The translations under genes and the position numbers were made by a program. From Opitutia bacterium (GTDB taxonomy: Bacteria; Verrucomicrobiota; Verrucomicrobiia; Opitutales; Opitutaceae), in NCBI GenBank assembly GCA_016190985.1, contig JACPPI010000006.1, positions 176,526-219,603 on the forward strand: 43,078 bases of DNA. The letters are read 5' to 3'. Below are positions 1 to 43,078 of this stretch, in pieces. Each line of letters begins with the position of its first letter. Position 1 is the first letter of the stretch. The notes below the pieces were generated by a model. It had not been told where the DNA came from and made no database searches. It was given only the letters and a program-made list of their open reading frames with translations.

Positions 1-20
1 GCGCGCTGACCTCAGCGCGC
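1..20 (+). terminator. Probable terminator of a gene upstream of the window
   Basis: The first 20 bases form a GC-rich hairpin: an 8-bp stem GCGCGCTG/CAGCGCGC with a four-base loop, followed on the plus strand by TTTCCTTC. This is the shape of a factor-independent terminator for a plus-strand gene ending left of the window. The T-tract is interrupted, so the call is tentative. Confidence 0.4.
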
Positions 21-33
21 TTTCCTTCAGACC

Positions 34-55
34 AACGCGTTGGGGTCAACGCGTT
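34..55 (-). terminator. Hairpin after the first PH-domain gene
   Basis: A perfect 9-bp inverted repeat (AACGCGTTG / CAACGCGTT) with loop GGGT lies about 22 bases beyond the stop of the minus-strand gene at 77-1081. It has no T-tract on either side, so it could be an mRNA-end stabiliser rather than a true terminator. Confidence 0.3.
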
Positions 56-76
56 CCACCTCCCAGAATCCAAACC

Positions 77-1081
77 TCACCCCAGCGCCACGCGCAGGGC
101 CCGCGCCTCGGCCGCCAGCTCGCGCGCGGCGACCAGCACGTCGGCGTCGTCCGGGGCCTGGGTCGTCGCGACATTCGCGGCGTGAGGCGGCGCGGCGGCG
201 GGCAACGCCGTCCGGCGCATTTCCTCGGGGTCGCCGAGGCCGCTGTCGCGGAAGCGCCGCAGCCGTTCCTGGATCAGGTCGCGGATCTCGTGGGCGTTGT
301 CCACGCTGTGAAAGTAACCCGTGTGCAGATCGTCCTGGGGCTTGCCGTTGGGATTGTCGCTGCCGCCGGCGGACTGGACCTTGACGTCGGCCAGTCCGAG
401 CAACCGTTGCAACGGGCCCTGCGAGACCTCGACCTGCTGGAGATTGGCGAAGCTCATGGTGATCTCCTGCACGCTCCACACGCCGGTGCGGATGCGCAGG
501 CTGCGGTCGGTGACGACATACCAGCGCATCTCGAAATCGAGCCGGCGCACGGCGTAGGTGAGCGGCAGTTGCAGGAGGAAACCCGCGAGCGCGGCGACCT
601 TGAGCACCCAGATGACGGGAAACGCCCAAGGCGGCAGCATGATCGCCAGCTCGACGAATGTGCGGACAAACCCGTCCCAGCCGCCGGTGCGCACGCGCTT
701 CCGGACCGGCTTCTTGGCGGGCTTGGAGGATTCCGGGTCCTTGGCCTTGAGCTCGGTGTCCCTCGCGCCCTTGATGGCCGCGAGAGCCTGGTCCGCCTGC
801 TCGGCCAGCGTGGCCTTGTGGCCGGCCACCACCTGGGCCGTGGCGGCGCGCCGGGCCTTCTCGATGCGGGCGGTCTCCTCGACATACACGAGCAACAGCG
901 CCCAGAAAGCGATGCCGGCAAATGCGGCCAACTCGGCCATGCCCCAGCCGAAAATCCGCAGCTTGTAATAGTTTTTCCCGGCGCGGAAGACGCGCAGCGA
1001 GGCCGGATCACCGAAAGGCGGATGCGGCTCGGGCGGAACCTTCAGCCAGTGGAGGACGAGATCGCGATAACGGTGATACAT
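77..1081 (-). CDS. Membrane protein with bacterial PH (bPH2) domain
   Basis: This 334-residue protein is likely anchored in the inner membrane. Residues about 43-68 form a hydrophobic segment (GIAFWALLLVYV). A charged, Lys/Ala-rich helical stretch (about 70-130) follows, then a second hydrophobic block (about 140-175, PPWAFPVIWVLKV). A YdbS/YdbT-type bPH2 domain comes next, with the pattern RWYVVTDRSLRIRTGVWS...MSFANLQQVEV. The tail (about 310-334) is an Ala/Glu/Arg helix resembling the tail of the next gene's product. The neighbour at 1184-1735, on the same strand, is a second PH protein, so the two probably work as a pair, as YdbS/YdbT-type proteins often do. The biochemical role of the family is poorly known. 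The ATG start is preceded by AAAATCCC, with no Shine-Dalgarno motif. Confidence 0.75.
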   Translation of the reverse strand: MYHRYRDLVLHWLKVPPEPHPPFGDPASLRVFRAGKNYYKLRIFGWGMAELAAFAGIAFWALLLVYVEETARIEKARRAATAQVVAGHKATLAEQADQALAAIKGARDTELKAKDPESSKPAKKPVRKRVRTGGWDGFVRTFVELAIMLPPWAFPVIWVLKVAALAGFLLQLPLTYAVRRLDFEMRWYVVTDRSLRIRTGVWSVQEITMSFANLQQVEVSQGPLQRLLGLADVKVQSAGGSDNPNGKPQDDLHTGYFHSVDNAHEIRDLIQERLRRFRDSGLGDPEEMRRTALPAAAPPHAANVATTQAPDDADVLVAARELAAEARALRVALG

Positions 1082-1090
1082 GGGATTTTA

Positions 1091-1180
1091 TGGCCACAAA
1101 AAATCACAAAAAGGGATCCCAATCTGTTTGAACTCCGAGCTCGGACTTTCTTTGTGCATTTTTGTGCTTCTTCGTGGCAA
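1091..1180. repeat. Imperfect inverted repeat of the GCCACAAAAAA type
   Basis: The gap between the two PH genes is an inverted repeat. The left arm (1093-1112) reads GCCACAAAAAATCACAAAAA. The right arm, reverse-complemented from 1179 leftwards, reads GCCACGAAGAAGCACAAAAA, matching at 17 of 20 positions. The AT-rich arms contrast with the GC-rich surroundings and look like a dispersed intergenic repeat rather than a promoter. A genome-wide copy count would settle this. Confidence 0.55.
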
Positions 1181-1183
1181 AAA

Positions 1184-1735
1184 TCAGGAGCTTTGGTTTC
1201 CACGCTTTGCCAGCGCCTCGCGCACGGCGCGGAGCTCGGCGGCGGTCTCGCGCAAGGCGGCGGCGAGTTCACCTGAGCCGGCCGTCGGGGCGGAGGTGGC
1301 CGCGGCCGCCGGGGCCGGGGCGGGGTGGTGGGCGTGGTCCTTCACGCCGCGCATCCGGGAGTAGAGGAAATCGCGCAGGGCCTCAAATTCCTTGAGGCCC
1401 TCGATGGTCATCTCGGCGGAGGAACTGCCCGAGGCGGTCTGGACGAGGATGCGGGCCAGGCTGAGCCAGCGTTCGACGAAGTTGGAGCGCAGATGGATGT
1501 CCTGGATGCGCGCGTAGTTCACGATGATCTCGCGGCGGAAGAGGATGCCCCAGCTCATCGAGATGCCGTCGTCGGTGAACTTGTAGCGCATCGTATGGTA
1601 GCGAAAATAAAGATAGGGCGCGAGGAACGGGAACAGCGGCGGGATCACCAGTGCGCTCAGGAGGTAATAGGTCCACAGCGCCCTGTCGGGCCGTTCGATG
1701 GACTGGATATGCCGGTCGGTGGCGGGGTCGGTCAT
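1184..1735 (-). CDS. PH (bPH2) domain membrane protein
   Basis: This protein of 183 residues opens with a short N-terminus, then a hydrophobic hairpin (about 22-43, YYLLSALVIPPLFPFLAPYLYF). The bPH2 core follows, with the hallmark pattern RYKFTDDGISMSWGILFRREIIVNYARIQDIHL (about 50-82). An Ala/Pro-rich linker and a charged C-terminal helix (about 155-180) complete it. This is the smaller, YdbT/YdbS-like partner of the gene at 77-1081. Both read leftwards and are separated only by a 100-base repeat-bearing gap, so co-transcription is likely. No enzymatic motif is visible. A membrane-associated scaffolding role is an inference from the family. Confidence 0.75.
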   Translation of the reverse strand: MTDPATDRHIQSIERPDRALWTYYLLSALVIPPLFPFLAPYLYFRYHTMRYKFTDDGISMSWGILFRREIIVNYARIQDIHLRSNFVERWLSLARILVQTASGSSSAEMTIEGLKEFEALRDFLYSRMRGVKDHAHHPAPAPAAAATSAPTAGSGELAAALRETAAELRAVREALAKRGNQSS

Positions 1736-1825
1736 GTCCGGAGAAAAGCCGGTGCCGCCCGGCGGCGCAAGCCCGCGCCGGTTGCACGGCCCGGTTCAGA
1801 TTCCACCGTTGAGCCGACGAATCGG

Positions 1826-2038
1826 TTAGAGATCCTCTGGGCGCAGGCCGGTGTGACGGGCGATACGCGCCAGCATTTTCGGCCCGATCTCCTCGCCGTC
1901 GTGGAAGGCGAATACAAAGTCGGGCCAGCCGACGCGTTCCAAGATCCGGTGCGAGCCCGTCTGGCGTTTCACCCGCCATCCGAGCTGAAGCAAAGCACCC
2001 AGGACGATCTTCGTCTTGCGGGCGCCCCAACTGCTCAT
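1826..2038 (-). CDS. hicA: HicA-like mRNA interferase toxin
   Basis: This 70-residue protein has the HicA double-stranded-RNA-binding-like pattern: an N-terminal helix pair (VLGALLQLGWRVKRQ), then GSHR with the candidate catalytic His at residue 30, then a beta pair and IGPKMLARIARHTGL. HicA toxins cleave mRNA and are neutralised by HicB. The ATG overlaps the stop of the upstream antitoxin gene by four bases (ATGA), so the pair is translationally coupled with antitoxin first, the reverse of the classical hicA-hicB order but common. The length is normal for HicA (about 60-85). The family assignment is by sequence pattern only. Confidence 0.8.
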   Translation of the reverse strand: MSSWGARKTKIVLGALLQLGWRVKRQTGSHRILERVGWPDFVFAFHDGEEIGPKMLARIARHTGLRPEDL

Positions 2039-2235
2039 ACCGCCACAGAGAACACCCTGGCGAGCTGCGGCGCGTCTTCGCCGTGCTCCACCTTGTCGGC
2101 CAGAATCCGCAGGACCAAGGCCTCGACCCGTGCGACCGCCTCTTTCCGGGAAGCACCATAGGCCATGGCGCCGGGAATCCCGGCGACCTCGGCAATCCAG
2201 CGACCGTCCGTTTCCTGTTCCACTTCAACTTGCAT
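2035..2235 (-). CDS. hicB: HicB-like antitoxin
   Basis: The 66-residue product has the HicB RNase-H-like fold signature: MQVEVEQETDGRWIAEVAGIPGAMAYG, then a helix EAVARVEALVLRILADKVEHG. No separate C-terminal DNA-binding domain (HTH or ribbon-helix-helix) is present, so this is the minimal HicB form and may regulate its promoter only in complex with HicA. I chose the ATG at 2235 because the family pattern begins there. A longer reading frame upstream is out of register with the family. It overlaps hicA by four bases. Confidence 0.75.
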   Translation of the reverse strand: MQVEVEQETDGRWIAEVAGIPGAMAYGASRKEAVARVEALVLRILADKVEHGEDAPQLARVFSVAV

Positions 2236-2290
2236 GACCCGACAAGTAGCCAGCGGACTTGGATTGGCAAGACGGCATTCCAACCAACCT

Positions 2291-2797
2291 TCATTCTGAC
2301 GGCATGAGGCCGAATTTCTTCGCGAGCTTCGGAAAAAGTTTCGGTAAATCAGATTCCTCCCAAGTCTCACCTACTGGCCGGGGTGAACGCGGGACCTCGA
2401 TGGACGGCAACTCCCGACCGGTCTTCTCGCGGTATGCTTCGGCGGCACAATACATGAATTCTTCATCTTCCGTGCGGTCATCCCGTTCCGCGCGGGCTCC
2501 AACCGCCTCCGGATTCCGCAGGCATTTCTCATAGTATCGCTTCCCTTGAGATATGAGCCACGCACGGAAATACTCGAAGCCATCATCGGAGCAGCCCCTA
2601 TTCACAATATAGGCCGCGCCCCAAAGATCCCACCGGTAACTTTCGGCCATGAGTCCACGGAAATGCTGCTCGAACGAGATGATCTCCTCTTCAGATAGCG
2701 TCTCCAATTTGATCTCCATGGCACCGGAATGCAGTGCGGCCCAGAGGCCTTTCGGCCTGGTCGAGTCAATGAGTTGCCAGAACTCGTCCCGGTTCAT
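2291..2797 (-). CDS. DUF4240 domain protein
   Basis: The product is 168 residues from the ATG at 2797. A TTG 12 bases further upstream is an alternative start. The sequence MNRDEFWQLID, a central LSEEEIISFEQHF, and the block LWGAAYIVNRGCSDDGFEYFRAWLISQG are characteristic of DUF4240. Members are soluble proteins of unknown function, often found singly in accessory regions. The gene has visibly lower GC than its neighbours and sits beside a HicAB module, which suggests a small acquired accessory segment. No catalytic residues can be assigned. Confidence 0.75.
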   Translation of the reverse strand: MNRDEFWQLIDSTRPKGLWAALHSGAMEIKLETLSEEEIISFEQHFRGLMAESYRWDLWGAAYIVNRGCSDDGFEYFRAWLISQGKRYYEKCLRNPEAVGARAERDDRTEDEEFMYCAAEAYREKTGRELPSIEVPRSPRPVGETWEESDLPKLFPKLAKKFGLMPSE

Positions 2798-2813
2798 GCA
2801 TTTGCTCAACTAT

Positions 2814-2837
2814 GCTATTCGGCCAAAACCGAATAGC
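2814..2837. other. Hairpin in the divergent intergenic region
   Basis: A perfect 9-bp inverted repeat (GCTATTCGG / CCGAATAGC) with loop CCAAAA lies just upstream of the DUF4240 gene, in the gap to the divergent SNF2 gene at 3065. The position suits an operator or 5'-UTR hairpin. The rest of the gap to 3064 is AT-richer and shows no clear promoter pair. Confidence 0.35.
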
Positions 2838-3064
2838 CTAAAGGGCAGTGGCTTCATGGACCAAGAAAGGCAGCCAAGCAAGCCGGAGACAAGCCGCCTT
2901 ATTTCGCGGTTTGGGTTTTGTGATCCGCTACAGGTGTCCGGCGAAAGCCAAACCGGCTGATACGCGGTCGCCTGGTCTGCCGTGGGCAGGATGAAGGGCC
3001 TATTGGTAGATATTAGGGGTTGCGCGGGCCGGGCGGAAGTTTCTAACGTCGGTCTTTTAGCCTG

Positions 3065-5683
3065 ATGCAAACCCACGGGCCCAAGCGCATCTACACTCCG
3101 CAGTCCCTCGAATTCTGGTTCGGCCGCCTGGAGGTCGAATGGGAGGAGCAGTTTGACGCGGCCCAGGTGGAGCGCGGCCACGCCATGTATCGCGACGGGG
3201 AGATCCGCGAGGTCGAGCTGGGAGCCCAGGACGCCATCATCCACCGCAAGGTCGAGAAAAAGGAGGAATACGCCGTCATCGAGTGGGAGGGCGACCGCCT
3301 CAAGGTGCGCTCCTCCTCCACGGACCTGCTCCTGGCCCACGCCATCGCGGTGGCGGGCCTGCACGAGATCGAGGAGCTGCTGGTGGACGAGATGAACGCG
3401 CTCCTGCCGGGCAATTCCGCCAAGGCCGGCCCCGCCGCCCACGGTCAATCCGGCAACGGCAACGGGAATGGCAACGGCCACCCCGCGCCGTCCCCCGCCG
3501 CCCACGGGAGCAACGGCGGCAACGGCGCGCCCAAGTCCGACGCCCCGCCGCGCGACCTGCTGCTGAGCTTCACGACCAACGCCGACGGCCTCGTCTTCCT
3601 CGCCTACTGGAAGCACGGCCGCAGCCGCATCCCCGCGCTCGGCAACGCCGCCAACCACCCGACCGCCGCCGAGCGCGCCAAGCTCATCGCCCTGGCCACC
3701 TACGCCCGCAAGGCCCATTTCCGCTACAACCAGGCCACCCACGCCTACGCGCTCGACGCGCTGGCCGACATCCCCGGCTTCCTCCGCGACCTGCTGCCGC
3801 ACTGGAAAAAGCAGTTCGCCATCGAGCTGGACGTGAAGGTGAACATCATCAAGTCCGGCTCGCGCGCCATCGAGATCGAGGCCGTGGCCGACCGGCGCGG
3901 CGACGGCGGCCTGAACCTGCGCTGGATTTTCCGGGCGGGCGAAAAACTGCTCACCGACGAGCAGGCCGCCGCGCTGCTCAAGCACGGCCGCACGCCCATG
4001 CTGCTGCCCGATGTCGGCATCGTCACGCTCGAGCCGGAGAAACTCGAGGGCTACAACCAGTGGCGCCGCAACCTCGCGGACACCGCCGCCGACGGCGAGA
4101 TCCCGCCCTACCTGATCTTTTCCCTTTTCCACGACCACCGCCTCAAGGTCATGCTCGGCCCCGAGATCGAGGCGTGGCGCCAGAAGGTGCTGACGCCGCC
4201 CGCCGCGCCGCCCGCGCTGCCGGACTACCTCCGCAACTACCAGCGCCGCGGTGTCGAGTGGATGCACCACCTCTGCGAGACCGAATGCCACGGCCTGCTC
4301 GCCGACGAGATGGGCCTGGGCAAGACCGCACAGGTCATCGCCCTGCTGCGCACCCGGCCGTTGCCGAAGCACCGCCATGTCGTCGTCTGCCCGGCCAGCG
4401 TCGTCCCCGTGTGGCGCGAGGAGCTGGCGCGGTTCTACCCCGAGGCGAAGATCGACGTGCTGAAGTCGGGCAATGATTTCAAGGCCAACAAGGCGCCGTG
4501 CATCTGGCTGGCGAGCTACACCCAGCTCCGCAAGCACCGCGCGCTGCTCGACACGACCGAGTTCGGCTACGCCGTGCTCGACGAGGGCCAGTTCATCAAG
4601 AATCCCGACGCCAAGGTCACGCAGGCCTGCTTCGCGCTCAAGGCGCAGCACCGGCTCGTGCTGACGGGCACGCCGCTGGAGAACCGGCACCTCGACCTGT
4701 GGTCCATCTTCCGCTACCTGCTGCCCGGCCTGCTCGGCTCGCGCGCCAGCTTCGAGACGGCGCTGGTGCAGGACCGCGACCGGACCATGAACCGGCTGCG
4801 CCAGCAGGTGGCGCCGTTCATCCTGCGCCGCACCAAGAACGAGGTGGCGACCGAGCTGCCGCCCAAGGTCGAGATGGACCTGCTCTGCCCGCTCTCCGAC
4901 GTGCAGCGCGCCGAATACGCCCGCATCTGCACCGAGGGCCTGGCGCGGCTCGGCGAGGACATCGGGCTGGCGTTGCGCGAAAAATCCTTCGGCTTCCTCG
5001 CGCTGCTCACGCGCCTGCGCCAGGTGTGCTGCGACCCCGACCTGCTGCCGTGGCTGAACTCGCCGTTGACGGACAGCGGCAAGCTCCAGCTGCTCGTCGA
5101 GAAGCTCGAGGAGGTCGTGGCCAGCGGCCACAAGGTCGTCATCTTCTCGCAGTTCGTGACATTGCTCGACCGCGTGCGCACGGCGCTCGATGAGCATTAC
5201 CCGGAGCTGCCGCGCTACGAGATCACCGGCATGACCGTGGACCGGCAGAAACCGGTGAAGGATTTCCAGTCGGCGGCGGGCGCGGCGGCGATGCTGGTCA
5301 GCCTCAAGGCCGCGGGCACGGGCATCACGCTGCACGCGGCGGACTACGTGTTCCTGCTCGACCCGTGGTGGAACCCGGCGGTGGAGGACCAGGCGATCGA
5401 CCGCGTGCACCGCATCGGCCAGACGAACACGGTGTTCGTCTACCGCATGGTCACGGCCGGCACGATCGAGGAGCGCATCCAGGCGCTGAAGTCCGAGAAA
5501 AAGCAGCTCTTCAACCAGGTGGTCGGCCACCACACCGGCGACTTCGAGTGGACCAGGCATTTCAGCTCGCTGAACAGCCTCATCCAGCTCAGCGCGGTGG
5601 AGACCGGCGAGGCGGAGATGCTGAACGCCGCGGTGGCGGTTCCGCCGGCGGCGCCGGCAGCGTCCGGCACCACGCTGGCCTGA
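3065..5683 (+). CDS. SNF2-family ATP-dependent helicase-like protein
   Basis: This protein of 872 residues is a probable double-stranded-DNA-translocating ATPase. The N-terminal region (about 1-400) carries a Gly/Asn/His-rich low-complexity linker near residues 130-155 and resembles the N-terminus of SWIM-type SNF2 proteins (FDAAQVERGHAMYRDGEI). I see no CxC...CxH zinc finger. The two RecA lobes follow: Walker A DEMGLGKT (414-421), Walker B DEGQ (506-509) instead of the usual DEAH/DEAQ, LVLTGTPLENR, then LKAAGTGITLHAADYVFLLDPWWNPA and QAIDRVHRIGQ, the SNF2 motifs V and VI. The C-terminus is Ala/Pro-rich. Bacterial homologues are implicated in DNA or RNA-polymerase remodelling. No defence genes adjoin it, so it is more likely a stand-alone housekeeping copy. 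The ATG lacks a Shine-Dalgarno motif. Confidence 0.88.
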   Translation: MQTHGPKRIYTPQSLEFWFGRLEVEWEEQFDAAQVERGHAMYRDGEIREVELGAQDAIIHRKVEKKEEYAVIEWEGDRLKVRSSSTDLLLAHAIAVAGLHEIEELLVDEMNALLPGNSAKAGPAAHGQSGNGNGNGNGHPAPSPAAHGSNGGNGAPKSDAPPRDLLLSFTTNADGLVFLAYWKHGRSRIPALGNAANHPTAAERAKLIALATYARKAHFRYNQATHAYALDALADIPGFLRDLLPHWKKQFAIELDVKVNIIKSGSRAIEIEAVADRRGDGGLNLRWIFRAGEKLLTDEQAAALLKHGRTPMLLPDVGIVTLEPEKLEGYNQWRRNLADTAADGEIPPYLIFSLFHDHRLKVMLGPEIEAWRQKVLTPPAAPPALPDYLRNYQRRGVEWMHHLCETECHGLLADEMGLGKTAQVIALLRTRPLPKHRHVVVCPASVVPVWREELARFYPEAKIDVLKSGNDFKANKAPCIWLASYTQLRKHRALLDTTEFGYAVLDEGQFIKNPDAKVTQACFALKAQHRLVLTGTPLENRHLDLWSIFRYLLPGLLGSRASFETALVQDRDRTMNRLRQQVAPFILRRTKNEVATELPPKVEMDLLCPLSDVQRAEYARICTEGLARLGEDIGLALREKSFGFLALLTRLRQVCCDPDLLPWLNSPLTDSGKLQLLVEKLEEVVASGHKVVIFSQFVTLLDRVRTALDEHYPELPRYEITGMTVDRQKPVKDFQSAAGAAAMLVSLKAAGTGITLHAADYVFLLDPWWNPAVEDQAIDRVHRIGQTNTVFVYRMVTAGTIEERIQALKSEKKQLFNQVVGHHTGDFEWTRHFSSLNSLIQLSAVETGEAEMLNAAVAVPPAAPAASGTTLA

Positions 5684-5735
5684 GGACCCGCGAAACGCGC
5701 CTTGTCAGCCGCGCGCGGCGTGGCAGGTTGGGGCC

Positions 5736-7523
5736 ATGAAGGAGATGGTGCCGCAATTCTACGAGCGTCTGCTGCGCCTGCTCCGTTGGCGCCTGTGGAT
5801 CATCGAGAAGCTGCGGCCGTCGCCGTGGCAGGAGACGCTGTGCTGGGCCGCCGTCGCGGGCGTGCTGGGCGCGGGGGCGGCGCTGGTGTTCCGCGGGGGC
5901 GTCGACCTGATCCACAGTCTCCTGACGGGAACGACCGAGGGCATGGTGGATTCCTTCCGCGAGCTGGCGTGGTGGCAGCGGCTGGCCATCCCGGCGGTGG
6001 GCGGGCTGATGGCGGGCCTCGTGCTGCTCTTCGGCAAGCGCCTGCACCGGGGCGAAAGCTCCACCGACTACATGGAGGCGATATTGATCGGCAGCGGCCA
6101 GCTGCCGGTGCGGGCCAGCCTGGTGAAGAGCACGGCGGCGATGTTCTCCATCGCCTCGGGCGGCTCGATCGGGCGCGAGGGCCCGCTGGTGCAGCTGGCG
6201 GCGGTCGCGGCCTCGTGGCTCGGGCGCTGGCGCAACATGTCGGCCCCGCAACTGCGCCTGCTGGTGGCGTGCGGCGCGGCGGCGGGCATCGCCTCGGCCT
6301 ACAACGCGCCGATCGCGGGCTCGTTCTTCGTGGCCGAGATCATCCTCGGCACCATCGCCATGGAAAGCCTCGGGCCGCTCGCCGTGGCGGCCGTGGCGGC
6401 GACGCTGACGATGCGCGCGCTGTCCAGCGCGCACACGCTCTACGCGGTGCCGACCTTCACGCTGCATTCGCTGTGGGAGATCGGGCCCTTCGTGATGCTC
6501 GGCTTGCTGGCCGGCACGGTGGCGCCGTTTTTCCTGCGCTCGCTGCGGACGGTGGAGGGCTGGTTCGCGCGCACCCGGCTGCCGGTGCCCGCCCGGCTGG
6601 CGCTCGGCGGCCTGGTGGTGGGCGGCGTGGCCGTGTGGGTGCCCGAGGTCTGCGGCAATGGCTACAGCGTGGTGGTCGCGATCCTCAACGGCCAGCTGGT
6701 GTGGACGGCGCTGGCGCTTGTGCTGGTGTGCAAGTGGGCGGCGACGGCGGCGTCGTTCGGCTCGGGCGCGCCGGGCGGCGTGTTCACGCCGACGCTGTTC
6801 GTGGGGGCGAGCCTCGGCTACCTGTTCGGCTATGCGGTGCACGAGGTCTGGCCGCTCGGGGCCGTCGACCCGCGGGCCTTCGCGCTCGTCGGCATGGGCG
6901 CGTTGCTGGCGGCGGCGAGCCACGCGCCGGTCATGGCCATCATCATGCTTTTCGAGATGACGCTGAGCTACGACATCATCATGCCGCTGATGCTGAGCAG
7001 CGTGATCGCGTATTACACGGCGCGCGGCCTCGAGCACGAGTCGCTCTACAGCGCGGCGTTGCAGAAGAAGGCCGCCGAGGCGCCCGAGGCGGTGCGGCTG
7101 CCGGGTGTGGTCGCCGACCTGGCCCGGCCGCAGGCCGCGCCGGTGCAGCTGACGGCGCGCTTCGAGGAGATCGCCCGGCTGTTCCTGCAATCGCGGCACG
7201 AGGAGATCTACGTCACGACGCCGGAGGGCCGGTTTGCCGGCGCGATTTCGCTGCACGACATCAAGCCCTACCTGAGCGACTCGGCGGTCGCGGCGCATGT
7301 CATCGCGGGCGATCTGCTGCGGGACGATGTGCCGGCGGTCTCGATGGCGGCGCCGCTGGCGGAGGCGTTGCGCAGCTTTGCCCAGCATGCGGGGCAGACC
7401 CTGCCGGCGGTCGAGCCGGACACCGGCCGGCTCGCCGGCGTGCTGGTGAAGAATGATCTGCTGCTGGCGCTGCTGGAAGGGCGCGGCGTGCCGGGGCACC
7501 TGGCGACGGCAAACGCGGGCTGA
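5736..7523 (+). CDS. ClC-family chloride channel or antiporter
   Basis: This 595-residue polytopic membrane protein has ClC signature motifs: GSGQLP (119-124), GGSIGREGP (142-150, with E148 as the gating glutamate), GNGY (308-310) and GSGAPGGVFTPTL (342-354). A Tyr at 438 in ESLYSA matches the central chloride-binding tyrosine. The helix with AGSFFVAEIILG has one Glu where the E. coli exchanger has two, so whether it is a channel or an H+/Cl- antiporter is open. Residues about 450-595 form a cytoplasmic CBS-like regulatory region. It lies 52 bases after the SNF2 gene on the same strand and may share its transcript. A hairpin follows the stop. Confidence 0.9.
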   Translation: MKEMVPQFYERLLRLLRWRLWIIEKLRPSPWQETLCWAAVAGVLGAGAALVFRGGVDLIHSLLTGTTEGMVDSFRELAWWQRLAIPAVGGLMAGLVLLFGKRLHRGESSTDYMEAILIGSGQLPVRASLVKSTAAMFSIASGGSIGREGPLVQLAAVAASWLGRWRNMSAPQLRLLVACGAAAGIASAYNAPIAGSFFVAEIILGTIAMESLGPLAVAAVAATLTMRALSSAHTLYAVPTFTLHSLWEIGPFVMLGLLAGTVAPFFLRSLRTVEGWFARTRLPVPARLALGGLVVGGVAVWVPEVCGNGYSVVVAILNGQLVWTALALVLVCKWAATAASFGSGAPGGVFTPTLFVGASLGYLFGYAVHEVWPLGAVDPRAFALVGMGALLAAASHAPVMAIIMLFEMTLSYDIIMPLMLSSVIAYYTARGLEHESLYSAALQKKAAEAPEAVRLPGVVADLARPQAAPVQLTARFEEIARLFLQSRHEEIYVTTPEGRFAGAISLHDIKPYLSDSAVAAHVIAGDLLRDDVPAVSMAAPLAEALRSFAQHAGQTLPAVEPDTGRLAGVLVKNDLLLALLEGRGVPGHLATANAG

Positions 7524-7536
7524 CAGGCGGGCAGGG

Positions 7537-7559
7537 GGCGGGAATCACGGATTCCTGCC
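7537..7559 (+). terminator. Possible terminator after the ClC gene
   Basis: GGCGGGAATC and GATTCCTGCC form a 10-bp stem, with one G-U pair, around the loop ACG. It starts 14 bases after the ClC stop. No T-tract follows, so it may act as a weak or factor-assisted terminator separating the ClC gene from the phosphate locus. Confidence 0.35.
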
Positions 7560-7581
7560 GGCGGGCGGTCAATTTGCCGCT

Positions 7582-7626
7582 TCGTCACACAGGCGACACG
7601 GGACCGTAACAATCGGCCCGTATTAT
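7582..7626 (+). promoter_or_regulatory. Pho-box array and -10 element ahead of porin-pstS
   Basis: Three heptamers, TCGTCAC (7582), GCGACAC (7593) and CCGTAAC (7604), repeat at exactly 11-bp intervals with 4-bp spacers, the architecture of PhoB binding sites (CTGTCAT-N4-CTGTCAT in E. coli). Ten bases after the last heptamer is TATTAT (7621-7626), a good -10 hexamer at the spacing normally seen when PhoB replaces the -35 contact. The downstream genes are a porin and pstS. Phosphate-starvation control is an inference from this match. Confidence 0.65.
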
Positions 7627-7680
7627 CCGCCTGCGTTTCGGTGACCCACCGGGCGCATTCCAACCCTGACACCCGTTCAC

Positions 7681-9024
7681 ATGTCCAAACTGAAAACCAA
7701 ACTATTCGCCGTGGCCGCCGCGCTCCTCTGCGCGGGCACGGCCCTTGCCCAAGACAGCGGCGCCCTCATTGACCTCTTGGTCAGGAAAGGCGTCCTCAAT
7801 GCCCAGGAGGCCGAGGATCTCCGCGCCGAGCTGGTCAAGGATTTCGTGGCCAACACCTCGGCCGGCAAGCTCAACCTTTCCTCCTCGCTGACCGATTTCC
7901 GCCTCACGGGCGACGTCCGCATCCGCTACGAGGGCCGCGGCGCCAGGTTGCCGACCGGCGAGGATCAGGCCCGCGACCGTTTCCGCTATCGCATGCGCGC
8001 CGCCCTGACCGGCAAGCTGCTCAACAATTGGGGCTTCGGGGTTCGCCTGGAGACCTCAACAAGCAGCCGCTCAAGCAACGTGACCATGGGCGACGATGCC
8101 GGTCCGTTTGCCAAGAACAACGACGGCGTGTTCCTGGGCCAGGTTTACGCCACATGGACGCCGACGGTGGAATGGACTCTCACGGCCGGCCGCATGGCCA
8201 ATCCGCTCGCCACGAGCCTGATGGTTTGGGATGGCGACATCAACCCCGAGGGCCTGGCCGAGCAGTTCCGCACGCGCCGCGGGAACAACGAGTTCTTTGC
8301 CACGGCGGCCCAGTTCGTCTACAGCACCTCCGGCACGCAGGATCCGTTCGCGGCCATCACGCCCGCCAACATCGCCGGCACCGAGGATCTGTTCCTCACC
8401 GCCTGGCAGGGCGGCTACAAGCGCTACGTCAAGGGCGCGACGACCTTCTTCCAGATCGCCCCGGTGGTTTATGCCTACTTGGGCACCGACCAGCGCGCGA
8501 ACCCCGCCGCCTTCAACTCCTTCATGACCGCGACCAATGCCGCGCCGGTCAACAACCTCTTCGTCCTCGAAATTCCCGTGGAATACAGCTGGCTCGCCGC
8601 GAACGGGGTGCCGCTCCGCGCCTGGGCCGACCTCGCGATCAACTTTGATGCCGGCCGGCGCGCCGCCAAGTTTGGCCGCCCTGACCTCGATGGCGAGGAC
8701 AAGGCCATCCAGATCGGCTTCCAGTATGGCAAAGCCTCGTTGCCGGGTGAGTGGGATGTCCGCATCTTCTACCAATCCGTCGGCGCTTTCGCCCTCGACA
8801 GCAATCTGGTCGATTCCGATCTCTTCGACAGCCGGACCAACATGCAGGGCTGGGTGCTCGGCGGCAACTACGCCCTCGGCGCCGCCGCGCAGCTCAGCCT
8901 CACCTACGCCTCGGCCGGGCGCAAGCAGGACAGCATCATCGCACCCGGCTCCGGTGACATCGGCGCCAACAACGCCCTCGGGCAATACCGGCTCCTGCAG
9001 GTCGACCTGAACGTCAAATTTTAG
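7681..9024 (+). CDS. Putative outer-membrane porin
   Basis: The protein has 447 residues. A signal peptide is clear (MSKLKTKLFAVAAALLC...ALA, cleavage near residue 23). A short helical segment follows (LIDLLVRKGVLNAQEAEDLRAEL, about 28-50), typical of the periplasmic coiled start of 'putative porin' proteins. From about residue 70 there are alternating amphipathic beta strands (TGDVRIRYEGRG, RFRYRMRAALTGKLLNNWGFGVRLE and others), ending in a terminal strand LLQVDLNVKF with the C-terminal Phe needed for outer-membrane insertion. It is 19 bases upstream of pstS and behind Pho-box-like repeats, so it probably passes phosphate or phosphorylated solutes across the outer membrane, like OprP/PhoE functionally though not necessarily by homology. 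Confidence 0.8.
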   Translation: MSKLKTKLFAVAAALLCAGTALAQDSGALIDLLVRKGVLNAQEAEDLRAELVKDFVANTSAGKLNLSSSLTDFRLTGDVRIRYEGRGARLPTGEDQARDRFRYRMRAALTGKLLNNWGFGVRLETSTSSRSSNVTMGDDAGPFAKNNDGVFLGQVYATWTPTVEWTLTAGRMANPLATSLMVWDGDINPEGLAEQFRTRRGNNEFFATAAQFVYSTSGTQDPFAAITPANIAGTEDLFLTAWQGGYKRYVKGATTFFQIAPVVYAYLGTDQRANPAAFNSFMTATNAAPVNNLFVLEIPVEYSWLAANGVPLRAWADLAINFDAGRRAAKFGRPDLDGEDKAIQIGFQYGKASLPGEWDVRIFYQSVGAFALDSNLVDSDLFDSRTNMQGWVLGGNYALGAAAQLSLTYASAGRKQDSIIAPGSGDIGANNALGQYRLLQVDLNVKF

Positions 9025-9043
9025 CCGTCCAACCTATCCCATC

Positions 9044-9874
9044 ATGAAAAAGACCATTCTCCTTCTCGCCGCCTTGGCCGCCGCCAACGCGGCCTCGGCC
9101 CAGAAACTCGTCATCAAGGGCTCGGACACGCTCGGCGCCAAGATGGTGCCGCAGGTGGCCGAGGCCTTCCGCGCCGTGAATCCCGGCGTCGTCTTTGAGA
9201 TCGCCGCCGAGGGCTCGACCACCGGCATCGCGGCCATCACCGACAGCACGGCCGAGATCGGCATGTCGAGCCGCCGCGCGCGCCCGACCGAAATGTCCGC
9301 CGCCCTGGCCAAGGGCGTCACCATGAAGCCCATCGTCGTCTCCTACGACGCCATGGCCGTCATCGTGAACGAGGCCAATCCGGTCACCCAGCTCACGCTG
9401 CGCCAGGTCGAGCAGATCTTCGCCGGTGACGTGAAGGACTGGAGCGCGGTCGGCGGCAGCGCCGGGGCCTTCTCGATCTACACCCGCAACACCTCCTCCG
9501 GCACCTACCAGGACTGGAAGGACCTCGCGATGAAGAAGCGCGACTACGCGCCGTCGTCCCAGAAGATGGCCGGCAACGAGCAGATCGCGGCCGAGGTGGG
9601 CAAGAACCCGAGCGGCATCGGCTACGTCGGCATCGCCTACACCCACGCCCCGGGCGTCAGAGTCGTCGGCATCGTGCTCAAGGATGGCAAGGTGGTCCTG
9701 CCCGCGGTCGAGACGGTGCATGACAAATCGTATCCCTACGCCCGCCCGAATTTCTTCTACACCAACGGCGAGCCGACCGGCCTCGCGGCCCGGTTCATCG
9801 ATTACCTCCTGGGCGCTGATGGTCAGGCGATTGTCGCCAAGTCAGGCTTCGTGCCTGTCTCAATCACCCACTGA
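9044..9874 (+). CDS. pstS: Phosphate ABC transporter substrate-binding protein PstS
   Basis: This protein of 276 residues starts with a signal peptide (MKKTILLLAALAAANAASAQ). The mature protein is a periplasmic PBP-like-2 domain: KLVIKGSDTLGAKMVPQVAEAF, AAEGSTTGIAAITDSTAEIGMSSR, and TRNTSSGTYQDW (around 145-155), which form the phosphate pocket in the PstS family. No lipobox Cys is present, so it is soluble in the periplasm. It forms an operon with the porin. The permease and ATPase genes follow after a 142-base gap that has its own regulatory repeats, so pstS can be expressed above pstCAB. Confidence 0.93.
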   Translation: MKKTILLLAALAAANAASAQKLVIKGSDTLGAKMVPQVAEAFRAVNPGVVFEIAAEGSTTGIAAITDSTAEIGMSSRRARPTEMSAALAKGVTMKPIVVSYDAMAVIVNEANPVTQLTLRQVEQIFAGDVKDWSAVGGSAGAFSIYTRNTSSGTYQDWKDLAMKKRDYAPSSQKMAGNEQIAAEVGKNPSGIGYVGIAYTHAPGVRVVGIVLKDGKVVLPAVETVHDKSYPYARPNFFYTNGEPTGLAARFIDYLLGADGQAIVAKSGFVPVSITH

Positions 9875-9903
9875 CCGGCCACACTCGCTGCCGTGTGACC
9901 CAC

Positions 9904-9945
9904 GCCGCCCGCCGCCCCTGCCCGGACTGCGGGCGGCCTCCTTTG
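9904..9945 (+). terminator. Hairpin between pstS and pstC
   Basis: GCCGCCCGC (9904-9912) and GCGGGCGGC (9929-9937) form a 9-bp stem with a 16-base loop, followed by CTCCTTTG. It could attenuate read-through from pstS into pstC, keeping the binding protein in excess. The T-tract is poor. Confidence 0.4.
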
Positions 9946-9960
9946 TAACCTAACTGTAAC
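9943..9960 (+). promoter_or_regulatory. Pho-box-like direct repeat ahead of pstC
   Basis: TTGTAAC (9943) and CTGTAAC (9954) are spaced by 11 bp with a 4-bp spacer, matching the heptamer pattern ahead of the porin (nYGTMAC). It lies 57 bases before the pstC start. No convincing -10 hexamer is seen at the expected distance (TGACCG), so the internal promoter may be weak or the site may act from within the operon. Confidence 0.55.
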
Positions 9961-10016
9961 CTGCCCCGTTTGACCGACCCCGCGTCCGGTCGCGATGCTC
10001 GGGCCACACCTTTGCC

Positions 10017-11666
10017 ATGTCCGCTGTCACCGACATTCCCCACGCCGTCCGGCGGCCGACCCGAGAGATCCTGTTGCGCCGAAAGCGCGGCTGGTTTTTC
10101 GGCCTGCGCGGGGAAAGGGTGGCGCAGACCGTCTTCCAGGGCAACGCCCTGATCTCCATCCTGGTGCTGGCGCTGATCACATTCACGATTTTCCGGGATG
10201 CGGTCGGGTTCATCCCGATGAACCGGCAGAACCTGGAGATCTACCGGCGGGCCGGCCTGGAGCTGGCGGACATGCTGCGGGGGCAGGTGACGGACCACAG
10301 CACCATGTCGCGCTATCTCGCCACGCTGCGGCAGCAGGAAGCCGACCGGCTGATCCACCGGCAGGGCCAGACCGCCGCGCAGGCCCAGGCGCAGCTCGCC
10401 GCCTTTGATGATTTCGCCACCCGGTTTGCCGACACGATCGCCGCGCACGAGACCATCCTCGGCACAATGACCGAGCTGTGCTCCGGATTGAAGGAGCGCT
10501 ACACCGTCGCCGAGGATATGCGGCAGGCGAAACTGAACCTCCTCAACGGCCTCCGCTCCGCCCCGCCCGGGCGGGCGCTCCGGCTGAAGCAGCAAGCCGA
10601 AGCCATGCAGATCGAGGTGATCGACTTCAAGGCCGAGGTGGCGCCGTTGCTCGCGCTCCGGCCCGAGGTGTTCGCGGCCAACGCCACCCTGGCCGCCGAG
10701 CTGAGCCGCCTCGCGGCCGCGCTGCCCCCGGCCTCCGATCCCGACCTGCAGCGCAAGCTGGCCAGGCTGCCCGGTTTCGTCACCCGCTACCTCGCCGCGG
10801 TCGAGGCCACGGCGCAGCGCATGGCCGCCTGGGACCAGGGCAAGCCCGTCGGCGCGGTGGAGGCGTTCAACGCCTTTGCCTTCGGCCGCAAATGGATCAC
10901 CGCCAGCTTCTGGCAGGACTGGTATGGCATCATCCCGCTGCTGACCGGCTCGCTGCTCATCGCCTGCCTCGCCCTGCTCATCGCCATCCCCTTTGGCGTG
11001 GCGGCGGCGCTCTATGTCAACCAGGTGGCGCGGCCCCTGGAGCAGAAGATCATCAAGCCCTACATCGAGTTCATCTCGGCCATCCCCAGCGTGGTGCTCG
11101 GCTTCTTCGGCATCGCGATGTTCGGCGAGACCCTGCGCCGGGTCTCGCAGTCGCCTTGGCTCGACTGGGTCCCCGGGTTCCCGATGCTGGAGCGCCTGAC
11201 CGCCGGCACGGCCGCCGCGCTGCTCGCCCTGATGGCCATCCCGACGATCTTTTCGCTGGCCGAGGACGCGATCAACAACGTGCCGCGCTCCTTCAAGGAG
11301 GCGTCGCTCGCGCTCGGGGCCACCCGCCTGCAGACCATGATCCGCATCACGGTGCCGGCGGCCCTGTCGGGCATCATGGCCGCCATCCTGCTGGGTTTCG
11401 GCCGCGTCGTGGGCGAGACCATGGTGGTGCTGCTTTGCGCGGGCAACCGGATCGAGATTCCCGACCTGTCGGCGGGCTTCGGCGTCGTCTTCCAGCCGGT
11501 GCACACGATGACCGGCATCATCGCCCAGGAGATGGGCGAGGTCGTGCGCAACAGCATCCACTACCGGGCGCTCTTCATGGTCGGCGTGGTGCTTTTCCTG
11601 CTCTCCCTGCTCGTCAACTGGCTGGCCCAGAAAATCGTCCGCCGTTACCGCATTTCCATCGGATGA
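10017..11666 (+). CDS. pstC: Phosphate ABC transporter permease PstC, enlarged
   Basis: This inner-membrane permease subunit has 549 residues, against about 300-330 in the usual family. A first membrane helix (about 44-62, [14 protein letters not shown]) is followed by an unusually long soluble, Ala/Gln/Arg-rich helical region (about 65-295), then the normal BPD permease core: [40 protein letters not shown], and the EAA loop [17 protein letters not shown] that docks on PstB. The end is a helix [14 protein letters not shown]. The insertion is placed to face the periplasm, where it could contact PstS or the porin; that is an inference. The stop overlaps the pstA start as ATGA. Confidence 0.92.
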
Positions 11667-12715
11667 AGCCCGCCCCCCCCACCGTCGCGGCCCTCTTCGG
11701 CCGGCCCACGCCCGCCAAGCAGGCCGAGCGGGGCGTCTTCTGGGTGCTGCGCCTCAGCACCTACTTCGTGCTGTGCTGCGCCGCCTTCATCTTCTGGGAC
11801 ATCGGCACCAAGGGCGGCGCCGTGATCTTCCGCCCCTCGGCGCCCTTCATCAACATTCCCTTCCTCACCGAGGCGCCCGAAACGCTCAACGTCTTCGCAT
11901 TTCGCGGCCAGAAGCTCATCCTGGGCGACCGGCAGTTCCGCGCCTTCAAGGCGCAGCACGCGGCCGAACTGAAAAACGTCCGCATCGAGACCTACGTCTA
12001 CTCGGCGGGCGGCATCTTCCCCAACATCGCCGGCACGGTGCTGCTCGTGGCCGGCTCCATCCTCATCGCGCTGGTGCTCGGTGTGCTCAGCGCGATCTAC
12101 CTGAGCGAATACGCGGTGGACGGGCCCTTTGTCCGCTTCCTGCGGCTCTCGATCGTCAACCTCGCCGGCGTGCCCTCCATCGTCTACGGCCTGTTTGGCT
12201 TCGGCATGTTCGTCATCGCCTTCGATTTCGGGGTGTCGCTGCTGGCGGGCTGGCTCACGCTCGCCTTCATGGTGCTGCCGATCATCATCACCGCCTCGGA
12301 GGAAGCGCTGAAGGCCGTGCCCCGCGGCTACCGCGAGGGCTCCCTGGCGCTCGGGGCCACCAAGCTGCAGGCGATCGTGACCAACGTGCTGCCGTATGCG
12401 CTGCCCGGCATCCTCACCTCCTCGGTGCTCTCCATCGCGCGCGTCGCGGGAGAGACCGCGCCGATCATGTTCACCGCCGCCTTCGTCGTGCGCGACGAGC
12501 TGCCCTGGCAGGTGCGCGAATGGACCGACTTTTTCTTCCAGGGTGTCATGGCGCTGCCGTATCACATCTATGTCGTCGCCTCCAAGATCCCGCAGAACGA
12601 ATACACGCGCGACGTCCAATACGGCACGGCGTTCGTGTTCCTGTTCACCGTCGCCGCCATCGCGATGACCGCCGTCATCCTCCGGCAGCGCCTCCGCAGA
12701 AAATACAAATGGTAA
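11663..12715 (+). CDS. pstA: Phosphate ABC transporter permease PstA
   Basis: The 350-residue second permease subunit starts at an ATG overlapping the pstC stop. Its first membrane helix is at about 30-48 ([18 protein letters not shown]). A periplasmic segment of about 75 residues (about 50-110) is longer than usual. The core follows: [29 protein letters not shown], then [15 protein letters not shown], the EAA-like loop [15 protein letters not shown], and [12 protein letters not shown], a PstA hallmark. Both permease genes therefore carry enlarged periplasmic loops after helix 1. Translation is coupled to pstC and to pstB. Confidence 0.92.
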
Positions 12716-13563
12716 CCACCCTCATTCCCATGGCCGAACCTGTTGCACCCGCCGCCGCGCCCCGTCCGCTGGCCGCGGCGCCCTTCACCGCGGCCGATCC
12801 CGCCGCCCGCGCCGTCATCGAGATCGACGACGTCGATTTCCACTACGGCGCCAGCAAGACGCTTCACGACATCACGCTCAACATCATGGAGCGGCAGGTC
12901 ACCGCCTTCATCGGGCCCTCCGGCTGCGGCAAGAGCACGCTGCTCCGCTGCCTCAACCGCATGAACGACCTGATCGACGGCGCGCGCGTCTCCGCCGGGG
13001 AGATCCGCATCGACGGCGTCGACATCAACGATCCGCGGGTGGACGTCATCGAGCTGCGCAAGCGCGTGGGCATGGTGTTCCAGAAGTCCAACCCGTTCCC
13101 CAAATCGATCTACGACAACATCACCTACGGGCTGCGCATCCAGGGCCTGAGGCAGAAGGCCCGGCTCGACGAGATCGTCGAGCGCAGCCTGCGCGGCGCG
13201 GCGCTGTGGGACGAGGTGAAGGACCGGCTGCACGAGAGCGCGCTGGGCCTGTCCGGCGGCCAGCAGCAGCGCCTCTGCATCGCCCGCGCCATCGCCGTCG
13301 AGCCCGAGATCATCCTGATGGACGAGCCCTGCTCGGCGCTCGACCCCATCGCCACCGCCAAGGTGGAGGAGTTGATCCACGGGCTGAAGCAGCAGTTCAC
13401 CCTCGTCATCGTGACGCACAACATGCAGCAGGCCGCCCGCGTTTCCGACCGCACGGCCTTTTTCTATCTCGGCAAGCTCATCGAATACGCCGATACCCGC
13501 ACCATCTTCATGAACCCCGCCAACCCTCAGACCGAGGCCTATGTCTCGGGCCGCTTTGGCTGA
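12709..13563 (+). CDS. pstB: Phosphate ABC transporter ATPase PstB
   Basis: This cytoplasmic ATPase of the Pst complex is 284 residues long. Walker A is GPSGCGKST (69-77), the Q-loop is MVFQKSNPF, the ABC signature is LSGGQQQR, Walker B is [11 protein letters not shown], and the H-loop is [13 protein letters not shown]. PstB proteins typically carry [10 protein letters not shown] and [11 protein letters not shown], both present. The ATG at 12709 overlaps the pstA stop by seven bases. The ATG at 12730 (MAEPV) is an equally plausible start, because the first 35 residues are an Ala/Pro-rich extension before the domain. Confidence 0.93.
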
Positions 13564-13572
13564 TCCATCTTT

Positions 13573-13640
13573 ATCTGGAAATCAGGAAAGCAGGAACAAA
13601 CCGACGCAGTCTTCCTTTCCTGATTTCCTGAGTTCCAGAT
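13573..13640. repeat. Long inverted repeat between pstB and phoU
   Basis: Two 24-base arms (13573-13596 and 13617-13640) pair at 22 of 24 positions around a 20-base loop. The left arm starts ATCTGGAAATCAGGAAAG and the right arm ends CTGAGTTCCAGAT. The AT-rich, TCAGGAAA-type sequence looks like a dispersed palindromic element. It may stabilise the pstB mRNA end or reduce phoU expression. Confidence 0.6.
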
Positions 13641-13666
13641 TCAAAAAACCTGTCTTCCCCACTCCC

Positions 13667-14368
13667 ATGAAACGATTTTTCGACGCCGAGCTGGAGGCCT
13701 TCCGGTCCCACCTGTTGCAGATGGGCGAGCGCGCCATGGATCAGACCCGCCTCGCCATGAAGGCCCTGACCGACGCCGACCTTGCCCTCGCCGACAAGGT
13801 CATCGCCGCCGATGACGAGATCGACCGGCTGGAGGTCAAGATCGACGAGGAGGCCATCCGCTACATGACGCTGCGCGGCCCCGTGGCCTCGGAGCTGCGG
13901 CTGATTGTCGTCGGCATGAAGGCCAGCCACGACCTGGAGCGGGTGGGGGACGAGGCCACCGGCATCGCCCGCCGCGCCCGCAAGCTCGCGATCGAGCCGC
14001 GCCTCGAACTCTACGCCGACCTGCCGCGCATGGCGACGATCGCGCTCTCCATGCTGCGCGACGCGCTCGACTGCTTCGTGCAGGAGGACGAGCAGAAGGC
14101 GCTCAGCGTCATCCGCCGCGATCCGGAGGTGGACAACCTCAACCGGCTGCTCTACCGGCGGCTCACCAGCTACATGATCGAGAACCCCGACACGATCGCG
14201 CGGGCCCTGGAGCTGATGTTCATCTCGAAGTCCCTCGAGCGCATCGCCGACCACGCGACCAACATCGCGGAGGAGATGGTGTTCCTCGCCAAGGGCCTGG
14301 ACATCCGCCACAGCGACATCGGCCGGCCGGCCGTGCCGCCATCGGCGGGCTCCAGTCCGCCCGCCTGA
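13667..14368 (+). CDS. phoU: Phosphate signalling regulator PhoU
   Basis: This protein of 233 residues has two PhoU three-helix repeats. The first contains ALTDADLALADKVIAADDEIDRLEVKIDEEAIRYMTLRGP, with the E/DxxxD metal-contact pattern. The second has DPEVDNLNRLLYRRLTSYMIENP and SKSLERIADHATNIAEEMVF, matching the family's ERI(A/G)DHA(T/V)NIAE signature. PhoU couples Pst transport to the PhoR sensor and dampens the phosphate response; no phoB/phoR lie in this window. The ATG at 13667 places the start where PhoU proteins begin (MKRFFDAELE). An upstream in-frame GTG or ATG would run through the repeat element and is unlikely. Confidence 0.93.
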   Translation: MKRFFDAELEAFRSHLLQMGERAMDQTRLAMKALTDADLALADKVIAADDEIDRLEVKIDEEAIRYMTLRGPVASELRLIVVGMKASHDLERVGDEATGIARRARKLAIEPRLELYADLPRMATIALSMLRDALDCFVQEDEQKALSVIRRDPEVDNLNRLLYRRLTSYMIENPDTIARALELMFISKSLERIADHATNIAEEMVFLAKGLDIRHSDIGRPAVPPSAGSSPPA

Positions 14369-14418
14369 GATGCGGGTTTGACCCGCCCGAGAAAAACGGG
14401 TTGTTGTTGGGCTCTCCA

Positions 14419-15468
14419 ATGAGCACCAGCCAGCAAGGCGTCTATCTCGGCACGGACAGCGGCGCGACCACTTCCAAGACCGGCGGCATCTGGGCCGACG
14501 GCAGCGTCATCTCGACCAAACTGCGGCAAAGTTCGACCAACGCGCAGGCCGGCACCGCCACCGTCGTGCGGGGCTGGCTGGAAGGCGTCGTGGGGTTTCT
14601 CGCCGACAACCGGTTGAGTTGGGACCAGGTGCGGGGCGTCGGTCTGGCCCTGCCCGGTCCGTATGACCGCTATGGGGTGCTCGGCCGGTCGGCCAACCTG
14701 CCGGCGAGTTTTGCGGGCTGGAATTTTCACGCCGACTACAGCGCGGCGCTCGCCGCCGCCGCCGGCCGGCCGCTGCCGCTGGTCGCGGGCAACGACGGCA
14801 ATTACGGCGGGGTGGGCGAGGCCCAGCGCGTGCGCGGGGAAAGCCGGGCCACCGTGCTCATGCTCGCTCCCGGTTCCGGGCTGGGCGTCGCCTACATTGA
14901 CGCCAACGGCCTGCCGCTGGAGGGCGACACCCTGAACGGCATGGAAGGCGGGCACATGCCCGCCATCCTGCAGCGGTTGGGCGGCATGAAGCCGCTCCGG
15001 TGCGGCTGCGGTCGCGACTGGGGCTGCATCGAGCCCTACACCACCATCTCCGGCCTCCCGCAGCTGCTGGAGGAATTCCTGCCGAAGCATCCATCGCACC
15101 CGTTCCACTCCTCGGCGGCTTCGCTCAAGGAGAAGGCTTTCTCGCTCCGCACCCTGGCGCAACAAGACGATCCGCTCGCGGTGGACATCTTCAATTTCCA
15201 AGCCCGGGCGCTCGGCCTGCACCTGGCCGCGCTGCTGGTCGCGGTGGATGCCGAATTTGTGGTGATCGGCGGCGGCTTGATCGACCCAGAGACCACCACG
15301 CCGCAATTCCGCGAGCGTTACCTGCGCATCATCCGTGAATCGGCGTTGCCCTATCTCTGGCCGCAGCAGCGGGCGAAACTCAAGGTCGTGCCGGCCTCCC
15401 TTGGGGAGCTTTCCCAGGCCATCGGCGCCGCACTCGTCGCCCTTTACTCCGCCCGGGCCCGGGGTTGA
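14419..15468 (+). CDS. ROK-family sugar kinase
   Basis: This protein of 349 residues has an N-terminal phosphate-binding strand LGTDSGATTSKTG (10-22), the catalytic Asp in GNDGN (D126), APGSGLGVAYI (150-160) and EGGHM with the zinc His at 179. The ROK zinc knuckle is C195-G-C197-G-RDW-G-C203-I-E, one residue longer than the usual CxCGxxGCxE. It probably phosphorylates glucose or an N-acetylhexosamine. Its position at the end of the phosphate cluster recalls that polyphosphate glucokinases are ROK proteins, but no polyphosphate-specific signature can be called from sequence. I chose the ATG at 14419 over the upstream TTG codons. Confidence 0.85.
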   Translation: MSTSQQGVYLGTDSGATTSKTGGIWADGSVISTKLRQSSTNAQAGTATVVRGWLEGVVGFLADNRLSWDQVRGVGLALPGPYDRYGVLGRSANLPASFAGWNFHADYSAALAAAAGRPLPLVAGNDGNYGGVGEAQRVRGESRATVLMLAPGSGLGVAYIDANGLPLEGDTLNGMEGGHMPAILQRLGGMKPLRCGCGRDWGCIEPYTTISGLPQLLEEFLPKHPSHPFHSSAASLKEKAFSLRTLAQQDDPLAVDIFNFQARALGLHLAALLVAVDAEFVVIGGGLIDPETTTPQFRERYLRIIRESALPYLWPQQRAKLKVVPASLGELSQAIGAALVALYSARARG

Positions 15469-15474
15469 GCGGTC

Positions 15475-16542
15475 CTACTTGTAGCCGAGGGCGCTACAGA
15501 GCCGCACCGTCAGGTAGCCCAACAGGCCGCAGACGGGCAGGGTGAAGGCCCAGGCCCAGAGGATGCGCTCGACGACAGTCCACTTGAGGGCGCCGATGCG
15601 CTTGGCGGTGCCCACCCCCATGATCGAAGTGGTGATGGCATGAGTCGTCGACAGCGGGATGCCGGCCACCGAGGCGGTGTGCAGAATCAGGGCAGCGGTG
15701 GTCTCGGCCGCGAAGCCGTGCACCGGCTGCAACTTGACCATCTTGTGGCCCAGGGTGCGGATGATGCGCCAGCCGCCGGCGGCGGTGCCGGCGGCCATGA
15801 CTAGCGCACAGGTAACCACGACCCATTGGTTCACGACGAATTCCGGGGTGCGGAGGAAGGAGGCCCAGGCGGGCAGGGTGTCGAAGGCCCCGCTCTTGGT
15901 GCCGGTGAAGAGGGCCAGCGCGATGATGCCCATCGTCTTCTGGGCGTCGTTGGAGCCGTGGCTGTGCGCCATGAACCCCGCGCTGACCAGCTGGAGCTTG
16001 CCGAAGACGTTGTTCACGATGCGCGGGGTGAACCGGTGGATGCAGATCGTCAGGACAAACATCAGGAAGGCGCCGCCAAAGAAACCGATGAGCGGCGAGG
16101 TGATCATCGGCAGCACGACCTTGGGCCAGAGGCCCACCGCCGCGCCCTTGGCGTCGGTCGAGGCCCAGTGCAGCACGTTCCAGTTGTCGCCGGAGGAGGC
16201 CAGCGCGGCGCCGCAGAGGCCGCCGATGAGCGCGTGGCTGGAGCTGGACGGCAGGCCGAACCACCAGGTTACCAGGTTCCAGATGATGGCGCCCATCAGG
16301 CCGGCGAAGATCGTGACCATGGTGACGACGTTGGTGTCGACCAGGCCCTTGCCGATGGTGCTGGCGACGGCGGTGCCCATCAGCGCGCCGATGAGGTTGA
16401 AGACGGCGGCGAGGAAGATCGCCTGGCGCGGCGTCAGCACCTTGGTCGAGACGACCGTGGCGATGGCGTTGGCGGCGTCGTGAAAGCCGTTGATATACTC
16501 GAAGACCAGCGCCGTCAGGAGGACGATCAGGAAAATGGTCAT
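15475..16542 (-). CDS. pit: PiT-family inorganic phosphate transporter
   Basis: This polytopic inner-membrane protein of 355 residues symports phosphate with a cation. The duplicated PiT signature is present as GFHDAANAIATVVSTKVL (near the N-terminus) and MAHSHGSNDAQKTMGIIAL (near the middle). WWFGLPSSSSHALIGG and GIPLSTTHAITTSIMGVG are the matching re-entrant motifs. I set the start at the ATG giving MTIFLIVLL, because the upstream 25 residues are Pro/Gly/Gln-rich and lie within a repeat. It follows the DUF47 gene on the same strand after 79 bases, the usual DUF47-pit pairing. It is convergent with the ROK kinase gene, six bases apart. Confidence 0.93.
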   Translation of the reverse strand: MTIFLIVLLTALVFEYINGFHDAANAIATVVSTKVLTPRQAIFLAAVFNLIGALMGTAVASTIGKGLVDTNVVTMVTIFAGLMGAIIWNLVTWWFGLPSSSSHALIGGLCGAALASSGDNWNVLHWASTDAKGAAVGLWPKVVLPMITSPLIGFFGGAFLMFVLTICIHRFTPRIVNNVFGKLQLVSAGFMAHSHGSNDAQKTMGIIALALFTGTKSGAFDTLPAWASFLRTPEFVVNQWVVVTCALVMAAGTAAGGWRIIRTLGHKMVKLQPVHGFAAETTAALILHTASVAGIPLSTTHAITTSIMGVGTAKRIGALKWTVVERILWAWAFTLPVCGLLGYLTVRLCSALGYK

Positions 16543-16584
16543 GTTGGGGTCAGGAGCTGCTTGCACCGTTCCGGCCTGCTGGCC

Positions 16585-16620
16585 GGCCGGTGTTTGTCCG
16601 GGCCAGTCGCCCGGCAAAGG
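16585..16620. repeat. TTTGTCCGGG hairpin repeat between DUF47 and pit
   Basis: TTTGTCCGGGC (16593-16603) pairs with GCCCGGCAAA (16609-16618) with a single bulged T. The same arrangement, TTTG + bulged T + CCCGGG... with ...CCCGGGCAAA, recurs at 28796-28837 inside another gene, with shared flanking bases CCGGTG before the left arm. It is a second-copy repeat family within this window. Confidence 0.5.
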
Positions 16621-16621
16621 C

Positions 16622-17257
16622 TCAGGAGTATTTCAGCATGATCATGAAGACCACCTGGCCGGCGTCGCGCGCGCGGTCGACAGCGGTTTCCACCAGGTCG
16701 TAGAGTTCCATCAGGATGAAGACTTCCTTGGCCTCGATCGGGCCGTTGTAGAGCTCCTTGACCAGCGCGAGCATGACCTTGTCGGCCTCGCCCTCGGCGA
16801 ACTGGAGCTTGGCGTGGTGGTCGGCGATGCGCTCGACCTTGGCGCCGTTGCGGAGCTCCTTCACCATCGCGACGACCGACCCCACGGCCTGCTCGAGCAG
16901 CACGACCTGCTTTTGCAGGCTCTCGCGCGGCACGCGGGCCGGGCAGATGGTGAGGCGCTCGACGATCTTCTCGACGGTCTTGGGGATGCGGTAAAGGGCG
17001 AGCGAGAGGGCCTCGATGTCCTCGCGCTCGAGCGGGGTGACGAAGGTCTTGCAGAGTTCCTCCGTGATTTCCTGCGTGATGCGCTTGTCCTTCCGGCGCG
17101 TCTGGATGATGTCGTGGATGTTGGTCGTCCCCAGGGTGCCGTCGTTGCCCAGGATCTTCACGAGCAAGGCGGTGCTGACGCGGGCCTCCTCGGCGCTGGC
17201 CTCAAGCAGGTCATAGAACTTCTCTTCCCGGCCCATAAGCTTCTTGAAGGAAATCAT
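16622..17257 (-). CDS. DUF47 PhoU-like phosphate transport regulator
   Basis: This 211-residue, largely alpha-helical cytoplasmic protein has the DUF47 pattern: FYDLLEASAEEAR, KRITQEITEELCKTFVTPLEREDIEALSLALYRIPKTVEKI and VFILMELYDLVETAVDRARDAGQ. Proteins of this family are distant PhoU relatives that accompany PiT transporters and are thought to gate them. It is the first gene of the DUF47-pit unit. A Pho-box-like element with a -10-like hexamer lies 27-60 bases upstream. Confidence 0.88.
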   Translation of the reverse strand: MISFKKLMGREEKFYDLLEASAEEARVSTALLVKILGNDGTLGTTNIHDIIQTRRKDKRITQEITEELCKTFVTPLEREDIEALSLALYRIPKTVEKIVERLTICPARVPRESLQKQVVLLEQAVGSVVAMVKELRNGAKVERIADHHAKLQFAEGEADKVMLALVKELYNGPIEAKEVFILMELYDLVETAVDRARDAGQVVFMIMLKYS

Positions 17258-17283
17258 GCCTGAAACCGGATACCGGAAGCGCG

Positions 17284-17317
17284 GGCATAGGCGAGGGGAT
17301 TTTCACAAAAATGACAC
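17284..17317 (-). promoter_or_regulatory. Pho-box-like element and -10 ahead of DUF47-pit
   Basis: Read on the minus strand, GTGTCAT is followed by TTTT and GTGAAAA (17317-17300), then ten bases, then TATGCC (17289-17284). The first heptamer matches CTGTCAT at six positions; the second matches at only three. The 4-bp spacer and ten-base distance to the -10 equal those ahead of the porin gene. The match is weaker, so confidence is modest. Confidence 0.4.
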
Positions 17318-17443
17318 GGCAATGCTGCGCCTGGATCGGACAGCTTTCTGGGCGGCGATTGCCCCGGGGCGGCTGCCGGATGACGCCGGCCAAAGAAGGA
17401 TTTGACAGAAACCGGAGGCTCATGGACTTTCTCGGCCCTTCAC

Positions 17444-17521
17444 GGCGGTCATAGCTCAGTTGGTTAGAGCACAAGATTGTGATTCTTGGGGTCGCGGGTT
17501 CGAATCCCGTTGACCGCCCCA
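17444..17521 (+). tRNA. tRNA-His (GTG)
   Basis: A full cloverleaf is visible: acceptor GCGGTCA (17445-17451) with TGACCGC (17511-17517), D-stem GCTC/GAGC, anticodon stem CAAGA/TCTTG, loop TTGTGAT with anticodon GTG at 17479-17481, and T-arm with TTCGAAT. Histidine identity is confirmed by a G at -1 (17444) facing C73 (17518). The CCA end is encoded (17519-17521). It is a single tRNA gene. Confidence 0.97.
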
Positions 17522-17559
17522 CTTTCCCCGGAGGCCAGATCGGCTCGCCGGGTTTCGCG

Positions 17560-18351
17560 ATGGCCAAACTCCGCCTCCTGACCTTCAACATCGCCCATGC
17601 CCGGGGCGTCATGCCGGTGCACCAGAGCCTGCGCTCGGCGGTCCGGATCCGGCGCAACCTGCTCCGGATCGCCGCGCTCATCCGGCGGGTGAAGGCCGAC
17701 CTCGTCGCGGTGCAGGAGATCGACGAGAATTCGCGGTGGAACGGGAGCTACAACCACCTGACCTTCCTGAGCGAGCATTGCGGCCTGCCCTTTTCGGCGA
17801 TGGGCCTGACCAACGTGCGCGGCGGGCGCTTCCCGCTCAACTACGGCAACGGCGTGCTCTCGCGCTGGCCGGTCATGCACGCCGAGGCCGCGACCTTCGG
17901 CCGGAGCCGGCTGGGCGACAAGGGCTTTCTCTTCGCGGAGGTCGAGGTCGCGCCCGGCCGGCGGCTGCCGTTGATCAACCTGCACCTCCATCACGCATCG
18001 CGCAAGCAGCGCCTGGCGCAGGCGGGCGTGCTGATGAAATTCATGACCGAACGCCGCCGGCAGCGCGGCGCGCATTGGGCGGCGCAACCCATCCTGTGCG
18101 GCGACTTCAACAATCCGGCGCACGCGCCCGACGCCACGGCGATGCTGCTCGGATTCTGCGAGGAGACGAACAACTGCACGCTGCTGCCCAAGGGCGGCCG
18201 CACTTTTCCCGCCGCGCTGCCCGCCCGCGCCCTGGATTTCGTCCTGCTTCCCGGGGAATGCCGGCCGGTGCACGCCGAGGTCGTGCGCAGTTACCTGTCG
18301 GATCATCGGCCGGTGCTGGTGGAGTTTGAGCTCGCCGCCGCCGGGGCGTAA
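17560..18351 (+). CDS. Endonuclease/exonuclease/phosphatase family protein
   Basis: This 263-residue protein shows the metal-dependent EEP fold: LLTFNIAHARG at the N-terminus, VAVQEIDENSRW with the metal Glu, INLHLHHASRKQR, LCGDFNNPAHAPD with the catalytic Asp and Asn, LDFVLLPG, and the terminal SDHRPVLVEF with the Asp-His pair. All catalytic positions are present, so it should be an active phosphodiesterase or nuclease, but the substrate cannot be deduced (DNA, nucleotide, inositol phosphate or lipid). There is no signal peptide. The ATG at 17560 is 38 bases after the tRNA-His end. An earlier in-frame start would fall inside the tRNA. Confidence 0.85.
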   Translation: MAKLRLLTFNIAHARGVMPVHQSLRSAVRIRRNLLRIAALIRRVKADLVAVQEIDENSRWNGSYNHLTFLSEHCGLPFSAMGLTNVRGGRFPLNYGNGVLSRWPVMHAEAATFGRSRLGDKGFLFAEVEVAPGRRLPLINLHLHHASRKQRLAQAGVLMKFMTERRRQRGAHWAAQPILCGDFNNPAHAPDATAMLLGFCEETNNCTLLPKGGRTFPAALPARALDFVLLPGECRPVHAEVVRSYLSDHRPVLVEFELAAAGA

Positions 18352-18396
18352 ATTTCGCTCGACCCCCGGCGCGGGAGTCCGGACGCTGGTTCTTTC

Positions 18397-19194
18397 ATGG
18401 ACCGCATCGCCCAGGCCTTCGCCCGCACCCGTCGCGAGAGACGCGCCGCGTTTGTGGCCTATCTCTGCGCGGGCGATCCGGACTTCGACACCTCGCTGGC
18501 GGCCTGTCGTGCCGTGCTCGACGCCGGGGCCGACGTGCTGGAATTGGGCGTGCCGTTTTCCGACCCGCTGGCCGACGGCCCCACCAACCAGCTCGCCGCC
18601 CAGCGCGCGCTGGAGGGCGGCATGACGGCCGCCCGGGTCTTCGAGCTGGTCCGCCGGCTGCGCGAGAAAAGCCAGGCGCCCGTCGTCTTCTACACCTACT
18701 ACAATCTCGTGTTCTCGAACGGCGTGGAGGATTATGTGCGCGCGGCCAAGGAGGCCGGGGTGGACGGCATGCTCGTGCTCGACCTGCCGCCGGAGGAAGC
18801 CGGCGAATTCCTCGCCGCCTGCGCCCAGCACGACCTCAAGACGGTCTTCATCGTGGCGCCCACGACGCCGGACAGCCGGCTGCCGCGCATCGGCGCGGCG
18901 GCGACGGGTTTCATCTACTACGTCTCGCGCGAGGGCGTGACCGGCGTGCGCGACCAGGTGGCGGCCAATATTCCCGAGGCCGTCGCCCGCATCCGCCGGC
19001 ACACGGCGCTGCCGGTCGCCGTCGGCTTCGGGCTGTCCACCCGGGAGCAGGTGAGGCAGGTGGCCCGCAGCGCCGACGGCGTGGTCGTGGGCAGCGCGCT
19101 GGTCAACGTCATCAAGGACAATCTCGACAACCGGGCCGGTTTGCCGGCACGTTTGCGCATCGCCGCCGCCGACCTGGTCGCCGGCGCCGCCTGA
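18397..19194 (+). CDS. trpA: Tryptophan synthase alpha subunit
   Basis: The 265-residue TIM-barrel cleaves indole-3-glycerol phosphate to indole and glyceraldehyde-3-phosphate. The catalytic Glu49 and Asp60 are at their canonical numbers in LELGVPFSDPLADGP. GVTG and VAVGFGLSTREQ form the phosphate-binding loops. ADGPTNQ replaces the usual ADGPVIQ, a small change next to the active site. It stands alone without trpB or other trp genes, so the pathway genes are dispersed in this genome. A diguanylate cyclase gene starts three bases after the stop, so the two are likely co-transcribed. Confidence 0.95.
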   Translation: MDRIAQAFARTRRERRAAFVAYLCAGDPDFDTSLAACRAVLDAGADVLELGVPFSDPLADGPTNQLAAQRALEGGMTAARVFELVRRLREKSQAPVVFYTYYNLVFSNGVEDYVRAAKEAGVDGMLVLDLPPEEAGEFLAACAQHDLKTVFIVAPTTPDSRLPRIGAAATGFIYYVSREGVTGVRDQVAANIPEAVARIRRHTALPVAVGFGLSTREQVRQVARSADGVVVGSALVNVIKDNLDNRAGLPARLRIAAADLVAGAA

Positions 19195-19197
19195 ACC

Positions 19198-20136
19198 ATG
19201 AGCGCCCACACCCGCAAGACCCGCCGCCTCCTGCTGATCGACGACGACCGGCAGCAGCAGCACCTGATGCAGGGCCTGGTGAAGAACTTCCGCAGCGGCG
19301 CCTTTGATCTGGATGGCGCGGCGAGCTACGACGAGGGATTGAAAAAACTGCTCAGCGGCAAATACGCGGTCTGTCTGCTCGACTTCCGGCTCGACGCCAA
19401 GGACGGCCTGGCCCTGATGCGCGAGGCCCGCATCGCCGGCAGCGAGACGCCGGTCATCATCCTTACCGCCGACGACAGCGAGGAGGTGGACCTCGCGGCC
19501 ATGGAGGCGGGCGCGGTGGATTACCTCGTCAAGGCCGCGCTCAACCCCCGCCTGCTCGAGCGCTCCATCCGCTACGCGCTCAAGCTCGGCGAGACGCTCA
19601 CCCAGTTGCGCCAGCTGGCCCAGCGCGACGAGCTCACGCGCCTGCTCAACCGCCGCGAGTTCAAGCGCATCCTCGAGGAGGAGTGGGACCGCAGCATCCG
19701 GTTCCAGCGGCCGTTCGCCCTCGTGATGGCGGACATCGACCATTTCAAGAAGATCAACGACACGCACGGCCACCAGGCGGGCGACGAGGTGCTGCGCCAC
19801 GTGGCCAGCCTGCTCGCCGGCCAGGTGCGCACGGTGGACCGCGTGGCCCGCTACGGCGGCGAGGAGTTCGCCCTGATCATGATCGAGACGGACACGAAAG
19901 GCGCGACGGAGAACATCAAGCGCCTCGGCGTGCTGCTGGCCGAGACCCCCTGCATCATCGAGAGCAAGAACCTCACCCTCGAGGTCACCCTCAGCGCGGG
20001 CGTGGCGACCAGCCTGACCGATGCGACCAGCGCGACCGACCTGGTGGCGGCGGCGGACAAGGCGCTCTACGCGGCCAAGAGGGGCGGGCGCAACCGCATC
20101 GTGCAGGCCGACGGCTCCGTCGTCCCGTTCAGGTAG
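19198..20136 (+). CDS. Response regulator with GGDEF diguanylate cyclase domain
   Basis: This cytoplasmic protein has 312 residues. Its receiver domain (about 9-130) has acidic residues LIDDD (13-17), phospho-acceptor D62 in LLDFRL, and K112. A short linker helix leads to the GGDEF domain (about 140-305) with GGEEF (220-224) and an RxxD inhibitory site, RTVD (211-214), five residues upstream. The intact active and inhibitory sites predict a phosphorylation-controlled, product-inhibited c-di-GMP synthase (PleD/WspR class, single receiver). No histidine kinase is adjacent. The 3' end overlaps that of the convergent lipid kinase gene by eight bases. Confidence 0.92.
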   Translation: MSAHTRKTRRLLLIDDDRQQQHLMQGLVKNFRSGAFDLDGAASYDEGLKKLLSGKYAVCLLDFRLDAKDGLALMREARIAGSETPVIILTADDSEEVDLAAMEAGAVDYLVKAALNPRLLERSIRYALKLGETLTQLRQLAQRDELTRLLNRREFKRILEEEWDRSIRFQRPFALVMADIDHFKKINDTHGHQAGDEVLRHVASLLAGQVRTVDRVARYGGEEFALIMIETDTKGATENIKRLGVLLAETPCIIESKNLTLEVTLSAGVATSLTDATSATDLVAAADKALYAAKRGGRNRIVQADGSVVPFR

Positions 20137-21019
20137 GCCTGGCCGTCGGCACGAGGATACGCAGGCTTTTTGGCCTGAGGGTGATTTCGAGGCGCGCGGC
20201 CGGGGGCCGCGGCTCCCCATCCGTGTGGAACGGCGCCGGGGCCTGGCGCTCGATGACGAATCGCGAACTGCGGCACCACATGAGTTCCGGTGCCCGGCTG
20301 ATGCCGCCAAAGCGCATGCGCCAGAGCAGAGCGGCGGCGCGCGCGAATCCAACCTTGCGCAAAGTCACGAGGTCAAACCGGCCATCATCCACCTTGGCGC
20401 CGGGCGCGAGCACGGCGTCATTGCCGTATTGGTCGGAATTCAGCACGGCCAGGGTGAAGACATGGTCGAACTCGCTGGTGCCGGCGTCATGCGTCACCCG
20501 GCAGGTTTCCTCGCGGTGGGAAAAAAACAGCGGCCAGCCCACGCGGAAATAGCCGGCCAGCCCGCGCGACTTCAGTTTGGCAAATCCGGCGGCGATCTCC
20601 GCCTCGAAGCCGAGCCCCATCGCGTTGAAAAAGGGCAGGCCATTCACCACGCCGCTGTCGATCAGCCGGACTTTGCCCGACAAGAGGGTTTCCAGCGCGG
20701 CGGCCGGCCGCAGGGGCATCCCCAGATGGCGGGCCAGCCCGTTGCCCGAGCCGCAAGGCACCAAACCGAGGGCGGCGCGGGTGCCGACCAGCGCGCTCGC
20801 GACCTCGTTCATCGTGCCGTCCCCGCCGACCGCGACCACGACATCGCAGCCTTCGCGCACCGCCGTGGCGGCCAGCTCGGGGGCGTGGCCGGCCCGCTCG
20901 GTCGGGGCGAGCGTGGCGTCGAGGCCCCGGGCCGCGCAGAAACCGCGGATCTGCCCGGCCAGTTGCGGCCGGCGCCGAAGGTGGCCGGAGGCGGGATTGA
21001 GGATGAAGCGGATTTTCAA
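20129..21019 (-). CDS. Diacylglycerol/lipid kinase family protein
   Basis: This 296-residue YegS/DgkB-type lipid kinase starts with IRFILNPASG at the N-terminus. Then comes the nucleotide-binding GGDGTMNEV (65-73) and PCGSGNGLA (88-96), both diagnostic of the DAGK catalytic domain. A C-terminal beta-rich domain includes GNDAVLAPGAKVDDGRFDLV, the family's metal-site region. It likely phosphorylates diacylglycerol, a sphingoid base or a related lipid at the membrane surface; the substrate is uncertain. It is divergent from miaA, with only 41 bases between the starts. Confidence 0.88.
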   Translation of the reverse strand: MKIRFILNPASGHLRRRPQLAGQIRGFCAARGLDATLAPTERAGHAPELAATAVREGCDVVVAVGGDGTMNEVASALVGTRAALGLVPCGSGNGLARHLGMPLRPAAALETLLSGKVRLIDSGVVNGLPFFNAMGLGFEAEIAAGFAKLKSRGLAGYFRVGWPLFFSHREETCRVTHDAGTSEFDHVFTLAVLNSDQYGNDAVLAPGAKVDDGRFDLVTLRKVGFARAAALLWRMRFGGISRAPELMWCRSSRFVIERQAPAPFHTDGEPRPPAARLEITLRPKSLRILVPTARPT

Positions 21020-21060
21020 GCTGGCGCGTGGCTGGAGGGCGACAATGGTGAACAGAACGA

Positions 21061-21972
21061 ATGGAGCGAGCCATTCATGTTCTCACCGGTTGCACCGCGG
21101 TCGGCAAGACCGAGCTGGCGTTGCGCTGGGCGGAGGCCGGCGGCGCGGAGATCGTGTCGTGCGACTCGCTGCTGTTCTACCGCGGGGCCGACCTCGGCAC
21201 CGCCAAGCCGACGAAGGCCGAACAGGCCCGGGTGCCGCACCACCTGATCGACATCTGCGGTCTCACCGACCGGATGGATGTGACGTATTACGTTACAAAG
21301 GCCCGGATGGCGGTGGACGATATCCTGCGGCGCGGGCGGCGCGTGTTGGTGGTTGGCGGCAGCGGATTCTACCTGAAATCCTTTTTTGCCCCGGTGGCCG
21401 ACGAGGTCGCGGTGCCGCCGGAGCTGCGGGCCGAGCTGCGGGCCAAACTGGAGCAGGGCGGTCTCGCTGTGTTGGTGGCCGACCTGCAGCGATTGAACCC
21501 GGCGGGGCTGGGCGCGCTGGACGTGCAGAACCCGCGGCGCGTGCTGCGGGCCTTGGAGCGTTGTCGCGCGTCGGGGCGGACGCTGGCGGCGTTGCAGGCG
21601 GACTTTGCCGCGCAGCCGGCGCCATTTGCGGATTGCGAAGTGCGTTTGTGCGAACTCGTGCGCGAACCGGCGGATCTGGACCGGCGCATCGCCCAACGGG
21701 TGGCCGCGATGCTGGCGGCCGGACTGGTGGCCGAGGTGCGTGGTTTGCTGGCGCAGGGGTTGAAGCAGGGCGGCAGCGTGGCGCAGGCCATCGGCTATCG
21801 GGAGACGATTGATTTCCTCGAAGGCCGCCTGCCGGAGACGGAGCTGGCCGCCGCCATCGGGCGGAACACGCGGGCCTTGGTGAAGAAGCAGCGCACGTGG
21901 CTCAAGACCCAGTTGCCGCCGCACCGGCAAATCGCGGCGGCCACGACCACGGTGGCGGAACTTTTCCCGTGA
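21061..21972 (+). CDS. miaA: tRNA dimethylallyltransferase MiaA
   Basis: This 303-residue enzyme transfers dimethylallyl to A37 of tRNAs reading UNN codons. The P-loop is GCTAVGKT (10-17). SCDSLLFYRGADLGTAKPT matches the family DSxQ(V/L)Y...GTAKP block. VVGGSGFYLKSF is the substrate-binding strand, and AQAIGYRETIDFLEG the C-terminal signature. DSLLFYRG has Leu-Leu where many MiaA have a conserved Gln, a mild deviation. The length is normal. Confidence 0.93.
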   Translation: MERAIHVLTGCTAVGKTELALRWAEAGGAEIVSCDSLLFYRGADLGTAKPTKAEQARVPHHLIDICGLTDRMDVTYYVTKARMAVDDILRRGRRVLVVGGSGFYLKSFFAPVADEVAVPPELRAELRAKLEQGGLAVLVADLQRLNPAGLGALDVQNPRRVLRALERCRASGRTLAALQADFAAQPAPFADCEVRLCELVREPADLDRRIAQRVAAMLAAGLVAEVRGLLAQGLKQGGSVAQAIGYRETIDFLEGRLPETELAAAIGRNTRALVKKQRTWLKTQLPPHRQIAAATTTVAELFP

Positions 21973-21993
21973 ATGGCGCCGGGAGGGCACCGG

Positions 21994-22020
21994 TTGATGT
22001 CAACTAATAGTTGACATCAG
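21994..22020. terminator. Palindrome between convergent genes
   Basis: GATGTCAACTA (21996-22006) and TAGTTGACATC (22008-22018) are perfect inverted arms around a single A, extended by T-A and wobble pairs. It sits between the ends of miaA and the minus-strand DUF4199 gene, where a bidirectional terminator is expected. No T-tract follows on either side, and the symmetry also resembles a regulator binding site. Confidence 0.4.
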
Positions 22021-22035
22021 CCCGGGGGCGACGGC

Positions 22036-22551
22036 TTACCGGGCTGCGCGGCGGGGCAGCTGGCGGACGAGCAGGGTGAGGCCGAGGGAGAAGAGGCCGC
22101 CCATGAGCGGCATGCCGACGACGATGGTGAGTGCAAGGCCGGCGGGAGAGTAGGCATTGCGGTAAACAACGATTTTTTTTTGGATCGCCGCCTCGGCCAA
22201 TTGTTGCGCGCGCCACTGCACCACCTTGGTTTCCAAAACATGGTCGATCCAGGTGGGGTTGATGAATTGACTGTAGGCGACGAGAACGCTGTAGACGAGC
22301 AGAGCGGCCACCAACGAAGCCAGCATGCCGGAGCCGATGCCAGCGCCCAGGTCGAGCCGGCCGTCGTAGATCGCCGCGCGCTTGGTCCGCAGCAGCAGGA
22401 ACAGCATGGTCAGCGGAATCAGGTTGGAGAGGAGGCCGGTGTAGACCCCGATGTCGGGCCGCGTGGTGTGGAAACCGAGCGAATACTCCGCGGCGATCCA
22501 CAGGCAGATGCCGGCGCCGCTGAGGAGGCCGTATTTGAACTCGGGTTTCAC
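22036..22551 (-). CDS. DUF4199 family membrane protein
   Basis: This protein of 171 residues starts at GTG. It has four likely membrane helices: about 7-26 (LLSGAGICLWIAAEYSLGF), 39-56, 70-92 (GIGSGMLASLVAALLVYSVLVAY) and 140-163. The pattern EFKYGLLSGAGICLW...LSNLIPLTMLFLLLRTKR...GAGIGSGMLASLV...YSQFINP matches DUF4199, a family of unknown function frequent in Bacteroidota and Verrucomicrobiota. It follows the tryptophanase gene by 26 bases and is probably its operon partner. Confidence 0.7.
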   Translation of the reverse strand: MKPEFKYGLLSGAGICLWIAAEYSLGFHTTRPDIGVYTGLLSNLIPLTMLFLLLRTKRAAIYDGRLDLGAGIGSGMLASLVAALLVYSVLVAYSQFINPTWIDHVLETKVVQWRAQQLAEAAIQKKIVVYRNAYSPAGLALTIVVGMPLMGGLFSLGLTLLVRQLPRRAAR

Positions 22552-22577
22552 ACGGCCAGCAAAGTTGGCCGACGCAA

Positions 22578-23969
22578 TTAGTCCACCAAAAGCCGGCCGC
22601 CGACCGGGGCGAACTTGGCGGTGAAATGGCGGAGCTGGGCGGGGGCCTCGGTAAGTTTCAGGCCGCGGAGTCGATCACGCAGGCCATGGACGTGCAGAAT
22701 CACCTCGGCGAGATAATCCACATGGCTCTGGGTGTAGACGCGGCGGGGAAAAGCGAGGCGGACGAGCTCCATGGCGGCGGGTTTCTCCGTGCCATCGGGC
22801 TGGCGGCCGAACATGACCGAACCGATCTCCACCGAACGCACCCCGCCCTCGAGGTAGAGCGCGAGCGACAAAGCCCAGGCGGGAAACTCGTGCGGCGGGA
22901 TGTGCGGCAGCAGGGCCTTGGCGTCGATGTAGATGGCATGCCCGCCCGGCGGCTGGACGATGGGCACCCCGGCGGCGGTGAGCTTGTCGCCGAGGTAGGC
23001 GACGGAGCGGATGCGGTAGCGCAGGTAGTCCTCATCGAGCACCTCCTTGATGCCGATGGCGAGGGCCTCGAGGTCGTAGCCGGCGAGGCCGCCGTAGGTG
23101 GGGAAGCCTTCGGTGAGAATGAGGTTGTTGCGGCACGTGGCGGCGAGGGCGTCGTCGTTGAGCGCGAGGAAGCCCCCGATGTTCACCAGGCCGTCCTTCT
23201 TGGCCGACATGGTGCAGCCGTCGGCGCAGTCGAACGCCTCGCGGGCGATGGCGGCGGGGGTGCGGTGGGCCTGGCCCGGCTCGCGCTGCTTGATGAACCA
23301 GGCGTTCTCGGCGAAGCGGCAGGCGTCGAGGATGAGGGGCACGCCGTGGGCCTTGCACAGCGCCGAGGCGGCCTGGATGTTGGCGAGGCTGACCGGCTGG
23401 CCGCCGCCGGAATTGTTCGTGATGGTGATCATCGCGAACGGCACCCGGCCCTTGTGCTCCGTCAGGCAGCGCTCCAGCGCGACCAGGTCGATGTTGCCCT
23501 TGAAGGGGGCGACGAGCGCCGGTTGGGTGGCCTCGGCGCAGCGCAGATCCAGCGCGGTGGCGCCGACGGCCTCGAGGTTGGCGCGCGTGGTGTCGAAATG
23601 CGTGTTGCTCGGCACGAGGTCCCCGGCCTGGCACGCGCTGGTGAACAGGATGCGTTCGGCGGCGCGGCCCTGATGGGTCGGGATGATGTGGCGGTAGCCG
23701 GTGACATCGCGCACCGCCGACTCAAACCGGAAGAACGAGCGGGCGCCGGCGTAGGACTCGTCGCCTTGCATCATGCCGGCCCACTGGGCGGAGGACATCG
23801 CGCCGGTGCCGGAGTCGGTCAAGAGGTCGATGATGACGTCCTCGGCCTTGAGGCGGAAAAGGTTGAGGTGGGCGGCCTCAAGGGCGGCGACGCGCTGCTC
23901 GCGGGTGGTGAAGCGGATGGGCTCCACCGTCTTGATGCGAAAGGGCTCGATGATGGTCTGGAACTGCAT
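22578..23969 (-). CDS. tnaA: Tryptophanase (beta-eliminating lyase family)
   Basis: This PLP enzyme of 463 residues would split tryptophan into indole, pyruvate and ammonia. The PLP lysine is K258 in SAKKDG; D215 and R218 in LILDACRFAEN position the cofactor; PTHQGR and TNNSGGGQPVSLAN are family blocks. Tyrosine phenol-lyase differs at two specificity positions, with Arg in VERG and Phe in LRFFTA. Here the protein has VEIG and LRHFTA, as in tryptophanase. No TnaC-like leader peptide is visible upstream. I chose the ATG at 23969, where the family homology begins; an upstream in-frame start adds 14 Gly/Pro/Arg-rich residues. Confidence 0.87.
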   Translation of the reverse strand: MQFQTIIEPFRIKTVEPIRFTTREQRVAALEAAHLNLFRLKAEDVIIDLLTDSGTGAMSSAQWAGMMQGDESYAGARSFFRFESAVRDVTGYRHIIPTHQGRAAERILFTSACQAGDLVPSNTHFDTTRANLEAVGATALDLRCAEATQPALVAPFKGNIDLVALERCLTEHKGRVPFAMITITNNSGGGQPVSLANIQAASALCKAHGVPLILDACRFAENAWFIKQREPGQAHRTPAAIAREAFDCADGCTMSAKKDGLVNIGGFLALNDDALAATCRNNLILTEGFPTYGGLAGYDLEALAIGIKEVLDEDYLRYRIRSVAYLGDKLTAAGVPIVQPPGGHAIYIDAKALLPHIPPHEFPAWALSLALYLEGGVRSVEIGSVMFGRQPDGTEKPAAMELVRLAFPRRVYTQSHVDYLAEVILHVHGLRDRLRGLKLTEAPAQLRHFTAKFAPVGGRLLVD

Positions 23970-24013
23970 GGGGGGGACCAAAGGGAAACCCCGGCCGCCA
24001 CGGGGCGACAAGG

Positions 24014-24056
24014 GTTTAATCGTAGGCCGTAAGGATTAAACGGGCCGGCTTACGGC
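24014..24056. other. Overlapping inverted repeats upstream of tnaA
   Basis: GTTTAATC (24014-24021) pairs with GATTAAAC (24034-24041), while GCCGTAAG (24026-24033) pairs with CTTACGGC (24049-24056). The two hairpins are mutually exclusive. They lie just beyond the tolC-like gene and 45 bases upstream of the tnaA start, so they could end tolC transcription or form a tnaA leader structure. Confidence 0.35.
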
Positions 24057-24162
24057 AGCGTGACCGCGTAGCGCTGCCCGCCTTCGCCAAGGCTTCGGCG
24101 CGGCTGACGCGAATGCCGGCTGGAATGTGTGCGACTTACGGCAGCGTGACCGCGTAGCGCTG
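24049..24162. repeat. 28-bp direct repeat duplicating the end of the tolC-like gene
   Basis: The 28 bases at 24135-24162, which encode the last codons and stop of the TolC-like protein, are repeated perfectly at 24049-24076. Between them is a 58-base segment containing the near-palindrome CGCCTTCGCCAAGG / CTTCGGCG (24079-24100). The arrangement looks like a palindromic repeat captured between two copies of its flank. Confidence 0.7.
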
Positions 24163-25635
24163 GAGCGAGCTGCCCTCGATGCGGTGCAGGGCGGCGACGG
24201 CGGCGTGCAGGCTGACCCGCGCCTGCAGTTCGTTCACGCGGGCGGTCTCCAGGTCGTTCTGCGCCTCGAGCACGCGGCGGCTGGTGGACTGGCCGGCGTC
24301 GAACCTGGCCTTTTCCAGCTCGTATTGCTGCTCGCTGAGCTTGGCGGCAAAGGCGGCGATCCTGACGCTTTCGAGGTTGGTCTCGACCGAACGGACGGCG
24401 CTGCGGACCTGGACCTCGATGTTCTGCTCGATTTGTCTCAGGCGCACCTGCTCCCGGTTGAGGGTGGCGAGGCTCTGGCGGTAGGCGGCCCGGTCGCCGC
24501 GGAAGCCCAAAGGCACGCTGAGCGAGAGATCGACCTGCCAGGTATAGCCGTCGCCATCGGGAATCTGGCGGTAGGCGGCTTCCGCGCTGCGCTGCCGGCC
24601 ATTGTAGCCGAGGGCGCCGCCAAGGCCAAGGGTGGGCAGTTTGGCGTTTTTCGCGACATTGAGGTCGAGCCGGAGCTGGTCGATGGCGGCCTGCGCGGAG
24701 AGGTAATCGGGTTGGTTCTGTTTGGCCAGCAGGCAGGAGGAAGCGAAGACCGGAGTGGCTTCGCTGAACTCGGTGAAGCGGACGGCGCCGAGCGGGGCGT
24801 CGAGCTCGAACTGGCCGATGAGGGCGAGAAGGGCGTCCTGCCGGTCCTTCACGGACTGCTCGGCGAGGATGACGTTGCGGCGGGCGTTGGCGACGCCGAC
24901 CTCGGCGGTCAGCACGTCGAGATTGGTCGCGACGCCGGTGTCGCGGCGGATCTTGGCTTCCTCAAAAAGCCGGTTGGCGAGGGCGAAGGAGAAATTGCGG
25001 ACGGACAATTGCTCGCGGGCGAAAGCGAGGTTGTAATAGGCGTTCTCGGTGCTCTGGATGACGTTGAGCGCGCTGGTCTTGTAATCGAGGTGGGCGCGCT
25101 GCAGGCCGATCTTGGCGCGCTCGATGCCGGCCCGGGTCACGGCAGAGCCGAAGCCGCGGAGCAGCGGCTGGTTGACGCTAAGGGTGGCGTCGGCGTTGTA
25201 GGCGGGGTTGAGGATGTTGAAGCTGGAATTGTTGGACGAACGGCTGAGCCGGGTGCTCAGGCCGACGGTGGCCCCGGTGGCGATGCGCTGGTTGACGGCC
25301 AGACGGGTGGTGGTGCTGTCGGAGGTGGGGGCGGCCGAGCCGTCAAGCGTGCTGAGCGAGCTGGGCTGTTGGGTGAAAGAGCGGGTGGAAGTCAGCGAAA
25401 GCGTGGGATCGAGGGTGGCCTTCGCCGTCTCGATGCTGTCTTGGGCGATCTGCGGGGCGTAGGCGCTGATCTCCAGGTCAAAGTTCCTCTGCAGGGCGCG
25501 GGCGATGCAGTGGGCGAGGGTCAGCTCGGGCGGCGCGGATTTGGCGGCGGGCGCGTTGTCCTGGGCGAAGCCGGGGGAGCAGGCGAGCAGAGCGGCCAGG
25601 GTGGCGGCAACAATACGGCGGGTGGGCATGGTCAT
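24136..25635 (-). CDS. TolC-family outer-membrane efflux protein
   Basis: This protein has 499 residues. A signal peptide spans about 1-24 (RRIVAATLAALLACSPGFAQ). The mature protein has the duplicated TolC layout: ALQRNFDLEISAYAPQIAQDSIETAKATLDPTLSL opens the first half, and DVLTAEVGVANARRNVILAEQSVKDRQDALLALIG is a long coiled-coil. The second half repeats it, with FDAGQSTSRRVLEAQNDLETARVNELQARVSLHAAVAALHRIEG. It would trimerise into an outer-membrane channel and periplasmic tunnel for an efflux pump or type I secretion system. No pump genes adjoin it, so its partner is elsewhere. The neighbouring tryptophanase is 167 bases downstream on the same strand. Confidence 0.88.
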   Translation of the reverse strand: MTMPTRRIVAATLAALLACSPGFAQDNAPAAKSAPPELTLAHCIARALQRNFDLEISAYAPQIAQDSIETAKATLDPTLSLTSTRSFTQQPSSLSTLDGSAAPTSDSTTTRLAVNQRIATGATVGLSTRLSRSSNNSSFNILNPAYNADATLSVNQPLLRGFGSAVTRAGIERAKIGLQRAHLDYKTSALNVIQSTENAYYNLAFAREQLSVRNFSFALANRLFEEAKIRRDTGVATNLDVLTAEVGVANARRNVILAEQSVKDRQDALLALIGQFELDAPLGAVRFTEFSEATPVFASSCLLAKQNQPDYLSAQAAIDQLRLDLNVAKNAKLPTLGLGGALGYNGRQRSAEAAYRQIPDGDGYTWQVDLSLSVPLGFRGDRAAYRQSLATLNREQVRLRQIEQNIEVQVRSAVRSVETNLESVRIAAFAAKLSEQQYELEKARFDAGQSTSRRVLEAQNDLETARVNELQARVSLHAAVAALHRIEGSSLQRYAVTLP

Positions 25636-25726
25636 GATCGAGTGAAGGGGGCGACGGCGTTAGAACACGGGAATTCGGGCAAAAGTTTAAGCTTTTTGTG
25701 ACGGTGGCGGGGCCGGCGCGGTTTCG

Positions 25727-25758
25727 GGAAAGAAAATGCCACCGCCGGGGCGGTGGCA
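25727..25758 (-). terminator. Terminator of the SurA/PpiD-like gene
   Basis: On the minus strand, TGCCACCG and CGGTGGCA form a perfect 8-bp stem with loop CCCCGG, followed by TTTTCTTT. It lies 65 bases beyond the stop of the gene at 25823-27496 and upstream of the tolC-like gene, a clear factor-independent terminator. Confidence 0.75.
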
Positions 25759-25822
25759 CGGGAGTAATGGCCGGGTGGTGATTGGGCGTGATGAGCGGTG
25801 CTCCAGGCCGCCGGTCCGGCGC

Positions 25823-27496
25823 TCAGGGCTGGCGGGTGGCGGACTCGGATTTCTTGAGTTCGCGTTCGACGAGTTCGCCGAGGTAGGTGCTGCCGTTGTT
25901 GGCGGCGATGCGGAGCATCATCTGCTGTTGCAGCTCGGCATAGCGCGGATTGGCGGCGGTGAGGTCGGGCAGTTTCTTTTCCTGCGCGTAGACCAGGTAG
26001 CCTTTTTCGGCGTCCGAGACCATCTCGGCGACCTGGCCGGCCTCGAGGCCCTGGAGAGCGCCAAAGGCCGGATAGGGCATGTCTTGTGGCGGCTGGCGGA
26101 AGGTGAAGCCGACATAGCCCTTGACCTCGAGTTTCTCGGCGGCGGCGGTCGTGGCGAAATTGGCGGGGGCGGCCTTGACGGCGGCGGAGAGCTGCGCGCG
26201 CAGGGCCTGGCCGCGGGCGATGAAGAGCTTGCGCTTCTCGCCGTCCTTGTAGTCGGCGAGCACGCGGTCGCGCACCTCGGCGAAGAGCGGCTTGTAGGCG
26301 GGCAGGCTCTCGTTCCAGAACAGGATGACAAAGCTGTCGGTCGTGGGCAACGGATCGGAGAAATGACGCTCCTGGCTCAGGCGGGAGATCTGCTCGGCGT
26401 AACTGGCGAGCCACGGCAGGCCGGCCGGGGGATTGTCCGGGGCGAAGGGCGCGAGGGCGCGGGCGGGGTGGCGTTGTTCCGCGAGGAAGGCGGCCAGTTC
26501 GGGCGAGTTGGCGGCGAGCTTGCGGTCGAAGATGGCGGTGGCGAGGTCGTTGGCGGCCTTGGAGGCGCCGCGGGCGCCGGCCGCCTCGCGGATCGCGGCC
26601 TCCACCTGGGCGCGAACCTTCGGGAAGTTGTCCACAGGGGCGGTGGGGGCGAGCGAGGGCTTGTCGTCCTTCTTCTCGGCGTCGGGCGGCACGGGGAAGC
26701 GGGCAGCGTTGGCGTTGTAGAAGGCGCGCAGCTCGGCCTCGGTGGGGGCGACGGGCGGGAGGTAGTCGGCGCCCTTGAACTCGACCAGGCTCAGGCGCGG
26801 CCGGGCGGGGACATCGTAGCGGAAGGCGTTGTCGGCATGGAATTTTTTCAGCGTGTCCTCGGTGGGGTTGAGGGCGGGGTTGAACGCGGCGTAGCCGAGC
26901 GTGGCGACCTGGACGGTCCAGGTGGAGTCGGCGAGGGTGAGCTGCTGCCGGATGTCGGGCGGGAGGACATAGCCCGGGCCGCCGACGAGCCTGGCCAGCG
27001 CCTCAAGGCGGACGTCGTCGCGGAGGATGCGGTTGATGTCGGCGCCGGAGAGATCGTTGCGGGTCTTGAGGGAATCGGCGAACTGGGTGTAGCGGGCCTG
27101 GTCGAACTGGCCCTGCTCGTTCTGGAAGGCGCGGAGCGTGGTGACGGACTTGGCGACCTGATCGGCGGTGGGGACGGGCAGGTGCAGCTCATCGGCGAGC
27201 GCCAGGCCGGCGACGCGTTGCAGGGCGTATTGCTGGAGCTGGTCGCCCTGGAGGGCGTCGTAGCCGGCCTTGAGGCGGATGCTCCAGGTGCCGTCGGAAA
27301 AGATGCGGCGGGTCTGCTCGGCGTTACCGAGGTTGGAGCCGAAGAAGGGGCGGTCGAGCAGCCGGCTGGCGCCCTTGTTGCCGGCGCCGCCGGACGCACT
27401 GTAAATGAAGACCATGGGCAGGGCCACGGCGATCAGGACCAGGGCGAAGACGAGGCGGAAGTGTTTCTGAAAGTAGCGTTGAATCCAGGAAATCAT
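25823..27496 (-). CDS. SurA/PpiD-like membrane-anchored chaperone
   Basis: This protein of 557 residues has a short cytoplasmic N-terminus, then one membrane anchor (about 14-33, LVFALVLIAVALPMVFIYSA). A large periplasmic region carries the SurA_N/PpiD helical pattern (QLQQYALQRVAGLALADELHLPVPTADQVAKSV...LRAFQNEQGQFDQARYTQFADSL). The architecture matches PpiD, which helps newly translocated proteins fold. A canonical parvulin isomerase signature is not obvious in the middle or C-terminal part, so it may be a chaperone without isomerase activity. It has its own terminator downstream. Confidence 0.7.
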   Translation of the reverse strand: MISWIQRYFQKHFRLVFALVLIAVALPMVFIYSASGGAGNKGASRLLDRPFFGSNLGNAEQTRRIFSDGTWSIRLKAGYDALQGDQLQQYALQRVAGLALADELHLPVPTADQVAKSVTTLRAFQNEQGQFDQARYTQFADSLKTRNDLSGADINRILRDDVRLEALARLVGGPGYVLPPDIRQQLTLADSTWTVQVATLGYAAFNPALNPTEDTLKKFHADNAFRYDVPARPRLSLVEFKGADYLPPVAPTEAELRAFYNANAARFPVPPDAEKKDDKPSLAPTAPVDNFPKVRAQVEAAIREAAGARGASKAANDLATAIFDRKLAANSPELAAFLAEQRHPARALAPFAPDNPPAGLPWLASYAEQISRLSQERHFSDPLPTTDSFVILFWNESLPAYKPLFAEVRDRVLADYKDGEKRKLFIARGQALRAQLSAAVKAAPANFATTAAAEKLEVKGYVGFTFRQPPQDMPYPAFGALQGLEAGQVAEMVSDAEKGYLVYAQEKKLPDLTAANPRYAELQQQMMLRIAANNGSTYLGELVERELKKSESATRQP

Positions 27497-27605
27497 GGAG
27501 GGAAAGGGGCTGAACCTAGAAAGGGAGGTGCCGCTGTCAACAGGCTATCTGGCGCCGGGTTTCGAGGCCGGATCGCGGGCAACTGACAGGGCTGCCGGCC
27601 GGATT

Positions 27606-27625
27606 GCGGCCGATAAAGCGGCCGC
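27606..27625 (-). terminator. Hairpin at the end of the YihY-like gene
   Basis: GCGGCCG (27606-27612) and CGGCCGC (27619-27625) form a 7-bp GC stem with loop ATAAAG. It overlaps the last base of the YihY-like stop codon. No T-tract follows on the minus strand, so termination would be weak. Confidence 0.35.
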
Positions 27626-29202
27626 TAACTCTGCCCCTTCGCGGGGAAGGGCGCGAAGGTCGAGCTGGGCTCCATCCGGCCGATGAGGGTGTCGAGCGAC
27701 TCGGCGCCGAGGGCGGCGGGCAGGGCTTGCGCCAGCCGCTGATGGTAGTGCGCCAGCACGGGGTCGACATTGTCGAGCAGGGCGCCGGCGGGGGCCTCGC
27801 CGTAGTGCTCGAATTTATGGCGGAAATCCTCGAGGGTGATCTGGTCGAGCGGCCGCGCGGGCTGGTAGCGGAAATCGTTGGGGTCGGCGCCTTCGGCGGG
27901 AGGCAGTTCCGCGATGAGCTTGAGGTCGCAGAGGCGGTTGAGGCTCTCGTTGAGAATCTGCGAGGGCACGCGGATGAGCCCGGCCAGCTCGCTGACCGCG
28001 TAGGCGGGGGCGACGACCTTGAAGCGGCGGGCGATGAGCAGCAGCACGACCAGCGACATGCTTTCGCGGGTGACGTGGTTGAGGCTGTGCCAGGCGGTCT
28101 GGCTGCTGCGGTAGCGGACGTTTTGCACCGCGTAGGTGATCTGCCCGCCGACCAGCACGAAAAACCAGAAGATGTAGAGGCCGATCATCAGGATCGGGAT
28201 GATGCTGACGGAGCCGTAGAGGCTCTTGGACAGGACGACGCGCTTGAAATAAAGGAAGGCGAGGTAGTTGTTGAGGAAGAGCAGGGCGGTGACGATGACG
28301 GCGCCGAGCAGCGCGGCCGGCCAGCGCACGCGGGTGTGCGGCACGAGCCGGTAGAAGAGCGTGAGGATGAACACCAGCAGCAGGACGGAGCCCGACGGCA
28401 GCATCCAGACGAACAGGCTCTTGAGCTGGGCGCCGAGCGGGATTCTCTCGAAAAAGACGTTCAGGAACGCGCCGGCCGAGAGCAGCGTGAGCGAGGTGAA
28501 GAAGAGCAGCGCGCCGAGCGTGATGACGCTCCAGTAATAGACGATGCGGGCCATCCAGCTGCGGCCGCGGCGCACGCCCCAGATGTCGTTGAAGGTGTTC
28601 TCGATCGTCGTGAAGAGGCCGATGACGATGACGAAGAGGGTGAGGATGCCGATCAGGCCGGCGGTGCCGGAGCGGGAGCTGGCGATGAAGTTGTTGATGA
28701 GCTGGACCATCTCGGGTGTGGCGGCAGCACCGTTGCCCGCTGCCGTTTCGACAGGCTCAAGGCCCCGAGCTTGTCGAAGGGCTGCGGGCCCGGTGTTTGT
28801 CCCGGGAACTGCGCGCTCCGCCGCATTCCCGGGCAAAGCCGCCGGGTCGGTCTTGCGCTCCTCACGGTCAGCCTGATCGTATTGCGCGACCTGCGGGGCG
28901 ATGAAGCTAATGACGCGGTTCACCGCCTGCGCCGCGAAGGCGGGGTCCTGGTTGCCGAGCGCGAAACCCGAGATGAGGACCGCGATGGCCACGAGCGGGC
29001 CCAGGGCCAGCAGCGAGCTGTAGCTGAGGGCGGCGGCGCGGATGGCCACATGCATCTCGTGCAGGCCCGACAACGTGATGGAGACGATGCGCAACAGCGC
29101 GAAGCAGCGGCTTTTCGCGGTATGCTCGCGGGTCAGCCCCGCCGCCCAGATGTCGTGCGTCCAGATTTGCCTGAGCCGGACCGGAAGCGTGGGCAGCGGC
29201 AT
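27625..29202 (-). CDS. YihY/RNase-BN-like membrane protein
   Basis: This 525-residue protein has the YihY/UPF0761 family's six-helix membrane core: AAALSYSSLLALGPLVAIAVLISGF (about 57-81), GTAGLIGILTLFVIVIGLFTTIENTFNDIWGV, and SIIPILMIGLYIFWFFVLVGGQITYAVQN. A C-terminal extension of about 120 residues contains a winged-helix-like region (AYAVSELAGLIRVPSQILNESLNRLCDL). The first periplasmic loop (about 100-165) is enlarged by a repeat insertion at about residues 120-158. The old name ribonuclease BN is not supported for this family; its function is unknown. The start is 28 bases after the upstream gene on the same strand. Confidence 0.8.
   Translation of the reverse strand: MPLPTLPVRLRQIWTHDIWAAGLTREHTAKSRCFALLRIVSITLSGLHEMHVAIRAAALSYSSLLALGPLVAIAVLISGFALGNQDPAFAAQAVNRVISFIAPQVAQYDQADREERKTDPAALPGNAAERAVPGTNTGPAALRQARGLEPVETAAGNGAAATPEMVQLINNFIASSRSGTAGLIGILTLFVIVIGLFTTIENTFNDIWGVRRGRSWMARIVYYWSVITLGALLFFTSLTLLSAGAFLNVFFERIPLGAQLKSLFVWMLPSGSVLLLVFILTLFYRLVPHTRVRWPAALLGAVIVTALLFLNNYLAFLYFKRVVLSKSLYGSVSIIPILMIGLYIFWFFVLVGGQITYAVQNVRYRSSQTAWHSLNHVTRESMSLVVLLLIARRFKVVAPAYAVSELAGLIRVPSQILNESLNRLCDLKLIAELPPAEGADPNDFRYQPARPLDQITLEDFRHKFEHYGEAPAGALLDNVDPVLAHYHQRLAQALPAALGAESLDTLIGRMEPSSTFAPFPAKGQS
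28747..28837. repeat. Two palindromic repeats inserted in frame in the YihY-like gene
   Basis: The first unit is TTCGACAGGCTC (28747-28758) with GAGCTTGTCGAA (28767-28778), pairing at 11 of 12 positions plus one wobble, of the widely dispersed TTCGACAAGCTC type. The second is TTTGTCCCGGGAA (28796-28808) with TTCCCGGGCAAA (28826-28837), with a bulged T, related to the unit at 16593-16618. Together they add about 38 residues to a loop without breaking the reading frame. Confidence 0.65.
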
Positions 29203-29230
29203 GGGCGGGGCCGGGCGCGCGGCGGCGCGC

Positions 29231-30013
29231 TCAGGTGTAGGCCAGGGTGGCCAGCATGGCCATGCCGCCGAGGCCGACGAGCGCCGCCACCGCGAGCGGG
29301 ATGATGCTCAGGAAGATCGTGCAGAAATAAAGCCCGGTCGAACCGGCCGCCACGGCGATCATCGGGGTCAACTGCCCCTGCGTCATGAACAGGAAGCCCA
29401 GGAACCCCAGGCCGAACACCGCGCGAAAGCGCACGAACGGATAGATGGTGATCACGCCGAGCAGGAGCAAGAGGCCGACAAAGGCGTCGACCACGCCGAG
29501 GTAGACGAAGGGCTTGTCGGCCAGCTTGGCGAAATCCAGCGCGATGAGCAGGTCGATGCTGGGCAGGATGAGCGCGACGGCGCTGAGCAGGGAGATGATG
29601 GCGGCGGAGCGCGTGCCCCAGGCGGCGGCCTTCATCATCAGCTCGGACTTGTCCTTCTTGCCCTTGGTCTCGTCGGTCTTGCCCTCGGCGGCGGCGAGGA
29701 ATTCCTGCACCGTGATGGCCGGGGCGCTTTCGGATTTCTCGGCGTTGACGGAGATGAATTCCTTCTGCTTGAAGCCCATCTTTTTCTTCTCGGGCCAGAG
29801 CGCGGCCTTCAACTGCGGGTGGGCGCCGAGCTGCAGCCACTGCTCCGTGGCGGCGTCGTAGTAATAGGTTTCCGGGCTGATGCCCTTGGCGGGATCGTCG
29901 GTTTCGCAGAGCGAGCGGAGCTGCTCCATGGAGAAGGGGCCGCGCGCTTCGGCATCGTTGACACCGCGGACGTAGTATTCCGGGCCGGAAGATTCGGGGG
30001 AGCCGCCTGACAT
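29231..30013 (-). CDS. GYF/DUF4339-like membrane protein
   Basis: This protein has 260 residues from the ATG at 30013 (MSGGSPE). The N-terminal domain reads YYVRGVNDAEARGPFSMEQLRSL...TYYYDAATEQWLQLGAH, the GYF_2/DUF4339 pattern for peptide-binding modules. A charged Lys/Glu linker (about 80-125) follows, then four to five hydrophobic helices: about 133-160, 168-188 (GVVDAFVGLLLLLGVITIY), 195-215, 218-240 and 242-258. Function is unknown. A cytoplasmic adaptor domain tethered to the membrane is the best reading. A strong palindrome with an embedded TATAAT lies 160 bases upstream. Confidence 0.6.
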   Translation of the reverse strand: MSGGSPESSGPEYYVRGVNDAEARGPFSMEQLRSLCETDDPAKGISPETYYYDAATEQWLQLGAHPQLKAALWPEKKKMGFKQKEFISVNAEKSESAPAITVQEFLAAAEGKTDETKGKKDKSELMMKAAAWGTRSAAIISLLSAVALILPSIDLLIALDFAKLADKPFVYLGVVDAFVGLLLLLGVITIYPFVRFRAVFGLGFLGFLFMTQGQLTPMIAVAAGSTGLYFCTIFLSIIPLAVAALVGLGGMAMLATLAYT

Positions 30014-30172
30014 GGTGCGTCCATGTTGCGCTCCGGGCCGGGCGCGGCAAGAGCGAAGTGCCGTTTTCTCCCCGACAGGCTGCGGCAAGCCACGGGGCGG
30101 CTGATGTCATGCAGGCGGCAATCTGCAGGGCGGGATAGCTGATCCCGTTTCGCGCGTTGGCGTGATCCGTCC

Positions 30173-30205
30173 GATAATTTGTAATATAATACGTTACAAA
30201 TTATC
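30173..30205. promoter_or_regulatory. AT-rich palindrome upstream of the GYF-like gene
   Basis: GATAATTTGTAA (30173-30184) and TTACAAATTATC (30194-30205) are perfect 12-base arms around a nine-base centre that includes TATAAT (plus) and TATTAT (minus). The inner TTTGTAA-N9-TTACAAA has the same geometry as the site at 39111-39133. It is a likely operator or promoter overlapping a -10 element. The surrounding 30014-30258 gap shows no gene. Confidence 0.5.
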
Positions 30206-30228
30206 TGGGGACGCCGGCCGCCCTCATT

Positions 30229-30249
30229 GGCGGGGGCAGCGACCCCGCC
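30229..30249 (-). terminator. Hairpin after argS
   Basis: GGCGGGG (30229-30235) and CCCCGCC (30243-30249) form a 7-bp stem, ten bases beyond the argS stop. The minus-strand side is followed by AATGAG rather than a T-tract, so it would be a weak terminator. Confidence 0.35.
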
Positions 30250-30258
30250 TTCGATTAA

Positions 30259-32013
30259 TTACATCCGCTCCAGGTCGGTGCGCAGGCCGAGCAGGTGGAG
30301 GCCGGCCTCCAGCTCGACCAGGGTTCGGTGGCAGAGGAGCAGGCGGCGGGCGCGCACGGCCGGGTCGTCCACGATGACCTTGTCGGCGGCGTAGAAGGTG
30401 CTGAAGGCGCCGGCCAGTTCGTAGAGGTGCAGCCCGAGAAAATGCGGGCGCAGGGTGCCGGTGGCGAGTTGCACGGCGTCGGAGAACTTCCCCAGCTTCC
30501 GGGCCAGGGCGAGTTCCTGCGGCGACTCGGGCGCCGTTGCGCCGGCGACGGGCGGCTGGCCGGTGTCGAGCCCGGCCTTGCGGAAGATGCTGCGGATGCG
30601 CGCGACGGCGTAGAGCAGGTAGGCGGCGGTGTTGCCCTCCAGCGAGATCATCTTGTCCCAGGCGAACACGTAGTCGCTGGAGCGGTTCTGCGAGAGGTCG
30701 GCGTATTGCACGGAGGCGACGCCGACCACGTCGGCGATGGCGCGGCGCTCGGCCTCGGGGAAATCGGGGTTCTTGCCGCTCACCAGCGCGAAGGCGCGTT
30801 CGCGCGCCTCGGCGAGCAGATCCTTCAGGCGAATGTTCTCCCCGTTGCGGGTCTTGAGGGGCTTGCCGTCCCCGCCCAGCACGGTGCCGAAGTCGACATG
30901 CTCGAGCTGCGGCAGCTTGCGACCCGTTTTCTCGAACCACTTTCGGGTGGTCAGGAAAAGCTGGTCCATGTGGTCGCTCTGGCGGAAGTCGATGACATAG
31001 GCCGCGCCGTCCACCTTGAAGTGCTCGGCCCGGTAAAGCACCGTCGCGAGGTCGCTGGAGGCGTAGTTGGCCGCGCCGTCCTTCTTGCGGATGATGAAGG
31101 GCTGGGTCTTGAAGCGGGGATGCTCGGGGTGGAAAACGACGAGCGCGCCCTGGCTTTCCTGCGCGAGACCGCACTCGGTCAGCTCGCGATAAATGCGGGC
31201 GACCTTGTCGTTGTAGAAGCTCTCCCCGAGCGACACATCGAACCGGATGCCGAGCTGGCCGTAGATGACCTGGAAGGCGGCGAGGGAGACATCGTTGATT
31301 TTTTTCCAGATGGCGAGGTTCTCGGCGTCGCCGGTCTGGAGCTTGACGAGTTCGTGCTGGGCCTCGGCGAGCACGGCGGGATCGGCCTCGGCGGCCTTGG
31401 TGCCGAGTTTGTAGAGGCGCTCGAATTCCTCCAGCGGATCGCCGGCGAGCGCGGTGGCATCGAGATGGCGCTTGCAGGCCCAGATGAGTTTGCCGAACTG
31501 CGTGCCCCAGTCGCCAATGTGGTTGTCGCGAATCACCTTGGCGCCGCTGAAGGCGAGCAGGCGGCAGATGGCCTCGCCGATGACGGCCGAGCGCAGGTGG
31601 CCGACGTGCATCTGCTTCGCGGTGTTGGGCGCCGAATAATCCACGATCCAGGTCTGGCCGCGGCGTGCGCTGGCGGCGCCAGCCTGGAGGTGCTCTTCGG
31701 AATCGTAGGTCTGCAGCCAGGCAAGCAACGTCGCGGGTCTCAGGCGGAAGTTGATGAAGCCCGGCCCGGCCAGTGAAATGTCAAAATGCTCCTGCAGGCC
31801 GCCGAGTTGGTCGACGATCTGCTGGCCGAGAGCGCGGGGGTTCAGTTTCTCCCGTTTGGCGAAAGCGAGCGCCCCGTTGGCCTGATAGTCCCCATTGGCC
31901 GGGTCGGCCACCCGCACCTCTGGTTGGAAACCCCGGTCAGCCAGCCCCAGCTTGGTCGCAACGGCGCGAAGGACCGTGTCGAGGTGGTTGGCGACGTTGA
32001 AGGGAAGGGACAT
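30259..32013 (-). CDS. argS: Arginine-tRNA ligase
   Basis: This class I aminoacyl-tRNA synthetase has 584 residues. An N-terminal Add-1 domain (about 1-110) for tRNA D-loop recognition is followed by SAPNTAKQMHVGHLRS with the HIGH motif as HVGH, then IRDNHIGDWGTQFG and YVIDFRQSDHMDQL. The loop GGDGKPLKTRNGENIRL replaces KMSKS, as is usual in ArgRS. The C-terminal DALR anticodon-binding domain includes YLLYAVARIRSI and LVELEAGLHLLGLRTDLERM, the terminal signature of the family. Length and motifs are normal. Confidence 0.95.
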   Translation of the reverse strand: MSLPFNVANHLDTVLRAVATKLGLADRGFQPEVRVADPANGDYQANGALAFAKREKLNPRALGQQIVDQLGGLQEHFDISLAGPGFINFRLRPATLLAWLQTYDSEEHLQAGAASARRGQTWIVDYSAPNTAKQMHVGHLRSAVIGEAICRLLAFSGAKVIRDNHIGDWGTQFGKLIWACKRHLDATALAGDPLEEFERLYKLGTKAAEADPAVLAEAQHELVKLQTGDAENLAIWKKINDVSLAAFQVIYGQLGIRFDVSLGESFYNDKVARIYRELTECGLAQESQGALVVFHPEHPRFKTQPFIIRKKDGAANYASSDLATVLYRAEHFKVDGAAYVIDFRQSDHMDQLFLTTRKWFEKTGRKLPQLEHVDFGTVLGGDGKPLKTRNGENIRLKDLLAEARERAFALVSGKNPDFPEAERRAIADVVGVASVQYADLSQNRSSDYVFAWDKMISLEGNTAAYLLYAVARIRSIFRKAGLDTGQPPVAGATAPESPQELALARKLGKFSDAVQLATGTLRPHFLGLHLYELAGAFSTFYAADKVIVDDPAVRARRLLLCHRTLVELEAGLHLLGLRTDLERM

Positions 32014-32222
32014 CGGCTGATTGAGGAATTGCGCTTGGCTTTGAGCAAGAAGGATTTTGGCGAATGGGCTGGGGTGGATTGGGGAGACATCCTGTGGTGA
32101 TCAAGCTGTGAGCAATTACCGCCGATGGGGTCATTTTTGTCTCGACAAAATTCACAAAACTCTTTGCCTTCACGAGCTTTGCGCCACGCGGCGCCATCCC
32201 TACGACACCTACAGTGACTTCC

Positions 32223-33569
32223 ATGAGAAAACGTCCCATTCCCACGCGTCGGTTCATCAAGCCGTCGTTTACTTCATTGATTGAGAAAAAACGCGATGGC
32301 CAGGAATTTACGCAGGAGGAGATCCGCTATATCATCGACTCCACGCTGGATGGGGAGATGCCACGGCACCAACAGGCCGCCCTGTTGATGGCGATTTACT
32401 TCGCCAACATGTCGGCCCAGGAAACGGCGATCCTCACGGAGGAGATGATGCTTTCCGGCGAAGTCATCGACCTGTCGCACATCTCCAAGCCAAAGATCGA
32501 CAAGTATTCCACCGGCGGCGTCGGTGACAAAACGGCGCTCGTCCTCGCCCCGCTCGCCATGGCCAGCGGCGTTGTCGTCCCGATGATGTGCGGTGTCGAG
32601 CAGGAGTTCGTCATCACCACGCTGGAAAAACTCTCGGCCGTCCCCGGCTTCAAGAGCCACATGTCCATCCAGCACTTTGTCGACCAGCTCGCGCGCGTCG
32701 GCGGAGCCATCGCCGAACAGAGCCCCGAGCTTGCCCCGGCGGACAAGATTTTCTATGACCTTCGCCTTGAGACCGGCACCATTCCGAGCCTCCCGCTCAT
32801 CACCGGCAGCGTTCTCTCCAAGAAGCTTGCCGAGGGCGCCGAGGGCCTCGTCATCGACGTGAAGTGGGGCAACGGCTCCTTCATCAAGGACCTCGAGCAG
32901 GCCAAGCAGCTCGCCCGCTCCATGACCCGTGTCGGCCGTTCGATGAAGCGCCGCTGCGTCGCGCTCGTCACCGACATGAACCAGCCGCTCGGCGACACCG
33001 TCGGCACCGCGCTGGAGATCAAGGAGGCCATCGCGCTCCTCAAGGGCGAGGGCCCCGAGGACATGAAGGAACTCGTGCTCAAGCTCGGCATGGAGATCGT
33101 GCGCCTCGCCGGCGTCGCCGGCTCCACGCTCTCGGCCAAGCAGACCGTGCAGCGCCACCTGACCGACGGCTCCGCGCTCGAGAAGTTCAAGGACATGATC
33201 AAGGCCCAGGGCGGCGACATCTCCTACATCGACCACCCGGAAAAATTCCCGACCGCGAAGCACATCCGCAAACTGCCGGCCCCGAAGCGCGGCTACGTGC
33301 ACACCATCAACGCCGCCATGATCGCCAAGGGCGTCTCGCTCCTCGGCGCCGGCAAGGACGCCGCCCACCACAACAAGATCGACTACGCCGTCGGCGTCTC
33401 CGAGATCAAGAAGGTCGGCACCCAGGTCAAGCAGGGCGAGCCGCTGATGATGATCCACTACAACGACGAGGCGAAGCTCGAGCAGGCGCTCAACTACTTC
33501 AAGGACGCCTACCGCCTCGCCCCCAAACGCCCGATCCCGCCCCCGCTCGTCGTCGAGCGCGTGGCGTAA
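32223..33569 (+). CDS. Thymidine/pyrimidine-nucleoside phosphorylase homologue, divergent
   Basis: This protein of 448 residues has the family's three-domain layout. The phosphate loop is DKYSTGGVGDKTALVLAPLA (93-112), with Tyr95 in place of the usual His. The glycine-rich GRGLGHTGGT block is replaced by GVEQEFVITT (124-133). Pyrimidine-contact residues are retained: YDLR (178-181, Arg as in E. coli R171), S196 and K200 (as S186 and K190), but the Asp after the Arg is Leu. MNQPLGDTVGTALEIKEAI and the C-terminal GYVHTINAAMIAKGVSLLGAG are normal. It probably acts on a nucleoside, but specificity may differ. The ATG at 32223 is preferred over a GTG nine bases upstream. A strong terminator follows. 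Confidence 0.8.
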   Translation: MRKRPIPTRRFIKPSFTSLIEKKRDGQEFTQEEIRYIIDSTLDGEMPRHQQAALLMAIYFANMSAQETAILTEEMMLSGEVIDLSHISKPKIDKYSTGGVGDKTALVLAPLAMASGVVVPMMCGVEQEFVITTLEKLSAVPGFKSHMSIQHFVDQLARVGGAIAEQSPELAPADKIFYDLRLETGTIPSLPLITGSVLSKKLAEGAEGLVIDVKWGNGSFIKDLEQAKQLARSMTRVGRSMKRRCVALVTDMNQPLGDTVGTALEIKEAIALLKGEGPEDMKELVLKLGMEIVRLAGVAGSTLSAKQTVQRHLTDGSALEKFKDMIKAQGGDISYIDHPEKFPTAKHIRKLPAPKRGYVHTINAAMIAKGVSLLGAGKDAAHHNKIDYAVGVSEIKKVGTQVKQGEPLMMIHYNDEAKLEQALNYFKDAYRLAPKRPIPPPLVVERVA

Positions 33570-33612
33570 GCTCATCCTGATGTGGGAGGGGCTTTATGCC
33601 CCGACTTCTTTC

Positions 33613-33646
33613 AAGGCCGGCCCCCGCGGGCCGGCCTTTTTCTTTG
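33613..33646 (+). terminator. Strong terminator after the phosphorylase gene
   Basis: AAGGCCGGCCC (33613-33623) and GGGCCGGCCTT (33628-33638) form a perfect 11-bp stem with loop CCGC, followed by TTTCTTTG. It is a textbook factor-independent terminator for the plus-strand gene ending at 33569. Confidence 0.85.
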
Positions 33647-33680
33647 CCCTTGAGGTTCGGGCCGCATTGCGTGTGCGGGA

Positions 33681-34937
33681 ATGGAAGAACCTGCTGAAAA
33701 GACCCCGATCAATCCCGGCCGGCCCGAGCTGGGCGAGCCGCTGCCGCCGGAGCAGTGGTCGAAGCCGTGGGCGCAGCTGAAGTTCGTCTCGTTCCAGCCG
33801 GCCATCTTCCCGCGCATGCTCGGCGAGGTCTCGCGCGACGCCCGGCCGGGCGACCTTGTGTCCGTCTACGACAAGTTCGGCCACCGCGTCGGCACCGGCC
33901 TCTTCAACCCGCGCGCGAAAATGCCGCTCCGCGTCGTCGTCCACTCCAGCGAACCGATCGGTGAGGAATATTTCGAAATGGCCATCCGCCGCGCTGTCGC
34001 GCTGCGCCGGGACATGTTCAGGCTCGACGAGACGACCGACGCCTACCGCGTGATCAACTCCGACGGCGACGGCATCAGCGGCCTCACCATCGACCGCTAC
34101 GGCGACACGCTCTACTGCGACGTCTATTCGCTCGGCATCTTCCTGCGCCTGCCGAAGTGGCTGCCGCTGCTGCACGAACTGCTCGGGACGAAGCACGTCC
34201 GGGTGCACGTGGACCACGACCTCGGCAGCCTCGAGGGCATCAAGCCTTCGCAGATGAAAGAGATCACGTCCTCGGCGCCCGACAAGGTGCGCATCAAGGA
34301 AGGCGGCGTGAAATACGAGGTGGATTTCGCCGAGGGCCACAAGACGGGCTTCTTCTGCGACCAGCGCGACAACCGGAAGCGCTTCGGCACGCTGGTGAAG
34401 GGCGCGCGCGTGCTCGACCTCTGCAGCTACACCGGCGGCTTCTCGATCAACGCCGTCCTTGGCGGCGCGGCCGAGGTGACGGCCGTCGACCTCGACGAGG
34501 ACGTGATCAAGCAGGGCCGGCGCAACGCGAACCTCAATCAGGTTTCGCCGAACAAATTGAAATGGGTGCACGCCGACGCCTTCGCCTACGCCCGGCAGAT
34601 GCAGAAGAACGGCGAGCAGTTCGACGCCGTGCTGTGCGACCCGCCGAAATTCGTCATGACGCGCGAGCCGGCCGGCGCCTCCGAGGGCATGCGGAAATAT
34701 TCCGACCTGAACCAGATCGCCGCCAGCCTCGTGAAACCCGGCGGCCTGTTCGTCACCTGCTCGTGTTCGGGCCTCGTGTCGCTGGAGACGTTTGAGGAAT
34801 GCGTCATCAAGGGCGCCCACCGCCTCAACCGCCGCCTGCAGATCTTCGACCGCACCGGCCCCGGCATCGATCATCCGGTCTATTCCAACTGCCCTGAAAG
34901 CCGCTACCTCAAGCTGCTCTGGGCGCGCGTGGTGTGA
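33681..34937 (+). CDS. RlmI-like 23S rRNA methyltransferase
   Basis: This 418-residue protein has an N-terminal PUA-like RNA-binding domain (about 30-110), a linker domain with INSDGDGISGLTIDRYGD, then a Rossmann SAM-dependent methyltransferase core. Motifs include GHKTGFFCDQRDNR, VLDLCSYTGGFSINA (motif I), VTAVDLDEDVI, VLCDPPKF and FVTCSCSG. These match the RlmI/YccW family that makes 5-methylcytosine at position 1962 of 23S rRNA in E. coli. An N-terminal Pro/Glu-rich 30-residue extension is not part of the family domain. The start follows the terminator by 35 bases, giving a separate transcription unit. Confidence 0.88.
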   Translation: MEEPAEKTPINPGRPELGEPLPPEQWSKPWAQLKFVSFQPAIFPRMLGEVSRDARPGDLVSVYDKFGHRVGTGLFNPRAKMPLRVVVHSSEPIGEEYFEMAIRRAVALRRDMFRLDETTDAYRVINSDGDGISGLTIDRYGDTLYCDVYSLGIFLRLPKWLPLLHELLGTKHVRVHVDHDLGSLEGIKPSQMKEITSSAPDKVRIKEGGVKYEVDFAEGHKTGFFCDQRDNRKRFGTLVKGARVLDLCSYTGGFSINAVLGGAAEVTAVDLDEDVIKQGRRNANLNQVSPNKLKWVHADAFAYARQMQKNGEQFDAVLCDPPKFVMTREPAGASEGMRKYSDLNQIAASLVKPGGLFVTCSCSGLVSLETFEECVIKGAHRLNRRLQIFDRTGPGIDHPVYSNCPESRYLKLLWARVV

Positions 34938-34946
34938 GTCGGCCCG

Positions 34947-35630
34947 CTAGCCCTTGTGCTCGCGCAGGGCGTCGAAGGGCTTTTTCAGCTCATTGAGGAT
35001 GAACTGCACTTCATCGGGCTTCAGGTGTTTGACCTGGTAGACCTCACGCGGTGGGAATGGGGTCTTGGTATCTTTCATATATTTGCGGACGAAGTTACGC
35101 GTCGCGATGAACGCCCGGACGGCAGTTTCATCGCGCATGCCTGCGAGCGTATCGAGGCTGTAGGGCCAGCCGTAACTCGTCTGGCCGACCTGATCTTCAA
35201 TAATGGCCGTGATTTGCTCTGATTCCGTGTCGATCTCCAGCTCCTTGAGGAAAGCGAGGGATACCGGTTGGAGTTTCCCGCCCAAGGCCGTGCGGATGAA
35301 CTGCACTTCCTCCGGAGTCACATAGCGCATCTGGTAAACGTCGTTCGAGGGGAAAGGCGTCTTGGGGTCTTTTTGGAATTTCCGGACAAAATTGCGGGTG
35401 GCGATGAAGTTCCGCACGCCGCTTTCGCTGCGTCGGGTTGCGAAGGCCTCGAGGTTGAAAGGCTTGCCGTCGCCTCCCCGGTTAATCTGGTCGTCGAGGA
35501 CGCCGGTGACTTCCGCTGAATCCGGATCGATCCCCAGTTCTTTCAGGTAGTCCAGGGCTTTCGGCGACAGTGGCGCGGCGGAAACCACGACTGCACTGGC
35601 GAGCAACACGGTGGCGAATACGTGGCGCAT
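34947..35630 (-). CDS. Secreted protein of two tandem ~95-residue repeats
   Basis: The 227-residue protein starts at an ATG giving a clear signal peptide (MRHVFATVLLASAVVVSAAP). The mature part is a duplication: residues about 21-116 and about 120-214 align with an offset of 99. Shared blocks are LKELGID/LKELEID, FIATRNFVRK (75-84 and 174-183), KDPKTPFP/KDTKTPFP, VYQM/VYQV and PEEVQFI/PDEVQFI. I do not recognise the family. No catalytic or metal-binding motif is apparent. It is probably periplasmic. It is convergent with the RlmI-like gene (nine bases between the ends) and divergent from the cyclase gene. Confidence 0.6.
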   Translation of the reverse strand: MRHVFATVLLASAVVVSAAPLSPKALDYLKELGIDPDSAEVTGVLDDQINRGGDGKPFNLEAFATRRSESGVRNFIATRNFVRKFQKDPKTPFPSNDVYQMRYVTPEEVQFIRTALGGKLQPVSLAFLKELEIDTESEQITAIIEDQVGQTSYGWPYSLDTLAGMRDETAVRAFIATRNFVRKYMKDTKTPFPPREVYQVKHLKPDEVQFILNELKKPFDALREHKG

Positions 35631-35770
35631 GAATGGCAGGATACGGCGACCGTCATTTTGGGCAAGCAAACTGATTGGCCCCATTACACCGATCTGCGCG
35701 TCCGGCGCGCTCCCGGGGTTGGGCCAGTTTGCCTTTGACCCGGAGTGGGCCCGGCCGTGGAGTCCGTTGC

Positions 35771-36988
35771 ATGCCTGACGCTTACTCGGCCGTCGAACTG
35801 CGCCTGCTCCTGGAGGAGGTCTGCGCCGATTTATGCCGTTTCGAGCATACCATTGCCCGGGGCATCCGGCCCGACGCCATCAACATCGACCGGGAGACCC
35901 ACCTCGGTCCGCCCGGGACATTCGCGGACATCCGCATCCAGCCGCACGGGCAGCCGGCGCGGTTCGTGGAGGTGAATTTCGGCTACACCAACGAGGCCCT
36001 GGTGAAATCCCTGCAGCGGAAATACCATGTGCCGACCGCAGTGACCAAGGCGGCCAACGGCGTGGTGCTGGTGGTGGACGAGTTTGGCCGGCCCGATTAC
36101 GCCCGCCTGATCGCGCAGGCGCGCGCCGTGCTGCATCCCGGCCTGGAATTGGAAGTGTGGAACGAGGCCCGGCTGCAGCAGATGATCAAACGCCATTTCA
36201 ACGCCGACGTGGACCGCATCGTGCCGGACCGACTCCTCGATGTGCGCGCCGCCATCGAGCATGCCATGGGCCGGCATGCCTTCCTCGCGAAGCCGGGCCA
36301 GCCTTATGAGCACGATGCCCTGCGCGCGCAGTTGCTGTGGCACCTGGGTTTCTGGCGCGTGCGGGAGCTCTATGAAAAAGCCGGGCACCCCCGGCAGGTG
36401 CTGCAACCCGCCACGTATCCCGAGGTGGCCATCGTGATCGCGGACCTGTGTTCCTTCTCCAGTTTTGTGCGGGACACCTCGGACGCACGGGTCGTCCGCG
36501 AATCGCTCACGTCGTTCTATGCCAAGGTCCGCTCGCAGATCATCGATCGCGGCGGCCTGCTTTATCAATTTGTCGGCGACGAGGTCGTCGGCATTTTCGG
36601 CCTGCCCGACCGGCGGGAGGGCTATCTGGACGCGGCCTATGAGACGGCGCGGGCGATTTGCAGCATCGGCAAGTCGGTCACCAGCCAGTGGCAGCGCCGG
36701 ATCGACCGGCTGCAGCCGGCCCATGGCGTGCATATCGGCATGGCCTTGGGCGAGATCGAGCTGCTGTCGCTCCGGCCTTACAGCCGGACGCACATCGGTT
36801 TCGTCGGTGACGGGCTCAACGTGGCGGCCCGGCTGATGGGGCAGGCCGGCTGCGACGAGATCGTGGTCAGCAACAGCCTGTATGCCCGGATCAACCCGCG
36901 CTGGCAGCCGGAGTTTTCCGAGACCGAGCCCATCGACGCCAAGAACGTGGGCCGGATCGCGGGTTGGCGCAGCAAGGTTGTCGTGTGA
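35771..36988 (+). CDS. Class III nucleotide cyclase with unusual N-terminal domain
   Basis: This 405-residue protein has no membrane segment. The cyclase domain is at about 215-400. Metal Asp residues are D225 in IADLCSFS and D270 in QFVGDEVVGIF; the transition-state pair is N350 and R354 in GLNVAARL. The base-specificity positions are non-canonical: Gln (266) where adenylate cyclases have Lys before the second GD, and His/Thr in place of the Asp of DYTVIGD. The N-terminal region (about 1-150) has FADIRIQ (51-57) and RFVEVNFGYTNEALVKSLQRKY (64-85), reminiscent of PD-(D/E)XK nuclease strands with Lys changed to Asn. I chose the ATG at 35771 over an upstream TTG. A cyclic nucleotide signal is likely; the product is uncertain. 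Confidence 0.8.
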   Translation: MPDAYSAVELRLLLEEVCADLCRFEHTIARGIRPDAINIDRETHLGPPGTFADIRIQPHGQPARFVEVNFGYTNEALVKSLQRKYHVPTAVTKAANGVVLVVDEFGRPDYARLIAQARAVLHPGLELEVWNEARLQQMIKRHFNADVDRIVPDRLLDVRAAIEHAMGRHAFLAKPGQPYEHDALRAQLLWHLGFWRVRELYEKAGHPRQVLQPATYPEVAIVIADLCSFSSFVRDTSDARVVRESLTSFYAKVRSQIIDRGGLLYQFVGDEVVGIFGLPDRREGYLDAAYETARAICSIGKSVTSQWQRRIDRLQPAHGVHIGMALGEIELLSLRPYSRTHIGFVGDGLNVAARLMGQAGCDEIVVSNSLYARINPRWQPEFSETEPIDAKNVGRIAGWRSKVVV

Positions 36989-37201
36989 GTTGCTGGCGCT
37001 TGCGGGAAGGGGCGGGGCGCACCTTTTCTTTCTCGCCGCGCAAGGGCTGCCGAGCCGCGAAAGACCAGTCTCCGTTGAGCCAGGCGGGGAAACAGAAGAC
37101 ACCCTGGTCATCAAGGGGACCGCCCCCCATCCAACTAAAACGGGTGCGTTAAAGGGCCGCCGGGGATCTCGCCCCATGTCCGCCCCGCTCGGGGAAAGCC
37201 G

Positions 37202-39049
37202 TCACTTGGCGAGGACGCCGGTGACGACGAGGGCCGCGATGAGGATGCCCATGAGGCTCTCGCCGGCGATCAGGCCGGAGGCGACGGGCACCACGGTCTT
37301 TTCGGCGAGCGCGGGCATCCGGCGGCGCATCAGCTCCGCCGCCGCCGCCCCGAGGAACATGGCGATGCTATTGCTGCCCGGCAGCACCATCGCAATGCCG
37401 AGCCCGGCGGGTGATGGCATGAGCGGCCGCAGTTTCTTCGGCGCGAATTTTTCAAACAGCACCAGCGCGACCCCGAGCGCGAGGCCGACGATGATCGCGG
37501 TCTTGGCGCTGTCGGGCAGCGCGCCGATGCCGCCGGCGAAGGACTGGGACACGCCGGCCCAGACGACGCACGACGGCGCGGGCCACGCCTCGCTGCCGAG
37601 CACGCTCGGATCGGGCAGGATCAGCCGGAAGGCGGGCACGACGATCGCCGCGCCGGCCAGCACGCCGAAGAGCTGCGCATAGAACTGGTGCCGCGGCTTG
37701 GCGCCGAGCAGCCAGCCGGTCTTGAGCGTGGTGAGCAGGTCGGCGGCGTGCAGGCCGATGCCGCCCGTGACGTTGGCCGACATGATGTTGCCCGACAGGT
37801 TGCCCGGCGTGATGACGCCGTAGATCAGCTGCGTGACGGGCCCCAGCGCCTTGGTCGGCGTGACATCGGTCTCGCCGGTGACGCGCGCCGCGACGAAGCC
37901 CATGACCACGGCCAGCGGCACGGCGATGAGGCCGGCCCAGAGCGGAATCTGGAACAGCCAGACCATCAGCCCGGTCACGATCGGCGCGAGCAGCACGAAG
38001 CCGACGGGGAACCACCATTCGGGGCATTCCACGGCATCGATGCCGCTCTCCGTCTCGGCGGCGGACTTTTTTCGGAAGACCGCGGTCAGCCCGGTGAAGG
38101 ACCGGGCGATGCTCTGGTAATCGAGCGCAAACGACGTGAGGCCCGACGAGACGAGAATCGCCGCGCCCGGCCAGAGCGTCCACGCGACGACCGCCTTGTA
38201 GCTGACGGTGGTGATGATGCCGTGCGCGAGCAGCGCCGGCCCGAGCACCGCGTAGGTCAGCAGGCCGCCGAGCAGCAGCGACCAGCCGGTGCGGAAATTC
38301 ATCAGCGCCCCCGCCCCGATGAGCACCACCTCGGCCTTGAAATACAGTGTCCACTCCGCCAGGGCCCGGCCCGCCAGCGTCAGCGGCAACGGGATCATGG
38401 AAGGCATCCAATGCAGGGCGTCGCGGAACCACGTGAGCACGGCGGCAAAAACAGCCGAGCCGGCGAGCCACACGACCTTGCCGCCGCCCCCGCCCGCCGC
38501 GGCGCTGTGCAGGGAGTTGATCGTCTCGGCGGTGGCCGTGCCGGTGGGGAAGGCCAGGCCTTCCTGGTTGATGAGCTGGCGCTTGATCGGGATGGCGGCG
38601 AAGACCCCGAGCGCCGCGATCACGCCGAACCACGCGATCATCGCGTAGCCGTCGGGTCGCACCGTCGTGATCATGAGCAGCGCGCCGAAGGCCGCCATGT
38701 TGCCGCCGCCGGTCATGTAGCCCGCGCCGGAGGCGACCGTGGAGAGGGCGTTGTTCTCGAGGGCGCCGAGAGGGCGCTTGATGAGCCGCAGCGCGTGCAG
38801 GAGCTGGAAGGACCCGAAAGCCAGGATGCACGCCGTGAGCGTCACGCCGATGCTCCAGCCGGTCTTGAAGAACACGTAGAGATTGGACAGGCACATCGTC
38901 GCGCCGATCAGCATGCCGGCCACGACGCCGCGCACGGTGAGGTTGACCTCGTCGGGCCGGTAGGTGTGGGCCAGCCAGTGGGCCTCGCGGTCGGCACCGG
39001 ACACAGCGGCAGCGGTTTCAGGGCCGGCGGGAACAGGGGTTGCGGACAT
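37202..39049 (-). CDS. OPT-family oligopeptide transporter
   Basis: The 615-residue polytopic membrane protein has about 14 hydrophobic segments. OPT family hallmarks include NLTVRGVVAGMLIGATMCLSNLY near the N-terminus, IKRQLINQEGLAFPTGTATAETI, GALMNFRTGWSLLLGGLL, NIMSANVTGGIGLHAADLLTTLKTGWLLGAKPR and LPGSNSIAMFLGAA. Members import peptides or metal chelates using the proton gradient. It is monocistronic here, and a palindrome 62-84 bases upstream of the start may control it. Between this gene and the cyclase, 213 bases (36989-37201) hold nothing I recognise. Confidence 0.9.
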   Translation of the reverse strand: MSATPVPAGPETAAAVSGADREAHWLAHTYRPDEVNLTVRGVVAGMLIGATMCLSNLYVFFKTGWSIGVTLTACILAFGSFQLLHALRLIKRPLGALENNALSTVASGAGYMTGGGNMAAFGALLMITTVRPDGYAMIAWFGVIAALGVFAAIPIKRQLINQEGLAFPTGTATAETINSLHSAAAGGGGGKVVWLAGSAVFAAVLTWFRDALHWMPSMIPLPLTLAGRALAEWTLYFKAEVVLIGAGALMNFRTGWSLLLGGLLTYAVLGPALLAHGIITTVSYKAVVAWTLWPGAAILVSSGLTSFALDYQSIARSFTGLTAVFRKKSAAETESGIDAVECPEWWFPVGFVLLAPIVTGLMVWLFQIPLWAGLIAVPLAVVMGFVAARVTGETDVTPTKALGPVTQLIYGVITPGNLSGNIMSANVTGGIGLHAADLLTTLKTGWLLGAKPRHQFYAQLFGVLAGAAIVVPAFRLILPDPSVLGSEAWPAPSCVVWAGVSQSFAGGIGALPDSAKTAIIVGLALGVALVLFEKFAPKKLRPLMPSPAGLGIAMVLPGSNSIAMFLGAAAAELMRRRMPALAEKTVVPVASGLIAGESLMGILIAALVVTGVLAK

Positions 39050-39110
39050 GGGGGTGCGCCAAGCTAGACGGACGGCGAAGCCCCGGACAAGCCGTTTGTG
39101 CCCAAGTCAG

Positions 39111-39133
39111 TTTGTAACCCAATAGGTTACAAG
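39111..39133. promoter_or_regulatory. Palindrome upstream of the OPT gene
   Basis: TTGTAACC (39112-39119) and GGTTACAA (39125-39132) are perfect arms around CAATA. With the outer bases it reads TTTGTAA-N9-TTACAAG, the same heptamers and spacing as the site at 30178-30200. It lies 62 bases upstream of the OPT start and 22 bases from the stop of the tRNA-modification gene at 39155-39823. An operator for the OPT gene is likely. Confidence 0.5.
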
Positions 39134-39154
39134 TGCGAGAAACCCGGGAGCTGA

Positions 39155-39823
39155 TCAGCGCGCCCGCCGGCGCTCGCCGAGTTTCGCCAGCAGCTCCGGC
39201 ATCGCGGTGCGCAGGGGCGAGGTGGCGAGGAATTCGTCCGCCAGCGCCTTGGCCCCGCGCGTGCGCAGGCCGGCGTAGACGTGCAGCTCGAACTGCAAGC
39301 GCAGCTGCGTCTCGGCCTCGCCGAGTCCGAAGGCCGCGAACAGGCCGAGCAACGCCTCGGCCGTGGCGTGTTTCCCCGCACCGGGGGCGTTGCGCAGCCA
39401 GTAGCGGCTCGGACCCGTGAGCGGCAAGCTGACGCGCCGACCCCACTGCCCCGCCACCTCCAGCATCGACCCCGCCTCGCTCCAACTGCCGTCGAGCAAC
39501 AGCACCTGGACTTTCTCCGGGTCGGCGCCGGCGGGCGCGGCCTCGCCGCGCGGATGCAGGATCCAGAGTTCGCGGCCAGGCATCGCCACCGAATCGCGCA
39601 CGGGCGGCTTCTCCTGCCAGAAAACATGGCCGCGCGAGGCGGTCACGACGCGGTTGATCAGGCGCCCGGTGCTGGTCGGCCGCCAGTATTCGCGCTTGTG
39701 GATGAGCACGTCGACCTGCAGCGGCGTGTCGACCGGCCGCCAGCCGGCGCAGATGCACCAGCGCGGCGTGCAGCGGCATTTTTCGCAGCGCGGGGTGGTT
39801 TCGAGGACGACGCTTCTCGCCAT
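39155..39823 (-). CDS. DTW-domain tRNA-uridine aminocarboxypropyltransferase
   Basis: This 222-residue protein has an N-terminal zinc-ribbon-like cluster C13xxC16...C23xC25 followed by the DTW core: IHKREYWRPTSTGRLI, LLLDGSWSEAGSM with D111-G-S-W114 in place of D-x-T-W, and GPSRYWLRN. Family members such as E. coli TapT transfer a 3-amino-3-carboxypropyl group from SAM to U47 of tRNA. GSW replaces GTW here, a conservative change. The start is divergent from the ArsR gene at 39913. Confidence 0.8.
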   Translation of the reverse strand: MARSVVLETTPRCEKCRCTPRWCICAGWRPVDTPLQVDVLIHKREYWRPTSTGRLINRVVTASRGHVFWQEKPPVRDSVAMPGRELWILHPRGEAAPAGADPEKVQVLLLDGSWSEAGSMLEVAGQWGRRVSLPLTGPSRYWLRNAPGAGKHATAEALLGLFAAFGLGEAETQLRLQFELHVYAGLRTRGAKALADEFLATSPLRTAMPELLAKLGERRRAR

Positions 39824-39864
39824 GGCTCAGGGTCGGGGCGGACGGGTCTGGCGGCAAGCCCCGG

Positions 39865-39898
39865 TATAATTTAGTGTTTGCTTAATTAAGGTTATACT
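39865..39898 (+). promoter_or_regulatory. AT-rich promoter/operator of the ArsR-SRPBCC operon
   Basis: The 90-base divergent gap contains a sharply AT-rich stretch with TATAAT (39865-39870), the palindrome CTTAATTAAG (39881-39890) and TATACT (39893-39898), 15 bases before the arsR-like start. ArsR-type regulators of this kind usually repress their own promoter, so the palindrome is a candidate operator. Confidence 0.45.
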
Positions 39899-39912
39899 TA
39901 ATCTATGCCGCC

Positions 39913-40248
39913 ATGCAAAGCCTCCTGGCCATCGTCGACCCGACCCGCCGCCGCATTGTCGAGCTGCTCGCCCAGCGCGAGCGCACCGCCGGCGAACTGG
40001 TCGAGGAGTTCGACCTGAGCGCGCCGGCGATTTCCCAGCACCTGAATGTGCTGCGCGAGGCCGGCCTGGTCGTCACCCGAGCGGAGGGCCAGTTGCGCAT
40101 CCAAACCCTCAACCCCGCCGGACTCGACGAACTCGAGACCTGGCTCGAAAAGACCCGCGCGGTCTGGTCGCGCCGGCTCGACGCCCTCGAACGTGAGCTG
40201 CGCGCCGCCGACGCCCGGCAGAAAGCCAGGAGGCAACCTTCCCCATGA
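39913..40248 (+). CDS. ArsR-family transcriptional regulator
   Basis: The 111-residue winged-helix protein starts ATG at 39913. [63 protein letters not shown] is the ArsR-type HTH with wing. There is no CxC metal-binding motif in the recognition helix, so it is unlikely to sense arsenic. Instead, pairing with an SRPBCC/AHSA1 gene, overlapping by four bases (ATGA), is a widespread two-gene module whose signal is unknown. Autorepression through the upstream AT-rich palindrome is likely. Confidence 0.88.
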
Positions 40249-40811
40249 AAACAAAAACCCTGTTCGACAACGCCGCCTTGGGCGATTTTCCCACTCCCGC
40301 CGAGGTGCGCCTCGTGCGCCTCCTGCCCGGCCCGATCGGGCGCGTCTGGGAATATCTCATCGATCCGGAAAAGCGCGCCCGCTGGTTTTGCGGCGGCGTC
40401 ACGGCGCAGAAGGCCGGCGGCAAGGTGGTGTTTGCGATGCGCCACAAGGACATCGCGCCAAACGAAAAGCCCCCGAAGCAATACGCCCATGTGCAGGATC
40501 CCGGCGTGACCTTCACGGGAACGGTGCTGCGGTGCGAGCCGCCGCGGCGGCTCGCCTACACGTTTGGCAGCAAGCAGTCGGAGGTGACCTTCGAGCTGAC
40601 CCCGCAGGGCAAGCAGGTGCTGCTCGTGCTCACCCACCGCACCCGCGGCTCCGAGCGCGCCGATCTTTGCAGCTACGCCTCGGGCTGGCACACGCACCTC
40701 GCGCTCCTCGTGGCCGTGCTGCAAGGCGGCAAGCGTCCGCCCTTCTGGTCGGTGCACGCGAAGCTCGAGCCGAAATACGAAAAACTCCAGGCCGCCATGA
40801 GTCGTCGCTGA
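40245..40811 (+). CDS. SRPBCC/AHSA1-domain protein
   Basis: This 188-residue protein of the START-like SRPBCC fold has a family start in [31 protein letters not shown] (about 21-51). The middle has [21 protein letters not shown] and [21 protein letters not shown]. The C-terminal helix contains [15 protein letters not shown]. Such proteins bind hydrophobic ligands in a deep cavity; none can be named. Translation is coupled to the ArsR-type gene. It could be the effector or a ligand carrier of that regulator. Confidence 0.85.
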
Positions 40812-40828
40812 GCTACGCTGGCAATGGC

Positions 40829-41335
40829 TCAGGGTTTAGTCGCCACCGGCGGATTCACCGCGAGCACCTCGACCTCGAAGATCAGGCCGGAGAACGGCGG
40901 CACCTTGCCCGCGCGCAGGCCGCCGTAGCCGAGGTGCGGCGGGATATAGAACACGGCCCGGCCGCCCGGCCGGAGCGCCAGCATCCCCGCCGACCAGCCG
41001 GCGATGAGGGCGTTGACGTTGAACTCCGCCGGCTGGCCGCGCGCGCGGGAGTCATCGAACACCGTGCCATCCTTCAGCCGGCCGGTATAGTGCACGCGCA
41101 CCCGGTCCGACAGTTGCACCAGGGCCCCCTCGCCCGGCGCGAGGATCTTGATGCCAAGGTTGCTCGGGCGCCAGGCGATGCTCTTGTCCGCCGTGATCGC
41201 GGCGCCGAAATAGTCCTCCCGCCGCTGTTCCGCCACGGATTTCTCCGGCACGGCGGGCGCCGGCGGCTCCTTCGGGCCGCAACCCGCGAGCAGCAGCGCC
41301 CCGGCCACGGCAATAATCCTCACGGCCTCCTTCAT
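40829..41335 (-). CDS. FKBP-type peptidyl-prolyl isomerase lipoprotein
   Basis: The 168-residue protein has a lipoprotein signal [19 protein letters not shown] with lipid-accepting C19 and Gly at +2. The mature part has a Pro/Ala-rich linker (about 22-35), then an FKBP domain: [55 protein letters not shown] and [14 protein letters not shown]. The conserved Tyr, Phe-Asp, Val-Ile and Tyr of the isomerase pocket are mostly present; IAGWSAGM replaces the usual V(I)xGWxEG. It acts at the outer membrane or in the periplasm. Confidence 0.88.
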
Positions 41336-41431
41336 GCCCCGAGCCTGCAAGAGCCGCGCGCCGAAACCAGCCGGAATTTCCGCGCTGGCGGGCGGTTTGC
41401 CTTTTCCCGCGGGCTGGCCAGCGTGCCGGCG

Positions 41432-42872
<1,441 letters not shown>

Positions 42873-42897
42873 GCACATCCATGCTTCACGCCACTCC

Positions 42898-42925
42898 GGG
42901 CCGCCAGTTGGCGGCCCTTTTTATT
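42898..42925 (+). terminator. Terminator after the Dabb gene
   Basis: GGGCCGCC (42898-42905) and GGCGGCCC (42910-42917) form an 8-bp stem, extendable by one A-T pair, with loop AGTT, followed by TTTTTATT. It is a strong factor-independent terminator for the Dabb gene. Confidence 0.85.
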
Positions 42926-42957
42926 CCCTTTGGGTCTAATGCCCCGGAGCAGCGGTG

Positions 42958-43078
42958 TCAGTGAGCAAGGGTGAAGTTTGGGTCGAGGATGAGGCGGTTC
43001 ATCAGGCAGACCAGCTTGCGCATGACAGCGACGAGACAGACCTTTGGCGGTTTGCCGTTGGCTTTGAGTCGCTGGTAA
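42958..43078 (-). mobile_element. 3' end of an IS110-family transposase, cut by the window edge
   Basis: Reading leftwards from the window edge, the frame encodes YQRLKANGKPPKVCLVAVMRK followed by LVCLMNRLILDPNFTLAH and a TGA at 42960-42958. This pattern (xQRLxxxGKPxKVAxxAxMRKLL) is the C-terminus of IS110/IS116-family DEDD transposases. Only the last 39 or so codons are visible. The element's right end must lie between the stop and the Dabb terminator (42926-42957), so the insertion sits just downstream of that gene. Whether the transposase is complete cannot be seen. Confidence 0.8.

Follow-up and report, generated by a model that had tools for sequence, protein, structure and literature searches.

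A short palindromic repeat, here called R1, lies in frame within the gene of a BrkB/YihY-like membrane protein in an Opitutia bacterium and encodes a segment of the protein between two helices. Taken as a whole, the best explanation, which is very probably correct, is that R1 belongs to the short, non-autonomous palindromic elements of the REP/MITE kind and has spread within one Opitutaceae-like genus. The analysis covers a window of 43,078 nucleotides, the whole stretch of DNA under study, taken from a genome (G000) of 2.95 Mb on 34 contigs. Its relevant features are collected in Table 1. The product of the gene matches the Pfam family Virul_fac_BrkB with an E-value of 4.4e-39, and protein matches to it occur in 40 of the 57 genomes searched. 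The closest named homologues come from Opitutaceae-like MAGs, part of which are labelled Lacunisphaera or Opitutus, the latter genus belonging to the same family as the source genome.

Table 1. Features of the window discussed in the text, with coordinates counted from its first nucleotide.
Feature	Position	Strand	Evidence and remarks
BrkB/YihY-like membrane protein gene	27625..29202	(-)	open frame, 525 aa; Pfam PF03631
R1 element, composite form, 111 nt	28727..28837	(+), antisense to gene	R1 model 86.1 bits, E 2.9e-15; codes residues 122-159
Hairpin P1 of R1 (CACCGTT...CCGGTG), tip opened by 39-nt palindrome	28728..28795	(+)	fold; covariation of helix 1
Nested 39-nt palindrome (repeat 1), tip of P1	28743..28781	(+)	absent from G018 72-nt element; placement ambiguous by 1 nt either way
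Hairpin P2 of R1 (TTTGTCCCGGGAA...TTCCCGGGCAAA)	28796..28837	(+)	fold; covariation of helices 2, 3
Second R1 copy in window, 56-nt form	16563..16618	(+)	64.1 bits; between minus-strand genes 15475-16542 and 16622-17257

Folded as single-stranded DNA, the composite element forms three hairpins: the outer hairpin P1, the 39-nt palindrome seated in its tip, and P2. The fold energy of the 111 nt is -45 kcal/mol, compared with -23.7 (sd 2.9) for shuffled sequences (z -7.4), and none of 200 shuffles folds as low. The signal of the 39-nt palindrome folded alone with its flanks (51 nt) is weaker, with a z of -1.8 and 9 of 200 shuffles as low. The original prediction described two different palindromes of dispersed type over about 114 bases (28729-28842, residues 120-158) that add a protein segment without disrupting the frame. 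The repeats, the undisturbed open frame and, in essence, the span hold, but the palindromes are nested rather than adjacent. Dispersal applies to R1, with at least 51 copies in the genome, whereas the exact pattern of the 39-nt palindrome is rare here, being found at two places including that of the window.

The general plan of R1 can be read from its copies, whose simple forms are mostly 55-72 nt long. P1 bears CCGTT on its 5' side, then a variable inner stem and a TGCT-like tip, and CCGG on its 3' side. P2 follows directly, beginning with T-NN-GTCC and finishing with GGC-NN-A. Conserved bulges belong to the structure of the pair. All seven simple copies that were folded consist of two unlike hairpins, each of which folds separately. 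A covariance model was built from seven copies, and pairing was assessed on 73 distinct copies from the genome itself and its relatives. Standard pairs make up 96.8% of the pair cells, compared with 72.5% after shuffling, and cells in which both sides have changed number 383 against 93 in the shuffles. The covariation measure is 0.495, compared with 0.128 for the shuffles and 0.03-0.08 once the pairing partners are slid. Because the alignment was fitted to the model, the structure is favoured in these comparisons, yet so large a double-change count would be difficult to account for without it.

The ends of the element were tabulated for 78 copies, those of the source genome being taken at 44 bits or more and away from locus ends. 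They carry neither a GTAG nor a CGTC motif and no conserved flank; the 5' end is mostly GCAC and the 3' end mostly CAAA. Terminal inverted repeats are absent, each end pairing within its own hairpin, and no target-site duplication of fixed length was found at the flanks. The two flanks of a copy share longer words than shuffled flanks do (0 of 300 shuffles), partly at copies set between 7-bp tandem units. Such tandem-like units, of the types GTTGAGA, GAGGACA, GCTGAAA and GGTTAGA, stand on both sides of several copies, among them those at G000:C12:52815, C21:37292, C21:37606, L188 and L273.

Searching the source genome with the repeat as plain DNA gives 12 places, the query among them, and the covariance model raises the number to at least 51, a lower bound for which 150 of 2194 first-look candidates were scored. 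According to a gene caller that places 37 genes over 90% of the window, 22 of the 51 copies lie within predicted genes, 25 between genes, many of them near gene ends, and 4 at gene edges. Relative to their share of the DNA, genes are avoided (p about 1e-16), though many copies lie in them. Two of the 22 in-gene copies are at most 4 bases from a gene end and one more is at 49 bases, while two neighbouring copies share one weakly scored frame. An earlier classifier, which used 240-nt flanks and placed 12 of the 51 copies in frame, was dropped, as it recognised only 979 of 2000 random window positions; after the change the copy C32:108353 passed from in frame to intergenic, and eleven other in-gene copies were added. 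The second copy in the window takes up most of a 79-nt intergenic gap. Among relatives, searched with stricter filters, R1 is found in 19 of 21 genomes of the genus. Outside the genus, the search covered 16 further genomes of the family and 20 of the order, and of these 36 one has R1, as a single copy in the family member G029. In a phylum sample of 288 genomes, with about 17 candidates scored per genome at E 1e-5, it occurs in four, all within the genus.

The age of the insertion can be approached through the homologues of the gene. The 87 loci collected reduce to 71 distinct proteins, query included, once identical rows, the window's own copy (L009) and three loci below 300 aa without R1 (L022, L066, L102) are set aside; L073 does not reach the loop, and 69 other homologues cover it. 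The linker between the helices is hypervariable in length and sequence across them. In line with the original prediction of an extra segment, 67 of the 69 lack it, and R1-derived segments are present in the homologues from G018 (L010/L068) and G011 (L012/L048). When the R1 model is run over all 87 loci, the element turns up in the gene of the window, G018 and G011 only, with one further copy outside the gene in G012 (L021/L050). At the same site, the G018 homologue L010 carries a simple 72-nt R1 that lacks the 39 nt and otherwise differs by one mismatch, so that the two form an empty/filled pair. The G011 copy is rearranged, with another R1 between P1 and P2.

The segments in G018 and G011 mean that the insertion is older than the genome of the window or has moved between lineages. 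The segment may have been ancestral in the clade and then lost, or passed between lineages, instead of being gained on the window's own branch, a reading to which somewhat less than an even chance is given. The three carriers have in common an inner P2 stem (AACTGC...GCATT) that is rare in the other copies read, which speaks for a single origin or for exchange. In alignment A2, the 25 rows of 72 nt read CCG at this position in 17 cases and GCG in two, the G018 copy itself and L273, the latter within a different surrounding stem. However, in a gene tree calculated without the loop the window pairs with G010, which has no insert, and G018 pairs with G011, both groupings being starred. Holding the three carriers as one clade is rejected (p-AU 8e-5), the group having been named after the tree was seen. 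A single gain would then need several losses, and the loop-covering homologues beyond the clade are without R1. One gain followed by several losses, or an exchange of alleles, would fit the stem and the tree alike, and independent gains would fit the shared stem badly.

The nesting of the palindromes recurs elsewhere. The same arrangement of the 39-nt palindrome is found in R1 copies of G010 and G018, and its exact pattern occurs in 12 of the 57 genomes, the source genome included, three of them from other genera. In the eight composites read, which comprise that of the window and a single one from every locus of L255-L261, a palindrome of the 39-nt class always occupies the same spot in the P1 tip, bounded by CTG and CTG (CGG in L259). 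The P1 stems of several composites are unlike, as are their P2 forms. Either the palindrome has a habit of entering the P1 tip, or composites first spread and their stems were altered in step afterwards. In L255 the palindrome seems to be reversed, as judged by eye from its unequal arms, which favours repeated entry. As the composites were chosen through model or peptide hits, they give no rate. Copies of this palindrome also seem to occur outside R1 (L004, L261:1370). R1 nests in R1 as well, either within the tip of P2, as in L260 and L261, or where P1 meets P2. A copy lies between P1 and P2 of another at G000:C2:53449, C5:311901, C33:89868 and C26:40247 and at L012:2649-2743, and this four-hairpin unit recurs with much the same junction. 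Insertion seems to favour hairpin tips. A wider proposal is that R1 and the 39-nt palindrome belong to a set of mobile palindromes that prefer existing hairpin tips, do without a Y1 transposase and repeatedly build linker segments in proteins of the genus. Such a preference would lead palindromes to nest in one another at the same spot repeatedly and in either orientation. This proposal is offered tentatively and is, on balance, doubtful.

In a rival reading, R1 would belong to the REP/REPIN systems and be mobilised by a Y1 (HUH) transposase present in the same genome, of RAYT or IS200/IS605 type, that would read its bulged hairpins. The two adjacent hairpins of R1, with their conserved bulged bases, resemble the structures that such enzymes read. 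PF01797 matches are present in 16 of the 21 genus genomes; one G013 locus has R1 copies less than 1.5 kb from a Y1 gene, and the best Y1 gene of the source genome has two R1 copies at a distance of about 4 kb. However, R1 occurs without a PF01797 match in five of the 21 (G002, G006, G008, G014 and G019, of which G008 and G014 are at most 80% complete), and PF01797 occurs without R1 in G001 and G016. R1 is absent from 34 of the 35 loci examined around PF01797 hits, and in the remaining one it is not directly beside the gene. The absence of GTAG and CGTC motifs from the 78 ends points the same way. Neither co-occurrence over the 21 genomes nor the 35 loci tied a transposase to R1, and mobilisation by a Y1 enzyme is regarded as possible but rather unlikely.

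The orientation of the copies bears both on the function of the element and on selection. Inside genes, 20 of 22 copies run against the direction of the gene (p 1e-4), or 19 of 21 with neighbours merged (p 2e-4), and the bias is clear. Between genes of the same strand, 15 of 19 copies are antisense to both (p 0.019), or 11 of 15 with neighbouring pairs merged (p 0.12). The intergenic copies, several of which are neighbours, lean the same way, which makes it less likely that selection on the encoded peptide is the only cause of the bias. Among 32 high-scoring copies sampled from relatives, 7 lie in genes, 4 antisense and 3 sense, and the three sense copies represent one gene in three species. 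R1 could instead be a functional structured RNA or regulatory element, duplicated and kept for a role of its own, with the in-gene copies incidental. Strong covariation, conserved unpaired bases and the 25 intergenic copies, many near gene ends, are consistent with such a role. However, 22 copies lie within predicted genes, copies nest in one another and carry another repeat, and an Rfam scan of 28600-29000 at loose thresholds lists three matches (two miRNA families and one snoRNA), all far under the gathering score. The antisense position of 20 of 22 in-gene copies also means that transcripts would in most cases not contain the modelled strand, although the reverse strand can fold too. A structured RNA or regulatory element is consequently improbable as an account of R1. 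That the loop is an ordinary fast-drifting linker of low complexity with palindromes by chance, as its hypervariability among homologues might suggest, is refuted by the 51 genomic copies; the failure of any shuffle of the 111 nt to fold as well and the near-identical 72-nt element in G018 also speak against it, and its probability is close to nil.

Under the preferred explanation, that of a spreading palindromic element, R1 copies probably arise by transposition. One copy would have entered the part of the gene that encodes a variable linker joining two helices. A net change divisible by three, in a linker that tolerates changes of length, would have left the frame and presumably the protein intact. 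Later, the different 39-nt palindrome would have entered the P1 tip, again as a multiple of three; the 39 nt thus probably came second and were not lost in G018. A structure predicted by AlphaFold from 35 sequences, with L076, L088, L095 and L098 left out of the alignment, is consistent with a tolerant linker. Its mean pLDDT of 69.9 is middling, and internally values below 50 occur at residues 119-161 only, the stretch between the two helices, which is predicted to be an unstructured, floppy loop. Given the usual topology of the BrkB/YihY family, the loop would lie on the periplasmic side.

A simple scheme in which the element enters and the frame is kept meets with difficulty when all copies are considered. 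Of the 19 in-gene copies at least 60 nt from gene ends, 5 have a length divisible by three, about the chance value, and the remainder need extra flanking bases or small indels. All three frames are encoded, frame 2 most commonly. The notion of an element built for keeping the frame was dropped on these lengths, which suggest that the frame is kept through selection and not by the design of the element. The in-frame copies would then be those that passed selection, with bases from the flanks or small indels completing a multiple of three.

Other genes contain R1 in a similar way, which supports the original prediction that such repeats can enter coding DNA and create new protein segments. Pfam supports seven kinds of in-gene host, DUF4340, Asp_protease_2, DEAD_2, YfbK/vWA, RsmB, UvrA and DsbD; in the scan of ten in-gene frames, two have no match and one has a marginal match only. 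In alignments without identical rows and frames below 200 aa, the segment is found in none of the 20 other genus sequences of the aspartyl-protease-like gene, and the R1 peptide of RsmB in none of 14 others. The R1 site in RsmB is a hypervariable linker. Where the source genome has R1, the linkers of L219, L221, L213 and L211 contain other, unlike repeat-like peptides, so that repeats of more than one family may insert at this linker. Two R1 copies lie in a UvrA gene of 2003 aa (G000:C3:20100-26111; L314:1101-7112). Some insertions look old and kept in the reading frame, as judged from sequence comparison. The sense copies of the relatives' sample stand at the same place of the same gene, presumably metallopeptidase-like from its HELMH motif, in G019 (L180), G013 (L268) and G015 (L199), and have diverged in L199. 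By eye, the insert of the gene at C8:158359 in the source genome also recurs in G015. The copies at G000:C2:1294 and C2:2268, separated by about 900 bases, occupy neighbouring frames close to a DUF4340 gene, which a frameshift has perhaps split.

Several known systems resemble R1 in part. The available text of a survey of GTAG/CGTC REPs (PMC3733652, BMC Genomics 2013) reports intragenic copies in many species, some coding for about 20-30 residues, as well as REPs set within palindromes. It names Opitutus terrae as the species richest in intragenic GTAG repeats, which have entered both of its uvrA genes. The phenomenon itself is therefore not new. These REPs are likewise short palindromic repeats found partly inside genes, though mostly intergenic according to that text, and uvrA seems to be a kind of gene that repeats of different families enter. 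In contrast to them, R1 consists of two unlike adjacent hairpins and lacks a GTAG or CGTC end in the 78 copies, a comparison that does not include the O. terrae consensus. Set against the intragenic REPs of O. terrae, R1 was found in one of the 16 family genomes outside the genus. For the palindromic elements of Rickettsia (RPEs), the available part of a review (PMC10969869) states that nearly half of those first reported lie in ORFs, and that they are about 150 bp long with a conserved encoded peptide. R1 is likewise palindromic and in frame in unrelated genes, with 22 of 51 copies in genes. However, it is mostly 55-72 nt long and is read in more than one frame. The likeness to in-frame Rickettsia elements, also part of the original prediction, thus holds as an analogy of behaviour. 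REPINs, described in the accessible text of PMC3116915 (PLoS Genetics 2011) as inverted pairs of REPs that form a hairpin and are linked to RAYTs, share with R1 the short palindromic form, the compensatory changes and the two-part structure. R1 differs from them in having two unlike hairpins side by side and in that no link to a RAYT was found. Among the matches listed in the open-licence PubMed Central literature, no paper describes the R1 family. The family appears to be new, as do its structure, its antisense bias inside genes and the seating of a second, different palindrome within one of its hairpin tips.

With R1, a further lineage joins Rickettsia and Opitutus as one whose small palindromic repeats have put new segments into genes of conserved proteins. 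The empty/filled pair, together with the shared and diverged insertions, provides a means for dating and testing such gains. With the 39-nt palindrome in the hairpin tip, the target preference of a mobile palindrome becomes readable from the sequence.
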